Shown here: positions 1 through 64,000 of the stretch, one piece after another | Position numbering within the stretch: the first letter of the stretch is position 1 | How the letters are laid out: the number at the start of each line of letters is the position of its first letter | Source of the DNA: Candidatus Koribacter versatilis Ellin345 | GTDB lineage: Bacteria > Acidobacteriota > Terriglobia > Terriglobales > Acidobacteriaceae | NCBI RefSeq assembly: GCF_000014005.1 | Contig: NC_008009.1 | Location: 3,472,001 to 3,536,000 of the forward strand | DNA length: 64,000 nt | Direction of reading: 5' to 3' | Made by a program: the position numbers and the translations under genes | The notes under the pieces: generated by a model | What the model saw: the letters and a program-made list of their open reading frames with translations, nothing else | The model's database searches: none | What the model was told of the DNA's origin: nothing

Positions 1-674
1 TCTGGTTGCTGATTCTCGGGGCCGTAGTATCGCAGGCACACGCCGAAAAACGCGAAAAGGATAAGAATCCCCTTCAGCGCTACATGGCAACCTTGCCAGC
101 GCAGGAAACCGGAGCGCTTCCGGCAAAAACTACAGGAAGTTTGTGGACGGACGAATCCCCTCTGTTCATGATCGCGAACGATTTGAAAGCGCGACGAGTG
201 CATGACATCGTGACGATTGCGGTTTCCGAGTCCACCCTCGCGCAAGCGACGGGTGACGTGACTTCGCAGCGAGACTATGCGGGAAACAGTGCAATCACCG
301 CGCTGGGCGGCCACGTCAGCACTGGGGGCGTGAACCCTCTGTTCGCGGCTTCGTCTTCCACTTCGCTCAAAGGCAAGGGAGCCTCGAACAGCCAGTCCAC
401 CTTGCGCACCACGCTGGCCGCAGAGGTCGTTGCGGTCATGACAAACGGGAACATGGTGGTGGAGGCGCGCCGTTCGGTAAAGATGAACAACGAGTTGCGC
501 ACGGTGATCCTGCGCGGAGTGGTTCGTCCGGGGGATATCTCTCCTTCGAACGTGGTCAGTTCCGCCGCGTTGGCAAACCTCGAGATCGAGATGAAAGGTA
601 AAGGCGTGGTCAGCGACGGTACGCGTCCGAACAACCTCGGGATCCGCTGGCTCTGGAAGGTATTGGGGTTCTGA
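1..674 (+). CDS. flgH: Flagellar L-ring protein FlgH (5' end cut by window)
   Basis: FlgH forms the outer-membrane L ring around the flagellar rod. The frame is open to the window edge (TGG precedes the first possible TTG at 6), so the true start lies upstream. The visible protein begins inside a signal peptide core ending in AHA. It is followed by the family's conserved GSLW segment and the block around VHDIVTIAVSEST, and ends with a typical NNLGIRWLWKVLGF tail. No cysteine follows the hydrophobic core, so the usual lipobox is not seen. It lies 1 base before flgI, as in standard flgHI operons. Confidence 0.93.
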   Translation, partial: WLLILGAVVSQAHAEKREKDKNPLQRYMATLPAQETGALPAKTTGSLWTDESPLFMIANDLKARRVHDIVTIAVSESTLAQATGDVTSQRDYAGNSAITALGGHVSTGGVNPLFAASSSTSLKGKGASNSQSTLRTTLAAEVVAVMTNGNMVVEARRSVKMNNELRTVILRGVVRPGDISPSNVVSSAALANLEIEMKGKGVVSDGTRPNNLGIRWLWKVLGF

Positions 675-675
675 A

Positions 676-1782
676 ATGAGACTGCTTGCGCTCGTTCTGC
701 TCCTGCTGCGGCTCGGGATTCCCGCGATGATAGGCGCTCAAGAAGCGCCGCGGATGGTAACAATCCGGGACATCACGACGATCGAAGGAGTTCGGGAAAA
801 TCCTCTGATCGGATATGGGATGGTGGTCGGTCTGAACGGGACAGGGGACCGCACCCAGACCTTCTTCACTACGCAGACCCTCAGTGGGATCTTGCAACGC
901 ATGGGGGTGCAGGTGCCATCGGGCTCGATGCGAGTGAACAACGTGGCGTCGGTGATGGTGACCGCGGTCCTGCCGCCATTCGCGGTACATGGCGGCCGGA
1001 TCGATGTAACCGTCTCGTCGATTGGAGATGCGAAGAGCCTCGACGGCGGAATGTTGCTGTTGACGCCGCTCTATGGCGCGGACGGCCAAGTGTACGCCGC
1101 AGCGCAAGGAGCGTTGGCGATCGGCGGCTATTCGGCTTCATCGAATGGGAACTCCAAACAAAGCAATCATCCCACAGTGGGAAGAATTCCCGAAGGTGGA
1201 GTGATTGAGAAAGACCTCTCGGTGGGACTGGAGAAGCTGAGTTCTGTTTCTCTTCTGCTACGCGATCCGGAATTCGCGACGGCGACGAGCATCGCGGCGG
1301 AGGTGAATCGATCGCTTGCGAGTCCTGTAGCGAGAGCAGTAGATGCGCGCCGCGTGGTTGTAGGGGTACGTCCGGAAACATCGGTACCGGAACTGCTCGC
1401 GAAGATCCAGTCCCTTGAGATTCCGCTGCGGGAGCGATCGAGAATCATTGTGAACGAGCGTACGGGAACCATTGTGATGGGAGCCAAGGTTCAGCTTAGC
1501 GCGGTGGCGGTGCTACACGGGAACCTTTCGGTCGAGATCACCAGCTCGATGGCGGTTTCACAGCCCGCACCGTTGTCCAATGGCAGCACAGTTCGCGGTA
1601 CAGAGACGAACCTTGAGGCGCGCGAAGCGCCGGTGAAGTTGCTGGAGTTGAAAGAAGGTGCGACGGTAGCGCAACTGGTCGAGGGATTGCAGAAAATTGG
1701 TGCTACCGCGCGTGATGTGGTCTCAATCTTGCAAGCAATGAAAGCGGCCGGTGCGCTCCAGGCCGAGGTGGAGGTTCTCTGA
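676..1782 (+). CDS. flgI: Flagellar P-ring protein FlgI
   Basis: FlgI builds the periplasmic P ring, the bushing through peptidoglycan. The 368 residues match the normal family length. An N-terminal signal peptide rich in Leu ends near IGA/QE (about residue 21). The conserved start of the mature protein (VTIRDITTIEGVRENPLIGYGMVVGLNGTGD, here in shortened reference to residues 28-58) and the NERTGTIVMG block near residue 260 are both present. It starts one base after flgH and its stop overlaps the next start by one base, so the three genes are one transcription unit. Confidence 0.97.
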   Translation: MRLLALVLLLLRLGIPAMIGAQEAPRMVTIRDITTIEGVRENPLIGYGMVVGLNGTGDRTQTFFTTQTLSGILQRMGVQVPSGSMRVNNVASVMVTAVLPPFAVHGGRIDVTVSSIGDAKSLDGGMLLLTPLYGADGQVYAAAQGALAIGGYSASSNGNSKQSNHPTVGRIPEGGVIEKDLSVGLEKLSSVSLLLRDPEFATATSIAAEVNRSLASPVARAVDARRVVVGVRPETSVPELLAKIQSLEIPLRERSRIIVNERTGTIVMGAKVQLSAVAVLHGNLSVEITSSMAVSQPAPLSNGSTVRGTETNLEAREAPVKLLELKEGATVAQLVEGLQKIGATARDVVSILQAMKAAGALQAEVEVL

Positions 1783-2078
1783 TGACGGGGATTACGGTGG
1801 GGAGCCAGTCTATGGATCCGGCATCGCTGGTGAATAGGAGTCTCCCTAAACGACCGACGCAGGATATAGCGAAGGCCAGCACGGAGTTCGAAGCGATTCT
1901 GCTCGACCAGGTGCTGGGGAAGCTGCGTGAAACATTTTCAATGCGAGATGGGTCAGAGAGCGATCCAGGATCGAGCACGCTGAGCGGCGTGGCGGAGCAA
2001 TCGTTGTGCAAGGCCTTGGCATCGCGGGGCGGAGTTGGATTGGCTGCAATGATTCGGAGATCGATTTCGGAAAAATAA
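1782..2078 (+). CDS. flgJ: FlgJ-type rod-binding protein without muramidase domain
   Basis: This 98-residue protein matches only the N-terminal rod-binding (rod-capping) domain of FlgJ: the stretch around AKASTEFEAILLDQVLGKLRETF and a C-terminal GVAEQSLCKALASRGGVGLA are family features. The peptidoglycan hydrolase half found in enterobacterial FlgJ is absent, as is common outside Proteobacteria. The ATG overlaps the flgI stop by one base, which implies translational coupling. Role inferred: a scaffold for rod assembly in the periplasm. Confidence 0.88.
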   Translation: MTGITVGSQSMDPASLVNRSLPKRPTQDIAKASTEFEAILLDQVLGKLRETFSMRDGSESDPGSSTLSGVAEQSLCKALASRGGVGLAAMIRRSISEK

Positions 2079-2080
2079 GG

Positions 2081-2107
2081 TAAAGGTCGCGGCCGCCTTG
2101 CCGATAT
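2081..2107 (+). promoter_or_regulatory. Sigma-28 (FliA) promoter for flgM-flgN-flgK-flgL
   Basis: TAAA at 2081-2084, a 15-base spacer, then GCCGATAT at 2100-2107. This fits the known sigma-28 pattern TAAA-N15-GCCGATAA with one mismatch, and lies just after the flgJ stop and about 70 bases before the flgM start. The late operon therefore can be transcribed separately from flgHIJ. Confidence 0.85.
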
Positions 2108-2175
2108 CTCTGAAGAAGGGAGCGCGATACGAGAGTTAAAAGCCTCTCATATTGCGTGACGACACGAGGTTCACG

Positions 2176-2490
2176 ATGAAGGTAGATATTGGGAATGTTT
2201 GGAACGCGGTGGATGCGGTGCAGCAGTCGTCAGCCGATTCGGTTCGGAACCCCGGTCGTGAACGGGACAACCGGATAGGAGAGGATGACGCGCATCTTTC
2301 GCAAATTGCGGTTCTGGCCGGGACTTTGCACCAGAGCTTGGACGGTGTATCGGAAACCCGCCAGGCACGCGTGGACGAACTCAGGCAGAAGGTACAACAA
2401 GGGAGCTACCAGGTTTCTTCGGAACAGATCGCCAACGCGTTGCGCGATGATCTCGCAGGGATGGACCGTATTTACAAGGGCCGCCGGTGA
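2176..2490 (+). CDS. flgM: Anti-sigma-28 factor FlgM
   Basis: FlgM holds FliA inactive until it is exported through the finished hook. The C-terminal half carries the family pattern VDELRQKVQQGSYQVSSEQIA followed by NALRDDL, the part that wraps sigma-28. I chose ATG 2176 (104 aa) rather than an upstream TTG at 2152, because CGAGG sits 7 bases before it. It is the first gene after a sigma-28 promoter, giving the usual autoregulatory loop. It overlaps the next gene by 4 bases (GTGA). Confidence 0.9.
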   Translation: MKVDIGNVWNAVDAVQQSSADSVRNPGRERDNRIGEDDAHLSQIAVLAGTLHQSLDGVSETRQARVDELRQKVQQGSYQVSSEQIANALRDDLAGMDRIYKGRR

Positions 2491-2807
2491 ACGGACTGGA
2501 AGCGGGACCACCGGAAGCGACGATGGATGCTTTCCTGGCGGAACTCCGCGCAACGAACTTAGCGATCGTCAGGTTCGATGGCGCGAGCTTTGCCGAACAC
2601 GCCGAGAACGAGATCAGACTGGCAAATCTGATCTCTTCGTATTCCCACTTTGCGGAACTGCTCGCGAGGAACGCGACAAACCTTCGGCAACTCACCAGAA
2701 CACGGAAGATTCTGCTTCGCCAGACAAAGCGGACGGTGGCTGCTCTGTCGGGACTTCTGCAAACCACTCGCGAAACCTACGAAGTGTCACTCTTGCCGCA
2801 CGGCTAG
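2487..2807 (+). CDS. flgN: FlgN-like flagellar export chaperone
   Basis: A 106-residue, mostly helical acidic/basic protein with no membrane segment. It sits between flgM and flgK, which is the standard position of FlgN, the chaperone of the hook-filament junction proteins FlgK and FlgL. Sequence similarity to FlgN is weak by eye, as usual for this family; the call rests mainly on size, helical character and position. GTG start overlaps the flgM stop by 4 bases. Confidence 0.7.
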   Translation: MNGLEAGPPEATMDAFLAELRATNLAIVRFDGASFAEHAENEIRLANLISSYSHFAELLARNATNLRQLTRTRKILLRQTKRTVAALSGLLQTTRETYEVSLLPHG

Positions 2808-2813
2808 GATTTT

Positions 2814-4190
2814 ATGGCGTCACTCTCAGGAACACTTTCGATTGCAACCCGGGCGATGCTGGCGGAACAAGGAGCCATGCAGGCGACGACGAACAACATC
2901 GCCAATGTCAACACTCCGGGGTACTCGCGCCAGATTCCGATTTTTTCGGCCGTCGATCCAGTTGTGTCCGGCTCAACGACCTACGGCAATGGAGTCGAAC
3001 TCAGGGGGTACCAAAGCTTACGCAACCGGGTGCTAAATCTTAGGATCGCGGAAGAGCAGCAGAACCAAAGCGCGCTGCAGAGTTACGTCTCCTCGATGGA
3101 CCAAGTGCAGGTGGCGTTCAGTGACGCGAGCGGAGGGATTGGCGGTGCTCTCAGCGCATTCTTTAACAGCATCTCGCAATTGTCGACGCAGCCGGATAGC
3201 ACTACCCTGCGACAGAGTGTCCTGTCCTCTGCAAATACTCTAGTCAACGCGTTTCATACTGACGCAAGTTCGTTGAGTTCCATGCAACAAGGGCTCGACC
3301 TGGAGGTCAAGGACCAGGTAAACGAGGTCAATCGGCTCACCGTCCAGATCGCATCGCTTAACGGTCGCATTTCCGCGATGCAGAAGCTGCATCAGGACCC
3401 GGGAACACTGAGCGATCAGCTCGACCAATCGGTTTCCGAACTCTCCAATCTGCTGGATGTCTCCGTAACCCAAACCGAAGACGGTATCAGCCTGACGACC
3501 GCGAACGGCGTAGCGCTGGTGGTGGGCGACAAGAGCTTCGGCCTTACGACGGCGGCAGATCCGGACACTGGCCTTTCGCGAGTGCAGGCCGGCGAGATCG
3601 ATCTTACGGCGCTGTTGCAGAAAGGCAGCCTCGGAGGTGTCCTTCGAGTTCGCGACGAAGAAGTTCCTAGCATCCAATCGCAGCTGGATAAACTTGCTGC
3701 CGGGCTCTCGACGGCAATGAACGCGGTTCACCAAACCGGCTTCGACCTCAATGGGAATCCGGGAGGCCTGCTTTTCTCTGCGCCGCCCAGTGATGGTAAG
3801 AATGCAGCTGCTCTGATCAGCCTTGCCATCAGTGACCCCGCACAACTCGCGATGAGCGGCAATGGGGCTGCGGGAGACAACACCGTCGCCAATGAGCTAT
3901 TGCAGATCAAAAACCAAGCTGTTGTAGGCAATGCGACGCCGATCGATGCCTATTCGCAGATCGTGTTCAATGTCGGCAGCGACATTTCCGATGCCCAAGC
4001 AGGGCTCGATACCAGCACTTCCCTGCTCCAGCAACTGCAGGACCAGCGCGGGGCTTTGAGCGGTGTTTCGCTTGATGAAGAGACTGCCAATCTGCTCCAG
4101 TTCCAGCGTGGATTTGAAGCCGCGGCCCACCTTGTGAGCGTAGTCGACGAGATGATGCAGACAGTGATCGCGATGGGAGTTACACAATGA
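2814..4190 (+). CDS. flgK: Flagellar hook-associated protein 1 FlgK
   Basis: FlgK forms the first hook-filament junction ring. The N-terminus has the axial-protein D0 heptad pattern (LSIATRAMLAEQGAMQATTN, then NIANVNTPGYSR), and the C-terminus ends in the matching amphipathic helix (SLDEETANLLQFQRGFEAAA, then HLVSVVDEMMQTVI). Length (458 aa) is normal. It lies 6 bases after the FlgN-like gene, with a 4-base ATGA overlap into flgL, so both junction proteins are made together with their likely chaperone. Confidence 0.97.
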   Translation: MASLSGTLSIATRAMLAEQGAMQATTNNIANVNTPGYSRQIPIFSAVDPVVSGSTTYGNGVELRGYQSLRNRVLNLRIAEEQQNQSALQSYVSSMDQVQVAFSDASGGIGGALSAFFNSISQLSTQPDSTTLRQSVLSSANTLVNAFHTDASSLSSMQQGLDLEVKDQVNEVNRLTVQIASLNGRISAMQKLHQDPGTLSDQLDQSVSELSNLLDVSVTQTEDGISLTTANGVALVVGDKSFGLTTAADPDTGLSRVQAGEIDLTALLQKGSLGGVLRVRDEEVPSIQSQLDKLAAGLSTAMNAVHQTGFDLNGNPGGLLFSAPPSDGKNAAALISLAISDPAQLAMSGNGAAGDNTVANELLQIKNQAVVGNATPIDAYSQIVFNVGSDISDAQAGLDTSTSLLQQLQDQRGALSGVSLDEETANLLQFQRGFEAAAHLVSVVDEMMQTVIAMGVTQ

Positions 4191-5074
4191 GAGTCAATCC
4201 TAATCAGTGGTCCAACATTCTCGATACTCTAAATCGCCTGACAGAGGGCGAAAACAACGCGATTCGAGAAGTCTCCACCGGAAACCGCTTGAGCGCGCCT
4301 TCGGATGATCCATCGGCAATGACGCTTCTGATTCGCAACCGGGCGTCGCAAAGTGATTGCGACCGCTACGTACAGAACATTGGCTCCATCAGCGCTTCTC
4401 TGCAAAATGCCGACTCTGCGTTATCTAACGTGACCACCTCGCTGAATCGTGCAATCACCCTGGGACTTGAGGGCACAGGTGGAACGCTTTCCAATGCGAA
4501 TCGAAGTGCGATCGCCGATGAGGTGAGCCAGATTCGAGACCAGGTTCTGGCGCTGGCAAATACCACCTTCAACGGGAGTTATGCGTTTGGCGGAGCCTCC
4601 ACAAAGACAACTCCGTTTGTGCTCGATTCAACCTCTGTTTCCGGCGTGCGTTATCAGGGAGACTCGACGGTAGAACAAGTTCCCATTGGAGATGGATCGA
4701 TGGTCGCCGCAAATAAGCCGGGAGATGCTCTGTTTCTAAATCCAGCGGGGAGCGTTTTTGGAGCGTTGCAGGGGATGATTTCAGCGCTGCGGTCCGGAAG
4801 CGGCATCGATACCGCGACGACTACGCTTCGCTCGGCGTTCGATCAGTTCTCGTCAGAGAGGGTCTCCTACGGCTCGACAATTTCACGACTTCAGGCCGAT
4901 TCAAATTTCCAGTCCAGCTCGAAGGTGCAATTGCAGACCGAGGAGAACAGCCTGACGGGCGTGGATATGGCCCAGGCCATCAGTGAGTTGACCCAGGCGG
5001 AAACCGCGCGGAACGCCGCGCTGTCAGCGGCCGCACGGATCGGGCAAAACTCGCTGCTCGACTACTTGCGCTGA
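4187..5074 (+). CDS. flgL: Flagellar hook-associated protein 3 FlgL
   Basis: FlgL is the second junction protein and flagellin-like. The N-terminal D0/D1 block (LTEGENNAIREVSTGNRLSA, then PSDDPSAM) and the C-terminal helix (SLTGVDMAQAISELTQAETA) are clear. 295 aa is normal. The ATG overlaps the flgK stop. The 3' end runs 13 bases into the convergent motB gene, so the two operons meet tail to tail without a separating terminator. Confidence 0.96.
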   Translation: MRVNPNQWSNILDTLNRLTEGENNAIREVSTGNRLSAPSDDPSAMTLLIRNRASQSDCDRYVQNIGSISASLQNADSALSNVTTSLNRAITLGLEGTGGTLSNANRSAIADEVSQIRDQVLALANTTFNGSYAFGGASTKTTPFVLDSTSVSGVRYQGDSTVEQVPIGDGSMVAANKPGDALFLNPAGSVFGALQGMISALRSGSGIDTATTTLRSAFDQFSSERVSYGSTISRLQADSNFQSSSKVQLQTEENSLTGVDMAQAISELTQAETARNAALSAAARIGQNSLLDYLR

Positions 5075-5853
5075 TCCCTGTAACCCTGCATCGAAAGAAT
5101 GACCAGATCCACTCGACGGTTCTGGGCCCGCCCCTCCGCGGTATCGTTTGGGCCGACGGGATGAAATTCGGCATACCCGCCGGCTGACAGGTCCCCCGGA
5201 TTTATTCCGTACTCCTGGATCAGTCGCTTCACGATACCGGTCGCTCGCGCGGTCGAAAGCTCCCAGTTGGAAGCATATTGCGCCGTGTGGATCGGCATGG
5301 GATCAGTGTGCCCCTCAACTCGAACTGTGCACTGCTTCTCGCGCAAAATGCTCGCGATTCGGCCAAAGGCGGAGATAGACGATGGCCGTAGCTTCGCGGA
5401 TCCGCTATCAAAGAACCCGATTTCCTGCAGACTGATCACCAGACCATCCGAAGTGGTGCGAAGGGTGACATCGCTTCGAGTAAGCTCTTCTGGAATCGCG
5501 GCTTGCAGTTCGCCGCGTAGAGTTTGCACCTGAGCGGCTGTGACTCTGCGCTGGCTGCCGATGTCGAGGGTTTCGTGAGAACGATCGGCGAGTGAACTCG
5601 AAGCGCGAATCTCGGGAGTGATCGGCGCGACCCGACTGGTATTGCCTGGCGGGTTGGAGGTACCCAATCCAAGTTGTTCGAACGCTTGCTCGATTGCGCT
5701 GGAAATTTTTGCGGCGCGTTTCTGGTCAGTTTGCGAGGAGGCATAGAGGACTACGAAGAAGGCAAACAGGAGGGTAATGAAATCAGCATAAGAAACCAGC
5801 CAGCGCTCGTTGTTCGCACGAGTTCTACGCTGTCGAGTGGGACGGGCCTTCAT
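5062..5853 (-). CDS. motB: Flagellar motor stator protein MotB
   Basis: MotB anchors the stator to peptidoglycan and, with MotA, forms the proton channel. A single N-terminal membrane helix (about residues 20-40) holds the essential aspartate at D24 in the SYADFITLLFAFFVV segment. The C-terminal OmpA-like domain (about residues 135-255) has the VRVEGHTDPMPIHTAQYASN block and NRRVDLVIL end, which bind peptidoglycan. The ATG overlaps the motA stop by 4 bases (5850-5853). Last gene of flbD-motA-motB. Confidence 0.96.
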   Translation of the reverse strand: MKARPTRQRRTRANNERWLVSYADFITLLFAFFVVLYASSQTDQKRAAKISSAIEQAFEQLGLGTSNPPGNTSRVAPITPEIRASSSLADRSHETLDIGSQRRVTAAQVQTLRGELQAAIPEELTRSDVTLRTTSDGLVISLQEIGFFDSGSAKLRPSSISAFGRIASILREKQCTVRVEGHTDPMPIHTAQYASNWELSTARATGIVKRLIQEYGINPGDLSAGGYAEFHPVGPNDTAEGRAQNRRVDLVILSMQGYRDQRK

Positions 5854-6617
5854 GCCGCTTCAACTTTCTGCCCACGGTCAACGTAAGTGGAGAGCCGAGT
5901 TTCCAACATCCTGGGATTCATTCCTTCGAGCAAGGCGATCACGCCTTCGACCGCCATTTCCCTCTGTAATTGCGCTTCTCGTACGCGGATTCGCAACTTG
6001 CCGGCAGCCGGCAAGAAGAAGATATTTGCAGCCGCGACACCATAAATGGTCGCCACAAAGGCGACGGCAATACCACGTCCAACCTCGTCAATGTTCTGCA
6101 GGTGTTGCATCACCTGGATCAATCCGAGCACGGCACCAATAATGCCGATGGTTGGTGAATAGCCTCCGGCAGCTTCAAATACCTGCGGGGTTCGCTCATC
6201 TTTCTCGGCCTCCTGGTCGAGTTCCAATTCCATCATTTTGCGCAGTTCGCCCGGAGCGGTGCCATCCACTGCCAGCATGAGAGCTCTCTTAAGGAATGAA
6301 TCGTTGATGGTATCGAGGTCTGAGTCGAGTGAGACGATTCCCTGCTTCCGCGCTTTGTAGGCAAAGCGGACGAGTTCGTCGAGCATCTCTTCCCGCTGGT
6401 TCGAGGACACCCGGAAAATCGTGATCGTCGCCCGCGCGGCGGCGAGGAACTGGTGAAAGGGAAACTGGACCATTACCGCACCGAGAGTCCCGCCGAAGAC
6501 AATTAATGCGGCCGTAGGCTGCAGGATCTGCGAAATTTTTCCACCTTCGATCAACAGCCCGGCAACGATTCCTACGACAGCTGCGAGGACCCCGCCGAAC
6601 GTGCCCTTATCCACCAC
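5850..6617 (-). CDS. motA: Flagellar motor stator protein MotA
   Basis: MotA has four membrane helices and a cytoplasmic loop that contacts FliG. The loop lies between helices 2 and 3 (about residues 60-145) and is charged. Helix 3 begins with the conserved proline segment SPTIGIIGAVLGLIQVM. I place the start at GTG 6617 because AGGAG lies 5 bases upstream. Gap to flbD is 15 bases; overlap with motB is 4 bases. Confidence 0.96.
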   Translation of the reverse strand: MVDKGTFGGVLAAVVGIVAGLLIEGGKISQILQPTAALIVFGGTLGAVMVQFPFHQFLAAARATITIFRVSSNQREEMLDELVRFAYKARKQGIVSLDSDLDTINDSFLKRALMLAVDGTAPGELRKMMELELDQEAEKDERTPQVFEAAGGYSPTIGIIGAVLGLIQVMQHLQNIDEVGRGIAVAFVATIYGVAAANIFFLPAAGKLRIRVREAQLQREMAVEGVIALLEGMNPRMLETRLSTYVDRGQKVEAA

Positions 6618-6632
6618 GTGTCTCCTGTTGCC

Positions 6633-6857
6633 TCAAGCATGATTCGCGGACGATGCCACCGCGAATTGAGCGCGAAAAGGTCGTCCGGGCGAATGCACCT
6701 CGACCACCCGTTCGAGGACGTCTTTGTACGCTTCGCGAACGACAAGTTTTTCACCGGTAATGAGCGTGATGGTTGTATCTGGGGCCGGTTCGATCCATTG
6801 AATGAGGTCCACGTTGATCGCGATGGGATGATTGTTCAGGCGCGTTAGTTCAAGCAT
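6633..6857 (-). CDS. flbD: FlbD family flagellar protein
   Basis: A small (74 aa) FlbD-type protein. The family pattern is visible: I-x-L-T-R-L-N at the start (MLELTRLNNHPIAINVDLIQ), then WIEPAPDTTITLITGEKLVV. In many flagellated bacteria such a gene precedes motA; its molecular role is not settled. Here it heads the flbD-motAB operon. A sigma-28-like site lies upstream at 6887-6913. Confidence 0.9.
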   Translation of the reverse strand: MLELTRLNNHPIAINVDLIQWIEPAPDTTITLITGEKLVVREAYKDVLERVVEVHSPGRPFRAQFAVASSANHA

Positions 6858-6886
6858 CGGTATGTGCTCCAGGCGGCATGTTTCAG

Positions 6887-6913
6887 TAATCGGCTATGCG
6901 ACGGCTAGCTTCA
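6887..6913 (-). promoter_or_regulatory. Sigma-28-like promoter for flbD-motA-motB
   Basis: Read on the minus strand: TGAA (6913-6910), a 15-base spacer, then GCCGATTA (6894-6887). The -10 element matches sigma-28 at 7 of 8 bases and the -35 at 3 of 4. It lies 30 bases before flbD and is back to back with the stronger fliC promoter. Confidence 0.65.
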
Positions 6914-6925
6914 GAGAATCTCTAC

Positions 6926-6952
6926 TAAAGAAATGAATGGCATCGCCGATGT
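6926..6952 (+). promoter_or_regulatory. Sigma-28 (FliA) promoter for flagellin
   Basis: TAAA at 6926-6929, exactly 15 bases, then GCCGATGT at 6945-6952. This predicts a start near 6960 and a leader of about 80 bases before the fliC ATG at 7040, which has AAAGGAG at 7026-7032. Flagellin genes are typical late sigma-28 targets. Confidence 0.88.
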
Positions 6953-7039
6953 CTCATATGAACACCAATTCGGCACCGTCAAGCGTAAGACGACGATCGT
7001 CGCACTCGATGGGCGGGGCTGGAGCAAAGGAGCACGACC

Positions 7040-8188
7040 ATGTCACTCAGCATCCTGAACAATATTCCGTCCTTGGCGGCACAGAACCAGTTGTCCATAA
7101 CGAACAGCAGCCTGCAAAAGACACTGATTCAGCTCTCCTCCGGGCAACGCATCAATTCTGGTGCGGACGATGCGGCTGGCCTCTCGATTGCCGACGGACT
7201 CAATGCGAACATCGCTGCGCTGACACAGTCTGCACGCAATGCCACGGACGGCGTGGGCAAGCTCCAGGTTGCCGATGGTGCGCTTTCGCAAGTGACGACC
7301 CTGTTGAACCGCGCGGTGACCCTGGCAACCGAATCTGCCAACGGAACGCTTAACGGTGACGGCGGCTCGCAGCGTACCGCACTGCAAACCGAGTTCGCGT
7401 CAATCAAGGCCGAAATCGACCGCATTGGCCAGAACACCACGTTCAACGGAACAGCAGTATTTGCGGCCGGCACTTCGAACGATCCGAACGTATTGATGGG
7501 CGCTACCACGGGCAAGGCGCTTACCGACACTATGACCACGGGCGACTCGCTGAAGATCACTGCTGGCGGCAACTCGTTCACGTATTCCTACACCTCGGGC
7601 GACACAGTGCAGAGCCTGCTCAATCAAGTCAACGCGAGTAACCTCGGTGTGACGGCGAGTTTGAGCAGTGGCCAGCTCAAACTGGTTGACCAGAAGGGCC
7701 GCGGCGATATCGCGATCGATTCCAGCTCGACGGCTACCGAGTTTGGCGGCTTCACGAATGCTGCCGGCACGGGCTCGAACGTCTTCTCCGTGTACCTGGG
7801 CGACGGTACGAGCTCGGGAGCAAGCCATATCGACGTGACTCTGAGCGCCTTCAGTTCGAGCAACCTGAACGGTACGAGTCTCACCAGTGACAGCCTTTCA
7901 ACCGCAGCGGGCGCGAAGGCAGCGTTGACTGACATCAACGCAGCGATTTCGTCGGTGGCGGCACTACGCGGCAGCATCGGCGCGGGCATCAATCGTCTCC
8001 AGGCCGCGACCAACGTCATCAACAACCAGACCCAGAACCTGACGACCGCAGAGGATGGCGTGCGCTCGGCGGATGTGGGTCAGTCGGTTGCGAACCTCAC
8101 GAAGTACAACATCCTGACCTCGACCGGCATTTCGGCCCTGGCCCAGGCGAACCAGATGCAGCAGTCCGTCTTGAAGCTGTTGCAGTAA
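7040..8188 (+). CDS. fliC: Flagellin
   Basis: Filament subunit. The N-terminal D0/D1 region (SLSILNNIPSLAAQNQLS ... SSGQRINSGADDAAGLSIAD) and C-terminal D0 region (ending NILTSTGISALAQANQMQQS, then VLKLLQ) are both complete; the variable Ser/Thr/Gly-rich centre spans roughly residues 150-285. There is no cysteine. Strong ribosome site AAAGGAG, its own sigma-28 promoter and a perfect hairpin after the stop indicate a highly expressed single-gene transcript. fliD and fliS follow. Confidence 0.97.
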   Translation: MSLSILNNIPSLAAQNQLSITNSSLQKTLIQLSSGQRINSGADDAAGLSIADGLNANIAALTQSARNATDGVGKLQVADGALSQVTTLLNRAVTLATESANGTLNGDGGSQRTALQTEFASIKAEIDRIGQNTTFNGTAVFAAGTSNDPNVLMGATTGKALTDTMTTGDSLKITAGGNSFTYSYTSGDTVQSLLNQVNASNLGVTASLSSGQLKLVDQKGRGDIAIDSSSTATEFGGFTNAAGTGSNVFSVYLGDGTSSGASHIDVTLSAFSSSNLNGTSLTSDSLSTAAGAKAALTDINAAISSVAALRGSIGAGINRLQAATNVINNQTQNLTTAEDGVRSADVGQSVANLTKYNILTSTGISALAQANQMQQSVLKLLQ

Positions 8189-8199
8189 GAGTGATGTGG

Positions 8200-8233
8200 T
8201 TCTCCGGAGCAGGATCTCTCCTGCTCCGGAGAA
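8200..8233 (+). terminator. Strong hairpin after flagellin
   Basis: A perfect 15-bp stem (arms 8200-8214 and 8219-8233) with a 4-base loop TCTC starts 12 bases after the fliC stop. There is no real T-run afterwards, so it may stabilise the fliC mRNA 3' end as much as terminate it. Confidence 0.75.
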
Positions 8234-8305
8234 ATCTGACTCTCAAGAAACATTAGAAACCGTGGCCTCAAACCTGCTTGTAACCGCTCTACGGAGACAT
8301 ACGCG

Positions 8306-9646
8306 ATGACGATCACGCTCGATACCACCTCGCTTTACAGTGGGAAGGGCTTTGACGTTCAGAGCATGGTCAACCAGATCCTGAACGCACAACGTACCCA
8401 AGAAGACCAGTGGAAGAGCCAACAGACCCTAGTCCAGAACCAAACTTCCGCGTTGACTGCGATCCAAAGTGAGATTGGGACCTTTTACACAGCCTCAACA
8501 AACCTTACAGACTTCAATGGGGTACTCGGGGCCAAGATCGCAAGTTCCTCCGACACTGGAGCCCTGGTCGCGACTGCGGACTCCTACGCCACCACCGGCA
8601 AGCATGTGCTTGCCGTGGAACAACTCGCGACAACCGGCTCTGCATACTCGACGGCAATCGCCTCCGGAGATTCGCTCGACTCAGGCTGTTTCGATCTGAC
8701 GGTCGGCTCCACGACCAAGACGGTGACCTTGGGCGACGACAATTCCACACTCTCCGATGTTGCTGACGCTATTAACAAGCTCGGTATGGGAGTCACGGCG
8801 GCAGTCCAGACTGATGCGGCGGGATCTCGGTTGACCATCGTAAGCAACACGTCGGGCTCTGCGGGAGCGTTGAGCATTAGTGGTGGAACATCGCAACTTA
8901 GCTTCAATGTGACGAAGGGACAGAATGCAATCGTTGACGTAGATGGGGTCCCGTACGAGTCAGCCAGCAATACAGTGGATGGTGCGATTTCCGGGGTGAC
9001 GCTTAATCTCGCCACCGCGAATCCGGACAAGCAGGTCACGCTCTCGGTCTCGCAGGACGCAACCCAGGTGGCGCAAGCCATTGGTGATTGGGTCGATTCG
9101 TACAACGCACTTGTGAAGTCAGTCAATACGCAGTTTTCCTACAACTCCACAACGAACAGAGCGGGAGCACTTTCCGGCGACAGTTCCCTGCGCCTGCTGC
9201 AAGATTCCCTGCTCCACTTGGCCCCGTTCTCTATGGACGGCAACGGCGACTACGGCACGTTGCGTTCGATCGGGATTGACATGGAAGACGATGGAACGCT
9301 CTCGGTCGACAGCACGACATTGAACGATGCCCTTGCGAACCATTTTTCTAACTTGACTTCATTCTTCCAGGGAGAAAACAGCTTCGGAACAACGCTGAGC
9401 AGTGCGGCGCAGATGCTCGAAAGCCCGACCGTTGGCCCGATTTCGCTCGATTTGCAGACCCTGCGACAGACGAACCAGGACCTGACTAACGAAATCTCAG
9501 ATTTCGAAACTCGGCTCGCTTCGCAGCAGCAGACGCTGCTTTTGCAGTACTCGCAGATCAACGCTGCCCTGCAGGAGCTCCCCTCTTTGCAAAACCAGAT
9601 TTCGCAGATGCTGGATTCCACCAGCATCTCTTCAACGAGTAAATGA
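8306..9646 (+). CDS. fliD: Flagellar filament cap protein FliD
   Basis: FliD caps the growing filament and folds flagellin. The N-terminus has the family's opening (GKGFDVQSMVNQILNAQRTQ) and the C-terminal coiled coil contains DLTNEISDFETRLASQQQTL. 446 aa is normal. GGAG lies about 8 bases before the ATG. One base separates it from fliS, so cap and flagellin chaperone are co-transcribed. Confidence 0.95.
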   Translation: MTITLDTTSLYSGKGFDVQSMVNQILNAQRTQEDQWKSQQTLVQNQTSALTAIQSEIGTFYTASTNLTDFNGVLGAKIASSSDTGALVATADSYATTGKHVLAVEQLATTGSAYSTAIASGDSLDSGCFDLTVGSTTKTVTLGDDNSTLSDVADAINKLGMGVTAAVQTDAAGSRLTIVSNTSGSAGALSISGGTSQLSFNVTKGQNAIVDVDGVPYESASNTVDGAISGVTLNLATANPDKQVTLSVSQDATQVAQAIGDWVDSYNALVKSVNTQFSYNSTTNRAGALSGDSSLRLLQDSLLHLAPFSMDGNGDYGTLRSIGIDMEDDGTLSVDSTTLNDALANHFSNLTSFFQGENSFGTTLSSAAQMLESPTVGPISLDLQTLRQTNQDLTNEISDFETRLASQQQTLLLQYSQINAALQELPSLQNQISQMLDSTSISSTSK

Positions 9647-9647
9647 G

Positions 9648-10112
9648 ATGACCGACAACCCAGATCTTGCCTATCGAGAAAACGAAGCGCTAGCGACCGA
9701 TCCACTAGGACTGGTTGTGGTGCTGTATGACATGTTGCTCAAGGACCTGCACGAAGCTGTCGTCTCCGTGTCGGCAGGCGACGTCGAAAAGCGCTCTAAT
9801 GCAGTTCGGCACTGTTTGCTCGTGCTCCAGGAGTTACAAGGTACCTTGGACTTCGAGCGTGGTGGCGTGGTCGCCGAGAACCTCGACCGTTTCTACAACT
9901 TCATACGCGCCAAATTGCTGGAGGGCCAGATCAAAGCGTCGTCGGAGATTTTCGAGCAGCAGATCACGCTGGTCGCATCCATCCGAGAAGCATGGCAACA
10001 GGTAAGACGCGACCAACTTGCAACGGAAGTCGGGTCGAGTGATACGGCGCCGATCATTCCCGGTCCACTGGTTGACGTTGAGACGACCGTAGCAGCCCAT
10101 TGGAGCGCTTAA
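9648..10112 (+). CDS. fliS: Flagellin export chaperone FliS
   Basis: FliS binds the flagellin C-terminus and prevents early polymerisation. The family pattern AYRENEALATDPLGLVVVLY, then DMLLKDLHEAV, is clear, as is the LQELQGTLDFERGG segment. At 154 aa it has an extra acidic tail of about 20 residues. It follows fliD by one base. Confidence 0.93.
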   Translation: MTDNPDLAYRENEALATDPLGLVVVLYDMLLKDLHEAVVSVSAGDVEKRSNAVRHCLLVLQELQGTLDFERGGVVAENLDRFYNFIRAKLLEGQIKASSEIFEQQITLVASIREAWQQVRRDQLATEVGSSDTAPIIPGPLVDVETTVAAHWSA

Positions 10113-10113
10113 G

Positions 10114-10452
10114 GTGATGAGCGTTGAAGAGGCCGTGCACGCAGCAATCGAAGCCATCGAGGTCTTCCTACAGGAAACGCAAGGCTCGCCAAGAAACCTG
10201 ACCGCCCAAAAGCTGCGCGAACTCTCCTACCGGATCGAGCAAGCCCGCAGCATTCGGGCTTATACCGCAAGTTCAGCCAGTTCGGATCTGCGTCCCATCC
10301 GCGAATCGTATCGAGCAAGCCTAGAGCGCTTGCGGAAGCGGCTCTCCGAAAGCGAACTTGCGCTCCGTGCCGAAAGTAGCAGTCTCGCGGAGGAAAACGA
10401 ACGTCTCACTTCGGTTCGAGATTGGCACACACAGTTCAGAGCCACACAGTAG
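10114..10452 (+). CDS. Small coiled-coil protein after fliS (FliT-position)
   Basis: A 112-residue, highly charged helical protein with a probable coiled coil over roughly residues 60-105. I do not recognise a family. It follows fliS by one base, the place where FliT (the FliD chaperone) sits in many bacteria, so a flagellar chaperone role is plausible but unproven. GTG 10114 or ATG 10117 may be the start. The 3' end overlaps the convergent response regulator by 17 bases. Confidence 0.65.
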   Translation: MMSVEEAVHAAIEAIEVFLQETQGSPRNLTAQKLRELSYRIEQARSIRAYTASSASSDLRPIRESYRASLERLRKRLSESELALRAESSSLAEENERLTSVRDWHTQFRATQ

Positions 10453-11296
10453 GCACATGTGGCTCCTGCTCAAACGCATGCAGCAGGTTCAATTCGTGAT
10501 ATCCGCGGAAACAACGGCCGATTGCCGCCATCAATAAGCGAGCGCTGTACGGCTTTGCCAGGAAGTACGTTTGCATGGCGGGATCCTCAGGAACAACGGC
10601 GCCAAATCCTGAAATGAAGAGAATCGGCACGCGCTTGTCTTGGAGCCGAATTGCCTTTGCCAAGGTAAAGCCGTCCGGGCCAGGCATGGTCAAGTCGGTG
10701 ATCACCAAACCTACTTCCTTCGAGGCCCGGCTGAATTGATCCAATCCTGATTCAGCACGCTCGGCAGTCAGGACGCGATAGCCTTCCCCTTCGAGGATTT
10801 CACGGGTGGAATTGCGTACGAAGTTGTCGTCCTCGACCAACAGAATGCTGTTCCGGTGCCGGAGCTTCGTCGCGTTTCGGCCAAACACTGGAAATTCAAA
10901 ATTGCAATAAAGCGCATCTTGCTCAAAGAAGTACTTCAGGGCAACGGAGTGCGCGATGAGTTCGTGCTCTGCCTGACCCATCCTGTCGGCCCAAGTGTGG
11001 TCTACCGCGAGCGGTCGACGATTGGCGGATACGGACGTTTCCATGCTGATCACCAGGCGACAGTCACTTCGATCGCGATCGTCTGCGTAATGCACATGAA
11101 GCCGATGACACTCGGCGCTGGAGCCGATTTCTGCCAACAGTTCCACAGCGACCGACAACCACTTCAATGCTCCCGTGTGCAGTATGACCGGCGGAACATA
11201 GTCCGGGAGTTTCTCTTCAAACGTGCATCCCGGGAGGGATCGTTTCACGCAATTCAGCAGTTCTTCACCCTTATAAATTTCGGTTCTGTCGTTCAT
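10436..11296 (-). CDS. Response regulator with atypical N-terminal ATPase-like region
   Basis: The C-terminal part (about residues 150-270) is a receiver domain: VEDD acidic pair, phospho-acceptor D201 in LVITDLTMPG, and the lysine in FLAKPYS. The N-terminal 140 residues resemble a decayed histidine-kinase ATPase fold (WLSVAVELLAEIG where the N box would be) but have no G boxes and no phospho-histidine; this is only by-eye. I chose ATG 11296 (286 aa), with GAGGAGGCGGAG upstream, over a longer open frame to 11527 whose extension is Arg-rich and unlike protein. Orphan; no kinase adjacent. Confidence 0.8.
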   Translation of the reverse strand: MNDRTEIYKGEELLNCVKRSLPGCTFEEKLPDYVPPVILHTGALKWLSVAVELLAEIGSSAECHRLHVHYADDRDRSDCRLVISMETSVSANRRPLAVDHTWADRMGQAEHELIAHSVALKYFFEQDALYCNFEFPVFGRNATKLRHRNSILLVEDDNFVRNSTREILEGEGYRVLTAERAESGLDQFSRASKEVGLVITDLTMPGPDGFTLAKAIRLQDKRVPILFISGFGAVVPEDPAMQTYFLAKPYSARLLMAAIGRCFRGYHELNLLHAFEQEPHVPTVWL

Positions 11297-11560
11297 CTGA
11301 ATTCTCCGCCTCCTCGTACGCAATTCAAGAAGCACGACAGTTGCCAATCGTCGATTTCGAAGTTTCCTCGTGTTCTCAACAATTCGACGCCGGACGACCG
11401 AGTGAAGTCTTCCCGAGGAGTTCCCAATTTTGTTGCGAATTTCGTTTCGGTTCCTATATAGGTTCCGGCATCCGGACCGTTCGTTTACGAGACGTGACAT
11501 GGGAATTTGCCGCGTATCAGGTATCATTCAGGGTTTTCTTTAACTCACTGGAGGGCAGCC

Positions 11561-13219
11561 TTGCATTCACACGTACCTCGTGTCCCCTATCGCATCTCCC
11601 TATTTGTGTTTCTCGCATTGTTTTCCTGCTCTGCATACGCTCAACAGCGCGGCGAGACCGTGGACCTGGGCATGGTCACGCAGATTCGGCAGGAAGGATT
11701 CCGGAACTCGCAAGTCATGCAAACCGCCAGCGCAATCGTCGACGGTATCGGCGAACGGCTAAGTGGGTCGCCGAATGTCAAGAAAGCGAACGAATGGACC
11801 CGGGATCAATTCACCAAGTGGGGGTTGCAAAACGCTCACCTTGAGGGCTACAAGTTCGGGCGCGGGTGGCAGAACGAATTCACGTCGGTCCGAATGGTCT
11901 CGCCCGACTTCATGGAACTTATTGCCTACCCGAAGGCCTGGACGCCGGGAACGAGTGGCGCGATTAAGGCGCCGGCCGTGCGCGTAGTCGCGAAGTCACC
12001 TGCCGACTTCGAAAAGTATCGCGGCAAGCTCTCCGGCAAAATCGTTCTCTATGGCGATATGCCGGAAGTGAAGCCGCAAGCGGAAGCCGCCATGAGCCGT
12101 TATGACGAGAAGAAACTCGCCGACATCGGCCATTACGAGATCCCAAGCGAGAAGCCGCGATTCAGTCCTGAGGAATTTAAGAATCGTCTAGCGCTACGGA
12201 AAGCGGCGGACGAGTTCTTCGTCAAGGAGAATGTTGTCGCTGTGATTGACGCCAGCCGCGGCGATGGCGGTACCGTTTTCGTACAGAGCGCCGGTTCGTA
12301 TAAAGAAGGTGAGCCGGAGGTCGCGCCGTCGCTCTCGATGGCGGTGGAACATTTCGGCCGCATCGCGCGACTGCTGGAGCGCGGAGGAAATGTCGAACTT
12401 GAAGTAAATGTTCAGAACAAGTTCTACACAGACGACCCGACGGCTTACGACACCGTCGCCGAAATCCCCGGCTCTGACAAGAAAGATGAGCTGGTAATGG
12501 TCGGAGCGCACCTCGATTCCTGGCATGCCGGCACCGGTGCCACGGACAATGCTGCCGGATGCGCGGTGACGATGGAAGCAGTGCGCATTTTGCAGGCACT
12601 TGGCGTGAAGCCGCGGCGGACTATCCGTATCGCACTATGGACAGGCGAGGAAGAGGGATTGCTCGGCTCGCGCGCGTATGTCGAGCAACACTTTGGGTCG
12701 CGACCGGAGAGCACTGATCCGAAGGAAAAAGACCTGCCGTCGTTCCTGCGCAAGCCGGGAACTCCACTCACCCTCAAGCCGGAGCAGAAGCAGGTTTCGG
12801 CATACTTCAACATCGACAATGGAAGCGGTAAGGTCCGCGGCATTTACCTGCAGGAGAACGCCGCCGTTGCACCGATCTTCACCGAGTGGCTAAAGCCATT
12901 CCATGATCTCGGCGCCGATACGATCACGTATCGCAACACGGGCGGCACGGACCACCTCTCGTTCGATGCGGTAGGTATTCCGGGTTTCCAGTTCATCCAG
13001 GACCCGATTGAGTATGAGACTCGCACTCACCACTCGAATATGGATGTGTACGAACGCCTGCAACGTGACGATCTGATGCAAGCTTCGGTAGTACTCGCAT
13101 CGTTCATCTATAACGCAGCAATGCGCGACGACATGATGCCGCGCAAGCCGCTACCGAAGGATGCGGTGCTCCCGCCCGCATCCGCGGCTCCGGCAAAGAC
13201 CCCTGCAAAGAAAAAGTAG
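11561..13219 (+). CDS. M28 family zinc metallopeptidase, secreted
   Basis: An aminopeptidase/carboxypeptidase-type exported protein. Start chosen at TTG 11561, with GGAGGG 5 bases upstream; it begins a clear signal peptide ending in SAYA/QQ. The catalytic domain (from about residue 300) shows the zinc ligands: MVGAHLDSWHAGTGATDNAA (His and bridging Asp), WTGEEEGLLGSRAY (catalytic and metal Glu), and THHSNMD near residue 488. A PA-type insert domain fits residues 110-300. The C-terminus is Ala/Lys/Pro rich. Single gene, ended by a strong hairpin. Confidence 0.92.
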   Translation: MHSHVPRVPYRISLFVFLALFSCSAYAQQRGETVDLGMVTQIRQEGFRNSQVMQTASAIVDGIGERLSGSPNVKKANEWTRDQFTKWGLQNAHLEGYKFGRGWQNEFTSVRMVSPDFMELIAYPKAWTPGTSGAIKAPAVRVVAKSPADFEKYRGKLSGKIVLYGDMPEVKPQAEAAMSRYDEKKLADIGHYEIPSEKPRFSPEEFKNRLALRKAADEFFVKENVVAVIDASRGDGGTVFVQSAGSYKEGEPEVAPSLSMAVEHFGRIARLLERGGNVELEVNVQNKFYTDDPTAYDTVAEIPGSDKKDELVMVGAHLDSWHAGTGATDNAAGCAVTMEAVRILQALGVKPRRTIRIALWTGEEEGLLGSRAYVEQHFGSRPESTDPKEKDLPSFLRKPGTPLTLKPEQKQVSAYFNIDNGSGKVRGIYLQENAAVAPIFTEWLKPFHDLGADTITYRNTGGTDHLSFDAVGIPGFQFIQDPIEYETRTHHSNMDVYERLQRDDLMQASVVLASFIYNAAMRDDMMPRKPLPKDAVLPPASAAPAKTPAKKK

Positions 13220-13222
13220 CGT

Positions 13223-13266
13223 GAGCAACAAAGACGGCGGACCGCGGTCCACCGTCTTTGTTGCTC
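13223..13266. terminator. Bidirectional terminator between M28 peptidase and UspA gene
   Basis: A perfect 15-bp inverted repeat (13223-13237 and 13252-13266) with a second 5-bp stem inside it. It lies between convergent genes ending at 13219 and 13272 and can serve both. Confidence 0.85.
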
Positions 13267-13271
13267 GAAGA

Positions 13272-14162
13272 TTATGCCCCGCCGCGGACGGTCAGCACCG
13301 GACAGCGTGCATGCGAAAGAACGTAGCTCGCGACACTCCATGGCAAATGCGAGGTGGCGTGATGTCCGGCATGTACACCCATTACCAGCAGGTCGGCTTC
13401 GAGATCGGTCGCAATCCGAACGATGTCTGGTCCTGGTGATCCGAATTCGACTTTAAAGTCCGGATGACTTCCTTCCATGCCTTCGGGGATTAGCTCCTTC
13501 ATGCGCGCTACAGATTCATGAACGAGCTGGTCGGCAGAGTCTGCCGGAAGGCTGGCCGAGTGAGCTATCACGTGCAGGAACGTTGTCTGCGAATGGTGTT
13601 CCTGCGTAAACATCAGCGCGTAGGGTAAGGCGTGCAGCGATCCAGTCGAAAAGTCGGTGGCGAAAACAATCCGCCACATCTTCTGCCGTGGGAGCGATGG
13701 CGGAATGACCTCCGGCCCGATGGTGAGCACTGGGCACTTCACAGTGCGGTAGATTTCCTCAGCGATTGAACCGACGAGCAGCTTGTGTAAGACGCCGCGG
13801 CCACGGGTTCCAAGGACTACGAGGTCGATGCGTTTGTCAGCGACAACCTGGCGGATTACATCCCAGACTTCGCCATCCATCACAATCGCTTGGTGTGGGA
13901 TTTCCTTCAAAGATTGTTTCGCGACGAATCTCTGCATTTCCTGGCCTGCGCCCTTGCGGAGAACGTCAGTTTGATCCGGTACAGGTTCTATAGGTACGAC
14001 GGCAGGCATTGGCGGCACGGCGTGCGCCACAAAAAGCGTCGCGTTATAGCGGGTTGCGAACTCCAACGCGAACGGCAGAGCGCGTTCGGAGGTCGAGGAG
14101 AAGTCGGTCGCGAACAGCACGTTCTGGATCGCGATCAGTGCAGGGCGCTCGGTGATCAGCAT
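13272..14162 (-). CDS. Tandem universal stress protein (UspA x2)
   Basis: Two Usp domains in one chain (about residues 8-148 and 160-293). The first carries the ATP-binding pattern G-2x-G-9x-GS (GTRGRGVLHKLLVGS), so it should bind ATP; in the second this region is degenerate (GVHAGHHATSHLPWSVAS). Strong GGGGGTGG ribosome site. It is the last gene of the same-strand cluster with the GDH-like, NrfD, ferredoxin and GcvH-like genes, with a 92-base gap, and may share their transcript. Confidence 0.92.
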   Translation of the reverse strand: MLITERPALIAIQNVLFATDFSSTSERALPFALEFATRYNATLFVAHAVPPMPAVVPIEPVPDQTDVLRKGAGQEMQRFVAKQSLKEIPHQAIVMDGEVWDVIRQVVADKRIDLVVLGTRGRGVLHKLLVGSIAEEIYRTVKCPVLTIGPEVIPPSLPRQKMWRIVFATDFSTGSLHALPYALMFTQEHHSQTTFLHVIAHSASLPADSADQLVHESVARMKELIPEGMEGSHPDFKVEFGSPGPDIVRIATDLEADLLVMGVHAGHHATSHLPWSVASYVLSHARCPVLTVRGGA

Positions 14163-14254
14163 AGGCCACCCCCTTCATCGGATGGGCTTCGGCACAGTAA
14201 AGCCTATTCTTTTCTGCCCACGATGCAGTGATCCCCATCACATCGCAAGCCCAT

Positions 14255-15469
14255 TTAGGGTCTAGCCAAAGCGGACCAACCCGCAAGTCGTTGTAATGCC
14301 AAGAGCACCATGGAGCGATGCAGTGGTGTTTTGAAACGCCGACTGAAATTTTCCAACTCGTTCCACAACCTACCGAGGTAGTTTTGGACGTCGGCACAAT
14401 CGTCGGACGCCGATCGGGCGCTCCAGGACAGGCGCGGCAGTAGGCACGGCGAATGAAGGAGAGTCGCGGGGAGAACCGTAACACCGTGGGCTGAGAGGCT
14501 ATCCACCGCGCCGGATGACAGACCCGGTGCGACCAACTCCGCAAGGACGGTTGCGCGCACCGTCGCCGCATTCCCCTCCGTAATTTCTGTCCGGCCGGAA
14601 GCCAGAATTAACAAATCGGCAGGGGTCGAGAGAACATCCGCGTAAGCGACGTGTTCCCCGCCGGGGTACTCGGCGAGCAGCCCGCTGCGTTCGATGTGGG
14701 TCCACAGATCACCGAGTTCGTCTTTTGCTTGCAAGAGTAATCCACCGGATTCATCGGCGATACCGACGATCGCCGCGCCTTCCTGCAGGAACGCTTCGAC
14801 TACGCACCGCGACAGGGGTTGCGTACCGACGATTACAACTCTGGAGCCGCGCAAAGCTTTGCCGCATGCGTTCAGAGCACTCGCGCACAACGTGACAGCA
14901 CTGAGAGCGACATGATTGTTGTTCGCCACGTAGTATTCCGTTGCAGGAACCCGCGGAAACTCGAGATCGGGGCTCAATTCCCCGTGCACCATCCAAGCGG
15001 CGAACGCTGCTGAGGGCGGGTCCGCCGCCACGAGCCGAGCGCGCGGAAAGTATCGTCCAAGGTCGGAGCTGCACTCCCGCGCCAGCATCCAGAGCTCGCG
15101 CTCGGAATACGTTTCGGGAGGGATACGCACCGCTATCGCCGAGGCACTTTCTTGGAGGCCCGCCAGTGCCGCCCGCATTTGCAAATCCCGTGCTTGCGCA
15201 TCCGCAGAACGCTGTGAACCCGCGGTGCCCAAGTTGACCGACAAAATCGTGGAGTTGGAAGCAGGTCCGTAGCTACAGCCATAGATAGGAACAATCTCCG
15301 TACCAGCCGACGTCACCATCGGACGTCGCATCACAAGCTCCATCTGCGGAGTTCGCAACGATCGTAAGAGTTCCGGTGACACGTCGAGGACTTGCGCAGC
15401 GCGTTCCCACTCGAGCGATTCTTCAAACGAAGCCGATTCGGACATCAAGAACGTTTCTGCTGTACTCAT
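14255..15469 (-). CDS. Glutamate-dehydrogenase-like protein lacking catalytic residues
   Basis: 404 aa. The layout follows Glu/Leu/Phe dehydrogenases: a dimerisation domain (about 40-165) then a Rossmann domain (about 190-345). By-eye alignment: GPASNS (68-73) sits where active enzymes have GPxKGG, residues 104-119 (LQESASAIAVRIPPE) where they have the GGgKGG lysine loop, and AADPPSA (148-154) at the PAPDVGT loop. The dinucleotide motif is VGTQPLSR rather than GxGxxG. So both active-site lysines and the nucleotide glycines are gone. It is probably not an amino-acid dehydrogenase; a structural or sensory role in the NrfD cluster is my inference. Confidence 0.7.
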   Translation of the reverse strand: MSTAETFLMSESASFEESLEWERAAQVLDVSPELLRSLRTPQMELVMRRPMVTSAGTEIVPIYGCSYGPASNSTILSVNLGTAGSQRSADAQARDLQMRAALAGLQESASAIAVRIPPETYSERELWMLARECSSDLGRYFPRARLVAADPPSAAFAAWMVHGELSPDLEFPRVPATEYYVANNNHVALSAVTLCASALNACGKALRGSRVVIVGTQPLSRCVVEAFLQEGAAIVGIADESGGLLLQAKDELGDLWTHIERSGLLAEYPGGEHVAYADVLSTPADLLILASGRTEITEGNAATVRATVLAELVAPGLSSGAVDSLSAHGVTVLPATLLHSPCLLPRLSWSARSASDDCADVQNYLGRLWNELENFSRRFKTPLHRSMVLLALQRLAGWSALARP

Positions 15470-15485
15470 TTTGTTCTCACGCTAA

Positions 15486-15569
15486 TTCGCCCGGGGAATC
15501 TGAGGAGGGGCTGGATCAATGCAACCAGGTTCGGCCCATGCAGGCCCTCTCTCATCACCTCCGGGCGAA
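15486..15569. repeat. Nine-base inverted repeat in the nrfD/GDH-like gap
   Basis: TTCGCCCGG (15486-15494) and CCGGGCGAA (15561-15569) are perfect complements 66 bases apart within the 108-base gap between two same-strand genes. Transcribed, this could fold as one long closed domain upstream of the GDH-like start. It also holds a 13-mer shared with the gcvH-like leader (15536-15548). Confidence 0.5.
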
Positions 15570-15577
15570 ACCTTGAG

Positions 15578-16762
15578 CTACGCTCTCGCGACGGCGCCGT
15601 TGTCAGACAGCCAACGCTCCGGCTTCATCACCCGCTTGATCCGCGGCATGATATCGAGATAGAGCACCGCGTAACGGAACGCCACTACGCATCCCGCAAT
15701 CATCAGTAACGTGGTCGCAAGCTCCGACCACTTCGGGGTGTAAAGGGTGTTCATCGAGCGTTCGAACGCGGTAATGCAAACGTTCAACCGGTTCACGACA
15801 AAACCCGCTACAACCATGCAGCACGTCCAATACAGATACATCGGCGTATTCACGATTTTGTTGAATTGCAGCAGGATCAACGGAATGATCGCCAACAACG
15901 AAACTTCCAACCAGAAGAACGCGGTCTCACGCACCGGGAGGAACAAGTAACGTGCGCCGCCGGTGTGAATCAGGTCCAGTCCGCGGAAGATCACGTAAAC
16001 AAGGAGCAGCAGCGAAATAACTCGGCCCAGTTCGCGCAGGATGGAATAGTCAATGCGTGCATCGAGCGATCGCATGCTGAGATGCAGCGCGATTACGGTC
16101 ATCGCCAGGCCGCCGGCAATTGCCGACAGAAAGAACAGAGCGTGGATGTTGTGCGTGTACCAGAGCGGATACAACTTGCCCGGAGCGATGAGGAAGAGTC
16201 CACCGAGGAAGGACTGGTGCATCGAGGAAAGCAACACGCCAGCCATCACCACCCCGACCGTTACCCGGTGATGCCAATGCAGCACCAGTTCGCGCGTCTT
16301 CCGCCAGGGGATCTTCTCGATCAGTGCGGGACAGAATTCCAGAGTGAGCACCGTCGTATAAGTCGCCACGCACAGCGCAACGTCAAACAACATTGAATTG
16401 TGGTTCCAATAGATGAGGATGTGCCAGCACCGCCACGGAAGTCCGAGTTCGTAGAAGTAGCCCACACACACACTGCAATAACCGAGGAACCCAAGCAACA
16501 CAGCCGTGCGAACGATGGGCCGATAGCGCTCCATGCCGAGCACGTACACCGCACCTGAGAGCGCGAAAGCTCCCGCAGAGAGGCCGACGCCGCAAAGGGT
16601 CCCGAAGCCTACCCACATTCCCCAGGGCATTCCATCAGAGAGGTTCGAACTTCCGTGCAGTCCTGCGGCAAACCGCAGATACGTGGCATATGCTCCGGCG
16701 ATGAAGATTAACAGCGTGAGAACGCGCCAAATGGAAATCCTTGGAAGCTTTTCGGTCATCAT
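15578..16762 (-). CDS. hybB: NrfD/HybB-family integral membrane quinone-interacting subunit
   Basis: A 394-aa protein with about ten membrane helices and the NrfD/PsrC/HybB arrangement; segments such as GMPWGMWVGFGTLCGVGLSA and HNIHALFFLSAIAGG are typical. Such proteins bind menaquinone and couple a cytoplasmic or periplasmic iron-sulfur module to the membrane without haem. The start lies 2 bases after the ferredoxin stop. No hydrogenase or molybdoenzyme large subunit is found nearby, so the HybB symbol denotes family only. Confidence 0.88.
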   Translation of the reverse strand: MMTEKLPRISIWRVLTLLIFIAGAYATYLRFAAGLHGSSNLSDGMPWGMWVGFGTLCGVGLSAGAFALSGAVYVLGMERYRPIVRTAVLLGFLGYCSVCVGYFYELGLPWRCWHILIYWNHNSMLFDVALCVATYTTVLTLEFCPALIEKIPWRKTRELVLHWHHRVTVGVVMAGVLLSSMHQSFLGGLFLIAPGKLYPLWYTHNIHALFFLSAIAGGLAMTVIALHLSMRSLDARIDYSILRELGRVISLLLLVYVIFRGLDLIHTGGARYLFLPVRETAFFWLEVSLLAIIPLILLQFNKIVNTPMYLYWTCCMVVAGFVVNRLNVCITAFERSMNTLYTPKWSELATTLLMIAGCVVAFRYAVLYLDIMPRIKRVMKPERWLSDNGAVARA

Positions 16763-16764
16763 GG

Positions 16765-17532
16765 CTAGCGACCTCCCTTATCGTTCTTCTGATCGCGTTC
16801 GAGTGCTTCAGAAAGCGCCACTTCTTTGCGACGCTGCGTCACCCAGTACAGGCCAGCAAGGATCGAACCACCAACTGTTACCACCATCGGCGCGTCGCCC
16901 ATCGCGGTTGCGGTAAGCGTGCGGAGTGGGACGCGGTCCTGCGAAGTCGGTTTGAAGCCTAGCTTCTCGAACTCGACATCGGAGATATAAAACACCGACG
17001 TGCCTCCCAACTCTTCCGTTCCGTAGATTCGCTGTACGTAGCTTGGGTCGTCCCGCAGGCGCTTCCAGGCTTCGGCGAGCATTTCTGTCCGAGTGCCAAA
17101 CACCGTCGCGCTCGCGGGACAAGCTTCCGCGCAGGCGGTCTGTTTGCCTTGCTTTACGCGTTCGGCGCACATATCGCACTTTTTCACGAAAGGCGCGAGC
17201 TTCGTCCATTCATACCGCGGTACGGAATATGGACACGCCACCATGCAGTACCGGCAGCCAATGCATTTGTCCGCGTCATAGGTAACCGGACCAAATGAAT
17301 TCTTCTGCAAGGCGCCGACCGGACAAGCGCTGGCGCACGTCGGATCCTGGCAGTGCATACACAGTTTGCGGACGTTGCGTCCACCCTTCTCCTGCACCAC
17401 TGTCAACGCGGTGTACGACAGATCGGCCTCGTGTTGTACCGGAAAGTTGTGCACAGTCTGGCAAGCCTGCTCGCACGCCTGGCACCCGATGCAAGACTTC
17501 ACATCGATCAAAAGTGCAAATTGCTTCTCCAT
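16765..17532 (-). CDS. hybA: HybA-type ferredoxin with C-terminal membrane anchor
   Basis: Electron-transfer subunit with four cysteine groups for up to four 4Fe-4S clusters: CIGCQACEQAC (14-24), CMHCQDPTCASACP, CIGCRYCMVACP and CDMC...CAEACP. There is no Tat or Sec signal at the N-terminus. One hydrophobic helix near the C-terminus (about residues 216-233) is followed by RRK. By the positive-inside rule and the missing signal I place the clusters in the cytoplasm, unlike E. coli HybA. Ribosome site AGAGGAG. Between the GcvH-like and NrfD genes. Confidence 0.9.
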   Translation of the reverse strand: MEKQFALLIDVKSCIGCQACEQACQTVHNFPVQHEADLSYTALTVVQEKGGRNVRKLCMHCQDPTCASACPVGALQKNSFGPVTYDADKCIGCRYCMVACPYSVPRYEWTKLAPFVKKCDMCAERVKQGKQTACAEACPASATVFGTRTEMLAEAWKRLRDDPSYVQRIYGTEELGGTSVFYISDVEFEKLGFKPTSQDRVPLRTLTATAMGDAPMVVTVGGSILAGLYWVTQRRKEVALSEALERDQKNDKGGR

Positions 17533-17568
17533 TTTCTTCTCCTCTCTTCGGCCCGGAATAACGGTGTT

Positions 17569-18231
17569 CTATGTAAGAAAGAATTCGCGAACAATCCGTT
17601 CCTGGGTTGCGGGATCCATTTGCGACAGCAGTCCGCTCACGGGCATGCCGCCGTCTTGGGCCATTGCCGGGGTGTACTGGCTTGCGAGCGCGCCGAGCCG
17701 GTTCAGGGTGTTCTGCATCCACGGCGCAACGAGTGGCCCTTGGATGAGGTTCTTCATGTTCGTGTGCATGTCGGGCGATTTCACGACGCACACCCAGCCG
17801 TCTTTATAAGGATCGCTACCCACGGATGAAGGGTTCTTGATGACCTGGTGGTTTAGCGAAACCACGACGCCCTCGATCGGCGAGAGCATGTCAACGGAAG
17901 TCCCGTTGTGCGTGACCGTCCACAACTTCTGGCCCTGGCGCACCCAGCGGTTCAATTCGACAGTCTCGATGCGGTCAATCTTGCCGAACAACTGCGCGGC
18001 AAACGAATCCATGCCCACTCGAGCGTTCTGGTGGCCTTCATCGGCCACCCAAGTGTGGCCGGGATGGAAGGAATAGCCGGTAGGAATTTCGAAGCCGGCA
18101 AGCTTTGCCATGACCGGAGCCGTCCGCGGACGCGGCGCTTCCGGTTGCATCTGCATTTCTTCGGTAGGACGACGGAAGTACGTAACGGTAATAATCAGTA
18201 GGAAAGTAAGAAGTACGAATAGGATTGACAT
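17569..18231 (-). CDS. Membrane-anchored GcvH-like protein without lipoyl lysine
   Basis: 220 aa from ATG 18231 (AGGGAGG upstream). An N-terminal helix (2-18) followed by RR suggests the rest is cytoplasmic. Residues 50-145 align with glycine-cleavage H protein: HTWVADEG opening, VGMDSFAAQLFGKIDRIETV, then the lipoyl hairpin ending LSPIEGVVVSLN. In H proteins this hairpin holds ESVKA; here it reads THNGTSVD, with Gly110 at the lysine position and no lysine nearby. So it cannot be lipoylated in the usual way. No gcvT or gcvP is near. First gene of the redox cluster. Confidence 0.75.
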   Translation of the reverse strand: MSILFVLLTFLLIITVTYFRRPTEEMQMQPEAPRPRTAPVMAKLAGFEIPTGYSFHPGHTWVADEGHQNARVGMDSFAAQLFGKIDRIETVELNRWVRQGQKLWTVTHNGTSVDMLSPIEGVVVSLNHQVIKNPSSVGSDPYKDGWVCVVKSPDMHTNMKNLIQGPLVAPWMQNTLNRLGALASQYTPAMAQDGGMPVSGLLSQMDPATQERIVREFFLT

Positions 18232-18281
18232 GACGCCCTCCCTGGCTAAGTTCACTCCAGTTGGGCGGTTCGAACCGAACT

Positions 18282-18294
18282 CCATGCAGGCCCT
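18282..18294. repeat. 13-mer shared with the GDH-like leader
   Basis: CCATGCAGGCCCT occurs here, 50 bases before the GcvH-like start, and again at 15536-15548 before the GDH-like start. Both sites lie in untranslated leaders of the same cluster and both are next to a GGTTCG. It could be an operator or shared promoter part; no known factor fits. Confidence 0.4.
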
Positions 18295-18424
18295 GGACCG
18301 CTCACCCTTCTTCTATGCAGTCACATTGCCATGTTCATGATTTCCTGAATTCATTGATAACAAGGCAGATGCGTGTTTTAGCAACGGAGTGTTCCCAGTT
18401 CGGGCTCATGCATTTCGCTGAGGT

Positions 18425-18460
18425 GCTGCATTTTGCAGAGGTAGGGTCGCTGCATTTTGC
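18425..18460. repeat. Short direct repeat between the PP2C gene and the GcvH-like leader
   Basis: GCTGCATTTTGC occurs at 18425-18436 and 18449-18460, 24 bases apart. It lies downstream of the PP2C gene and upstream of the redox cluster, and may be a regulator site for the cluster. Nothing else stands out in this 250-base gap. Confidence 0.35.
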
Positions 18461-18481
18461 GCGTGTCGCACGGGCGTGCGA

Positions 18482-19636
18482 TCACGCTTCGATTTGCGCT
18501 ACCACGAGGGTGATATCGTCGTCGGCGTCTTCGTTCTCAGGGCGTCCCGACCACTTTAGTAACCTCGTCAGCAGATCGCCGGCAAGTTCGTCTGATGACG
18601 TCTGCCCGTGCTCGCTGAGAAACTTCTCCACTCCTTCAATCCCCAGGAACTCACCTTCGACATTCGCAGTCTCGACGATGCCATCCGTGTAAAGCACAAC
18701 GCGATCGCCAATATTGAGAGGAAGTTCAACCGATGCATACTGCGCTACCGGCATAAAGCTGAGAATCAACCCATTCTCCTCGACCCTCCGCACTTCGCCA
18801 TTCCTGTCGCTCCCAATCAGAATCGGCGGATGCCCAGCACCCGCGTACCTCAGGACCTTTTTCTCCAAATCGAGATACACGTACGCGGCGGTCACAAAGT
18901 GGTCCGAAAACTTTCCGCAGAGGGTCTGGTTGAGTCCATCGAGTACTTTCGACGGGTCCGCCACGTTCTGTTCTTGGGCATGGAACGCGATCTTGAGCAT
19001 GGAGGAGATCAATGCGGCTGGCATGCCGTGTCCCGAAACGTCGGCTACAAGCACGCCGACATGTTTATCATCCGGCACAATGAAGTCGTAAAAGTCGCCG
19101 GCAACCGCCGTCATCGGAATGTAGCGTGCCGCGATATCGAGACCTGCTAACTTAGGAACTTCGCGCGGAATAATCGAGAGCTGAATATTTCGCGCACATT
19201 CCATCTCTTCGTGAATACGTTTGAGCTGCTCCGCAATTTGTTTCTGTGCAGTCCGCAAGCTCATGTGCATGTTCACACGCGCCTGCACCACCAGTGGCGA
19301 GAACGGCTTGTGGATATAGTCCGCTGCACCGACCGCGAAACCTTTGGTCTCCTCTGCGACCTCTGTCTGTCCGGTAAGAAAGATGACGGGGATATCCTTC
19401 GTCGCAGCGTTCTCTTTGAGACGCGCGCAAACTTCGTACCCGTTGATTCCCGGCATCATCACGTCGAGCAAGATCAGGTCCGGGTGAGGAGTGGCCACAG
19501 CAAGTTCAATCGCCTTTTCGCCATTGGTAGCAATGCGAACCTTATACGTATCCTTGAGGATCGAGTATGCGATTTCGAGGTTCTGTGGTTCATCGTCAAC
19601 GGCAAGAATTACTTTCTTTTCGTCGGTATTTGCCAT
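18482..19636 (-). CDS. Response regulator with PP2C-type phosphatase output (RsbU-like)
   Basis: Receiver domain at residues 8-125 with acidic pair VDD and phospho-acceptor D58 (LILLDVMMPG), then a coiled linker (130-160), then a PPM/SpoIIE phosphatase domain (about 165-382). The metal-binding residues are visible in AGDFYDF, VADVSGHGMPAA and the end block DADDDITLVV. Such proteins dephosphorylate anti-anti-sigma factors in partner-switching stress pathways. No RsbV/RsbW partner is adjacent, but an RsbW-like ATPase lies at the far end of the window (63459). Confidence 0.93.
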   Translation of the reverse strand: MANTDEKKVILAVDDEPQNLEIAYSILKDTYKVRIATNGEKAIELAVATPHPDLILLDVMMPGINGYEVCARLKENAATKDIPVIFLTGQTEVAEETKGFAVGAADYIHKPFSPLVVQARVNMHMSLRTAQKQIAEQLKRIHEEMECARNIQLSIIPREVPKLAGLDIAARYIPMTAVAGDFYDFIVPDDKHVGVLVADVSGHGMPAALISSMLKIAFHAQEQNVADPSKVLDGLNQTLCGKFSDHFVTAAYVYLDLEKKVLRYAGAGHPPILIGSDRNGEVRRVEENGLILSFMPVAQYASVELPLNIGDRVVLYTDGIVETANVEGEFLGIEGVEKFLSEHGQTSSDELAGDLLTRLLKWSGRPENEDADDDITLVVAQIEA

Positions 19637-19794
19637 CTGAGCTCAAATTATTGGGTGGATAGCCAATCGGTAACTGGGAGAACTAGCAGGGGCCCTTCCA
19701 TCAGGTTCCAAAGCTCTGCGCAGCAGCCCGCGAATTCCAGCCGCAGCTTTCGAATTTGCCCCATCCAGCTTTGGATTTGCGCGAGCATGGATGT

Positions 19795-20142
19795 ATGGAA
19801 AACGACGCGGGTAACAGCATCTTTCCCAACACGGCAAGCGGCCCCAAACGCGACGCCGATCAAACAGACGGCCAGCGCGAAGTTGACACGACTGGCGGCG
19901 GTGCCGATGTCATCAATCCCGGCGGCGTTCCCAGCGGTTTGGGTGATCGGGTGAATCCATCGGCACCGACCACCGGGACCGAAGGTTGGGGCTCTGGTAA
20001 GGGTGAAGAAAACATTGCCATGACCAACGTCGCGGCCAACAATCCTCCGGCAAAGGGAAATCGTCAGCATCCCGAAGCCGGCCAACCGAAAGACATCCGC
20101 CACGACGACTTGCGCAAGCAGGCCGACAAGAAGGCAAGCTAA
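19795..20142 (+). CDS. Small hydrophilic disordered protein
   Basis: 115 aa, rich in Gly, Asn, Asp, Pro and Lys, no Cys, no hydrophobic segment; probably disordered. I do not recognise a family, though composition resembles small desiccation or stress proteins. ATG 19795 is the best start; the ribosome site is weak. It lies 14 bases before a DUF1059 gene and likely shares its transcript, which ends at the hairpin at 20397. Confidence 0.6.
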   Translation: MENDAGNSIFPNTASGPKRDADQTDGQREVDTTGGGADVINPGGVPSGLGDRVNPSAPTTGTEGWGSGKGEENIAMTNVAANNPPAKGNRQHPEAGQPKDIRHDDLRKQADKKAS

Positions 20143-20156
20143 CGAGGCAACTGCGT

Positions 20157-20369
20157 ATGACAAATCCGAACGAGCAGAATCGAGAACGCACTTTCCGCTG
20201 TGCTGATGCCGGCTTCAAAGAATGCAACTGGCAGACCAGCGGACGCAGTGACAACGAAATCATGGACCACGTGAAGGAACACGGTCGTGAGGCCCACGGC
20301 ATTACGAATTTCGACGACAACATGCGCCGCAAGGTTCAGGAAAACATTCACGACCGCCGCGCAGCCTAA
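20157..20369 (+). CDS. DUF1059 family small protein
   Basis: 70 aa matching the DUF1059 pattern: FRCADAGFKECNWQTSG (two cysteines), then DHVKEHGREAHG with two spaced histidines. The Cys/His set suggests metal binding, but no function is established for the family. GAGG lies upstream. Ends 27 bases before a terminator. Confidence 0.85.
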   Translation: MTNPNEQNRERTFRCADAGFKECNWQTSGRSDNEIMDHVKEHGREAHGITNFDDNMRRKVQENIHDRRAA

Positions 20370-20396
20370 GCTCCCTCCTCCTCACGCACGCAGAAA

Positions 20397-20421
20397 AAGG
20401 ACGGCCACCTCGGCCGTCCTT
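20397..20421. terminator. Bidirectional terminator between DUF1059 and amrS
   Basis: Stem AAGGACGGCC (20397-20406) and GGCCGTCCTT (20412-20421) with loop ACCTC, between convergent genes; A-run before and T/C-rich after. Confidence 0.85.
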
Positions 20422-20440
20422 CTCCGTTACTCACAAAAAC

Positions 20441-21520
20441 CTAAAGTGTCAGGTGAGGATTCGCGAGTTCTTCCGTGCGCAAACGGCGCTCGTTTATGTG
20501 CTTTACAGCGAACACCCCTGTAATGCTCGTTCCGCAGTGGCGGCACTTCCCTTCGACAAGATCGTTGGCGATGATCGAGTGCCACGAGCGTTTGATAATC
20601 CGCTTCCTGCAGCCCGGACAAATCGTGTCGCCGCCATCGCTGAAAATGTTTCCCTCGTACACGAACTTCAATCCCATTTCCATCGCGAGTTTGCGAGCTC
20701 GATGCAGCGTCTCCGGCGGCGTGGCGGGCTTATCCATCAATTTGAAATCCGGGTGGAAAGCTGTGAAGTGCAGAGGAACATCGTCACCGAGGTTTTCGAG
20801 AATCCAATCGACGAGCTGCCGGAACTCCTCTTGCTCGTCATTCAGCGTCGGGATGATGAGATTGGTGATCTCGAACCAGACACCCGTCTCGTGCCGCAAC
20901 CACTTCAAAGTCTCGAGCACTGGCTGAAGATGCGTGAGCGTCACCTTCGAGTAGAACTTCTCAGTGAAGGCTTTCAGGTCAATATTCGCGGCGTCGATGT
21001 GCCGATACACATCGAAAAACGCTTCACGCGTGATATAGCCATTCGAGACCATCACGTTATTCAATCCAGCGGCGTGCGCCGCGCGCGCGATATCGATTAC
21101 ATATTCGCCCCAGATAGTCGGTTCGTTGTAAGTGAAGGCCAAGTGCGGGACCCGACGCTCAATCGCAAGCTCTACCACGTCCTCGGGCGAAAGATCCGCC
21201 GCATGAACCTGGTCCGACTTCGCCTTGGAGATGTCCCAGTTCTGGCAAAAGAAGCACCCCATGTTGCAGCCTGCGGTGCCCATCGACAGTATTCGCGTTC
21301 CCGGGAAGAAGTGGTTCAGCGGCTTCTTTTCGACGGGATCAATATTCACCGCCGCCGGCCGGCCATAGCCGAGCTGATATAGATGGCCATCAATATTCTT
21401 CCGAATGAAACAGAAACCGGTCTGCCCTTCTCCGACATGGCAATGCCGCGGGCACAGATAACAGTGCAGACGGCCATCGGCCATCGTCTCCCACCAGCGT
21501 GCCTCATGAAGTTTGGACAT
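20441..21520 (-). CDS. amrS: AmmeMemoRadiSam system radical SAM enzyme
   Basis: 359 aa. The radical SAM motif CxxxCxxC is CNMGCFFC (about residues 84-91), preceded by an N-terminal CYLCPRHC group, typical of AmrS. A C-terminal zinc-ribbon-like set (CPGC ... CRHC) follows. The family usually occurs with Memo and AMMECR1 domain genes, which are not adjacent here; the substrate is unknown. Ribosome site GGAAG 6 bases before ATG. Confidence 0.92.
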   Translation of the reverse strand: MSKLHEARWWETMADGRLHCYLCPRHCHVGEGQTGFCFIRKNIDGHLYQLGYGRPAAVNIDPVEKKPLNHFFPGTRILSMGTAGCNMGCFFCQNWDISKAKSDQVHAADLSPEDVVELAIERRVPHLAFTYNEPTIWGEYVIDIARAAHAAGLNNVMVSNGYITREAFFDVYRHIDAANIDLKAFTEKFYSKVTLTHLQPVLETLKWLRHETGVWFEITNLIIPTLNDEQEEFRQLVDWILENLGDDVPLHFTAFHPDFKLMDKPATPPETLHRARKLAMEMGLKFVYEGNIFSDGGDTICPGCRKRIIKRSWHSIIANDLVEGKCRHCGTSITGVFAVKHINERRLRTEELANPHLTL

Positions 21521-21578
21521 GTTTACTTCCGAGTAACTAGCTAAATCTTATTTTACGCCGGTCGGAAGCAAAAGAAGT

Positions 21579-21614
21579 GGGGCGCCACGCTTGAGTGCGT
21601 TTGGGAGGCGCCCC
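21579..21614 (-). terminator. Terminator after the DUF885 gene
   Basis: Stem arms GGGGCGCC (21579-21586) and GGCGCCCC (21607-21614). Read on the minus strand the hairpin is followed by a T-rich CTTCTTTTGCTT run, fitting termination of the DUF885 transcript before amrS. Confidence 0.65.
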
Positions 21615-21709
21615 GTTGTGGATTTGGGTCTAGTTGCTTACATAGACGACTTCCGCGAGAAAACGTTCCAAGCTTTTCCACCGATGCAGGACAAAGCTGG
21701 GACGAACTG

Positions 21710-23617
21710 CTACTTTTTGCGCGTCGCCCTTTTGTGTGCCGGGGCAGCGCTGGTGCTCTGCCCCACACTCAAGTTGGCCGGAATCCCCAGAAGAATCTCA
21801 CCTGCCAGCGGCAGAGGCACTGGACCGAGATCCAACGCCCGGTTGTGAAATTCCAGATTCGTAAATGCCGTTCCCTTCGCCTTCTTGTACTTCGCCCGCA
21901 GATCGTTCCAGCCGCGGATGCCTACGTAGTAGGTCGGAAGCTGCGTTGCAGTTAGCTTTGCACGTTGAAGTTTTCCTTGAGCTTCTGCGTCAGTCTGAAA
22001 GGCCTGCTTGGTCATGAGCGACATGGCTTCGTCGTCGCTCATATCCATTGTGTGCATGCGGATGTCCAGGATTGTGTTAGCCAACACGCGCAGACGAATC
22101 TTCTTCATGATCAGCCGGAAACGCGGATCGTTGTCAGCAAACCCAGCGTCGAGCATGATGCCCGCAATGTACTCGGCCCAGCCTTCCACGTACGGGCCGT
22201 TGCCGTAATACGCGCGCAATAACCTGCGCATCGGAGGCTCCACGTTATTCGCGTGCTCGAATTGGATGTAATGTCCCGGAAGCGCTTCGTGAATGGTCAG
22301 CCAGTGCAGCGTGTAGTTGTTGTACTCGCGCAGCTTCGACTCGGCCTTTTCATCCGCCGTCTTAGGATCGATCGGGGTGACCCAGTACTGCGCCTGGGTA
22401 TTGGGATCAAGCGGCGGCGGCGCGTGGAAACCTGCCACCGAATAAACGCCGCGCATGAAGTCCGGAGTTGCAACCACCTTCAGATTGTTTCGCGCACTCA
22501 GTGCGACGATCTTGTGTTCGCGAATGAAATCAATAATGTTCTGGAGATCGCCCTGAATGTAGTCCATCAACTGATCGCGCTGCGGATGTTCCTGCCCCAG
22601 GCGGTCCAGGACCTCGCCAATAATTTTGTTTTCGCGATCCACTCCGCTCAGGTCGGCGTGATCGGTGTGGTCTGGATACATGTCCTTGTGCATCGGTACC
22701 GCAATTTCCAGCATCTCCGCCCGGACGCTCGTCATATCCGTTTCGGCATCGGTGAGTAGCACGTCCGGAGTAACGTTCGTCTCCATCACCAGGCGGAAAC
22801 GCTCGGCATACCACTCCTTCCCCAACCGCCAGTTGCGGCCGTTCGTCGGACGGTTCGCCAAGTCGGTCTGCATCCACTGCGAGAAATCCGTCAGCGCCTT
22901 CTTTGCCGCCGGTGCGAAGCGATCGTACTTCTGACGCACCGCTCCACTCGCCGGGAGCTCTTTGCCGATGTCATCAATCATCCCGAGATTGCCGCTGTTT
23001 TCTTCCACCGCAACTTTGATGTAGATCGGATCTGAGTCCATGAGTTGTTGCTTAGCTTGCCCAATGAAGCGCGCAATCTGCGCGATGCGCGACACTGCAT
23101 CTGCCATGCGCTGATCTTTTGGCGCATATTCCTGCGACATGTTGAGGAACAACCCGTTGCCGATCAACTCCACCCAGCCGGTCGGATTGTGCTTGTAGTT
23201 CTGGACTTTCTCCAATTCGAGCAAGTTGTTCGAGATTCCGTCGTCCAGAAGAATCCAGTCGGCATGGCCCTGAGCGTCGAGGCTTTTGTACGGCGCCTGG
23301 CTCCGCAACCGCTCGCGCCAGTGGCGATAGAACTTCAACTGTTCCGCGAGGTCTTCGGTACCCATCTCATCGAGCTCGGCATCAAGGCGAACCGTGCGTC
23401 CGCTCGTCGGATCGACATACGTGTGGTATCCCGCCCCAGAAGCTGATACCGGTGAAAGTTGAAGTGATTCATGAAGGAACTGTTCGGAGAGCTTGGCCAG
23501 CCGTTCGCTCGGAGTTCCGGTCACAGGCGCCTCGGGTGTGGTTTTGTGGGACTGCGCGAAGAGGAATGAGCAGCAGGATACAAAGAAGACGCAGAGGAGT
23601 ATTCGGGCGACCTTCAT
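21710..23617 (-). CDS. DUF885 family secreted metallopeptidase-like protein
   Basis: 635 aa with an N-terminal signal peptide (ending about LFA/QS). The central HEALPGHYIQFEHA segment is the DUF885 hallmark and looks like an HExxxxH zinc site, with further acidic residues in EGWAEYIAGIMLDAGF. The family is thought to be peptidase-related; substrate unknown. Single gene with GAGG ribosome site and hairpins on both sides. Confidence 0.9.
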   Translation of the reverse strand: MKVARILLCVFFVSCCSFLFAQSHKTTPEAPVTGTPSERLAKLSEQFLHESLQLSPVSASGAGYHTYVDPTSGRTVRLDAELDEMGTEDLAEQLKFYRHWRERLRSQAPYKSLDAQGHADWILLDDGISNNLLELEKVQNYKHNPTGWVELIGNGLFLNMSQEYAPKDQRMADAVSRIAQIARFIGQAKQQLMDSDPIYIKVAVEENSGNLGMIDDIGKELPASGAVRQKYDRFAPAAKKALTDFSQWMQTDLANRPTNGRNWRLGKEWYAERFRLVMETNVTPDVLLTDAETDMTSVRAEMLEIAVPMHKDMYPDHTDHADLSGVDRENKIIGEVLDRLGQEHPQRDQLMDYIQGDLQNIIDFIREHKIVALSARNNLKVVATPDFMRGVYSVAGFHAPPPLDPNTQAQYWVTPIDPKTADEKAESKLREYNNYTLHWLTIHEALPGHYIQFEHANNVEPPMRRLLRAYYGNGPYVEGWAEYIAGIMLDAGFADNDPRFRLIMKKIRLRVLANTILDIRMHTMDMSDDEAMSLMTKQAFQTDAEAQGKLQRAKLTATQLPTYYVGIRGWNDLRAKYKKAKGTAFTNLEFHNRALDLGPVPLPLAGEILLGIPANLSVGQSTSAAPAHKRATRKK

Positions 23618-23652
23618 GACAACCTCGATACGAATTGTGAAACGAGCAAGAA

Positions 23653-23682
23653 AGAACCCGCCAAGTATAAATGGCGGGTTCT
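23653..23682 (-). terminator. Terminator after clcA
   Basis: A perfect 11-bp stem (23653-23663 and 23672-23682) with an 8-base loop; on the minus strand it is followed by TTTCTTGCTC. Confidence 0.85.
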
Positions 23683-23698
23683 CTCGGAATAGCGCGGC

Positions 23699-25540
23699 CT
23701 ACTTAACCGGAGTGATCTCCCCTGCCGCTTTGGGATTGCGCTTCGCGGATGCCCATCCGCCCTCACGTACCTGTTCTTCTTCGATCTGCCGAAGGCGTGC
23801 CGAGAGCACTCCTGCGCGCCCGAGATAGCCGAGAATCTTCGTCGGATCCTTGCGGTCCACGACCGGCAATCGCCCAACCCCTGCCCGTAACATGCGTGAG
23901 GCCGCGTGGAAAAGGAGTTCATCCTCATAGGCAGTCAGCAGGCTTGTCGTACCAGCTTGCAGAACGGTCTGGGTTCCTGCATCCTCAGATTCCATCGCGC
24001 GCAGCAGGTCACCGCGCGTGATCAACCCCTTGAGCTTTCCGGCATCATCCACGATCAGTACGCCTTGATGGCGGGAGAGTATCGGATCGTGCTGCGCCAA
24101 CCGCTCGGCCATTTCGCGTACCAGCATCGTTTCCGGCACCCTCGGCGGTTCGGTAACCATCGCCTGCGAGACCGTCATCTGCCGCAGGATGTCGGGTTCG
24201 AACTCAGAGTGGATCTTCAATCCGCGTCGCGCGAGTTTCTCGGTCATGATCGAGTTTTCGCTAAATGCGAGCGCAATGCCGTCCGCGATGACCGCCACCA
24301 GCATCAGCGGCAGGATCGAGTTGTAATCGCGCGTGATCTCGAACGCGAAGATAATGAACGCGAACGTCGCACGCGACGCCGCACCGAAGACCGCGCCCAT
24401 CGCCACCAACGCAAATGCCGCCGGCGAGATCCCCGCTCCCGGGATGAAGTGGTTGATGATCATCGCCACTGCCGATCCCATCGCCGCACTGGCCATGAAC
24501 ATTGGAGCCAGCAATCCACCCGAAGTCCCGGAGCCGATCGTCACCAGGAGAACGAGCGCTTTAAAGATCATTACTGCCAGCAGTACTTTGAACACGAGGT
24601 GAGTATTGAGAATGTCGGAGATGGTGTCGTATCCCACGCCGAGGACGCGCGGTACAAAATAGCCAACGACGCCGAGGACCACGCAGCCGATTGCCGGCCA
24701 CCACATCCAGTCAATCGGCAGCTTTTCAAATTGATCTTCCACCCAATAGAGAAGCTTCGAGAAACCGACAGCTGAGAACCCGCAGATCGCACCCAACAGC
24801 AAATACCATGGCAACACCCGCGGGATACCAAAATCAATGGCGCCAACCTCGAACATGGGTCCGCGTCCCATCAGCACAAAGTGCAGACTCGTCGCGATCG
24901 TGCTCGCAATAACCAACGGGATAAATGACCGCGCTTTGAATTCGAAGAGGATGAGTTCGATGGCGAGAATTACTGCTGCAATCGGCGTACTGAACGTCGC
25001 CGCCATGCCGGCCGCAGCACCGCAGCCGAGAAGAACTTTTCGCTCTGACGCGGTTGTCTGTATCACCTGGCCGATCAGCGATCCAATCGCTCCGCCGGTC
25101 TGAATGATCGGGCCCTCGGCTCCGAACGGTCCACCCGTGCCAATCGCAATCGCTGCCGACAGCGGCTTCAAGATCGCGACCTTTGGCTCAATCCGGCTGC
25201 GGTTTACCAGCACGGCTTCCATCGCTTCGGGAATGCCATGGCCGCGGATCTTGGACGATCCATACTTCGCCATCACGCCAACAATCAACCCGCCGACCAC
25301 TGGAACGAGGATCACCCACAGCCCGAGCTGATGATTCCGCGGGCTATGAAACGTAAAGCTGATCGTGTGATAGAACGCTACATTGGTGAAGAAACCAATG
25401 AGGTGGTAAAGCAGCCACGCAACAAACCCGGCGGCCGTACCGATGATGGCCGCCAGGAATGAAACGAGATGAATGCGGAACTCCGAGCTTTCCGCCGCGA
25501 GTTGGCCCGCGGGATTCAGAGTTGCAGGGTGTCGCGTCAA
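23699..25540 (-). CDS. clcA: ClC-type chloride channel/antiporter with CBS domains
   Basis: 613 aa. The ClC membrane part (about residues 20-440) has the three ion-pathway motifs in modified form: KIRGHGIPE, GPFGAEGP (keeping the gating Glu) and GSGTSGGLLAP. Two CBS domains follow (about 460-600), which usually bind nucleotides and regulate transport. The retained Glu argues for chloride/proton rather than CLC-F fluoride type. TTG start with GGAGGAGGG upstream. Probably co-transcribed with the marR gene 75 bases upstream. Confidence 0.92.
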   Translation of the reverse strand: MTRHPATLNPAGQLAAESSEFRIHLVSFLAAIIGTAAGFVAWLLYHLIGFFTNVAFYHTISFTFHSPRNHQLGLWVILVPVVGGLIVGVMAKYGSSKIRGHGIPEAMEAVLVNRSRIEPKVAILKPLSAAIAIGTGGPFGAEGPIIQTGGAIGSLIGQVIQTTASERKVLLGCGAAAGMAATFSTPIAAVILAIELILFEFKARSFIPLVIASTIATSLHFVLMGRGPMFEVGAIDFGIPRVLPWYLLLGAICGFSAVGFSKLLYWVEDQFEKLPIDWMWWPAIGCVVLGVVGYFVPRVLGVGYDTISDILNTHLVFKVLLAVMIFKALVLLVTIGSGTSGGLLAPMFMASAAMGSAVAMIINHFIPGAGISPAAFALVAMGAVFGAASRATFAFIIFAFEITRDYNSILPLMLVAVIADGIALAFSENSIMTEKLARRGLKIHSEFEPDILRQMTVSQAMVTEPPRVPETMLVREMAERLAQHDPILSRHQGVLIVDDAGKLKGLITRGDLLRAMESEDAGTQTVLQAGTTSLLTAYEDELLFHAASRMLRAGVGRLPVVDRKDPTKILGYLGRAGVLSARLRQIEEEQVREGGWASAKRNPKAAGEITPVK

Positions 25541-25615
25541 TGGCCCTCCTCCAAACGCCGATCTTCCAGCCCTGAATAGTCAGAGTTGGCGAGCGCATGG
25601 CGAATTTGCCGGCAA

Positions 25616-26104
25616 CTAATCCTGCGCTGCTGCCGCTCGGCTTTTCAGCTTCGCGGGAGCGGACTTCTCTTTCTTGCCCCGGTCTTTCGCGTTCATCGAC
25701 TTCTTCAGTGACGTTACCAACGATGTCCCATGCTCCAGCAGAAGCTCCTGGTGGTGCACCGAAAGTTCACGCAATATCCGTTCGGACTTAGGCGTCAACA
25801 CGATCAGCACCTCACGCTTATCGCGGTCGCTGCGTTTTCGGTTGACGTATCCATGTTGTTCCAGGCGATCCACCAGCTCCACTGTGCTGTGGTGCTGGAT
25901 CTGCAACCGATCGGCAATTTCGCCAATCGTTGCGCGCGCGCCCTCCGGAAGTCCTTTTACCGCGAGCAACAACTGGTGCTGCTGCGGTTCAAGGCCTGCG
26001 GTCCTTGCTGCCTCTTCACTGAAGCGGAGAAACTTACGAATCTGATACCGAAACTCCGCGAGCGCCCGGTAATCACCGGAGAGAAGGTCCTTTTCTTCGC
26101 CCAT
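25616..26104 (-). CDS. MarR family transcriptional regulator
   Basis: 162 aa from ATG 26104 (AAAGGGAG upstream). Winged helix at about residues 30-105: TIGEIADRLQIQHHSTVELV, then DRLEQHGYVNRKRSDRDKRE, the standard MarR wing. The C-terminus is a Lys/Ala-rich tail. It is divergent from purB and lies directly before clcA, so it may regulate clcA and itself. A partial palindrome ATCG-CATTA-CGAT lies in the promoter gap at about 26118-26130. Confidence 0.9.
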   Translation of the reverse strand: MGEEKDLLSGDYRALAEFRYQIRKFLRFSEEAARTAGLEPQQHQLLLAVKGLPEGARATIGEIADRLQIQHHSTVELVDRLEQHGYVNRKRSDRDKREVLIVLTPKSERILRELSVHHQELLLEHGTSLVTSLKKSMNAKDRGKKEKSAPAKLKSRAAAAQD

Positions 26105-26255
26105 GTTCGCTCCCTTTAAGTATATCGCATTACGATGTCTGTGCTGCTCTACTGCCCACATTCTCTCGCTGCAAGATAGGATGCACCCTGCCGAGCCCCA
26201 AACTATTACAATAGAAGGGTCCCAGTCCCCATTTAGAACAAGCAAGGAGAACGTT

Positions 26256-27551
26256 TTGATACCTCGCTACACCCGGCCCGAAATGGGCCGCATTTGGAAC
26301 GACGAGAACAAGTTTCGAACCTGGCTCAATGTCGAAATCGCCGCCAGTGAAATCCTCGCCGAAGCCGGAATCGTCCCCGCTGAAGCCGCCAAAGCCATCC
26401 GCGACAAGGGCAACTTCAACGTCGAGCGCATTCTGGCGATCGAAGCCGAGGTCAAACACGACGTCATCGCCTTTACTACCAACGTCGCTGAGTTTGTCGG
26501 TCCCGAATCCCGTTGGTTGCATTACGGCTTGACCTCGAACGACGTTGTCGATACCGCCCAGGCACTTCTCGTAAAACAAGCTTCGGAAATCATCCGCAAA
26601 GATCTCGACGCCCTCTCTGCCGCCCTCAAGCGCCGCGCCTTCGAATTCAAGGACACCCCCACCATTGGCAGAACTCACGGCGTCCACGCCGAACCCACAA
26701 CCTTCGGGCTGAAAGTTGCCAACTGGTACGAGGAAACCCAGCGCAACATCGCCCGTTTTGAACTGGCCGCCGAACAAATGCGCGTCGGCAAGCTCTCCGG
26801 CGCGGTCGGCAATGGCGCCCATCTCGATCCCGAACACGAACAACTTATCTGCGAACGCCTAGGTCTGAACGTTGACCCAATCTCTACCCAGGTCATCCAG
26901 CGCGACCGCCACGCCTTCTACGTCGCCACCCTCGCTACCATCGCATCGACGCTCGATAAGATCGCTACCGAGATCCGGCACCTGCAAAAAACCGAAGTCC
27001 GCGAGGCCGAAGAATTCTTCAGCGAAAAGCAGAAGGGCTCCTCCGCCATGCCTCACAAACGCAATCCCGTTACCTGCGAGCAGATCAGCGGACTTGCCCG
27101 GGTCGTGCGCGCCAATACCCAGGCCGCTTTCGAGAACGTCGCCCTCTGGCACGAGCGCGATATCTCACACTCGTCTGTGGAGCGCGTCATCCTGCCCGAC
27201 TCCACCATCCTGCTCGACTACATGCTCGCTAAGACCACGAACTTAATCGATACCATGTTCGTGTACCCAAAACGCATGCTCCGCAACCTCGAGTCCACCG
27301 GCGGCCTCGTGTTCAGCGGCCAACTTCTATTGGATCTCGTCGAGGCCGGTGTGCTCCGTGAAGACGCCTACCGCATCGTGCAGCGGAACGCCATGAAAGC
27401 ATGGAAAGACGAACTCAACTTCCGCGAGCTCATCTTCAACGATCCTGAAATCACCAGCCGGGTCAAGGGTGAGACCCTGGAACACGCCTTCGACCTGAAA
27501 CGGCCGCTGCGCAACGTCGATAAAATCTTCCGTCGCGTCTTCGGACAATAA
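26256..27551 (+). CDS. purB: Adenylosuccinate lyase
   Basis: Catalyses two steps of purine synthesis: SAICAR to AICAR and adenylosuccinate to AMP. 431 aa, the family length for the Bacillus-type enzyme. The fumarase-superfamily signature SSAMPHKRNP is at about residues 261-270; the TSNDVVDTA and GRTHGVHAEPTTFG segments supply the catalytic residues. Start is TTG 26256 with AAGGAG 6 bases upstream; a longer open frame from 26103 would overlap the divergent marR and is not needed. Confidence 0.96.
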   Translation: MIPRYTRPEMGRIWNDENKFRTWLNVEIAASEILAEAGIVPAEAAKAIRDKGNFNVERILAIEAEVKHDVIAFTTNVAEFVGPESRWLHYGLTSNDVVDTAQALLVKQASEIIRKDLDALSAALKRRAFEFKDTPTIGRTHGVHAEPTTFGLKVANWYEETQRNIARFELAAEQMRVGKLSGAVGNGAHLDPEHEQLICERLGLNVDPISTQVIQRDRHAFYVATLATIASTLDKIATEIRHLQKTEVREAEEFFSEKQKGSSAMPHKRNPVTCEQISGLARVVRANTQAAFENVALWHERDISHSSVERVILPDSTILLDYMLAKTTNLIDTMFVYPKRMLRNLESTGGLVFSGQLLLDLVEAGVLREDAYRIVQRNAMKAWKDELNFRELIFNDPEITSRVKGETLEHAFDLKRPLRNVDKIFRRVFGQ

Positions 27552-27567
27552 TTTTCTGCAAAAGTAT

Positions 27568-27591
27568 GAGCCACAGCCTAGGCTGTGGCTC
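27568..27591 (+). terminator. Terminator after purB
   Basis: An 11-bp perfect stem (27568-27578 and 27581-27591) directly after purB, followed by GTCTCTT. Symmetric, so it can work in both directions. Confidence 0.8.
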
Positions 27592-27775
27592 GTCTCTTAG
27601 TCAATCACTTTCGATACTTATATACTGACGAAAGTGGTATAGCGCACGTTTTAGTTATCGTGCCCGACTATAATCGCATCGCGATATGCGAGGCGCCCCG
27701 CGCCCCGGGGAAACATCGAAAGAGGATGCGTTCAGCATAATTGGGGAACCCCACTTCCGTGCCTCGTGCGACTGA
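27592..27775. other. Non-coding gap with two inverted repeats
   Basis: This gap between purB and doxX (convergent) contains CACTTTCG/CGAAAGTG (27606-27613, 27629-27636) and TCGCAT/ATGCGA (27674-27679, 27686-27691). A TATAAT box is at 27669-27674 on the plus strand. No convincing gene follows on that strand; a 29-codon frame from 27687 is not supported. A small RNA is possible. Confidence 0.35.
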
Positions 27776-28219
27776 TCACGCCGCTTTCGAGCGGACCGGC
27801 GGCATCGCTTGCAGCGTTCGCGTCGTACGCAGGTTGTCCAGTGCAAACGCCCCGCCCCCGCTGATCATGAATGCGACATTTGCGACCAATAGGGTGAGCG
27901 GATACTCGAACCCGCCGCCCTGCGCAAAAAACCCATTGTGCAAATGCACCTGGCCGATCGCGACGAACATCGTGAAGGCTACGGGGATCGCTGCGAGCCG
28001 AGTGTAGAACCCGGTCACCAGCATGAGACCGCCGATGAGTTCGGCTGCTATTGCGAGTGCAGCCGATACTCCCGGCGCCGGAATTCCCATCTTCTGGAAT
28101 GACCCAACCACCCCGGGATAGTGGTACACCAACAACTTCTGCAGTCCATGCGCGACAAACACCACGCCGACCATCACCCGCATCAACCCAAGCCCAACTG
28201 CTGAATTCCCTTTCGACAT
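27776..28219 (-). CDS. DoxX family membrane protein
   Basis: 147 aa with four membrane helices. The DoxX/SURF4-type opening (LGLMRVMVGVVFVAHGLQKL) and the second helix block (AELIGGLMLVTGFYTRLAAI) are typical. Members are linked to redox and antibiotic or thiol stress, but specific function is unknown. It lies downstream of a marR gene and shares with it a palindromic site (28254-28272), which suggests direct control. Confidence 0.9.
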   Translation of the reverse strand: MSKGNSAVGLGLMRVMVGVVFVAHGLQKLLVYHYPGVVGSFQKMGIPAPGVSAALAIAAELIGGLMLVTGFYTRLAAIPVAFTMFVAIGQVHLHNGFFAQGGGFEYPLTLLVANVAFMISGGGAFALDNLRTTRTLQAMPPVRSKAA

Positions 28220-28253
28220 CCCCAGACTCCTTCAACTCTCGTTGTACAGATGT

Positions 28254-28272
28254 TCGTTATCACGAATTTTGT
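28254..28272. promoter_or_regulatory. Probable MarR operator before doxX
   Basis: The palindrome TCGT-TATC-ACGA with flanking ATTTTGT agrees with the site before the marR gene (28767-28785) at 16 of 19 positions. It lies 35 bases before the doxX start. Confidence 0.6.
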
Positions 28273-28283
28273 TGCAAAAAATT

Positions 28284-28751
28284 TTACCCTGCCGAACTCC
28301 GGGCCAGGTCGAGCAATTCGACCAACTCCTGCATCTGGGATTTGTTCAAGTTTTCGACCAGCGCGAATCCCAGATCCTGCACCGGCTTATCCAATTGCTT
28401 AAGGAGTTTGAGGCCGGCTTCCGTAATCGTTGTGTACACCACACGCCGGTCCTTCTGTCCGCGCTCGCGGCCGATGTAGCCCATTTTGTCGAGTCGATCG
28501 AGCAGACGCGTGATATCGGGATCACGTGTCACCATGCGTTCCGCGATTGCGCCGCACGGGAGCCCGTCCTTCCCCGCTCCGCGGAGAATGCGCAACACGT
28601 TATATTGCGTTCCCGAAAGCCCATAGGGCTTGAACAATTCCGCTACTCGGCGCTCAAAAGCATCCGCCGTGCGCTGGATTGTCAACAGGACTTCCTGCTC
28701 CGGTGTGAGCGGCTTGTTTTGCTTGATCTCTGCTTGTATGTTGCCAACCAT
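28284..28751 (-). CDS. MarR family transcriptional regulator (doxX-linked)
   Basis: 155 aa from ATG 28751 (an ATG at 28763 is also possible; neither has a strong ribosome site). MarR winged helix at about 55-110: GAIAERMVTRDPDITRLLDR, then LDKMGYIGRERGQKDRRVVY. The next gene is doxX. Near-identical palindromic sites precede both genes, so autoregulation and control of doxX are likely. Confidence 0.9.
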   Translation of the reverse strand: MVGNIQAEIKQNKPLTPEQEVLLTIQRTADAFERRVAELFKPYGLSGTQYNVLRILRGAGKDGLPCGAIAERMVTRDPDITRLLDRLDKMGYIGRERGQKDRRVVYTTITEAGLKLLKQLDKPVQDLGFALVENLNKSQMQELVELLDLARSSAG

Positions 28752-28766
28752 CAGCAACAACAATAC

Positions 28767-28785
28767 TCGTTGTCACGATTATTGT
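28767..28785. promoter_or_regulatory. Probable MarR operator before marR
   Basis: TCGT-TGTC-ACGA plus ATTATTGT tail, the partner of the doxX site. It is about 15 bases upstream of the marR start, a position that would block RNA polymerase or the ribosome site. Confidence 0.6.
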
Positions 28786-28792
28786 CAATGCC

Positions 28793-29323
28793 CTACTTTG
28801 CCGGTGACCACGTCTCCGTCCGCGAGAGCCTCTCCGCGCCGGAACGCCGCAAGATATGGACCGCCAGCCAGCCCGCGATACCAAGGAGATATGCGATCAC
28901 GAACATCACCAGGATGCCGCCCGGCATCGTGAGCTTTACCGCGTGCAACGCTACGGCGGGATTGTCATGCGGCAACGCCACGCTTAGCGCCTCTGCCTGT
29001 GCGATCGCATAGACCACGGTGACGAAACTCAGGACCATGAACACCAGTGCGGACAACGGAAATTTCGTTGCAGACCTCATAAACAACCTCCCTACAGGAA
29101 ACATTGCCGAGAACTCGGGCCCGAACAATTCGCGGCCGCGTTCGAAACACGCGCCACCGAGCGCACCGCAGCACTCCCTCACCAGGAACCGGATGTAGCG
29201 CCAGTGGCCACGAGCAACAGCAGCGCTTCGCGCTTCTACGAAGACCTCGACCATCTCATCGAAGAACACCTGTTTGTAGGAACTGGGATAGAGCCGCAGG
29301 CACCACCGGTAGAGACGCTCCAT
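28793..29323 (-). CDS. PadR-linked membrane protein with permease-prefix-like N-terminus
   Basis: 176 aa from ATG 29323. The first 60 residues (MERLYRWCLRLYPSSYKQVF ... DEMVEVFVEA) look like the prefix found before acidobacterial MacB/FtsX-type permeases. Two to three membrane helices follow, but no permease core. AAGGAGG lies in the end of padR and the gap is one base, so it is coupled to the regulator. Role unknown; perhaps a remnant or partner of an orphan permease. Confidence 0.7.
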   Translation of the reverse strand: MERLYRWCLRLYPSSYKQVFFDEMVEVFVEARSAAVARGHWRYIRFLVRECCGALGGACFERGRELFGPEFSAMFPVGRLFMRSATKFPLSALVFMVLSFVTVVYAIAQAEALSVALPHDNPAVALHAVKLTMPGGILVMFVIAYLLGIAGWLAVHILRRSGAERLSRTETWSPAK

Positions 29324-29324
29324 C

Positions 29325-29642
29325 TCACGCCTCCTTCGCTGCCACCCGGACACGCGCCAGGCGAGTGATGTGTTTCATCCGTTCCATCTCATGCTGCACC
29401 CGCGTCAGGCCGGATCCGGTCAGACGGTACGCGACCTTCCCGCGCGTGGTGTCCTGCTGCTTCACCCTCTCGATCCAACGATCTTCCAGCAGCCGCCGCA
29501 GCGCGCCGTAAAGCGTTCCTGTGCTTAAGAGCACGCGGCCGGCACTCATCTCCTCCACGTCTTTGAGGATCGAGTATCCGTGACGCGGCTGTTCTGCCAG
29601 GCTCAAGAGGATGAACAGCACTGCTTCGCTTAACGGCTCCAT
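29325..29642 (-). CDS. PadR family transcriptional regulator
   Basis: 105 aa. PadR winged helix: EAVLFILLSLAEQPRHGYSI, then STGTLYGALRRLLEDRWIER and the KVAYRLTGSG wing. It sits one base before a membrane gene in the typical acidobacterial PadR/permease pairing. It likely represses its own pair. Confidence 0.92.
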   Translation of the reverse strand: MEPLSEAVLFILLSLAEQPRHGYSILKDVEEMSAGRVLLSTGTLYGALRRLLEDRWIERVKQQDTTRGKVAYRLTGSGLTRVQHEMERMKHITRLARVRVAAKEA

Positions 29643-29714
29643 ATGTTCTCCAACGACCTGTCGTCAGACGCCATATTGAACCGGTAGGATGCCCCTGTCA
29701 AGTCTCAGCCCAAA

Positions 29715-30134
29715 CTATTTTGGAAGGTTTTCTATAAACGCTCGGATTTTCGCTTCGATGTCATCTCGCACCACGCGAAACACCGGCATGCGATCTTCCT
29801 CTGTCCCCGTTGCCGCCGCCGGATCCGGAAACGACCAATGCAAACGAATCGACGGACCCGGAAAAATCGGACAGTGCTCGTTGGCCTGGTCACATACAGT
29901 AACGATGTATCGAAAATGCTGGCCCAGGAATTCCGCGGCATTCTTCGATCGGTGCTGCGAGATGTCGATGCCTTTCTCTCGCATCGCAGCGATTGCCAGG
30001 GAATTCACTGCAGTCGGGTTTGTCCCGGCGCTGCAGGCATCGAAACGATCCCCAGCCAGATGCCGTAACAACCCCTCCGCCATCTGGCTGCGACACGAGT
30101 TTCCCGTGCAGAGGAACAGAACATTAGGCTTCAC
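29715..30134 (-). CDS. arsC: Arsenate reductase, thioredoxin-coupled type
   Basis: Reduces arsenate to arsenite for export. 139 aa from GTG 30134 (AAAGGAA 5 bases upstream); a longer ATG at 30167 would overlap acr3. The low-molecular-weight phosphatase loop is VLFLCTGNSCRSQMAEG. Further cysteine in VTVCDQANEHC (two Cys, the relay pair) supports the thioredoxin-linked class. Last gene of marR-arsM-acr3-arsC. Confidence 0.93.
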   Translation of the reverse strand: MKPNVLFLCTGNSCRSQMAEGLLRHLAGDRFDACSAGTNPTAVNSLAIAAMREKGIDISQHRSKNAAEFLGQHFRYIVTVCDQANEHCPIFPGPSIRLHWSFPDPAAATGTEEDRMPVFRVVRDDIEAKIRAFIENLPK

Positions 30135-30145
30135 GGAATTTCCTT

Positions 30146-31234
30146 TCAACGTAAGGTGGTTGGGCATACCGGTTCCGTCGCAATCTGCGAAGCGGAGATT
30201 CCGAAGTACCTGCGACGGAAATAGAATGCGACGTTCACGAGCCCGATCATTACCGGCACCTCCACGAGCGGCCCGATCACCGCAGCAAACGCCGCACCCG
30301 AGTTGATCCCAAAAATCGCCACCGCTACCGCGATGGCAAGTTCGAAGTTATTGCTCGCGGCTGTAAACGAGAGCGTCGTGCTCTGGGCATAATCGGCTCC
30401 CACTTTTCTGCCCATGTAGAACGAGACGACAAACATCAGAACGAAGTAAATCAACAGCGGTGCCGCAATCCTGAGCACGTCAAAGGGCAATCGGATGATG
30501 TATTCGCCCTTCAGCGAGAACATCACCACAATTGTGAACAGCAACGCGATGAGCGTCAGTGGGGCGATACGCGGCACAAATTTCGATTGGTACCACTCGA
30601 TGCCCTGCGCCCGCAGCAACACCGTACGCGTGACGAACCCGGAAAGAAACGGAATCCCCAGGTAAATGAACACGCTCTTCGCGATCTGCCCAATCGAAAC
30701 ATCCACGACCGCGCCCTGCAGCCCCAATTTCGCCGGAAGCACCGTCACGAAGATCCATGCGTACACCGAGTAAAAGAACACCTGGAATAGCGAATTGAAC
30801 GCCACCAGACCCGCCGCGTATTGCGTGTCGCCTTCTGCAAGTTCGTTCCACACAATCACCATCGCGATACACCGCGCGAGCCCGATCATGATCAGGCCTG
30901 CCATGTATTCCGGGTACCCACGCAAGAATATGATCGCCAGCACGAACATCAGCACAGGACCAATCACCCAGTTCTGAATCAGTGACAGGCCCAGTACCTT
31001 CTTATTGCGAAACACCTCGTGCAGTTCTTCAAATCGGACCTTTGTGAACGGTGGATACATCATCACGATCAGCCCGATTGCGATCGGAATCGAGGTGGTG
31101 CCCACGCTCATGCGGTTGAGCATCGGCACCACTCCCGGAAACAGCCATCCGATCAGCACGCCCGTAGCCATGGCCCCGAAGATCCACGCGGTTAGGAAGC
31201 GGTCGAGAAACCCCAGCTTGCGTTGCGTACCCAT
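30146..31234 (-). CDS. acr3: Arsenite efflux permease Acr3
   Basis: Proton-coupled As(III) exporter of the ACR3 family. 362 aa with ten membrane helices. The essential cysteine is in [20 protein letters not shown], and [21 protein letters not shown] is the second conserved block. It starts 2 bases after arsM, with arsC 11 bases downstream. Product of arsC is its substrate. Confidence 0.95.
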
Positions 31235-31236
31235 CG

Positions 31237-32058
31237 TTATTTCCGACCATGCAACTTGATCGATGCCAGCGCCTCTGAGGCCTGTCTCACCATTTCGTCT
31301 GGATTCTTAACCGAGATTTGCACGGTGGATCCGCAACACGATGACCCACCCGAGCAAACGTCAGCCGGAGACAACACTTCCATCAGCGACTTGCCCGTCG
31401 CGATCCGCGGGATCGACAAATCCGCCAAGCCTGCGGTCAACGCCATGCTGAGATAGTCGTTGATCAGGCTCGCTCCGCTGATGCAGCCCACATACGCACT
31501 GATATCCTTCGCCAGTGCATCCGGCAGCGGCTTCAACAGCACGATGTCGCTCACCGCAAAGTGTCCGCCCGGTTTCAGTACGCGTGCGATCTCGCGAAAC
31601 ACCGCAGGCTTGTCCGACGAGAGATTGATCACGCAGTTGCTGATCACGTAGTCCACCGTACCTGACTCCACCGGCAACGCTTCGATAAACCCCTTGCGGA
31701 ACTCGACGTTGTCCGAGCCACGCTTCTCCGCGTTCTGCCGTGCCAACGCGAGCATGTCATCGGTCATATCTACGCCAATCACTCGTCCGGTTGTGCCCAC
31801 CCGACTGAGAGCAAGGAATGCATCGAACCCGGCGCCCGATCCGAGGTCCAGCACCGTCATGCCCGGCTTGAGTTCGGTCAGAGCCAGCGGATTGCCGCAG
31901 CCCAATCCCAGGTTCGCGTCGCCGGCAAGCGCCAATTCTTCTTCGGTGTAGCCGATTGCCTTGGCCACGTTCTCCACCGGCGCACCGCACGCCGAAGCCT
32001 CGCCCCGCGCTACTGCCGCATAGTGTTCTTCCACCGCCGTCGTTATCTCGTTCTTCAT
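31237..32058 (-). CDS. arsM: Arsenite S-adenosylmethionine methyltransferase
   Basis: Methylates As(III) to volatile or excretable forms. 273 aa from ATG 32058 (GAGGAG upstream; overlaps the marR stop by 4 bases). SAM motif [13 protein letters not shown] at about residues 70-82. As-binding cysteines are visible in [16 protein letters not shown] and the VGCISG segment; a C-terminal CSGGSSCCG adds three more. Clear ArsM by overall pattern. Confidence 0.94.
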
Positions 32059-32549
32059 TTCTTCTCCTCGATCTGCGTGAGCCGCTCCACGGGTGCATTC
32101 AGTGCGCAGCATCCCGCGGACTCGATTGCATTGTTCAGGATGGTCAGTGCCTTGAGGATTTGCGGCCGCTGTTTCTCAGGAATGGAAGCGATGATCTGGT
32201 TGGTCCGGTCGATCATCAAACCGTCAAGTTGCTTCCGCGTACGCCGGCCTTCCGGAGTGATACGCACCATGGCAGCGCGTCCATCGTCGTGTGCGCCTCG
32301 GACGCGCTCCACCAGCCCACGCGCCTCCAGTTTCTCCAGCACTCGCGTCATTGCACTGGGTGAGATCGCAGACACCGCCGCCAGGTCCGAGATCCGAGTG
32401 CCCTCTCTCGCAACCAGTACGCGCAGGATTGCGCACTGCCGCTGGCTCAAACCTTCACAACAGACTTCGTCGGGCCCGACTTGTCCGAGAATCCGGGCCA
32501 ACCTCTCCAACTCGTCCCACCAGGTCTGTACAGCGGGGTCTTTCGTCAT
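32055..32549 (-). CDS. Cys-rich MarR regulator of the arsenic operon
   Basis: 164 aa from ATG 32549 (ATG 32558 also possible). MarR winged helix: RISDLAAVSAISPSAMTRVL, then EKLEARGLVERVRGAHDDGR. Unlike most MarR proteins it has vicinal cysteines at C30-C31, C39 and a second pair at about 147-148. These are close to the dimer ends and could bind As(III), replacing ArsR. Longer upstream start is rejected because it would cover the palindrome at 32567-32591. First gene of the ars operon. Confidence 0.85.
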   Translation of the reverse strand: MTKDPAVQTWWDELERLARILGQVGPDEVCCEGLSQRQCAILRVLVAREGTRISDLAAVSAISPSAMTRVLEKLEARGLVERVRGAHDDGRAAMVRITPEGRRTRKQLDGLMIDRTNQIIASIPEKQRPQILKALTILNNAIESAGCCALNAPVERLTQIEEKK

Positions 32550-32566
32550 AACTCGCATTCCATCAT

Positions 32567-32591
32567 AATTACTTGCATGATGCAAGCAATT
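32567..32591. promoter_or_regulatory. 25-bp palindromic operator of the arsenic operon
   Basis: Half-site AATTACTTGCAT (32567-32578), central G, then the complement of AATTGCTTGCAT (32580-32591): 11 of 12 positions pair. It lies 18 bases before the regulator's start, as expected for autorepression by a dimeric MarR protein. Confidence 0.75.
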
Positions 32592-32601
32592 ATTCAACGC
32601 A

Positions 32602-32630
32602 AAAAATAACCCGCACTATGGGTGCGGGTT
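32602..32630 (-). terminator. Terminator after the SIS-domain gene
   Basis: 9-bp stem AACCCGCAC (32608-32616) and GTGCGGGTT (32622-32630); on the minus strand it is followed by ATTTTTTG, a good intrinsic terminator. Confidence 0.88.
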
Positions 32631-32690
32631 AAGCGGAGAAACTAGGGTCGTTCTGATCCCAGCGGGCTCGATGGCCCCACCAGGAGTGCC

Positions 32691-33848
32691 CTATTCCTGT
32701 TGGACGGACTTCACGAGGTTTCGTGGGCGATCAACGTCGTAATGATTCCAAACCGCTATGTAATACGCGAGCAGCTGAAGGGGAACAATTTCCAGGATAG
32801 GCGAGAGCAGCTCGTTCGCTGCGGGCACAAATATAACCTCATCACAGAGTTGCGTGACCTCGACGTCCCCTTCCGTCGCGATCACAATCACGCACTCCGA
32901 CCGTGACCGGATCGTCTTAAGGTTCCCGATCGTCTTCTCGTAACGATTAACAGAGTCTTCATCTGTAGTATCCCGGGTCGCCATCACGACCACCGGAAAC
33001 GACGGTTCCAGCAGCGCCGTCGGTCCATGCGCCAGTTCGCCGGTGGGATATCCCTCGGCGTGGATGTACGAAATCTCTTTGAGTTTGAGCGCACCTTCAA
33101 GTGCAACCGGGAAATGCACCGCGCGTCCGAGGAAGAAGAAGGTGTGCGCCATGAAGTAACGGCGCGCCAGCGGCTTCAATCGTGAATCGAAGTCGGGCAG
33201 CGTCTGCCCCATCAGGTTCGCCGTCTTCTCTAACTCCGCAACACTCGCCTTCAGCTTTTCCGACGTAAGCACACCGCGGCACTGCGCGAAGTAGAGCGCC
33301 AAGATGTACAGTCCCGCGAGTGCGGTCGTGAAACTCTTGGTTGCCGGGATCGCAACTTCCCTGCCGGCATAGGTGTAAAACACCGCGTCCGCGTCACGCG
33401 CAACGGTCGAATCCTGCACGTTGGTCAGCGCCAGCGTCTTGGAGCTCTTCAGTTTCGCTTCGCGTTGCGCAGAAACTACATCGGCCGTTTCACCCGACTG
33501 CGTAATCAACAGCACCAGGTTGTCAGGCGAAGTCAGGTTGTTGCGGTTGCCATACTCGCTCGCATATTCCACTTCCACCGAGATGCCGGCGATATCCTCG
33601 AACATCTGCTTGCCGGCGAGTCCCGCGTGTCGACTGGCGCCGCTCGCCGCGATCGTGATGCGCGTGAACTTCGCGATCTCTGCTTCGGACAGTTTGCTCG
33701 AGTCCAGCACAATGCGCGTGCCGTCCGACGAGAGATGACGCCGCAGCGTCTCCCGGATCGCCTCCGGTTGCTCATACGTCTCTTTCAGCATGTAGTGCGG
33801 GAAATTGCCCTTTGGGACCGGCGGGACGGTGCTGATGGCGGAATTCAT
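32691..33848 (-). CDS. GlmS-like isomerase-domain protein (no glutaminase domain)
   Basis: 385 aa from ATG 33848 (TTG 33884 possible). Two SIS domains as in the C-terminal half of glucosamine-6-phosphate synthase: ITQSGETADVVSAQREAK, then AGREVAIPATKSFTTAL, EGALKLKEISYIHAEGYP and a C-terminal DVDRPRNLVKSVQQE that matches GlmS. The N-terminal glutaminase with its Cys1 is missing and not encoded nearby. It may use free ammonia or another amine, or work as a deaminase/isomerase on amino sugars. Own terminator; no sugar genes next to it. Confidence 0.85.
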   Translation of the reverse strand: MNSAISTVPPVPKGNFPHYMLKETYEQPEAIRETLRRHLSSDGTRIVLDSSKLSEAEIAKFTRITIAASGASRHAGLAGKQMFEDIAGISVEVEYASEYGNRNNLTSPDNLVLLITQSGETADVVSAQREAKLKSSKTLALTNVQDSTVARDADAVFYTYAGREVAIPATKSFTTALAGLYILALYFAQCRGVLTSEKLKASVAELEKTANLMGQTLPDFDSRLKPLARRYFMAHTFFFLGRAVHFPVALEGALKLKEISYIHAEGYPTGELAHGPTALLEPSFPVVVMATRDTTDEDSVNRYEKTIGNLKTIRSRSECVIVIATEGDVEVTQLCDEVIFVPAANELLSPILEIVPLQLLAYYIAVWNHYDVDRPRNLVKSVQQE

Positions 33849-33920
33849 TTGGTTTCGAGTAGCTCCGTTTATGCTATATAGCAATCATAGCAGCGTGGAG
33901 CTACTCCGAAACATAAAAAG

Positions 33921-35531
33921 TTAATAAGTCTTCCAAACTGTGTCGAGTACGGTGCCGTCCACCCACTTCACAACGGCCACAGGCTGATCGCTTGGTTTCG
34001 TTTTCTCAGGTATGCCACCACAAATCGTTTCGACTTCTTTCTTTAGCTCTCGTATGTCGAGGACTGGCAACTCGGAGTCTTTCACCGACTCAATCAGGTC
34101 GGTCCGCCGCGGATTGATGCAGATCCCTCGCTCGGTCACGACGACATCAATCAACTCGCCAGGCCCGGTCAGGGTCGTAACCTCATCCACCACGACCGGA
34201 ATCCGGTCGCGGAACGCCGGTAGTGCGAGGATCGTGCATCGCGAGGCGAGACAATTCTGCCAGCCTCCGATGCCATGCAGCAGCCGTCCATCCGAGTGGG
34301 TAACGACATTCGCATTGAAGTTCACGTCCACTTCGGTTGCGCCCAGGATGCACGCGTCCACCATCGAAGCGAAGTTGCCCTTGCCGTGATAGTTGTACGA
34401 GGTGAATGGCGACGTGGCTACGTGCCGCGGATTCGAAGCGATCGAGCGCACCGCGTCGAGATCGAACGTCTGGCCATCGAGGATGTATTCCGTCAGGCCT
34501 TCTTCCAGCATTTCGACGAGATACTTCGTCGATCCGCCTCGCACGAAGCTGGCTTTAATGCCCGCCTCTTTCATCATCGGCTTCAGATACTGCACGAACG
34601 CCAGCGCGATACCACCTGCCCCCGCTTGAAACGAGAGCCCGTTGCGCAAAATCCCCGACGCCTTCATGAAGTGCGCAACCAATTCGCTGATGCGCAGCCG
34701 ATCAGGCGAGCGCGTGATCTGTGTGGTACCGCTCACGATCTTGGCCGGATCGCCAATGCTCGGCACCTCGACGACGTAATCCACGTTGTTGCCCTGGATC
34801 TGCCACGGCACGCACGGAAACTGCACGAGATTGTCGGTCACCACGATCACGCGGTCGGCATACATCGAATCAGCCAGCGCAAAGCCCAGTGATCCGCAGG
34901 CGCTCTTGCCGTGGGAACCATCGGCGTTACCGAACATATCGGCCGAAGGCGCCGCAATCACCGCGATATCAATGTGCACCTCGCCATCCTGGATCGCCTG
35001 GAAGCGACCACCATGCGAGCGAAGTACGCCCAATCCGGCCATGTTGCCCTGGGTGCAATAGTCACCGAGCGGGCCATTCATGCTGCCCTCGATGTGATGA
35101 ACCACACCGGACTTCATCAGTTCGATCACTGGCGCTTGCGCAGGGAACGACGCGCTCGGGAACCAGCGCAGGTTCTTCACGCCCATGCGTCCTGCTGTTT
35201 GCAGGACTTCGAGCGCCACGCGATCTCCATCACGCAAATGATGGTGCGACGAAATCGTCATCCCGTCGCGAATGCCGCACTTGTGCAGCGCAGTCTCGAT
35301 ATCGGCAACGCGTTTATCGCCATCCTCTGGATAGTCTGCAGCGCTCCGCACCGGCGGCGCGGCCTTGCGTCCTTCTGGCCGATACTTCCCCACTCCAAGG
35401 AATGGCACCTGCGGCACGCCATTCACAACGGTAGGTACGAGTCGCCCTGCGGCATTCCGAACAAACTCGGTTTCATCTTCAGCAAGCGCCGTAGCTGAGC
35501 CATCCAATACCATTTTCGAATCGCCGCTCAT
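33921..35531 (-). CDS. citF: Citrate lyase alpha subunit (CitF)
   Basis: 536 aa. CitF transfers the acyl-carrier thioester from acetyl to citryl. Family segments: HHHLRDGDRVALEVLQTA near residue 95, AGAGGIALAFVQYLKP, FVRGGSTKYLVEMLEEGLTE and EVDVNFNANVVTHSDG. ATG overlaps the citDE stop by 4 bases. Last gene of the tricarboxylate operon. No citC, citX or citG (maturation) is in view. Confidence 0.93.
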   Translation of the reverse strand: MSGDSKMVLDGSATALAEDETEFVRNAAGRLVPTVVNGVPQVPFLGVGKYRPEGRKAAPPVRSAADYPEDGDKRVADIETALHKCGIRDGMTISSHHHLRDGDRVALEVLQTAGRMGVKNLRWFPSASFPAQAPVIELMKSGVVHHIEGSMNGPLGDYCTQGNMAGLGVLRSHGGRFQAIQDGEVHIDIAVIAAPSADMFGNADGSHGKSACGSLGFALADSMYADRVIVVTDNLVQFPCVPWQIQGNNVDYVVEVPSIGDPAKIVSGTTQITRSPDRLRISELVAHFMKASGILRNGLSFQAGAGGIALAFVQYLKPMMKEAGIKASFVRGGSTKYLVEMLEEGLTEYILDGQTFDLDAVRSIASNPRHVATSPFTSYNYHGKGNFASMVDACILGATEVDVNFNANVVTHSDGRLLHGIGGWQNCLASRCTILALPAFRDRIPVVVDEVTTLTGPGELIDVVVTERGICINPRRTDLIESVKDSELPVLDIRELKKEVETICGGIPEKTKPSDQPVAVVKWVDGTVLDTVWKTY

Positions 35532-36748
35532 TTCGTCTCCTCCCGCACCAGGCCCATACTGCGCGCGCGGTCCACGAGTTTCACTGCTCGATGAACCACC
35601 GGCGGATCAATCATCTTCGACCCCAGCGAGACCACGCCGAGCCCCTTCTGCTGCGCATTATCAAACGCCGCCACAATCTTCAGCGCCCTATCTATTTCCT
35701 GTTGCGACGGAGCAAATGCGGCGTGAATCACCCGCACCTGCAGGGGATGAATGCAGCCCATGCCTTCAAAGCCCATCGCCCCCGAACGTTCGCCCCAGGC
35801 CTTCAGACCGTCCATGTCGCCCACATCCCCGAAGACCGAATCAATCGCCGTAATTCCCGCAGCCTTCGCGGCATTCACCAGACGCTGCCGTGCATACAAC
35901 GTTTCTGCGCCATCCTTCGTCTTCACCACTCCCAGATCGGCGGTATAGTCTTCGAGGCCAACCGTCAGCGCGCAATTCCGTGGCGACGCCTTCGCGATCG
36001 CAAACGCATTCTCAATCCCTAGCGCCGACTCCAGAATCGGCATCAGCCAGATCGACCGTTCGATCTTCTCGTGCTGGCAAATCGCGGTGATCCGCCCATC
36101 AACTTCCGCAACCTGCTCCGCGGTCTCGACTTTAGGAATCAGCATCAAATCCGGCGACTGCGGCACGATCTCTTCGAGGTCAGCCAATCCCATCGGAAGT
36201 TGATTAATCCGCACCATCCGTTCTGCCGCGAGGAAATCCACTGCGCGCAGCGCATTCCGCACCACCAGTCGCGCTGAATCTTTTTCCGCCGCATGCACCG
36301 AGTCTTCAAGATCGAGAATCACCGCGTCGGGCGCATGCAGCCCAGCATTAATGAAGTACTTCGGCTCATTCCCTGGCAGATACAGCCGCGACCGACGCAC
36401 CCGATCCTTTGCGCTCGCTTTCGGTAATGCAATCTGCGCCGGCAAGGCTCGCCGCGCCGTGCCGACTCCCGTCCGCTTCACTGCCGCTTCTATCCGCGCC
36501 GCAATCACAAACGGTAACGCGCCTTCATCCGTGATCTTCAAATACGCGTGCTCCACGCCCAATTGCGCCAGCACCTCGCGGGCCTGTGTCTTAATGCTCT
36601 CGCCGTAATAGATCGCCACGCGAGATTGCAGCTCAATCTCGATCCCACCCGATGTCCGTGGCTCAAATGCTACGTGCAGGTCCGAACGCACGTCTTTCCC
36701 GACGCGTCCAGACTCGCCACGAACCACCGCCTCTGCCGTTGCACTCAT
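35528..36748 (-). CDS. citE: Citrate lyase CitD-CitE fusion (acyl carrier plus beta subunit)
   Basis: 406 aa from ATG 36748 (GAGGAG 9 bases upstream). Residues about 10-100 match the CitD acyl carrier (SDLHVAFEP, GGIEIELQS, ITDEGALPFVIAARIEAAV). Residues about 115-395 are CitE: RRSRLYLPGNEPKYF, DAVILDLEDSVHAAEK, IPKVETAEQ, TVGLEDYTADLGV. In stand-alone CitD the cofactor serine lies in ESSD; here the same place reads VRSD, so one of the two serines is replaced. CitE cleaves citryl thioester to oxaloacetate. Fused carrier and lyase would keep stoichiometry. Confidence 0.88.
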   Translation of the reverse strand: MSATAEAVVRGESGRVGKDVRSDLHVAFEPRTSGGIEIELQSRVAIYYGESIKTQAREVLAQLGVEHAYLKITDEGALPFVIAARIEAAVKRTGVGTARRALPAQIALPKASAKDRVRRSRLYLPGNEPKYFINAGLHAPDAVILDLEDSVHAAEKDSARLVVRNALRAVDFLAAERMVRINQLPMGLADLEEIVPQSPDLMLIPKVETAEQVAEVDGRITAICQHEKIERSIWLMPILESALGIENAFAIAKASPRNCALTVGLEDYTADLGVVKTKDGAETLYARQRLVNAAKAAGITAIDSVFGDVGDMDGLKAWGERSGAMGFEGMGCIHPLQVRVIHAAFAPSQQEIDRALKIVAAFDNAQQKGLGVVSLGSKMIDPPVVHRAVKLVDRARSMGLVREETK

Positions 36749-36812
36749 ACTCTTCACTCCTCAAAAAGGCCCCGCTGCTGGTTGGCATGCCGGGCCTTTG
36801 GTCACCGCTGAC

Positions 36813-38024
36813 CTAGCGCGCGAAAGCTGCGATCGCAGTCTCCACATGCACCAAAATCGCATCCGTTATTTGGACCGTATTCGCCGCGCCCTGCGCCAGC
36901 GACTTCGGCCCGCCCGCAATCCGCATCATGTCGTAGGTCCGAACCTTGCCTTCTTTCACCACGTCAGCAATCGCCTTCCGGATCCGATCTGCTTTCTCGC
37001 TCTCGCCGATGTGGTCGAGCATCATCGCTGCCGACAGGATCATCGCGATCGGATTTACGATCGACGGATTTAACTCGGCATACTTCGGCGCCGATCCATG
37101 CGTCGGCTCAAACACCGCGACTTCATCGCCGATATTGCCGCTCGCCGCAAATCCCAACCCACCCACGAGTCCCGCGAACGCGTCGGAAATCACATCGCCA
37201 AACAGGTTGCTGGCCACGATCACCCCATACTCTTCAGGGTTCTTCGTCAGCCACATTGTTTGCGCGTCAATGTTCGTGGACCACAATGCGATCTCCGGAT
37301 ACTGTTTCTGTACCTGCTTCGCCACTTCTTCCATCATGCCGCTCGTCTCGCGCAGCACGTTCGGCTTCTCACAGATGGTCACGTTCTTGTAGCGGTATTT
37401 CTTCGCGTGCTTGAATGCCGCCTCGCAAATCCGTTGCGCATTCTTCTTAGTGATAATGCGCACCGACACCGCCAGTTCTTCACCCGGTGTATTCGCGAAG
37501 GCCGCGAACTTCTTATGCGATGCCAGCGCAGTACGCACGTTCTCCGGTGGATTCGTCCACTCCACGCCCGCGTACAATCCTTCGGTGTTTTGCCGGAAAA
37601 CGACGACATCCACCTGCGGCTCTTCAAATCCACCGCACGTTGTTTGACGGATGAAATTCAGCGGATTTCCCGGAAACGACAAGCAAGGCCGCATGCACAC
37701 GTCGAGATTGAACAACTGCCGCATGGTCACGATCGGACTGAAGTACGAGAGGCCTTTGCCGCGAAGTTCGGGCTTCAATTCGGCATCGGCAGCCTTCTTC
37801 GGCTTACTCGTGATCGCGCCGAACAGACCGAGCTTGTGCTTACGCAACAGTTGAATGGTACGGTCCGGCAGTGCATTGCCTTCGTTGCACCAGCACTCCC
37901 AGCCGATATCGGCATGCACGTAGTTAGCCTCGAAGCCCACCGCTTCAAGGACGCGAATCGCCTGCGGCAAAACCTGGTTCCCGATCCCATCGCCGGGCAT
38001 TGTCACTACAGTTGGACGAGCCAT
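36813..38024 (-). CDS. Isocitrate/isopropylmalate-type decarboxylating dehydrogenase
   Basis: 403 aa, beta-decarboxylating dehydrogenase family. TMPGDGIGNQVLPQAIRVLE at the N-terminus, VFRQNTEGLYAGVEW for substrate, and SNLFGDVISDAFAGLVGGLG, then EPTHGSAPKY for cofactor and metal. Most likely isocitrate dehydrogenase, but homoisocitrate or a related 2-R-malate cannot be excluded. GCAGGAG before ATG. Between the aconitase gene and citDE. Confidence 0.9.
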   Translation of the reverse strand: MARPTVVTMPGDGIGNQVLPQAIRVLEAVGFEANYVHADIGWECWCNEGNALPDRTIQLLRKHKLGLFGAITSKPKKAADAELKPELRGKGLSYFSPIVTMRQLFNLDVCMRPCLSFPGNPLNFIRQTTCGGFEEPQVDVVVFRQNTEGLYAGVEWTNPPENVRTALASHKKFAAFANTPGEELAVSVRIITKKNAQRICEAAFKHAKKYRYKNVTICEKPNVLRETSGMMEEVAKQVQKQYPEIALWSTNIDAQTMWLTKNPEEYGVIVASNLFGDVISDAFAGLVGGLGFAASGNIGDEVAVFEPTHGSAPKYAELNPSIVNPIAMILSAAMMLDHIGESEKADRIRKAIADVVKEGKVRTYDMMRIAGGPKSLAQGAANTVQITDAILVHVETAIAAFAR

Positions 38025-38066
38025 TTCGTATCTCCTGCCGCGCGCCTCAGGGCCGCAGCGAATCTG

Positions 38067-40034
38067 TTATTTCCCCGCTGCCGCCATTTCGTGCAGCCCC
38101 AACTTCTGCGCCACGAGGTTTTCCACTCCGCCCGCAGCAACCAACGACTGCGGTACGCTTCCCAGCGCCGGGAACGTGAATGTCTCTCCCGCGTACTTCA
38201 GGGTGCTGGTGGCGAAGTCGATTTCAACCTCGTCACCCGGAACGATCGTTTTCTTTTTGTTTGCGACTTGCGCGGCGAACTTCTGCTTCAGCTCCGCCAC
38301 AAACTCCGGCGTCTCAATGCACAGGAAGCCGTTGTTGAACGCGTTGCGCAGATAGGTTTGAGAGAAGCTTCCGGCAATCACCAGCGGAATGCCCTTCGCC
38401 TTAAGGGCGGTCACTGCCTGCTCGCGGCTCGAGCCCGTTCCGAAGTTCGAGCCCCCAACCACCACATCGCCTGCCGATGTTTTGGCCGAGAACTCAGGAT
38501 CGTAGTTCTCCATCACGACCTTGGCCATCATCTCCGGCGTCATGTCTTCGCGATAGGTGTAGTCCTTGCCGTAAATACCGTCGGTGTTCAGGTTGTCCTG
38601 CGGAACGAACACCAAACGTCCCTTCACCGAAGCAGGAAATCCCTCCAGGATAGAAACGGCTTCCGCAGCGCTCGCCGCCGGCACGTATTCGCTCAACATG
38701 ATATTCGGATTGGCGTGTTCGAAGTGCACCGGCCCCGTGATGTACCCAGCCAAGGCGCTTGCCGCCACAACTTCCGGACTCGCCAGATAGCACCGCGCAT
38801 CGCGCGATCCCATGCGGCCTTTGAAATTCCGATTGGTCGCGCTGATGCCAACTTCACCGGCTTCCAACAATCCGGTACCAAGTCCAATACAAGGCCCGCA
38901 ACTCGGCGGCAGCGTAATCGCACCGGCGTCTACCAGCGTCTTCCAAATGCCGCGTTTCTCCGCCTCTTCCTGCACGTGCTTCGAAGCCGGAGCCACGTAG
39001 AACTTCACAGTCTCCGCGATCTTCTTTCCCGCCAGCACCTTCGCCGCAGCTTCCAGATCGCTCACCCGTGAATTCACGCACGAGAGCAGATACGCCTTGT
39101 GGACCGCGATCTTCTTCTCTTCCATCTGCGCGACGGAGTGCATCACTTGCACCGAGTCCGGCCCCGACACATGAGGCGTGACCTGCGCGAGATCGAGCTC
39201 GATCTTGGCCGCGTAAGTCGCATCTTTGTCCGGCCCAAGCGGGGCGCGCGCCCACTTCAACAGCTCCTCTTCGGTGAACTTCTCCGTCCCCTGCCATCGC
39301 GCCACGCCGTGCCGCTGCCGCAGATAGCTGATCGTCACCTGGTCCACCGGGAACCACCCTGTCAGCGCGCCCCACTCGGTGCTCATGTTGGCGATGGAAA
39401 GCCGCTCGTCCATCGTGAGGGTATGCACGCCGCTTCCCGCGAATTCCAGAGCCGCGTTCAGCACTTCATCTTTGTTGTAAAGGCCGGCCAGCGTGATGAT
39501 TACGTCCTTGCCTGTCACGCCCGGCCGCAGCTTGCCTTCGAGTACGACTTGGATCGTCCGCGGAATGCTCCACCAGAATTCGCCGGTCGCCCAGATTGCG
39601 GCCGCATCGGTGCGCACCACTGGTGTTCCGATCGCACCCATCGCTCCATACATATTCGAATGCGAGTCGCTCGCGACAACAAATGATTCTGGCACGACAT
39701 ATCCGCGCTCCACCATGATCTGGTGGCCGATGCCCGTCCCCGCCATGTAAAAATCAATTCCCTGCTCGTGCGCGAACTTTTCGATCAACTTGTACTTCTT
39801 AATGTTGTCGTCACTGGTGTTCTGGATGTCGTGGTCCAGCGCAAACACCGGCTGCCGCGGGTCCTTCACCTTCGTCGCACCGATTGCCTTGAACTTCTTA
39901 AGCACCGCCGAGGTGTTGTCGTGCGTCATCACGTGGTGTGGACGAATTGACAGGAAGTCCCCAGCGCGTAGCTTGCGCTTCGGCCCTTCCGACATGTGCA
40001 GTTGCGCAATCTTCTCAACAACAGTCTGGCTCAT
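38067..40034 (-). CDS. Aconitase or homoaconitase family hydratase
   Basis: 655 aa, fused LeuC/LeuD-type architecture. 4Fe-4S cysteines: LLSCVNSRVSDLEAAAKVLA and PPSCGPCIGLGTG. The swivel domain at the C-terminus holds NFGTGSSREQAVTALKAKGI. ASDSHSNMYGAMGAIGTPV is the usual substrate block. The SCVNSRxSDL form and the length recall fungal homoaconitase as much as bacterial AcnA/B. AGGAGG ribosome site. The neighbours are dehydrogenase and citrate-lyase genes. Confidence 0.9.
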   Translation of the reverse strand: MSQTVVEKIAQLHMSEGPKRKLRAGDFLSIRPHHVMTHDNTSAVLKKFKAIGATKVKDPRQPVFALDHDIQNTSDDNIKKYKLIEKFAHEQGIDFYMAGTGIGHQIMVERGYVVPESFVVASDSHSNMYGAMGAIGTPVVRTDAAAIWATGEFWWSIPRTIQVVLEGKLRPGVTGKDVIITLAGLYNKDEVLNAALEFAGSGVHTLTMDERLSIANMSTEWGALTGWFPVDQVTISYLRQRHGVARWQGTEKFTEEELLKWARAPLGPDKDATYAAKIELDLAQVTPHVSGPDSVQVMHSVAQMEEKKIAVHKAYLLSCVNSRVSDLEAAAKVLAGKKIAETVKFYVAPASKHVQEEAEKRGIWKTLVDAGAITLPPSCGPCIGLGTGLLEAGEVGISATNRNFKGRMGSRDARCYLASPEVVAASALAGYITGPVHFEHANPNIMLSEYVPAASAAEAVSILEGFPASVKGRLVFVPQDNLNTDGIYGKDYTYREDMTPEMMAKVVMENYDPEFSAKTSAGDVVVGGSNFGTGSSREQAVTALKAKGIPLVIAGSFSQTYLRNAFNNGFLCIETPEFVAELKQKFAAQVANKKKTIVPGDEVEIDFATSTLKYAGETFTFPALGSVPQSLVAAGGVENLVAQKLGLHEMAAAGK

Positions 40035-40088
40035 AACGACCTCCTACGGGGTCCCCGGCGAGCGCCGATTTTGCGCTCGTTGGGGTGT

Positions 40089-41498
40089 CTAGCGGTCCGC
40101 CTTCAGCAACTGCATGTACTCCGTCGTGTTCGTGAATGACTCCAGCTTCCACGTCGCATCAATCACGCGTTGCCGCGCGGCCTTGGTCATCACCGGCCCG
40201 GCAAGCGCCTCGAACTTCTCTTCCACATCTTTATCGGTCAGCGGGTTCCGCGGGTCGCCCTTCGGATAATCCAACTGCTTCTCGAACGAACGCCCGTCCG
40301 TCGTCGTGATCTTCACAATCACTCGTTGCAACGCCGGGAAGCACTTCTCGATTTCCGCAGCGGCGACGACGACGATCTTGTGCAGTTGTTCACGAATCCG
40401 CGGATCAAGGATCTTCTTCATCTCGAACTGCAGCGGCGTTACCTGCCTCTCCGCAATTGCCGCAGCAACCACATACGGCAGTGAGTGGTCGGCCGTCTCT
40501 TTCGTGTGCGGAGCGTACTTGCTCGGATCGCTCAGGATGTCCGCACCGCGCGCGGTCGTCCGAATGTGCACCTGCAGAATCTCTTCCGGTTTCAGATTCT
40601 GGTCTTTCACGATGCCCAGCACCGCTGAAATCGGCGTGTGTGTCAGCGCTTCGGTCGGGAACGCCTTCATGCCGCACTGCGTAATCCGCCAGCTCTCGCC
40701 CAGTCCGTCGGTCAGGATGTTGAGCTTCCAGTCAGGACCGAAGACGTGCACCAGACCTTCCTTGCCGTCAATCACGTGCTCCGGACCGGTGTAGCCCTTC
40801 TCCGCCAGCAGCGCCGCGAATACGCCTGACTGCGTCGCCAGCGGATCCACGGTGTTCTTCATCATCGTCAACTTGCCGGCCGTCACGGCGCCTAGCGTGC
40901 AACGTGGCGAAGCTGAAATGCCGATCGCGTGCTGCATCTGCTCTGCCGAGAGCTTCAACATCCGTCCTGCGACGATCGGCGAAACGAACGCCGTCAACGT
41001 CGCATGGTGCCAACCGCGCTCACGAATCCCCGGGAACGCCGCTTCACATAGACGCTGCTCAAATTCGTGTCCAAGCACCAATCCGACGATCAACTCGCGT
41101 CCGCCCGTTCCCGCCCGTTCTGCACCCGCCAGCGCCGCAGGGAAAATGTCCGATGGATGGCACGGATCCTGTTTCCAGTAGATGTCGTTGTAATCCATGC
41201 AGCGGATCATCAGCCCGTTAAGCAACGATGCCGACACTGCATCCAGTTGCTCGCCCGTACCCATCACCGTGCACGATCCCGGCCCCGCGATCTCCGCCAT
41301 CACTTCCAGGGCGATCTTCACGTCGTGCTGCTGATAGCCGCCTAGCGCGCAGCCCACGGAATCCAGCAGGAAGCGCTTCGCCTGGTATACGGCGTCTTTG
41401 GAAAGGTCTTCGAACTGCACGTCCGCGGCCCATTCGGCCATGTGGGCGGTAATCGTTGGTGCGGCAGTCTTTGCGCTCGGCTTCGTAGCAGTCGCCAT
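40089..41498 (-). CDS. MmgE/PrpD family dehydratase
   Basis: 469 aa from ATG 41498 (AGGAGAG upstream; the longer frame to 41657 is Arg-rich and rejected). MmgE/PrpD members dehydrate 2-methylcitrate or decarboxylate cis-aconitate. Family blocks: AKRFLLDSVGCALGGYQQHD, MRCMDYNDIYWKQDPCHPSD (as RCMDYND), GWHHATLTAFVSPIVAGRML, and MKAFPTEALTHTPISA. In a tricarboxylate operon, so its substrate is likely a citrate-like or aconitate-like acid. Confidence 0.9.
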   Translation of the reverse strand: MATATKPSAKTAAPTITAHMAEWAADVQFEDLSKDAVYQAKRFLLDSVGCALGGYQQHDVKIALEVMAEIAGPGSCTVMGTGEQLDAVSASLLNGLMIRCMDYNDIYWKQDPCHPSDIFPAALAGAERAGTGGRELIVGLVLGHEFEQRLCEAAFPGIRERGWHHATLTAFVSPIVAGRMLKLSAEQMQHAIGISASPRCTLGAVTAGKLTMMKNTVDPLATQSGVFAALLAEKGYTGPEHVIDGKEGLVHVFGPDWKLNILTDGLGESWRITQCGMKAFPTEALTHTPISAVLGIVKDQNLKPEEILQVHIRTTARGADILSDPSKYAPHTKETADHSLPYVVAAAIAERQVTPLQFEMKKILDPRIREQLHKIVVVAAAEIEKCFPALQRVIVKITTTDGRSFEKQLDYPKGDPRNPLTDKDVEEKFEALAGPVMTKAARQRVIDATWKLESFTNTTEYMQLLKADR

Positions 41499-41506
41499 AG
41501 TCTCTC

Positions 41507-42097
41507 CTATTTCTTCAGGTTGTTCGGATTCTTGAATGGCAGGTACGCCATGAAGTCGGCGTGATGCACAATGAACGCTTCGGTCGAACGCTTCACCAGG
41601 TCGCCCTCGGCGGCGTGCGCCGCAATGATGTGGCAGACCGCGTCCGGCACGCCGCACTCCAGCGCCAACGCCACGCCGGTAAATGGATGCCGCAGCAACT
41701 CACCGCGCTCGCTTTGCTGCGACTTCCCGCCCTTGATCTCGTACTCCAACAGCTTCCCGACATCCGCCAGGATCGCGCCCGCAATCACCGTATCGAGGTC
41801 GATCTTCAGCGCATTCCCCATGAAGACCTGCATCGCCTTCGCCGATTCGTTGGCGATGTGCACCACGCACCGCTTGTGCTCCATGAATGTCGTAGGACAA
41901 TTTGCGACCAGCAACGTGAATGGAATCGTCTTCAGGTCTTCCGGCGTTAGCGGACCGCGCTCGAAGGCCAGCAGCCATGTCTTGGCCACCGCTTCACGCA
42001 GCGTCGGTCGCTCGATCCAGTCGATTTCCGGCCAAAGATCGTCCAATTGTTCGCGAGTAACTTTGGTTGAAGTCGGAGCTGTGGCTAGGTCGTTCAT
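41507..42097 (-). CDS. HD-domain-like protein with altered HD dyad
   Basis: 196 aa from ATG 42097 (GGGAG upstream). Residues 70-190 follow the HD phosphohydrolase layout: VVHIANESAKAM, then GAILADVGKLLEYE where active members have HDxGK, then HPFTGVALALE and HIIAAHAAEGD. The dyad's His is Ala, so phosphohydrolase activity is doubtful. First gene of the operon, 8 bases before prpD. Function unknown; perhaps a sensor for the pathway. Confidence 0.75.
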   Translation of the reverse strand: MNDLATAPTSTKVTREQLDDLWPEIDWIERPTLREAVAKTWLLAFERGPLTPEDLKTIPFTLLVANCPTTFMEHKRCVVHIANESAKAMQVFMGNALKIDLDTVIAGAILADVGKLLEYEIKGGKSQQSERGELLRHPFTGVALALECGVPDAVCHIIAAHAAEGDLVKRSTEAFIVHHADFMAYLPFKNPNNLKK

Positions 42098-42336
42098 GAG
42101 TGGGCTCCCAGAACGGAGGTCGCGCAGCCCCGGGATCCCTCGCAAACCGTGCTCGGTCCGCTGGAAATGGTGGAGGCTGCTGGCGCCGGGCTCCGCGCCT
42201 AATCACAAGGCAGGCGGGCGGGCAGGCCGGACCATCCCAGCAAGTTTGTATCAATTCCACGGACAAGAGGCTGTGACGCACATCACTAACGTCTGGTACG
42301 CGCGCACACCGCATCGATCAAAGTGAATGTGGTTGC

Positions 42337-42364
42337 CCCACCCTTGTCCGAAGGACAGGGTGGG
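42337..42364. terminator. Hairpin between the tricarboxylate operon and the acyl-ligase operon
   Basis: CCCACCCTTGTCC-type stem with loop GAA (42337-42364), one bulged base. It is after the membrane gene ending at 42387 (minus strand) and upstream of the HD-like gene. Other sequence in this 290-base gap (42098-42386) shows nothing further. Confidence 0.6.
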
Positions 42365-42386
42365 TTGGCGGTTTCGATCGCAGATT

Positions 42387-42701
42387 CTAGCTGTTGTTTT
42401 GAATAAGCATGACAACCGCCGAAAGCGCAGATGCAACGACGGAGAGCCACCAAATGCGAGATCGAAAGGCCGCAAGCAGACCGGATATGACCGCAAGCAA
42501 CAGCAGTCCAAACATCCAGGCTGGCGTGTAGCCGAACAAATTAGGAACGATCCCGATCGGTTTCAGCGAGAGGAGCCAAACCGCGACGGTAATGATTGCG
42601 CCGAAAGCACCCGAGTATTGCGCGAATACGTGCGATTGAACAGAACTGCTCTGCATGGCGGAATCGTAACCCAGACTCATCCAGCACGCCACGTTCGTCA
42701 C
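42387..42701 (-). CDS. Small membrane protein coupled to the acyl ligase
   Basis: 104 aa with three hydrophobic helices (about residues 32-48, 60-77 and 82-100) and a short polar N-terminus. No family recognised. GTG 42701 overlaps the stop of the large upstream gene by 4 bases (GTGA), with AAAGGG just before it, so the two are translationally coupled. It may help place the acyltransferase at the membrane. Confidence 0.65.
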   Translation of the reverse strand: MTNVACWMSLGYDSAMQSSSVQSHVFAQYSGAFGAIITVAVWLLSLKPIGIVPNLFGYTPAWMFGLLLLAVISGLLAAFRSRIWWLSVVASALSAVVMLIQNNS

Positions 42702-45262
42702 AACCCTTTCACCGCGTCTCTGATCCCCTGCGTAATCTCATCCGCCGTCATACCAGCGTCAAACACAATCGGCGTGCCCACTCGCACCACAATCTCGCCC
42801 TTCCGCGCCCAATGTCTCTTGGCTATACCCAGGTTCTTCAGCCCGTCAATCCGGATCGGCAACACCGGTAGATTCAACCGTTGCGCCAGCATCCCTACGC
42901 CCGAGCGAAACTCGCCCAACTCACCGGTTTCCGATCGGCGGCCCTCTGGGAAAACAAGAATGCTGAACCCGCGATCCGCCGACTCACCCGCAAACTCAAA
43001 GCTCTCGCGAACGCCAGATTGTTGCGGCAATGGAAAGACGTTAAACAGCGCCAGCACGAGGTAATAATCCAGCTTATTCAGCCATCGCCTCAGCAGATTT
43101 CCCGGCGACAAGCTCATCGGCGCATTCAGTTCGCGATGCCCACTCGACTGTCCCGCCCGCATCGCCCACAGCCGCTCGCCGAGCATTCCCGTCGCAATGC
43201 GATACCGCAGCCGCATCGGCAGCGCGTACATCACGAAGCCCAGGTCGATGTACGTCACGTGATTGCACACAATCAGCAGCGGCCCCGCGTATTTCTCCAG
43301 ATTCTCGCGCCCGACCACGGTCGGCTTCGCCATGATCGCCGTGTACGGCCAAGTCACCGTCGAATACACCAGATTGCGCACCCAACGCACCGGCGCCACC
43401 GTCTGCGCCCACCGTGGAAATGGCCGTTCCACCGGCTTTGGCGCCGGTGCCTGCAGCAGTTTTTCCAGGTCCCCCACGGTGGTCGCAGAAGACAGGCTGG
43501 AATCGCTCAGATCCACCTGGTAGCGGTCCTCGATGGCGCTCAAAAGCTCCACGCGATCCAGCGAACTGAGGCGCAAATCGTCTTCCAGCCGCGCATCCGG
43601 ACGCAAATCCGCGCGCCGGCCCGTGATTCGCGTGATCAAATCGCCTAAAGTACCGTCATCCGCCGCGTTTCCCGGCGTTTGCGCGCGCAAAACCGCGTCT
43701 TTCACCACGTTCACTCGCGGTTTCTGCGTCGGTGTGCGCGGAAAATCCTCGTCCGGCCATACAAACCACGCGCGCATCTGCTGGAAATCCGCCAGACCCG
43801 CGTTCGCCCGCGCCATCATCGCCGCCGGGTCCTGCGCGCGGTCCTGCAGCAGCAAAACCGCGCACGGCTCGTCGTTTCCACCACGCGCCAGCCCAATCAC
43901 CACGCAATCTTTCACCTCAGGCTGCGCGCGCAGCGCCGCCTCCAAATCCGCCGGGTAGATGTTCAACCCCGCCGGCGTGACGATCACATCTTTCTTACGG
44001 CCTTTGAAATAGAGGTTTCCCTGCTCGTCGAGCGCGCCAAGATCTCCGGTCCGGAACCAGCCTTCCGCGTCGCCAACCGCGCGGACTTCGCGTCCTTGCC
44101 AATACCCGCTCGCCACGCCCGCACCGCGCACCAGAATCTCGCCATCTTCGGCGAGTTTCACCTCACGCCCCGGCAGCACTTTGCCAATCGACTTTTTTCC
44201 AATCGAAAACGGATGGTTCAGGCTGATTAGCGATGTCGTTTCCGTCAGACCGTAGCCCTGCACCACGCCAAAGCTCATCCGACGCCAAAATTCCTCGGTT
44301 TCCGCGTCCAGCGCCGCGCCACCCGAGATAAACGCCCAGAACTTCCATCCAAATAGGTTGTGGACGCGCCGCATCCGCCACCAGCGCACCCCAAAATGCT
44401 TCCCATCCGCGGCCGCCCACTCGCGCCGGAACTTTTCCAGTTCCCCAATCGCCTCGAAGTCGCGCTCGATCTTCTCTTTCAGAGACTGCAACACCCGCGG
44501 CACCGCGATTAAGACGCTGATCCGCTCCCGCTTGATCGTCTTAATTAGCTCGCCCGGATTCAGCGAATCGGGAAAGAAAACCGTCGCACCCAGCAAATGT
44601 GGAATGAATATCCCCAGAAATTGCCCAAACACATGGCTCAGCGGCAGCGCATTCATAAAGCGCAGTGGATGGAACCAGCGCTCGTATTTCCTATATTTCT
44701 CGATCTCCCGCGCGATCGGCGCCAGGTTCGACACCACGTTCCCGTGCGAGAGCACCACGCCCTTCGGCTCCGCCGTGGTCCCCGACGTAAACACAATTTC
44801 TAGCGGATCCCCGGCCGCGCTCTCCGTCGGCGCGTACGCGTCGCCCGAGCGCCCGGCAAGCGTGTCGCTCAGATCGTCCAGAACCAACCGCGGCAGCACC
44901 GCTACCACTGGCCCCGGCCGAATATCGCGCGATACCACCGCTAATGGCAGTTCAACCTCGGCGGCTACGCGCTCCGCAAACTCCGGCGCCGCAATCTGGT
45001 CCATCGGCACCACGACCACGCCGCGCAGCGCGCATCCAAGAAACACAGCCACCCATTCCGGCCCGCTCTCGCCCCACAGCAACACGCGTTGCCCGCGCGC
45101 GATCTGCCGCGCGTCGAGTTCCCGCGCAAACCGATACGCCAATGCCGCCACTTCAGCGTACGTCCAGCGCACGGTGCGGTAGCCGCGCCGATGCACGAAC
45201 GCGGTCTCGCGTCCGAGTTTCAGGAATGCCGGTACAAAGTCTGCTATGGATTCAGAGGGCAT
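42698..45262 (-). CDS. Acyl-activating enzyme / ACP / PlsC acyltransferase fusion
   Basis: 854 aa with three domains. Residues 1-520: AMP-dependent acyl ligase (FTSGTTAEPKG at 158-168, YGLTETTS, WFRTGDLG, KGRKKDVIV). Residues about 540-605: acyl carrier (LRLSSLDRVELLSAIEDRY, with the expected attachment serine). Residues about 640-850: PlsC acyltransferase (NHVTYID and FPEGRRSETGEL). It could activate a free fatty acid, load it on its own carrier and pass it to a lysophospholipid. E. coli Aas has the acyltransferase first and no carrier. An arsR-type gene lies 85 bases upstream. Confidence 0.9.
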   Translation of the reverse strand: MPSESIADFVPAFLKLGRETAFVHRRGYRTVRWTYAEVAALAYRFARELDARQIARGQRVLLWGESGPEWVAVFLGCALRGVVVVPMDQIAAPEFAERVAAEVELPLAVVSRDIRPGPVVAVLPRLVLDDLSDTLAGRSGDAYAPTESAAGDPLEIVFTSGTTAEPKGVVLSHGNVVSNLAPIAREIEKYRKYERWFHPLRFMNALPLSHVFGQFLGIFIPHLLGATVFFPDSLNPGELIKTIKRERISVLIAVPRVLQSLKEKIERDFEAIGELEKFRREWAAADGKHFGVRWWRMRRVHNLFGWKFWAFISGGAALDAETEEFWRRMSFGVVQGYGLTETTSLISLNHPFSIGKKSIGKVLPGREVKLAEDGEILVRGAGVASGYWQGREVRAVGDAEGWFRTGDLGALDEQGNLYFKGRKKDVIVTPAGLNIYPADLEAALRAQPEVKDCVVIGLARGGNDEPCAVLLLQDRAQDPAAMMARANAGLADFQQMRAWFVWPDEDFPRTPTQKPRVNVVKDAVLRAQTPGNAADDGTLGDLITRITGRRADLRPDARLEDDLRLSSLDRVELLSAIEDRYQVDLSDSSLSSATTVGDLEKLLQAPAPKPVERPFPRWAQTVAPVRWVRNLVYSTVTWPYTAIMAKPTVVGRENLEKYAGPLLIVCNHVTYIDLGFVMYALPMRLRYRIATGMLGERLWAMRAGQSSGHRELNAPMSLSPGNLLRRWLNKLDYYLVLALFNVFPLPQQSGVRESFEFAGESADRGFSILVFPEGRRSETGELGEFRSGVGMLAQRLNLPVLPIRIDGLKNLGIAKRHWARKGEIVVRVGTPIVFDAGMTADEITQGIRDAVKGL

Positions 45263-45347
45263 GCGTATGGCAGCCCCGCGCTCCTAACTTGCAGGAACGC
45301 GAGGAAGTCGCCATTCAAATGTAAAGGAAGATAGGCCTGGAGGATAA

Positions 45348-45680
45348 CTACGAACCGCGGTGGTTACGACCCTGCATTTTGAGAATACTGCGCATATGGT
45401 CGCATGCCTGCTTTATGGCTGGCGCCGACAATTCGCAAAGTAAACGCTTGCCGTCGCGACGGGTACTGACCACCCCCGCGGTCCGCAAAATAGACAAATG
45501 CTGTGACAGATTTGCCTTCGAGATTCCCAACTCCTCTTGTAGATCCGAAGCGCCCACTTCGCCTCGTCCGAGGAGATCCAGAAGGTGGATCCGGGTGGGA
45601 TTTGCAAATGCTTTGCAAAGAACGGCCTGGCGTTCGTACAGTGTTTTGTCCGCGCCTGACCTGCGCGACAATTTCTTCAT
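45348..45680 (-). CDS. ArsR family transcriptional regulator
   Basis: 110 aa. ArsR winged helix: CKAFANPTRIHLLDLLGRGE, then LQEELGISKANLSQHLSILR and VSTRRDGKRLLCELS. The typical metal-binding ELCVCD motif is absent; cysteines are few (C22, C86, C97). So metal sensing is not indicated. It points at the acyl-ligase gene 85 bases downstream and probably controls it. The promoter gap carries ATTAGAC (45693-45699) and its complement (45735-45741). Confidence 0.9.
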   Translation of the reverse strand: MKKLSRRSGADKTLYERQAVLCKAFANPTRIHLLDLLGRGEVGASDLQEELGISKANLSQHLSILRTAGVVSTRRDGKRLLCELSAPAIKQACDHMRSILKMQGRNHRGS

Positions 45681-45946
45681 TGAGGCTCCCGTATTAGACC
45701 GTGCGGCTCAAAACTCTTGCTTCGTTGGCGGCTAGTCTAATTCATCGCACCTATCGCAAATCACGCAATAGCAATGCCTTGACAATGTTTGACATAGGCC
45801 GCGACGCCCCAGAGGCGGCCTAAATCCAAGTCTATGGACATTTTACGGCGTTTTCTCGCAGCTAAGAATTTATCGCAGGAAGAGCTTTCCGGCAAACCCT
45901 CAAATTCCGCCGGAGACCCGATAGGTCCAACTCTTGGGCGGGGCCG

Positions 45947-46087
45947 TCAGGCCGCAACGTTCTCATCAGGAACGGCCAGGTCCTCGGACGGCTCTGCCAA
46001 ACCCTCCGTATCGCGGTTCGCCTTCGCATCGCAATCCACAAGGATCTGCGCCCACACGGGAAGGTCTTTGCAGTGGTGGAAGTCCAT
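45947..46087 (-). CDS. Small 46-residue protein with strong ribosome site
   Basis: A frame too short for ordinary gene finding: it starts ATG at 46087 with GAGGAGGCGATC just before it and ends TGA at 45947. Acidic C-terminal half, two cysteines (C6, C19), starting MDFHHCKDLPVW. No family recognised. An opposite-strand frame (45834-46262) has no ribosome site and no coding look. Confidence 0.5.
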   Translation of the reverse strand: MDFHHCKDLPVWAQILVDCDAKANRDTEGLAEPSEDLAVPDENVAA

Positions 46088-46274
46088 GATCGCCTCCTCT
46101 TTTCGACGCTCGCGGTATCGATACGTTATACCCCGTCTCCCGGCCGGAAACTATCCGTTCGCAGCGAATATACGATTCGATACATTTAAAATCGTCGATA
46201 TCTCAATAAGCCGTCCAAAACAGTTGAGCGCACCCTCTGCCGGTGCGCCCACGGTTTGCTGATTTTCGAAGCTA

Positions 46275-46943
46275 CTACGAAGGGTAGTGCGCTCCACCGT
46301 GACGCACATCGGCGCCCCGCACCCAGAAGATGACGTCCTCGGCAATGTTTGTCGCGTGGTCCGCTATGCGCTCCAGGTTTCGCGCAATCAGCAACACATC
46401 CAGCGAATACCGCGTCGTCTCCGGATACTTGTTCATCTGGTCCACCAGCACTACGAACGCCTCGTCCTTGATGCGGTCCACAATGTTGTCCATCTGTAAC
46501 ACCGCTTCGGCGAGTTCTGCCTTGCCGTCAATAAAGGACTCCAGCGCGCGTTGCACCATGGTCGCAACCGTCTCGGCCATGCGCGGAATGTCCACCGGCA
46601 CTTCGGTCTCGGGGCTCGAGATCATATCGAGCACCCGCTGTGCGATGTTGACCGCCTGGTCGCCCACGCGCTCGAGATCGGCGTTGATCTTCACGACTGC
46701 GAGGATGAACCGCAAGTCTACCGCCATTGGCTGCTGCATCGCGAGCAGGTCCAGCGCCAGTTCATCAATCTCGCGCTCCGCGGCGTTGATGTCCCGCTCC
46801 CCATCGAATACGGCCTGGCAAGCCTTGGCGTCACGCTTGCGATACGCCTCTACCGCGCGCTCGATCGCCTGCTCCGCCAGCCCGCCCATGCGCAGAAGTT
46901 TCTCTTTCAGCTCGTCCAATCCATGTTGGAATCTTGTTCTCAT
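46275..46943 (-). CDS. phoU: Phosphate transport accessory protein PhoU
   Basis: 222 aa, two PhoU repeats of three helices each. The metal-binding pattern E(R/K)xxD is visible twice: DLERVGDQAVNIAQRV and NLERIADHATNIAEDV. PhoU links PstSCAB to PhoR and keeps the Pho regulon off when phosphate is plentiful. It is the last gene of pstC-A-B-phoU, 6 bases after pstB. Confidence 0.96.
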   Translation of the reverse strand: MRTRFQHGLDELKEKLLRMGGLAEQAIERAVEAYRKRDAKACQAVFDGERDINAAEREIDELALDLLAMQQPMAVDLRFILAVVKINADLERVGDQAVNIAQRVLDMISSPETEVPVDIPRMAETVATMVQRALESFIDGKAELAEAVLQMDNIVDRIKDEAFVVLVDQMNKYPETTRYSLDVLLIARNLERIADHATNIAEDVIFWVRGADVRHGGAHYPS

Positions 46944-46949
46944 TCGTCC

Positions 46950-47711
46950 TTATCCGAACCTTCCGGTGATGTAGTCTTCGGTGCGCTTGTCTGAGGGCGT
47001 AGTGAAAATCTTCTGCGTAGTATCGAATTCGATCACGCTGCCCATCAGGAAAAATCCCGTGTACTCCGCAACGCGGGCCGCCTGTTGCATGTTGTGCGTC
47101 ACCACGACCACGGTGTAGTTCTCTTTGAGCGTGAACATCAGCTCTTCAATCTTGCTGGTTGAAATCGGGTCCAGTGCCGATGCTGGCTCGTCCATCAGCA
47201 ACACATCCGGTTGCACCGCCAACGCCCGCGCAATGCACAAACGCTGCTGCTGTCCGCCGGACAAGCTTGCGCCCGACTTCTTATGCAGGTGATCTTTCAC
47301 TTCGTTCCACAGCGCCGATGCTTCCAACGACCGCTGGACTGCTTCGTCCAGCACTGCCTTTTTGCGAATACCGTTCAGCTTTAGTCCACTCGCGACGTTG
47401 TCATAAATCGACATCGTCGGAAACGGGTTTGGCTTTTGGAAAACCATGCCTACGCGCCGGCGCACGTCGACTGCCGCAGTTCCGCGGGCGTAGATATCTT
47501 TATCTCCAACGAGGACCTCACCCTCCGCGTACGCTTCGGGAATCGTCTCGTGCATGCGGTTCAGGCAACGTACGAACGTTGACTTTCCGCATCCCGAAGG
47601 CCCAATCAGCGCCGTGACATGGTTCGGCGCCATCTTCATGTCCACATGTTTCAGGACGTGCGCTTTGCCGTAATACGCATTCAAGTCCCGTACCTGGATT
47701 CCGACACCCAT
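46950..47711 (-). CDS. pstB: Phosphate ABC transporter ATP-binding protein PstB
   Basis: 253 aa. Walker [10 protein letters not shown] at about 37, signature [15 protein letters not shown] at about 153, Walker [12 protein letters not shown] at about 174, H-loop [12 protein letters not shown]. Length and sequence are typical of PstB. A REP-like element fills the 88-base gap between pstA and pstB. Confidence 0.97.
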
Positions 47712-47734
47712 AGTGTCTAGCTCTCTCTCCCTTT

Positions 47735-47780
47735 GTCATCCTGAGCGAAGCGGCCAGAGGCCGCGAAGTCGAAGGATCCC
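47735..47780. repeat. REP-like element copy A
   Basis: Begins GTCATCCTGAGCGAAG, carries the hairpin GCGGCC-AGA-GGCCGC (47750-47764), then GAAGTCGAAGGATCCC. It lies between pstA and pstB. Compare copy B at 51134. Confidence 0.8.
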
Positions 47781-47799
47781 TTTCGCCCACACCCAACTC

Positions 47800-48681
47800 T
47801 CAATTCGACGCCCGCACCATGCCGCGTCCCGCTACGACGCGCACCGCAGTCACCGCGCCGACGATCAGAACGATCAGAATCAATGCGCCCGCCCACGCCT
47901 GCCGGTGCCACTCTTCGAAGGGCGAAATCGCGTAGGTAAAAATCTGCAGCGGCAGCGCCGCGGTCGGCTGGTTCAGGCTGTGGCTCCAGTACTGGTTGCC
48001 GAATGCCGTGAACAGCAGCGGTGCGGTCTCACCCGCCACACGCGCAAACGCCAGCATCACGCCGGTAATCACGCCCGAGGTTGCGGTGCGTAAAGCGATC
48101 GAGATCGTCGTGCGCCATTGCGAAATACCCAACCCATAGGCGGCCTCGCGGATCGATTGAGGCACCATCAGCAGCATCTCTTCCGTCGTGCGCGCGATCG
48201 TAGGGATCATCATGATGCCCAACGCCACTGCACCCGAAAACGCCGAGAAGTGCTTCTGCGGGACCACCACCAGTGAGTACACCGCGATGCCGATCACGAT
48301 CGACGGAACCCCATTCAAAACGTCGGCCACGAAGCGAACCGAGTCACCAAAACGGTTGCGCCCAAACTCAGAAAGATAAATTCCCGATCCGATGCCCAGT
48401 GGGACGCCGATGCAACTGGCCATCGCCAGGATCATCGCGCTGCCCGCAATCGCGTTCGCCATGCCACCACCCGGCTCACCCACGGGCTTGGGAGTCTGAG
48501 TGAGAAACGCGATATTGATGGAGCCAATGCCCTTCATCAGCAGGTACACAAAGATCGCGCCGAGCGGTAGTAGCACCAGCGCCGCTGCACCGACTGCCGC
48601 GACATTCGACATGATGTTCGCCGATTTGCGCGACCAGCTTAACTCTGACTGCGGACGAATTCCGATATCGCCGTTAGGCAT
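47800..48681 (-). CDS. pstA: Phosphate ABC transporter permease PstA
   Basis: 293 aa with six membrane helices. The permease loop (EAxxxLGxSxWxT type) is IREAAYGLGISQWRTTISIA, and GVPLGIGSGIYLSEFG is a PstA block. Start overlaps the pstC stop by 8 bases. Confidence 0.96.
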   Translation of the reverse strand: MPNGDIGIRPQSELSWSRKSANIMSNVAAVGAAALVLLPLGAIFVYLLMKGIGSINIAFLTQTPKPVGEPGGGMANAIAGSAMILAMASCIGVPLGIGSGIYLSEFGRNRFGDSVRFVADVLNGVPSIVIGIAVYSLVVVPQKHFSAFSGAVALGIMMIPTIARTTEEMLLMVPQSIREAAYGLGISQWRTTISIALRTATSGVITGVMLAFARVAGETAPLLFTAFGNQYWSHSLNQPTAALPLQIFTYAISPFEEWHRQAWAGALILIVLIVGAVTAVRVVAGRGMVRASN

Positions 48682-49738
48682 GGGCCCTCGCAGGCGTGCC
48701 GCGCGTGATCGACCACACCAGCAACCGCGCCAGCGCGTTCACAATCATGGTCACGATAAATAGCGCCAATCCGATCTCGACTAACGCGCTCAGATACAAA
48801 TCGTCGGAGGCTTCACTGAATTCATTCGCGATCACACTCGCCATGGTGTAACCCGGTGCGAACAGTGACTTCGCAATCTCAGGACGATTGCCAATCACCA
48901 TCGTGACCGCCATCGTTTCGCCGAGCGCGCGACCGAGTCCAAGGATTACCCCGCCCACGATCCCGATACGGGCGTTGCGCAACACGCCGGTGCGAATCAT
49001 CTCCCAGCGTGTAGCACCGAGAGCCAGCACACCTTCACGCTGGTTCTGCGGGACCGCAATCAGTACTTCGCGCGTCACCGAGGCGATGATCGGGATGATC
49101 ATGATGGCGAGAATCACGCCCGCCGCGAGCATACCGATTCCGTACGGCGGGCCTGAGAACAATCCCGTCCAACCCAGGGTTTTAGCCAGCCAGGGCTGTA
49201 CGTAATTTCTGAGCAGCGGTGCCAGCACGAAGATTGCCCACAAGCCATAAATCACGCTGGGGATTGCCGCCAGCAGCTCCACCATGAACGAGATCGGAGT
49301 CCGCAGCGCCTTCGGACACATCTCAGTGGTAAACACCGCCACGCCCACCGACAATGGCACGGCGATAATCAGCGCAAGAATGGACGAGACGATCGTGCCG
49401 TAGATAAACGGCAGCGCACCGAAGTTGCCCGCCACCGGGTCCCAGTCGCTGCCGATGAAGAACTTCCATCCGAACTGGTGCAGCGTCATCTGCGATTTCT
49501 GGATCAGTTCCCACAAAACCAGCAGGACGATGCCGAAAATCGATAAGGCAGAGACAAGCATTGCGCCGCGAAAAATGTTGTCGGCAACACGGACGCCTGC
49601 GCTCGAACCGAAGCGACTCTGTCCGAGCACACCGAAATCCTTTAAGCTCTCTGGCTTTGGTTTCGGAATCTCAACAGTAGTTGCAACTTTCGGCGGCTTG
49701 ACGGCTGGGGAATTGGATGGAACTTCACTGGCAGCCAT
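48674..49738 (-). CDS. pstC: Phosphate ABC transporter permease PstC
   Basis: 354 aa from ATG 49738 (GTG 49750 possible). A proline/lysine-rich cytoplasmic N-tail of about 65 residues precedes six membrane helices. The permease loop is REGVLALGATRWEMIRTGVL; VLGLGRALGETMAVTMVIGN is the PstC block. It lies downstream of pstS beyond a strong hairpin. Confidence 0.95.
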   Translation of the reverse strand: MAASEVPSNSPAVKPPKVATTVEIPKPKPESLKDFGVLGQSRFGSSAGVRVADNIFRGAMLVSALSIFGIVLLVLWELIQKSQMTLHQFGWKFFIGSDWDPVAGNFGALPFIYGTIVSSILALIIAVPLSVGVAVFTTEMCPKALRTPISFMVELLAAIPSVIYGLWAIFVLAPLLRNYVQPWLAKTLGWTGLFSGPPYGIGMLAAGVILAIMIIPIIASVTREVLIAVPQNQREGVLALGATRWEMIRTGVLRNARIGIVGGVILGLGRALGETMAVTMVIGNRPEIAKSLFAPGYTMASVIANEFSEASDDLYLSALVEIGLALFIVTMIVNALARLLVWSITRGTPARAHA

Positions 49739-49837
49739 GCGATCTTCCACACCAAAAGGCTACCAACGCCCTGTTACAGGACTGTAAATAGTGTGTTGCT
49801 ATGGCTTGAATCACAAGCCTTTTCCTCAAAAGCCCTT

Positions 49838-49866
49838 GTCATCCTGAGCAGAGCGCCGCAGACGCG
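49838..49866. repeat. REP-like element copy C (degenerate)
   Basis: Begins GTCATCCTGAGC, then diverges (AGAGCGCCGCAGACGCG) with only a partial stem. It lies in the pstS-pstC gap. Confidence 0.55.
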
Positions 49867-49953
49867 TTTTCCAGTTTTCCAGATCACCTATTTGCTTGAC
49901 GGAAAAGACAGTCGCTATCGCAACAAAGATTCTTCCCTCCAAAAGCAAAAACA

Positions 49954-49981
49954 CCCAGCGCCCCGGAGGGTCAGCGCTGGG
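49954..49981 (-). terminator. Terminator/attenuator between pstS and pstC
   Basis: Stem CCCAGCGC (49954-49961) and GCGCTGGG (49974-49981). On the minus strand it is followed by TGTTTTTGCTTTT. It should stop most pstS transcripts, giving excess binding protein over the membrane complex. Confidence 0.9.
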
Positions 49982-50007
49982 TATGCATCCGCGGGTGCGG
50001 AGGAAAC

Positions 50008-51018
50008 CTACTTCAGACCTTTAATTGTTTGCCGGACCTTATCTGCCACTTCCTTCGGAAGCGGGGCGTAGCTCAGGCTGCCCGCCATGCCCTGTCCGTT
50101 GTCCAGTTCCCAGTTCAAGAAGTCGGTGATGATCTTGCCCTTAGCGCCGTCCTTGTAGGGCTGCGGGATCAGTAGCCAGGTGAAACTCGAAATCGGATAA
50201 GCCGTCTTGCCCGGCGGGTTGGTGATCGACACACGATAGTCGTTCGGCATCTTCACACCCTGTGCCGCCGCGGTCACGCTCTCCAGCGAGGCCTTGATGA
50301 ACTGGCCGGAGGAGTTCTTCACAGAACCGTAAGGGATATTGTTCTGCAACGCGTAGATCAGTTCGATGTAGCCGATCGCGCCCGGCGTCTGACGGATCAT
50401 TCCGGCCACGCCTTCGTTGCCCTTGCCTCCGAGACCAACCGGCCACTTCACGGCCGTCCCCTTGCCTGCAACCTGCAGCCAATCCGGACTCACCTTCGAC
50501 AGAAAGTCGGTGAAGATGTAGGTCGTGCCCGAGCCGTCGGAACGATGGATCACGATAATGTTCTGGTCCGGGAACTTCACGCCCGGATTCGCCGCGGCGA
50601 TCGCCTTATCGTTCCAGTTGCTGATCTTATTTAAAAAAATGTTCGCCAGTACGTCGGCCGGAAACTTGATTTCGCCGCTCACGCCTGGAACGTTGTACGC
50701 CGGAACCACGGCGCCAAGAACCGTCGGGATGTGAACGATCTTGACCTTCGATTGCTGCAACTGCTCGTCGGTCATCGGGCCGTCGCTGGCGCCGAAATCC
50801 ACGGTGCCCGTGGTCACTTGGCGGATTCCGCCGCCACTACCAATGGATTGGTAGTTGATCTCAACATCGCCATGCGCCTTGTGGTATTCCGAGAACCACT
50901 TCGAGTAGATGGGATACGGGAAGGTCGCGCCGGCGCCATTCAGAGTCGTTTGCGCAAATGCCATGCCGGCCAGGACAGTCAGACAGAAAAGTACTCGCAG
51001 CGTACGTTGCAAAGTCAT
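50008..51018 (-). CDS. pstS: Phosphate-binding protein PstS
   Basis: 336 aa from ATG 51018, which begins a signal peptide ending MAFA/QT; GGAGGA directly abuts the ATG, which is closer than usual. The binding-protein pattern is clear: LNGAGATFPYPIYSKWF, INYQSIGSGGGIRQ, DFGASDGPM, HRSDGSGTTYIFTDFL. No lipobox cysteine, so a soluble periplasmic protein. Preceded by a Pho box. Confidence 0.96.
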   Translation of the reverse strand: MTLQRTLRVLFCLTVLAGMAFAQTTLNGAGATFPYPIYSKWFSEYHKAHGDVEINYQSIGSGGGIRQVTTGTVDFGASDGPMTDEQLQQSKVKIVHIPTVLGAVVPAYNVPGVSGEIKFPADVLANIFLNKISNWNDKAIAAANPGVKFPDQNIIVIHRSDGSGTTYIFTDFLSKVSPDWLQVAGKGTAVKWPVGLGGKGNEGVAGMIRQTPGAIGYIELIYALQNNIPYGSVKNSSGQFIKASLESVTAAAQGVKMPNDYRVSITNPPGKTAYPISSFTWLLIPQPYKDGAKGKIITDFLNWELDNGQGMAGSLSYAPLPKEVADKVRQTIKGLK

Positions 51019-51091
51019 TCCTCCACGAAAATTGCAGAACCGCGGGAGACACACACCGGGCTTATGAACACTTTGGTTGTAGCTGTCAGTT

Positions 51092-51109
51092 GTTACAGTT
51101 CGGTTACAG
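51092..51109 (-). promoter_or_regulatory. Pho box before pstS
   Basis: On the minus strand CTGTAAC (51109-51103), CGAA, CTGTAAC (51098-51092): two 7-base repeats with a 4-base spacer, the 11-base period of PhoB/PhoP sites. CTGTCAG on the other strand (51083-51089) may be a further unit. It is about 75-90 bases before the pstS start. Confidence 0.8.
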
Positions 51110-51133
51110 CAGAATGAATATTCGATTACCCCT

Positions 51134-51180
51134 GTCATCGTGAGCGAAGCACGCGCAGCGTGCGAAGTCGAAGGACCCCT
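51134..51180. repeat. REP-like element copy B
   Basis: Begins GTCATCGTGAGCGAAG, carries the hairpin GCACGC-GCA-GCGTGC (51149-51163), then GAAGTCGAAGGACCCC. The stem sequence differs from copy A but pairs perfectly. Confidence 0.8.
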
Positions 51181-51201
51181 GTTGCTTCGGAGATCTTTCC
51201 G

Positions 51202-51372
51202 TTAACTGGCAAGCAGCGGATCTCTTCCCACTCGCTCCACATTCGTCAACGCACTCAGAATCTCCGCGCATGCGATCATCACCCAGCGCTCGACAAATCC
51301 GCGCGCAGGTTCCTGCACAATCGGTTCGTTGATCATCCGGATTGGTGCTTTTGCTGTCGCGAACTCACCCAT
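51202..51372 (-). CDS. Small 56-residue protein between phoU2 and pstS
   Basis: ATG 51372 to TAA 51202, with AGGGTGA about 7 bases upstream. Starts MGEFATAKAPIRMINEPIV; the middle (GFVERWVMIACAEILSALT) is an amphipathic helix. No family recognised. It is 98 bases after the second phoU gene on the same strand, in the Pho region. Confidence 0.5.
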   Translation of the reverse strand: MGEFATAKAPIRMINEPIVQEPARGFVERWVMIACAEILSALTNVERVGRDPLLAS

Positions 51373-51470
51373 GGCTCGTCACCCTGATAAAGAGCATAGG
51401 GAAAGGTGCGGCGCTTGAGGTGAACGCTAAATCAAAACGTAGTGAATCTCATGCTACAGACGCTCTGCTT

Positions 51471-52190
51471 TTACAGGGCGTGCTTGGTGCGGAGTTGATC
51501 GAGGAACATCTGTTCGAGAGGTTTATCAATACTGCGCAGAAGATGGCGAACGCTCTGTCCGCTGACCAGGTGGCAAACTTCTTCCGCCATGTTCTTCACG
51601 TGATCGCCGGCGCGCTCGAGTGCCTGCGTCATGAAGACAACGTGGAAGCTCTCGCTGCGGTGCGTTCCGCCTGGATTTTCGAGATGCCTCACAAATACAA
51701 GGTTTCGCAGACGATCGATCTCGGCGTCGGACCGCAAGACTGCCAATGCCTTATCGAGGTTGCGCATCTCGAAGGCTTCCCGCACTTCGGACAACATCTT
51801 CTCCAAACGCGAAGCCATCAACGTGAGGTCGCGCACGTCTTCCATTTCGCAACGCGACGCTGCCACCAACGCCCGATTGCTAAATCCGAGCAGCAGATCT
51901 CCAATGCGTTCCATGCCGATCGAGAGCTTCATGCACGCCAGCATCTCGCGCGCCGATTCTTCTGTGGCTCCTGTTATGTGGGTGGTGACGGCCGAGTCGA
52001 TCTCGCGGTCCAGGCGGTCCAATTCAATCTCTCGGGGCCGCACCGTTTCCAGCAGAGCGTTTACTCCGGTAGCAATACCTTCCGCTACCGCTCCAGCCGC
52101 AGAATGTGCCACCTTGCACGCATTCATGGTTAATTCGCGAATATGCATGCAAGCCGCGTCCTGCTGACCGCCGGCCGATAACGTAGCCAT
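51471..52190 (-). CDS. Second PhoU-domain protein
   Basis: 239 aa from ATG 52190 (AAGGAAG upstream). PhoU-like helical repeats: KLSIGMERIGDLLLGFSNRA and MTQALERAGDHVKNMAEEVC keep the ER(I/A)GD metal motif. More divergent than PhoU at 46275. Placed upstream of pstS, so it may be a regulator or belong to a Pit/Na-Pi type system; none is adjacent. Confidence 0.88.
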   Translation of the reverse strand: MATLSAGGQQDAACMHIRELTMNACKVAHSAAGAVAEGIATGVNALLETVRPREIELDRLDREIDSAVTTHITGATEESAREMLACMKLSIGMERIGDLLLGFSNRALVAASRCEMEDVRDLTLMASRLEKMLSEVREAFEMRNLDKALAVLRSDAEIDRLRNLVFVRHLENPGGTHRSESFHVVFMTQALERAGDHVKNMAEEVCHLVSGQSVRHLLRSIDKPLEQMFLDQLRTKHAL

Positions 52191-52428
52191 TTTGAATGCT
52201 TCCTTACGCACGGGGATTCCCAGTCAGCTTAAGGACACGTTATTACTCCTGGATTTGCACCGTGTTAAAACTCGATGAATCCGCGTTGTGGCAGCCTTGA
52301 ACGTGGCCTGAGTTGGCTTGATGCGGCCGCTAAAGACTTGTCGAATCGGTTAACCCCACCTCCGTTACTTTTGCCAGTTATCCGCCTCCGGGGGTGCGGG
52401 TAAAAGAAAGGAGGTCAGGAGGACAAAG

Positions 52429-52914
52429 ATGACAGTTCGTACCATCTCAAGGGTGGCGTGCGCCTTTGCCATACTTTCAGTCGTTGCACTGCACGCCCAG
52501 AAGGAACCCAAGCGCGGCAAGGCATGTAGTGCGCCGCACCCGGAGCAGTACTGCACCGCGCAGAACACTTGCGGGGGCAACGGCCAAGCCTGCACCGTCG
52601 GTGTGGAACGCACGGGGGATTCGGCGAAGGTAACGGCGAGTTCGTCCGCTAAAAAAGGCAACGCACTCTTTTGCGTTAAGAAGGGTAGCGAGGTTTCGTG
52701 GGAGGCTGCAGAAAAGAACCTCGGGTTCGTAATCGACGTGAAGCCGGTTTTCCCGTTCGATAAAGGTGAAGCCATCATCGGCGGCTCTGGCCGCCCGGTT
52801 CCGCTCACCGCCGACAAAACCGGCTGCTTCACTTACACCGCGAGCGCCTGCAAGTCGGGCTCGACCTACGGAATGTGCAAGACCGTGACGGGCAACTTCA
52901 TTATCGTCGAGTGA
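52429..52914 (+). CDS. Secreted Cys-rich protein of unknown function
   Basis: 161 aa with a signal peptide (ending ALHA/QK). The mature protein has seven cysteines, e.g. ACSAPHPEQYCTAQNTCGGN and CFTYTASACKSGSTYGMC, suggesting disulfides; its all-beta look is only a guess. No family recognised. AGGAGG ribosome region and a strong terminator mark a single-gene unit. Confidence 0.75.
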   Translation: MTVRTISRVACAFAILSVVALHAQKEPKRGKACSAPHPEQYCTAQNTCGGNGQACTVGVERTGDSAKVTASSSAKKGNALFCVKKGSEVSWEAAEKNLGFVIDVKPVFPFDKGEAIIGGSGRPVPLTADKTGCFTYTASACKSGSTYGMCKTVTGNFIIVE

Positions 52915-52928
52915 TTTTTCCGCAAAAC

Positions 52929-52961
52929 AAAAGAGCCGCAGCTTCGCGCCGCGGCTCTTTT
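52929..52961. terminator. Bidirectional terminator
   Basis: Perfect 11-bp stem AAAAGAGCCGC (52929-52939) and GCGGCTCTTTT (52951-52961) between convergent genes, with A-run and T-run as part of the stem. Confidence 0.92.
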
Positions 52962-52978
52962 CTTGTTGGTCTGAATCG

Positions 52979-53569
52979 TTAATCTTTCTTCTTCCACTCG
53001 ATGATGTTCACCAGCTTCCATGGGTTCTGGTAGAGCTCCATCTGGAGCTCGCCTTCGGCGTTGATGATCAGCTGCGCCGCGGGAAAGAGCACGCCGGTGG
53101 TCTTATTTTTGTCGCTATCGTTGATGTCAATTTCGCCTGCAGTCAGGCCGAACGCCTGCGAGCGCGTGTTCTGCCGCACTTCGCCGAATGCCAACGGACG
53201 ATCAGTGACGAAGCGAATCTTGCGGCCGGTCGCGGTTGGAATCTCGCGCACGAATGCGAGTTGATAGCCAGTTGTGGAGGGCAGCGAGATGCGTCCCATG
53301 GAGGGCATCTTCTCGAGCTTCTTGATGAGGCCTTCGGACTGGCCTTGCATGAAGGCGTCTACGAGCGCTTTGCGTTCTTCTTCGGTAGCGTAGCGTTCGA
53401 TGCGGATCTTGATTGAGACGTTCTTGCCCAACTGCGTACTGGTGCCCATCGCAGTGGCATCAATGGTTTCGACGGCACCTTTTTCCTGCGCAGTTCCAAT
53501 CACGGGGAAAACCGCCAGCACGGCAGCCACGATCAACGTGCCGAGCGGAAAATTACGGCGCTTCAACAT
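52979..53569 (-). CDS. Secreted protein of unknown function
   Basis: 196 aa with a signal peptide (ending GTA/QE). The mature part has mixed beta character with a KIRIERYATEEERKALVDAF segment and ends NPWKLVNIIEWKKKD. No cysteine in the mature part. No family recognised. A single gene next to a terminator. Confidence 0.75.
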   Translation of the reverse strand: MLKRRNFPLGTLIVAAVLAVFPVIGTAQEKGAVETIDATAMGTSTQLGKNVSIKIRIERYATEEERKALVDAFMQGQSEGLIKKLEKMPSMGRISLPSTTGYQLAFVREIPTATGRKIRFVTDRPLAFGEVRQNTRSQAFGLTAGEIDINDSDKNKTTGVLFPAAQLIINAEGELQMELYQNPWKLVNIIEWKKKD

Positions 53570-53931
53570 GTGCTCTCCTTATCGCTTTCTCAGCGGCACC
53601 ACGAAGGTACCGAAGCGGAGGGCGAAGGCAAACTGGCAGGAATAACAGTGCTTTTGTGGACCCGATTTTCCAAGTTAGCGGGAAAACTCAAGGAAAACTT
53701 ACCAGAAAACCCGAAGTTATTAAGTGGTAAACATACTTTTCTAAGTGCTTATTTAGAGGGTATTTGCAAAAGGGCGGTCCGGACAGGGGCCGGTTTTGCA
53801 CCGTGATTTCTTTCTCTGAAACCCTGAAAAAGGGAGCGTACAGCCATGATTTTTGAGTGATCGGCGGATTTGCCGCAAAGGTGGTATATGCGGAGTGGAA
53901 GAGTTTGTTGATTGAGTGGTAAACAGTCGAA
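53570..53931. other. Non-coding stretch with no feature recognised
   Basis: 362 bases before the tandem repeats; A/T-richer than its surroundings, no convincing frame, hairpin or promoter seen. Confidence 0.4.
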
Positions 53932-54097
53932 CAGCAGATCCTTCGCTGCGCTCTGGATGACAAGAGGGGGTAGTGGGAGTGCGAGCGACCGTGTGGGCTG
54001 GCCGCTCGGCTCAACAGCAGATCCTTCGCTGCGCTCAGGATGACAGGAGAGAGCAGTGATTGTGCCGGCGATCGTGCGGGCTGGCCGCTCGGCTGAA
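53932..54097. repeat. Two 83-bp tandem units containing the REP-like core
   Basis: Units start CAGCAGATCCTTCGCTGCGC at 53932 and 54015. Each holds GATCCTTCGCTGCGCTC then GGATGAC, the reverse of the element at 47735 and 51134, and both end in GGGCTGGCCGCTCGGCT. Confidence 0.8.
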
Positions 54098-54108
54098 ACG
54101 ATGAAAAT

Positions 54109-54142
54109 CCCCGCCCTATCGCGCTGCGCGATAAGGACGGGG
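54109..54142 (-). terminator. Terminator of the beta-lactamase-fold gene
   Basis: Stem CCCCGCCCTATCGC with GCGATAAGGACGGGG, one mismatch and one bulge; on the minus strand followed by ATTTTC. Confidence 0.75.
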
Positions 54143-54151
54143 CACCCTGAC

Positions 54152-56119
54152 TTACTTCGATTCGAAGACGTATTCGTGTTGGGCGTCGCGCATGGTTAGA
54201 GTTTTCTTGGGGCCGGAGCCGACTACGAACTCTGAACCCTCCATTCCTGGAAGGATGGTGATGAAGGAGATCGTGCCGTCGGGATTTTTTCGCGTAGACA
54301 TTTCGCTCTTCCATTCGCCGAAGTCGAAGATTGTCGCGGATCCGGATTGGCTAACGTCAACGTCGCCCAGCGATGCGTTCGAGTAGTGCTTCGCCAGCTT
54401 CGCACTCTCGGTCGCATCGGCGGGGACGGTCATCAGCTTGCGTTCGGCGGCGAGAGCGGCGTAGAAGCTGTCGGCGTCGGACTTGAGTTCTGCGTCGGCT
54501 TCTTTGCGACCATCGAACACGACTTCGAGCAGCTTCCGGCTGAAGCGTCCGCGGATGAGCCAGCCGGGATCGCCGTTGGTGAGGATCACGGCGCCGACGT
54601 TTTGATCCGGCAGCCAGATCATGTCGCTGTGATGCCCGATTAAATCGCCGCCATGATGGACTACAGGCACGCCGTAGGTGGTGTCCACCTCCAGGCCCAT
54701 TCCGTAAGTGACATCTTTGCCGATTGCTACTTGCGGCGCGCGGCGTTGCAGGAGTGCTTCTTTCGAGACGTAGGTACTGCCATCGGGGAGCTTGCCGTTG
54801 GCGAGTTCCATGGAGACGTACTTCAACATGTCGTTGATGTTGCTCCACGCGCCGCCGGCCGGACGCAGCGGAGCCACCGCCTCGTTCACATTCATGGGCG
54901 CCTTGGCAGGCTTGCCATTAATGTCGGGCGAATGCGCTTCGGAGTGGTTGGCGGCGAGGGCGCGATCGAAGCTGAGCGTGGTCGCTTTCATGCCGAGCGG
55001 ATCAAAGACGTAGGACTGCATCGCTTCGTCGTAGCCTTTGCCCAATTCGGTGTCGGGATGGACGACGTGTGCGGCGGTGTAACCGGCCGCTGCAGCCATG
55101 AGGTTGGAATACTGGAAGAGTTCGCCGAACTTCGACGTGGGCTGCATGGTGCCGAGAAGGGCCAGAGAGCTTTCCGGCGTCATCTTGCCGTATTCAAAGA
55201 GCCATTCGAGGTCCTGGCGCGGCATGCCGGTGCAGGCGCAGATGAGGTGCTTCACGAGTACGCTCTTGGTGGTCGCCTCGTCGCCGAGCTTGAATGATGG
55301 GAAGAGCTGCGTGACCGGCGTGTCCCAGTTGAGCTTCTTCTCGTCCACAAGTCGGGCGAGCATCAGCGTGGTCAGCGCCTTGGTATTGGAGGCGATCATG
55401 AAGAGAGTGTCGGCGTCGGGCTTGTCGCTCTTGCCGAGTTCTTTCACGCCGAAGCCGTCGGCGAAGACGACTTTGCCGTCCTGGACGAGACCGAAGGAGA
55501 CGCCGGGGACGCCAGTCTCCTTGATTCCCTGCTCGACGAAGCGCGAAAGCTCCGCGATCCGCGCCTGGTCGAGTCTGTTGGCCTTCTTGCCGGCGAACGT
55601 TTCGCGGCTGTAGCCCTTGGGCAAGAGGCGACTAAAGATGACATCGGCCTGGCCGCCGCGCTTCTCGGCGGTGGCATCGGCCAGGTCTTCGATGATCACG
55701 GTCCATGCGGTGCCGGAGTAGTAAGTGAGCGCGCCGACGCCGCGCTTCTCGTTGGGCGAAGTTTGGTAGTCATATTCGCGGCGCTTGCTCCAGCCATCTC
55801 TGTCGGGAAGATCGCTGGTAACTTTCACCGGCCACTTGGCGTCGGGCTTATAGGCTTTCCACGCGGCGGCGAGGGCTTCGTCGGCGGTCTTGGCGTCCTT
55901 CACGTCAACCAGCGCGATCCAGGAATCGCCTTCGGGCGCTTCAATGATCGTCGCGGGACCTTTCACGCGAACCGACCAGTCCTTCGGAGCGATGAAGGGA
56001 TTGCCGAGGACGGTGGTCTTGGGCGTGTCGGCCGCGAGTTTTTCGGCGGAGTTCTGGGAAGAGAGAGAAGAGACGAGAACGAGGGTGAAAAGGAAAGCTA
56101 GAAATGCGCGAGCACGCAT
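54152..56119 (-). CDS. Beta-lactamase-family serine hydrolase, secreted
   Basis: 655 aa with a signal peptide (ending SLSS/QN). An N-terminal domain of about 170 residues of no recognised family precedes the class C/esterase fold: SxxK as SNTK (about 243-246), YxN as YSN (about 335), and HHGG (about 489). A C-terminal beta domain of about 130 residues resembles the DUF3471-type tail of such hydrolases. Probably a peptidase or esterase rather than an antibiotic enzyme. Single gene. Confidence 0.9.
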   Translation of the reverse strand: MRARAFLAFLFTLVLVSSLSSQNSAEKLAADTPKTTVLGNPFIAPKDWSVRVKGPATIIEAPEGDSWIALVDVKDAKTADEALAAAWKAYKPDAKWPVKVTSDLPDRDGWSKRREYDYQTSPNEKRGVGALTYYSGTAWTVIIEDLADATAEKRGGQADVIFSRLLPKGYSRETFAGKKANRLDQARIAELSRFVEQGIKETGVPGVSFGLVQDGKVVFADGFGVKELGKSDKPDADTLFMIASNTKALTTLMLARLVDEKKLNWDTPVTQLFPSFKLGDEATTKSVLVKHLICACTGMPRQDLEWLFEYGKMTPESSLALLGTMQPTSKFGELFQYSNLMAAAAGYTAAHVVHPDTELGKGYDEAMQSYVFDPLGMKATTLSFDRALAANHSEAHSPDINGKPAKAPMNVNEAVAPLRPAGGAWSNINDMLKYVSMELANGKLPDGSTYVSKEALLQRRAPQVAIGKDVTYGMGLEVDTTYGVPVVHHGGDLIGHHSDMIWLPDQNVGAVILTNGDPGWLIRGRFSRKLLEVVFDGRKEADAELKSDADSFYAALAAERKLMTVPADATESAKLAKHYSNASLGDVDVSQSGSATIFDFGEWKSEMSTRKNPDGTISFITILPGMEGSEFVVGSGPKKTLTMRDAQHEYVFESK

Positions 56120-56378
56120 GGAGGCCTCCGGGGGAGGATTGTAGAGGAGAACACGGGATTAGGGGAAAGGACCTTGCTTTCGAGGCGATCGCCTGCGCCT
56201 TTAACGCCACCTTTTCGGGATGGCCAGTTTCTCGAATTGCCACAGCGGCACGAAGGTCGCATCACGACCAGTTTCTGAATCGAGTTTGATTTCTCCGAAT
56301 GTCGGTGAATTGCAGAGTAGAATCGCGGCGAGCAGAATCGATATCGTCAACAGTCCGTCGGCCCTTCGGAGGATGTCC

Positions 56379-59300
56379 ATGCGCCAAGTGGCTGCGGTTA
56401 GTTTCTTTTTAGTTTTCACTGCGGTATTCAGCGCATACTCTCAGGATCTCACTCAGGCAAAGCGCACGCCTGCGGCGTCTGGCTCGACGCAACCCAACGT
56501 ATTTCTCACACCCAAACAATATCCCGCTGGTCCTTCCGGTGTCACTTCGATCGCTAAGGGCGACTTCAATAACGATAGTTACATGGATGTCGCGGTAACT
56601 AACGTTTCTGGCACGATCACGGTTCTCCTGGGCAAAGGCGATGGCACTTTCCAAGCCCCCGTATCGTACCCAGCCTTATCTTCCCCGGTCTCGATCGCCG
56701 CGGCAGATTTGAATGGGGACGGAAAATTAGACTTAGCGGTAGCAAACAGCGGTAGTGGGAGCATTAGCGTATTCCTCGGAAATGGCGACGGAACCTTCCA
56801 ATCGCACACGGATGTTGCCGTCGGCACGAGCGTGCAAATGTTGACCGTTGCAGACTTCAACGGCGACGGCAAACCCGACCTTGCGGTTTTAGTCGATGGC
56901 ATGGTGAGCGTCCTGATCGGGAAAGGCGACGCCACCTTCAACGCGATAGGCGAGTACGCGAAACCATGCGCTACCTATTTGGCCACAGGGGATTTCAACG
57001 GAGACGGCAAGACCGACATCGTGGCAGGACGTCAGTGCGTCCTACTGGGCAATGGCGACGGCACTTTTCAACCGCCTGTAGGTTCCCAGAAGATTGGGAA
57101 CACGGTGAGTACTGCAGTAGGCGACATCAATGGTGACGGCAAGCTCGACTTGATAGAGGGTGGTATCGGCGACTCGGATGGAACTCCAAGGGCCCTGGTT
57201 GTCGTGCTCCTGGGCAATGGAGACGGAACGTTTCAACCGCCCCAAGGCTTTTTTGGTTATGGGAGCGGTGTACAGGGATTATTGCTTGCCGATGTGAACG
57301 GCGATTCCCATCCAGACATCGTGCTGTCCAGCTCTGAAAACGTGGAAGTTGTAAACGGAAAGGGGGACGGCACCTTTGAACCGGGTGTGCTCTACCCCGT
57401 GGGGAACCGGCCGGTAGCAGGAGGGTTGGTGCTGTCCGATTTTACCGGCAGCGGCAGGCTTGATCTCGCAGTTTTGACCTCGTGCGCTAACCCGTCTATT
57501 TGTGGAGACGGAGCCGTGACCCTATTGAGAGGCAAAGGGGACGGCACGTATGTTGCGCCAGCAAGTTATTACATTTTTGAGGGTGACGAACGTTTCGACG
57601 CTGTAGGGGGATGGGTCGCGGTGGGTGACTTCGACGGCGACGGGAAACTCGACGTACTCGAAGTATTCGACACTCGCGCCTTCATCTCTCTAGGAAACGG
57701 GGATGGCACCGTGCAAACGGGCCAACGTTATTATCAAGTTGCATATCAGTCCGATGGGGCGGTAGTGGGAGATTTCAACGGCGATGGCAAACTCGACGCT
57801 GCCATTCTACACTCTTGCGACGTCTTTTATAGCGACCCTGGCCCAGGCAATCCTCCCCCCTATTGCGTTAGCGCAGGTTCGGTAGGGGTGCTATTGGGAA
57901 ATGGAAACGGAACTTGGCAGCGGTGGCCGGAGAGCCTGTACTTTGGAGTTGGAGACACGCCTACATCTATTGCGACGGGTGACTTCAATCAAGATGGCAA
58001 ACTCGACCTTGTCGTTTCTGATGGAGCGAATGCTTATATTCTCTTAGGAAACGGTGATGGCACTTTCCCGGTCCACCAAGCCTACCCAACCGGAGCTGCG
58101 GCTGATTACCTTAATCCGTTTCTGCCCAATGCGCAATCGGTCGTAGTTGGCGATTTCAATGGCGACGGCGCTCCGGACGTCGCGGTTTCAAATTCAGACG
58201 GGGGTATCGCCGTTTTGCTCGGCAACGGGGACGGCACGCTCCGCGCCCCCCAACTCTTCCCAGCTATAAAGAGTTCGCAGTCGCTTGCGATCGGAGATCT
58301 TAACCGAGATGGCAAATTGGACATCGTAGCTTCCGACGGGAGTGGCAGCATCAGTATTTTCCTTGGTAATGGCGATGGTACTTTCCAGACCAGCAAAGTT
58401 TATGCGGCCGTTGGATCACAAAGTGTAACGGTCGGAGATTTTAACGGCGACGGCATCCTTGACGTAGCGAGTGGGACGGGACACACCGTAAGCCTGCTTC
58501 TCGGAAATGGCGATGGCAGTTTGCAGCCGCCGGTGAATTACATTGTTGGACTCAGTGCAACCGGGCTGGCAGCTGGAGACTTCAATGGGGACGGGGCTTT
58601 GGACCTCGTCACCGAAGACTTCTCGATTCTATTGAATCGCCAGGGAACGCAGCTTAACGTGCAATCTTCCCGCAATCCATCCAACGTAGGCCAACCTGTG
58701 ACTTTCACCGTGACCTCCGCTGCGAGTTTGCCGGAGACAGGCTTGCCTTCGGGCACCATCACGCTGCGCGATGGGAGCACTGTGCTGGGAGAATCCGGGG
58801 TATCGGGAGTATTTGACGTGAAGGTCTCCGGATTGACTGCCGGAACGCACCAAATCACGGCCACATACTCCGGCGATAACAACTTTCAACCACACACGAC
58901 CGCCATCCTGACAGAACACGTCGGTGCTCCCGCCACGATGATTAGCCCCGCTCTTGGATCGATTCTAACCAGCACTACCGTAACCTTCGCGTGGAAAGCA
59001 GCCGCGGGTGCTTCGCAGTACAGCCTGTACCTCGGCACTAAACCCGGTCGGGACGACCTCGGGTACGTCAATGCGCATTCGAGCACGTCCGCGACTGTGA
59101 AAAACCTCCCATCCACGGGATCCTCCCTATACGTCACGCTCTTCTCGCTTGTCGGAGGGGTGTACTATTCAAATTCTTATACGTATATCCTCCCTGGAAC
59201 ACCTGCCAAGGCCAAGATGACCTCGCCCCTGCCCGGCACGATGTTAGTCGGCAAGGATGCGACATTTACGTGGAGCCACGGAACGGGCGTCACCTACTAC

Positions 59301-59759
59301 AGTCTGTATGTCGGGACAAAGGGTTACGGCACTCACGATCTGGATTTCATCAACGCCACGACTACCAGTGCCAGCGTGTCGAACCTCCCTGCCGACGGGA
59401 GCACAATCTACGTTCAAGTAAATTCGTATATCGACGGCGCGTGGACTAGCCAGAGCTACACCTATATAAGTGGAAGTGGAACTCCCGCGCCCGCAACCAT
59501 GATCTCGCCCACCCCTGGAAGCAGTATCTCCGGCAACTCTGCGACTTTCACATGGACGAGCGGCGTTGGAGTCAGCGAATTCAGTTTGTACGTAGGTACG
59601 GGAGGGGTGGGTTCCCATAACATTGCGTTCATCGAAACCGGAACCACGAGTGCGACCGTCACTGGCCTTCCCGCTACCGGCGCAACGATCTATGTGCGCT
59701 TGAATTCGTTTGTCAACGGCGCGTGGCAGTGGGTGGACTATTCTTATCGGAACCCGTAA
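56379..59759 (+). CDS. Large secreted FG-GAP/VCBS repeat protein with Ig-like domains
   Basis: 1126 aa from ATG 56379 (GGAGG 6 bases upstream), signal peptide ending SAYS/QD. About 14 FG-GAP repeats of the form GDFNGDGKLDLAVA ... VLLGNGDGTF fill residues 45-760, each with a DxDxDG calcium loop, enough for two seven-bladed propellers. Then one bacterial Ig-like domain (about 765-850) and three fibronectin-like repeats, each opening with a TMISPxxGS motif. No cysteine-rich part and no sorting motif. Likely an extracellular calcium-dependent binding protein. Confidence 0.92.
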   Translation: MRQVAAVSFFLVFTAVFSAYSQDLTQAKRTPAASGSTQPNVFLTPKQYPAGPSGVTSIAKGDFNNDSYMDVAVTNVSGTITVLLGKGDGTFQAPVSYPALSSPVSIAAADLNGDGKLDLAVANSGSGSISVFLGNGDGTFQSHTDVAVGTSVQMLTVADFNGDGKPDLAVLVDGMVSVLIGKGDATFNAIGEYAKPCATYLATGDFNGDGKTDIVAGRQCVLLGNGDGTFQPPVGSQKIGNTVSTAVGDINGDGKLDLIEGGIGDSDGTPRALVVVLLGNGDGTFQPPQGFFGYGSGVQGLLLADVNGDSHPDIVLSSSENVEVVNGKGDGTFEPGVLYPVGNRPVAGGLVLSDFTGSGRLDLAVLTSCANPSICGDGAVTLLRGKGDGTYVAPASYYIFEGDERFDAVGGWVAVGDFDGDGKLDVLEVFDTRAFISLGNGDGTVQTGQRYYQVAYQSDGAVVGDFNGDGKLDAAILHSCDVFYSDPGPGNPPPYCVSAGSVGVLLGNGNGTWQRWPESLYFGVGDTPTSIATGDFNQDGKLDLVVSDGANAYILLGNGDGTFPVHQAYPTGAAADYLNPFLPNAQSVVVGDFNGDGAPDVAVSNSDGGIAVLLGNGDGTLRAPQLFPAIKSSQSLAIGDLNRDGKLDIVASDGSGSISIFLGNGDGTFQTSKVYAAVGSQSVTVGDFNGDGILDVASGTGHTVSLLLGNGDGSLQPPVNYIVGLSATGLAAGDFNGDGALDLVTEDFSILLNRQGTQLNVQSSRNPSNVGQPVTFTVTSAASLPETGLPSGTITLRDGSTVLGESGVSGVFDVKVSGLTAGTHQITATYSGDNNFQPHTTAILTEHVGAPATMISPALGSILTSTTVTFAWKAAAGASQYSLYLGTKPGRDDLGYVNAHSSTSATVKNLPSTGSSLYVTLFSLVGGVYYSNSYTYILPGTPAKAKMTSPLPGTMLVGKDATFTWSHGTGVTYYSLYVGTKGYGTHDLDFINATTTSASVSNLPADGSTIYVQVNSYIDGAWTSQSYTYISGSGTPAPATMISPTPGSSISGNSATFTWTSGVGVSEFSLYVGTGGVGSHNIAFIETGTTSATVTGLPATGATIYVRLNSFVNGAWQWVDYSYRNP

Positions 59760-60110
59760 GGGTGGTCTAACTAGTCGTGCCGCGGTCGCATCGTTACTCC
59801 CCGCCGTGTGACCCATCGCACGTCGGTCCGTGTCGCACCTCACATACATCGTGACAAGACATGCGTAATCTGCGCATGTGGAGTATTCCCACAACGCCGT
59901 GAAGCTATTTATCAACTTGTAAATATCGGCGCGTCGGCGACAGTTGCAGGACTTCGCAACTGTCAGGCTTAACTCCCTGTGCTTGGAGGAATTTACCTGT
60001 AACTCTCTTTGGATGGAGGAATTTGCGCGTTTTGTATAGCGTAAGTTGATGAAAACACGGATAGGGGTGGGGAGGGGTACGTTTAGTAAGGAGTTACTCC
60101 GGCGAGAGAA
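59760..60110. other. Non-coding stretch with a hairpin and a 30-bp duplication
   Basis: A perfect 9-bp stem GACAGTTGC/GCAACTGTC lies at 59939-59964. Two adjacent 30-bp segments (59971-60000 and 60001-60030) agree at 23 of 30 positions. No gene on either strand is convincing. Confidence 0.45.
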
Positions 60111-60386
60111 CAGCAGATCCCACGTCGGGCTTACGCCCTCCTCTGGATGACAAGAGAGAGTAGTGGCAGGGAGGCGGTGGTGGGGCTCACGTCTGGGGGG
60201 AACAGCAGATCCCACGTCGGGCTGTCGCCCTCCTCTGGATGACAAGAGAGAGTAGTGGCAGGGAGGCGGTGGTGGGGCTCACGCCTGGCGGTGACAGCAG
60301 ATCCTTCGTCGGGCTTACGCCCTCCTCGAGGATGACAGGAGAGAGTGTTGGAGACGCGAGCTTTGGTGTGGGCTGACCGCGAGACA
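60111..60386. repeat. Three 92-bp tandem units containing the REP-like core
   Basis: Units start CAGCAGATCC at 60111, 60203 and 60295. Each has an inner stem GGGC/GCCC whose loop varies (TTAC or TGTC), then GGATGAC. Units 1 and 2 are almost identical; unit 3 diverges in its last 40 bases. Confidence 0.85.
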
Positions 60387-60524
60387 TACAAGGGGCTAAA
60401 GCCTCGTTTCCACGGAGGCAGCTTGCGGCGCGACTGAAGTCGCGCCCTGATACAAAACTGGCGGCGCAAAGGGTCGCCTTCCCAAATTCCAGCCAATGCC
60501 AAAGAAAACTCTTGCATCTGATAT

Positions 60525-60548
60525 GGTGTTGTAGTTAACTACAACACC
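60525..60548. promoter_or_regulatory. 24-bp perfect palindrome before the DUF1579-gntR-ABC operon
   Basis: Half-site GGTGTTGTAGTT (60525-60536) followed by its exact complement (60537-60548). TTGCAT at 60512-60517 could be a -35 with -10 TTAACT at 60535-60540, inside the palindrome. A YtrA-type GntR regulator encoded 650 bases downstream is the obvious ligand. Confidence 0.75.
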
Positions 60549-60597
60549 TACTGGCGAGGCTTGCCCTACCAGCGGAAAATTCTTCAGGAGATGGGTT

Positions 60598-61170
60598 ATG
60601 AAATCGCTTTGGCGTTTGTTGTTGCTTGTTGTTCTGCCTGCTGCTGCTTTTTGTCAACAAATGGAACACCCGATGGAGAAGGCTGCTCCGTCCGAGGCGC
60701 AGCAGACCTTTACTCAGATCAAGGCGTTGGCCGGCGAGTGGGAGGGTGCGGTCGCTGTGGAACCGCCGATGCCCGGCATGAAAGATCAGCCGATTAAGCC
60801 GCTGCACCTGACGATGCGGGTTACTTCCCGCGGGCATACGCTGGTGCACGAGTTCCAGGAAGCGGGCACGGTACTCGACGCGACGAAGTACGATCATCCG
60901 GTGACGATGTTCTACGTGGACGACAATGCGCTCTCGCTGGTGCACTATTGCGATGCCGGCAATCGGCCGCACATGGTGGCGCGCAAATCTGCCGACGGCA
61001 AAACCATCGACTTCGACTTTGTAGATCTTTCCGGCAGCAATCAGCACGGTCACATGGCCCACGCCACATTCACCATGGTGGATGCGGACCATCATGTGGA
61101 AGAGTGGACTTATATGTTGCCGGGCGATAAACCAGTGCATGCTCGGATGACGCTGACCCGCACGAAGTGA
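60598..61170 (+). CDS. DUF1579-like secreted protein
   Basis: 190 aa with a signal peptide (ending AFC/QQ; the cysteine suggests a possible lipoprotein, with AAAFC only loosely like a lipobox). The mature part opens LAGEWEGAVAVEPP and has the lipocalin-like beta pattern of DUF1579/nitrobindin-type proteins, with several histidines (HGHMAHATFTMVDADHHVEE). Ligand unknown. GGAG 9 bases before ATG. First gene of the operon. Confidence 0.75.
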   Translation: MKSLWRLLLLVVLPAAAFCQQMEHPMEKAAPSEAQQTFTQIKALAGEWEGAVAVEPPMPGMKDQPIKPLHLTMRVTSRGHTLVHEFQEAGTVLDATKYDHPVTMFYVDDNALSLVHYCDAGNRPHMVARKSADGKTIDFDFVDLSGSNQHGHMAHATFTMVDADHHVEEWTYMLPGDKPVHARMTLTRTK

Positions 61171-61200
61171 TCGAGTGGTGAGGGAGTTTCGGAAACCAGG

Positions 61201-61617
61201 ATGGACCAGTGGAATGAAAATCAGCCGATTTACCGGCAACTCCGGGATCGGGTTGTCGCGATGATCCTGGATGGGGTCCTCAAGGATGGCGATCCGTTGC
61301 CTTCGGTGCGCACCGTGGCGGCCGAATATCATGTGAACCCGCTGACGGTGTTGAAGAGTTACCAGGAACTGGTGGATGAAGGGCTGATCGAGGCACGGCG
61401 GGGCCTTGGGATGTTCGTGAATTCCGGAGCTAGCGCTCTTCTTTTGAATGCGGAGCGAGAGAAGTTCCTGACGGAAGATTGGCCACGGATATCCGAGACC
61501 ATCGAGCGGCTGGGCCTTAAGCCTGCCGATCTTCTTAACGGGAGATCGGCAAGCTCGTCGGCTGGCGGTACATCGTCGAAGAAGAAGCAAGGCAAATCCT
61601 CGCAAGGAGGAGAGTGA
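61201..61617 (+). CDS. YtrA-type GntR regulator
   Basis: 138 aa. Winged helix at 10-75: QPIYRQLRDRVVAMILDGVL, then PLPSVRTVAAEYHVNPLTVL and GLIEARRGLGMFV. The short C-terminal region lacks a large effector domain, as in the YtrA group, which controls adjacent ABC genes. A Ser/Lys-rich tail ends the protein. Two bases (TC) separate it from the ATPase gene. Confidence 0.92.
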   Translation: MDQWNENQPIYRQLRDRVVAMILDGVLKDGDPLPSVRTVAAEYHVNPLTVLKSYQELVDEGLIEARRGLGMFVNSGASALLLNAEREKFLTEDWPRISETIERLGLKPADLLNGRSASSSAGGTSSKKKQGKSSQGGE

Positions 61618-61620
61618 GTC

Positions 61621-62496
61621 ATGATCTGCATCCAGGCACGCGGACTGCGGAAGACCTATGGCACAACGGTTGCGCTTGATGGCATCGATCTCGAGGTGAA
61701 GGAGGGCCGCATCGTTGGACTGATCGGCCCTAACGGCGCCGGCAAGACGACTGCACTCAACGCCATTCTCGGACTCACGCCTTGCCAGGGAGACTTGCGG
61801 GTGTTGGGGAAACATCCGTGGAGCGCGCGCGATGAACTGATGCGCGAGGCGTGCTTTATCTCGGACGTGGCGGTGCTGCCAAGATGGATGAAGGTGTCGC
61901 AGGTGCTGGACTACGTCGCGGGAGTACACCCGCTCTTCGACCGTCAGAAGGCTGAAGGGTTCTTGAAGCGGACTTCTATCCGGCACGCCAGCAAAGTCAG
62001 CGAGCTCTCGAAAGGGATGATTACCCAATTGCACCTGTCGGTCGTGATGGCGATTAACGCGAAATTGCTGGTGCTGGACGAGCCGACATTGGGACTCGAC
62101 ATCCTGTTTCGAAAACAGTTTTACGAATCGCTGCTCAACGACTACTTCGATGGAAGCCGCACGATCATCGTGACGACCCACCAGGTGGAAGAGATTGAGA
62201 ACATTCTTACCGATGTGATCTTCATGGACCGCGGACGGCTGGTCTTCAATCGAAGCCTTGACGAGATCGAATCGCGTTACGTGGAGCTTACGGCCAAGCC
62301 GGAAAACGTGGTTGCCGCCAGGGCGCTGAGACCGGTGTATGAGCGATCGTCCCTTGGTCGCACGGTTCTGCTGTTCGATGGGGTGGATCGGGCACAACTT
62401 GCCGGATGGGGTTCGACACGGACGCCGAACCTGGCAGACCTTTTCGTCGCCATCATGGACAGTTCGCAAACCGGGGCACGGGGAGGCCTGCAATGA
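61621..62496 (+). CDS. ABC transporter ATP-binding protein
   Basis: 291 aa. Walker A GPNGAGKTT at about 35, signature LSKGMITQLHLSV (degenerate LSGGQ), Walker B LLVLDEPTLGLD at about 149, H-loop IIVTTHQVEE. The C-terminal extension of about 70 residues is typical of drug- or antimicrobial-peptide-type exporters under YtrA control. Overlaps the permease gene by 4 bases. Confidence 0.94.
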   Translation: MICIQARGLRKTYGTTVALDGIDLEVKEGRIVGLIGPNGAGKTTALNAILGLTPCQGDLRVLGKHPWSARDELMREACFISDVAVLPRWMKVSQVLDYVAGVHPLFDRQKAEGFLKRTSIRHASKVSELSKGMITQLHLSVVMAINAKLLVLDEPTLGLDILFRKQFYESLLNDYFDGSRTIIVTTHQVEEIENILTDVIFMDRGRLVFNRSLDEIESRYVELTAKPENVVAARALRPVYERSSLGRTVLLFDGVDRAQLAGWGSTRTPNLADLFVAIMDSSQTGARGGLQ

Positions 62497-63419
62497 ACGC
62501 TTCTTCGAACTTGATGATGGAGTCTCAAGTCACCACAACGAGCCCGCCCGCGGCGCAGATATCGGCGATGCGTCGGTTCGTATGGTGCGTGCGACGCGAA
62601 CTTTGGGAGAACCGTTCCATCTATCTTGCGCCGCTCGCGATCGGCGGGGTGGTGCTGACTGGTTTTGCGATTTCGTTGTTGCGGTTGCCAGATAAAGTCC
62701 GGGCTCTCTCGGCCGGCGACCCGATGAGACTGCGCGCCGTAGTCGAACAGCCGTTCCTGTTCGCTGCGCTGATCCTGATGATGGTCGATATGGTGGTCGC
62801 GGCGTTTTATTGTCTCGATGCACTGTACGGGGAGCGGCGAGATCGCAGCATCCTGTTCTGGAAATCGCTGCCGGTCTCTGACCTGATGACTGTGCTCGCG
62901 AAGGCGAGCATCCCGATCCTGGTGCTCCCGTTGGTGAGCTTCGCGGTCACGGTAGCAACGCAGATCATCATGCTGATTGTGGGCAGCGTGGTATTTGCCG
63001 CACATGGGATGAGTGCCTCGGTGCTGTGGACGCACGTACCAGTACTGCAGACCGCAGGCATTCACTTCTATCACCTGGTGGTGTACCACGGCTTGTGGTA
63101 TGCGCCATTCTATGGCTGGCTGTTATTGGTATCGGCGTGGTCGAAGCGAACACCGCTGCTGTGGGCCGTGTTACCAGCGGTCGCGGTCGTGGTAATCGAG
63201 AAGATTGCCTTCAACACATCGTATTTTGGCGGGCTACTGTTGCAACGTCTTGGAGGATCATCGCAAAGTGGCGGCGGCAACGGCATGACCATGGACATGC
63301 TTACACCGCACCACGCCGGTCAATTCCTGGTCAGCCCGGGGCTTTGGTTTGGGTTCGTACTTACGGCTGGGTTCCTGCTCGCCGCTGCGCGCCTGCGTCG
63401 CTGGCGTGGAGCCGTGTAA
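62493..63419 (+). CDS. ABC transporter permease
   Basis: 308 aa from ATG 62493 (ATGA overlap with the ATPase stop). Six hydrophobic segments, first around residues 50-68, last about 283-302. The LYGERRDRSILFWKSLPVSD stretch is common in ABC-2 type permeases that pair with YtrA regulators. Substrate unknown; envelope-stress export is the family theme. Confidence 0.88.
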   Translation: MNASSNLMMESQVTTTSPPAAQISAMRRFVWCVRRELWENRSIYLAPLAIGGVVLTGFAISLLRLPDKVRALSAGDPMRLRAVVEQPFLFAALILMMVDMVVAAFYCLDALYGERRDRSILFWKSLPVSDLMTVLAKASIPILVLPLVSFAVTVATQIIMLIVGSVVFAAHGMSASVLWTHVPVLQTAGIHFYHLVVYHGLWYAPFYGWLLLVSAWSKRTPLLWAVLPAVAVVVIEKIAFNTSYFGGLLLQRLGGSSQSGGGNGMTMDMLTPHHAGQFLVSPGLWFGFVLTAGFLLAAARLRRWRGAV

Positions 63420-63458
63420 TTGCGGGCTCACTATCACGTGCCGGCAAGAGCCCACGTT

Positions 63459-64000
63459 TTATTGCGAGGGGGACAGTGAAGCTTCGGGACGTTTGCGCAT
63501 CAGCACCTTGCTGCCCTGGTCTGCATATTCGACCGTATCCATTAATTTGTTGATGAGGAAAACGCCGCGGCCGCTGCCGCGGAACAAGCCTTCGCCCTCC
63601 AAAGGGTTCGGCACGGCTTTGACGTCGAACCCGGGGCCCGGGTCCTTGATCACTACGACCAATTCACCGGAGTCGTCGAAGGTGACGCAGCACTGCACGT
63701 GCTTGCTGCGATCGTTGTTGCAACCATAGCGGATGGCGTTGATGAGGGCCTCGTCGAGCGCGAGTTGAACGTCGGCGATTTCGCTTTGCGTCCATCGTTT
63801 GTTATTGAGGAGTTCTACGACCCCGGCGCTGATTTTCTTCATGTCTTCGGGATCGGCGGGGATCACGATGTTCATCTGGCAGGTGGAGCAATAGGGGATC
63901 ATCGCGCTGAGGTTCTCGATGCCTTCGAGCGCGACCCGAAGTTCCTCGAGATTGCGGCGCAGTTCGAGCTGGGCCGCGACCTGGCGTTCCAACGCTGTGA
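63459..64000 (-). CDS. RsbW-like anti-sigma/serine-kinase ATPase domain (5' end cut by window)
   Basis: The frame is open to the window edge; a TTG at 63992 is unlikely to be the true start. The visible N-terminal part is a coiled coil (ERQVAAQLELRRNLEELRVA), followed by IPYCSTCQMN, then an HATPase_c domain: LALDEALINAIRYG (N box), IKDPGPGFD (G1) and GSGRGVFLINKLMD (G2). A receiver or sensor domain is probably encoded outside the window. Possible partner of the PP2C protein at 18482. Confidence 0.85.
   Translation of the reverse strand, partial: TALERQVAAQLELRRNLEELRVALEGIENLSAMIPYCSTCQMNIVIPADPEDMKKISAGVVELLNNKRWTQSEIADVQLALDEALINAIRYGCNNDRSKHVQCCVTFDDSGELVVVIKDPGPGFDVKAVPNPLEGEGLFRGSGRGVFLINKLMDTVEYADQGSKVLMRKRPEASLSPSQ

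Follow-up and report, generated by a model that had tools for sequence, protein, structure and literature searches.

HybA-type iron-sulfur proteins and NrfD-type membrane proteins occur together in HybA/HybB of E. coli hydrogenase 2 and, as similar quinone-linked modules, in Hmc and Qrc of sulphate reducers. To our knowledge, the NrfD modules described so far come with an enzyme or a cytochrome partner. An acid in the membrane subunit (HybB D58, QrcD D70) is important and needed for menaquinone reduction, according to PMC13059093. SoeABC, a complex of the NrfD family, is held to face the cytoplasm (PMC8076601).

Here we describe a cluster from Candidatus Koribacter versatilis Ellin345, in which such a pair adjoins a gene for a protein with the fold of the glycine cleavage H-protein (GcvH). 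The cluster was studied within a stretch of 64,000 nucleotides, the whole of which we call the window. Many Acidobacteriota have this core as well, and in places its H-protein-fold subunit carries a receiver domain.

The gene cluster and its conservation

The five genes of the cluster lie on one strand, see Table 1, with gaps of 36, 2, 108 and 92 bases when read from the GcvH-like to the Usp gene. Both the genes and their spacing had been proposed in a first-pass annotation, and they are borne out by the ORF coordinates and by Pfam, with E-values of 2e-17 (GCV_H), 6e-20 (Fer4_11), 3e-15 (NrfD), 4e-12 (ELFV_dehydrog) and 4e-53 (Usp, two stretches in one protein). The GcvH-like gene has an alternative in-frame ATG at 18285, and an M28 peptidase gene lies downstream of the cluster on the opposite strand.

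Table 1. Genes of the cluster and its upstream neighbour, with positions in the window.
Gene product	Position	Strand	Remarks
GcvH-like, membrane-anchored, 220 aa	17569..18231	-	N-terminal TM helix, H-protein fold, lipoyl Lys replaced by Gly
HybA/HmcB-type ferredoxin subunit	16765..17532	-	16 Cys, no Tat motif, C-terminal hydrophobic stretch
NrfD/HybB/HmcC-type membrane subunit	15578..16762	-	Gly54 at HybB D58/QrcD D70; Ser123 and Tyr95 kept
GDH-like, fast-evolving, without catalytic lysines	14255..15469	-	Accessory, in a subset of loci
Tandem UspA protein	13272..14162	-	Pfam Usp
Response regulator + SpoIIE phosphatase	18482..19636	-	Upstream neighbour, outside the recurrent set

From 230 related stretches we kept 80 loci, whose record titles name Acidobacteriota or groups taken to belong to it. 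In 35 of the 38 related acidobacterial loci (group A), the GcvH-like, HybA-type and NrfD-type genes directly adjoin one another, which is more than chance. The annotation had suggested a module of five genes and a check for four co-occurring families across Acidobacteriota. That check gives a core of three neighbouring genes, while the GDH-like gene is intact in 14 of the 38 loci and no locus but the window and its congener L131 has a gene labelled Usp next to the cluster. A paralogous set (group B) was sampled by 64 loci with seven duplicated contigs, that is 57 distinct loci.

The GcvH-like and GDH-like proteins

The alignments confirm the earlier observation that the GcvH-like lysine and the GDH-like active-site residues are absent. 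At the lipoyl position the window GcvH-like protein has Gly in place of the lipoylated lysine (motif THNGTSV). This position is mostly Gly among the 87 GcvH-like rows, with Lys in three; judged by the alignment, loss of the lysine is a family-wide trait. The structure model matches the H-protein 1onl with a TM-score of 0.91 by target. Re-use of the H-protein fold, as proposed in the annotation, agrees with these results, but its further suggestion of a carrier of another group is unsupported, the position being mostly Gly. As predicted from its sequence, the protein has no lysine at the usual site to which lipoate could be attached. A separate GcvH with the lysine adjoins gcvT/gcvP in the source genome. 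Further, Arg-Arg follows the TM helix of the GcvH-like protein, which suggests that its H domain is cytoplasmic, and its C-terminal helices end in EFFLT.

In the GDH-like protein of the window the three lysine positions are occupied by I, R and A. The active-site lysines are lost in all 14 GDH-like proteins, with Asp in one or two of the 14 and the Gly motif intact in four, while 25 of 26 comparison rows (two of them identical) have KKKD. The three active-site lysines and Asp of glutamate dehydrogenase are thus not all there, whereas the fold is common over the full length (matches to 8owm and 3aoe, TM-score 0.73). The GDH-like protein is an accessory that is selected as a protein. The source genome also encodes a GDH with the lysines, and a scan of genome contigs with the GDH-like protein as query gave no match. 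The GDH without lysines in L011 (the same gene as in L040), the sole such case among the full-length GDH-like relatives inspected, was considered as a relative; it nests among canonical GDHs and represents a separate loss.

Proposed electron transfer and possible partners

The 16 cysteines of the window HybA would be expected to form four [4Fe-4S] sites. Together with a 2-base gap and an NrfD Pfam score of 56.9 bits (cut-off 25.8), they place the pair among NrfD/HybA modules. Among NCBIfam models, HmcB/HmcC and HybA/HybB match the pair best, but none of them reaches its cut-off; scores against cut-offs are 239/420 bits for HmcB, 257/550 for HmcC and 145/570 for QrcD. At the position of HybB D58/QrcD D70, the 35 readable of 36 group-A NrfD proteins have Gly (25) or Ala (10), so the carboxylate of HybB and QrcD is missing, while sister NrfD groups have Asp. 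The quinone-site Ser and Tyr and the equivalents of Tyr150 and Arg358 are kept in all 17 aligned group-A NrfD proteins.

The annotation held that no hydrogenase or molybdopterin gene is nearby, and this is true of the whole 64-kb window: its ORFs gave no match at E 1e-5 in phmmer searches with eight queries from the same genome ([NiFe] large and small subunits, three formate dehydrogenases, a xanthine-dehydrogenase-type protein, KorA and KorB). Nor was a hydrogenase, molybdopterin or 2-oxoacid oxidoreductase match obtained in 37 of the 38 related loci, in agreement with a conserved electron-transfer set without an adjoining catalytic gene. Only L162 matched. This locus and L208, which are the same place, represent a divergent second copy, where NrfD and GcvH are immediately preceded by an FlpD/[NiFe] hydrogenase of cytoplasmic type; the order on one strand of L208 is HdrA-like FAD/FeS protein, FlpD, [NiFe] small subunit, large subunit, the maturation protease HycI, NrfD-like, OsmC and GcvH. 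A catalytic subunit by a homologous cluster had been named as a ground for refutation. It is found here, but no HybA was found at this locus, and the NrfD-like protein is 31% identical (BLAST) and has no Pfam match. Large and small subunits as in hydrogenase 2 are missing from the window locus, and the L162 large subunit is of another type. FlpD was not found in the window's genome.

Kor genes lie near the paralogous group-B GcvH, KorA in eight and KorB in seven of the 57 distinct loci. In L090 the order on one strand is acetyl-CoA hydrolase, KorA, KorB, malic/PTA, GcvH, HybA and NrfD; six of the eight group-B Kor loci have no HybA/NrfD within the stretch covered. In group-A stretches the phmmer search found no Kor.

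We tentatively read the core as an electron-transfer module that faces the cytoplasm and is linked to menaquinone; its low-potential partner would be soluble and usually encoded elsewhere, and the H-protein fold would be structural or regulatory. Partner, membrane side, direction and regulatory role are what we infer. The core (18231-15578) would encode a membrane module in which the HybA-type protein exchanges electrons with NrfD and NrfD handles menaquinone. The partner may be an FlpD/Mvh-type hydrogenase in one lineage and ferredoxin from 2-oxoacid:ferredoxin oxidoreductases in others, and in the window's lineage would be encoded elsewhere. The GcvH-like protein would be a non-lipoylated, membrane-anchored structural or regulatory subunit, and the GDH-like protein an optional dead-enzyme accessory. 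Several observations count against this reading. A hydrogenase adjoins the genes at one locus, where NrfD is divergent and HybA was not found, and the window's genome has no FlpD; most Kor loci of group B have no HybA/NrfD in the stretch covered, and no Kor was found in group A. Quinone reduction may also be impaired by the loss of the HybB D58 acid. The natural Gly or Ala at an acid needed in HybB/QrcD is directly testable.

The cytoplasmic face, already suggested by the annotation, is favoured because none of the 35 group-A HybA rows has a Tat motif and the L208 hydrogenase starts without a signal peptide. The motif is also absent from 7 of 7 group-B rows, and present in all eight rows of a third HybA class, several with multihaem cytochromes. 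Against this face, NrfD proteins of all classes have their charges placed by the usual positive-inside rule, and a cytoplasmic HybA therefore needs another docking face; further, the C-terminal hydrophobic stretch of HybA is followed by a positive tail, as it is in E. coli HybA.

Two-component genes are found near the core in both groups. A kinase is present in 29 and an NtrC-type gene in 24 of the 57 distinct group-B loci, and in group A an NtrC-type gene in 16 and a small kinase in 13 of the 38. In 11 of 16 other loci examined (Pfam on two) a receiver domain precedes the GcvH-like domain in the same protein, and genes for HybA, NrfD and a histidine kinase accompany it; Pfam shows no fusion of this kind in the window. 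The annotation mentions neither the two-component genes nor these fusions. Where a receiver is joined, the neighbouring kinase may switch docking or activity. It is conceivable, though unlikely, that the dead H-protein fold has become the switchable part of a quinone oxidoreductase facing the cytoplasm. The membrane-anchored GcvH-like domain would then dock on NrfD/HybA, and in some lineages electron flow would be switched by phosphorylation of the fused receiver through the neighbouring kinase. Group A, its NrfD acid lost, would oxidise quinol to feed low-potential carriers or would have become a sensor.

About equally doubtful is that NrfD, HybA and GcvH act as a redox sensor, which signals the state of quinone or ferredoxin to a regulator and a histidine kinase instead of carrying respiratory flux. 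The fusions, the kinase and NtrC-type counts, the NrfD acid lost in group A and a sigma-54-like site upstream of GcvH in 6 of 7 readable group-B cases (13 given; 6% in shuffles) are in its favour. However, these genes may merely control expression, and no kinase/regulator pair adjoins the window cluster. Sigma-54 control of group A was rejected: of 37 upstream regions given, 27 were readable and 3 of these had a site, near the 5% of shuffles, which also counts against the sensor.

Somewhat less probable still is a periplasm-facing module with its catalytic subunit elsewhere, in which HybA, like FdnH, lacks its own signal and would leave the cytoplasm together with a Tat-signal enzyme from an unlinked gene, and NrfD keeps its usual orientation. 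The uninverted NrfD charges and the HybA tail fit this, FdnH (1kqf_B) is the closest solved chain to HybA, and the genome has three formate dehydrogenase loci and one hydrogenase. However, each of these has its own FeS and membrane subunits adjoining, the hydrogenase at C1:5027311 its own HybA/NrfD. The sole catalytic neighbour in a related locus is of cytoplasmic type, and the Arg-Arg after the GcvH helix also argues for the cytoplasm. An NrfD at 546 kb, considered as alternative complex III, belongs to a formate dehydrogenase locus in which one protein combines FeS and NrfD parts.

That the cluster is a decaying remnant of an older respiratory complex is most improbable and was dismissed on six pairs with dS up to 1.17, where dN/dS is 0.06-0.29 for core genes and 0.18-0.24 for the GDH-like gene (0.36 in one pair), with cysteines and GcvH-like termini conserved, in spite of two lost active sites, carriage of group A by about 37 of 348 family genomes, and a GDH-like gene reduced to a remnant in L134 and not found in its congener L137.

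Comparison with known systems

A core kept together in many soil bacteria points to undescribed respiratory wiring or redox control, and in open-licence PMC articles we found no description of the combination of NrfD, GcvH and HybA. If the module connects the quinone pool with soluble carriers of low potential, it would account for some of the energy metabolism of soil bacteria that are abundant, and would present an unusual instance of a respiratory complex under direct phospho-control.

The cluster shares a HybA-type FeS and an NrfD-type subunit with HybA/HybB, including the equivalents of Ser129 and Tyr99. In contrast to that system it has no adjoining hydrogenase and no Tat motif, adds the GcvH-like subunit, and in group A has Gly or Ala at D58. 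Hmc and Qrc provide the best NCBIfam matches (HmcB, HmcC), but the window proteins score below the model cut-offs, lack a partner cytochrome and the QrcD D70 equivalent, and come with a GcvH-like subunit. FlpD and [NiFe] subunits of the Mvh/Hdr kind are joined to NrfD and GcvH-like genes only in L208, while the window has neither FlpD nor hydrogenase. We know of no Mvh/Hdr complex with NrfD or GcvH among its parts. Compared with SoeABC, the window lacks a molybdoenzyme and its NrfD shows no sign of inversion.

The GcvH-like protein has the same fold as the glycine cleavage H-protein, without the lipoyl lysine and with an added N-terminal TM helix and C-terminal helices. LbpA (PMC6067878) is likewise comparable by its H-protein fold.

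Conservation of the gene cluster

The window spans 3,472,001-3,536,000 on a lone contig of 5,650,368 bases. Its five genes share one strand, with gaps of 36, 2, 108 and 92 bases between them, as the first-pass annotation had read and the ORF coordinates confirm. The features discussed are collected in the table.

Coordinates of the features. Products in the window are assigned by Pfam and NCBIfam, those of L208 by Pfam except NrfD-like (BLAST); L numbers denote related loci or stretches.
Stretch	Position	Strand	Feature
Window	18231-17569	minus	GcvH-like (GCV_H)
Window	17532-16765	minus	four-cluster ferredoxin (HmcB/HybA-like)
Window	16762-15578	minus	NrfD (HmcC/HybB-like)
Window	15469-14255	minus	GDH-like (ELFV dehydrogenase)
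Window	14162-13272	minus	tandem Usp (two Usp domains)
L208	3-7642	one strand	FAD/FeS protein, FlpD, Oxidored_q6 small subunit, NiFeSe_Hases, HycI, NrfD-like, OsmC, GCV_H
L105 (own genome, about 3.07 Mb)	7804-14241		HybA-NrfD without enzyme; cytochrome c, CxxCH-bearing kinase, sigma-54 (NtrC-type) regulator, archaemetzincin (M54)
L103	8576-9697		receiver-GcvH fusion
L100	1595-10175		NuoE/NuoF-like, 2Fe-2S and glutamate-synthase-like genes, then Tat-type HybA, NrfD, GcvH
L040	2052-3302		full-length GDH (= gene of L011) of another acidobacterial family; three lysines missing, Asp kept
L269	3900-9217		formate dehydrogenase-like, own genome; one in-frame TGA, as expected for selenocysteine
L285	5143-8382		as L269
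L286	5596-8799		as L269

Of 348 genomes from the family queried with the GcvH-like protein, 79 contain matches at E 1e-30 or better. Forty near full-length matches from 37 genomes, at 48% identity or more, form group A; 38 loci, all distinct, were examined, leaving out two in genome G574. In 35 of the 38 the GcvH, HybA and NrfD genes directly adjoin one another in the same orientation; the exceptions are L159 (a 3.9-kb contig), L162 and L163. Neighbours were labelled by BLAST, profiles and clustering, with Pfam for selected proteins only: an NtrC-type regulator recurs at 16 loci, a small kinase at 13, the GDH-like protein at 13 and a Crp-type gene at 7.

Two folds lacking their active residues

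Both the GcvH-like and the GDH-like protein had been read as lacking their functional residues, and the alignments agree. At the lipoyl position, 87 aligned rows (the window sequence entered twice) have Gly in 59, Ser in 7, Ala in 7, Glu in 4, Lys in 3 and six others, with one unread. The AlphaFold2 model (27 sequences; pLDDT 87, pTM 0.77) predicts a transmembrane helix at 2-20, an H-protein fold and helices from 155 to 218; the 22 leading PDB hits of this model are H-proteins or H-like, headed by 1onl at E 1e-11. An EFFL(T) C-terminus is found in groups A and B (paralogous GcvH loci) and in several others. The genome's ordinary GcvH (126 aa, ESVKAV) adjoins gcvT and gcvP.

By direct search the GDH-like protein is intact in 14 of the 38 loci, where the L136 and L159 stretches end before its presence could be judged; L134 retains a C-terminal remnant, and none was found in L137 from the same genus. 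All 14 have lost the active-site lysines, while KKKD is present in all but one of 26 reference rows (two identical). The Asp is retained in one or two, and four keep an intact Gly motif. In the tree, a branch supported at 100/100 has all 14 together on its one side; long branches drew a warning from the program. The structure model, built from 6 sequences (pLDDT 72.7), has GDHs as full-length matches. Between the window and its congener (L131) the GDH-like proteins are 34% identical (dN 0.76; dS 1.97, near saturation), against 82-85% for the three core proteins. Across six pairs whose dS reaches at most 1.17, the core genes have dN/dS ratios of 0.06-0.29 and the GDH-like gene ratios of 0.18-0.24, except for 0.36 in the pair L036-L138.

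Catalytic neighbours and related modules

Eight catalytic queries from the own genome were compared by phmmer with ORFs of at least 100 aa in the 38 group-A stretches (540,041 bases, including the entire window). The single match is a [NiFe] large subunit at L162; control stretches did give matches, the stretches other than the window are 4-19 kb, and very distant enzymes would escape such a search. L208, from Terriglobia bacterium SRVP_1, is the same place extended upstream. The enzyme is of the cytoplasmic type, its small subunit being read as beginning MPEKPKV without a signal peptide. The NrfD-like protein there has no Pfam match and is 31% identical to that of the window (BLAST), and no HybA was found beside the hydrogenase, NrfD-like and GcvH genes. 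The same genome also carries the standard three-gene cluster (L141). Queries with FlpD, small subunit and protease found no further group-A locus, nor was FlpD found in the window's own genome. A catalytic neighbour, which the first-pass annotation had named as refuting its reading, thus occurs in one of 38 loci: by this search the claim that the cluster has no catalytic subunit stands for 37 and fails at L162/L208. Matches to the L208 maturation protease also lie near GcvH genes in L168, L209 and L221.

The own genome has six NrfD places, including the window, L105, a hydrogenase and two formate dehydrogenase loci; the sixth, at 3.55 Mb, has next to it an Fe-S protein of 1015 aa that is similar to alternative complex III. 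A cytochrome b561-type subunit accompanies the third formate dehydrogenase, and the 2-oxoacid:ferredoxin oxidoreductase genes are away from the cluster. One of the L269/L285/L286 loci encodes a 729-aa protein in which FeS and NrfD parts are fused. The L105-type gene set is common to many of the loci examined.

Group B comprises GcvH paralogs about 37-45% identical, at 64 loci (57 distinct, many on short contigs). Neighbours at the 57 are NrfD (29), a kinase with CxxCH motif (29), NtrC-type (24), HybA (23), M54 peptidase (23), KorA (8), acetyl-CoA hydrolase (8) and KorB (7); Kor occurs together with HybA/NrfD in two of eight Kor loci (L090, L252), and xanthine-dehydrogenase-type genes lie in four more stretches (L086, L092, L213, L251). 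Sigma-54-like sites precede the group-B GcvH start by 54-89 bases in 6 of 7 readable cases (L086, L088, L164, L165, L166, L169). A further form joins an N-terminal membrane helix, a receiver domain and a GcvH-like domain in one protein, and adjoins HybA, NrfD and kinase in 11 of 16 loci (L103, L270-L277, L282, L283), most of the 16 being picked for frames of fitting length and Pfam being run on L103 and L275.

Comparison with known NrfD/HybA subunits

D58, Y99 and S129 of E. coli K-12 HybB align with Gly54, Tyr95 and Ser123 of the window NrfD. PMC13059093 describes QrcD D70 as essential, and a HybB D58A variant in which menaquinone reduction is lost and H2 evolution is still possible. At the D58 position the 36 group-A rows have Gly (25) or Ala (10), with one unread, from L162, whose NrfD has Ser at this place. 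Asp is found in all 27 readable of 29 distinct group-B proteins and in 8/8 of the Tat class; the own genome's hydrogenase NrfD has Asn.

The Tat motif is absent from HybA in 35/35 group-A, 7/7 group-B and 1/1 receiver-type rows and present in 8/8 of the third class, a count leaving out two wrong proteins, from L099 and L100. In every class the positive charges of NrfD concentrate in the even loops (means 18-19 vs 6-8; hydrogenase row 26 vs 9), and an inversion is therefore not indicated; SoeC is the expected inverted case according to PMC8076601. The module's partner, membrane side and electron direction are what we infer. The cluster is a real, conserved and unlabelled variant of the NrfD/HybA modules.
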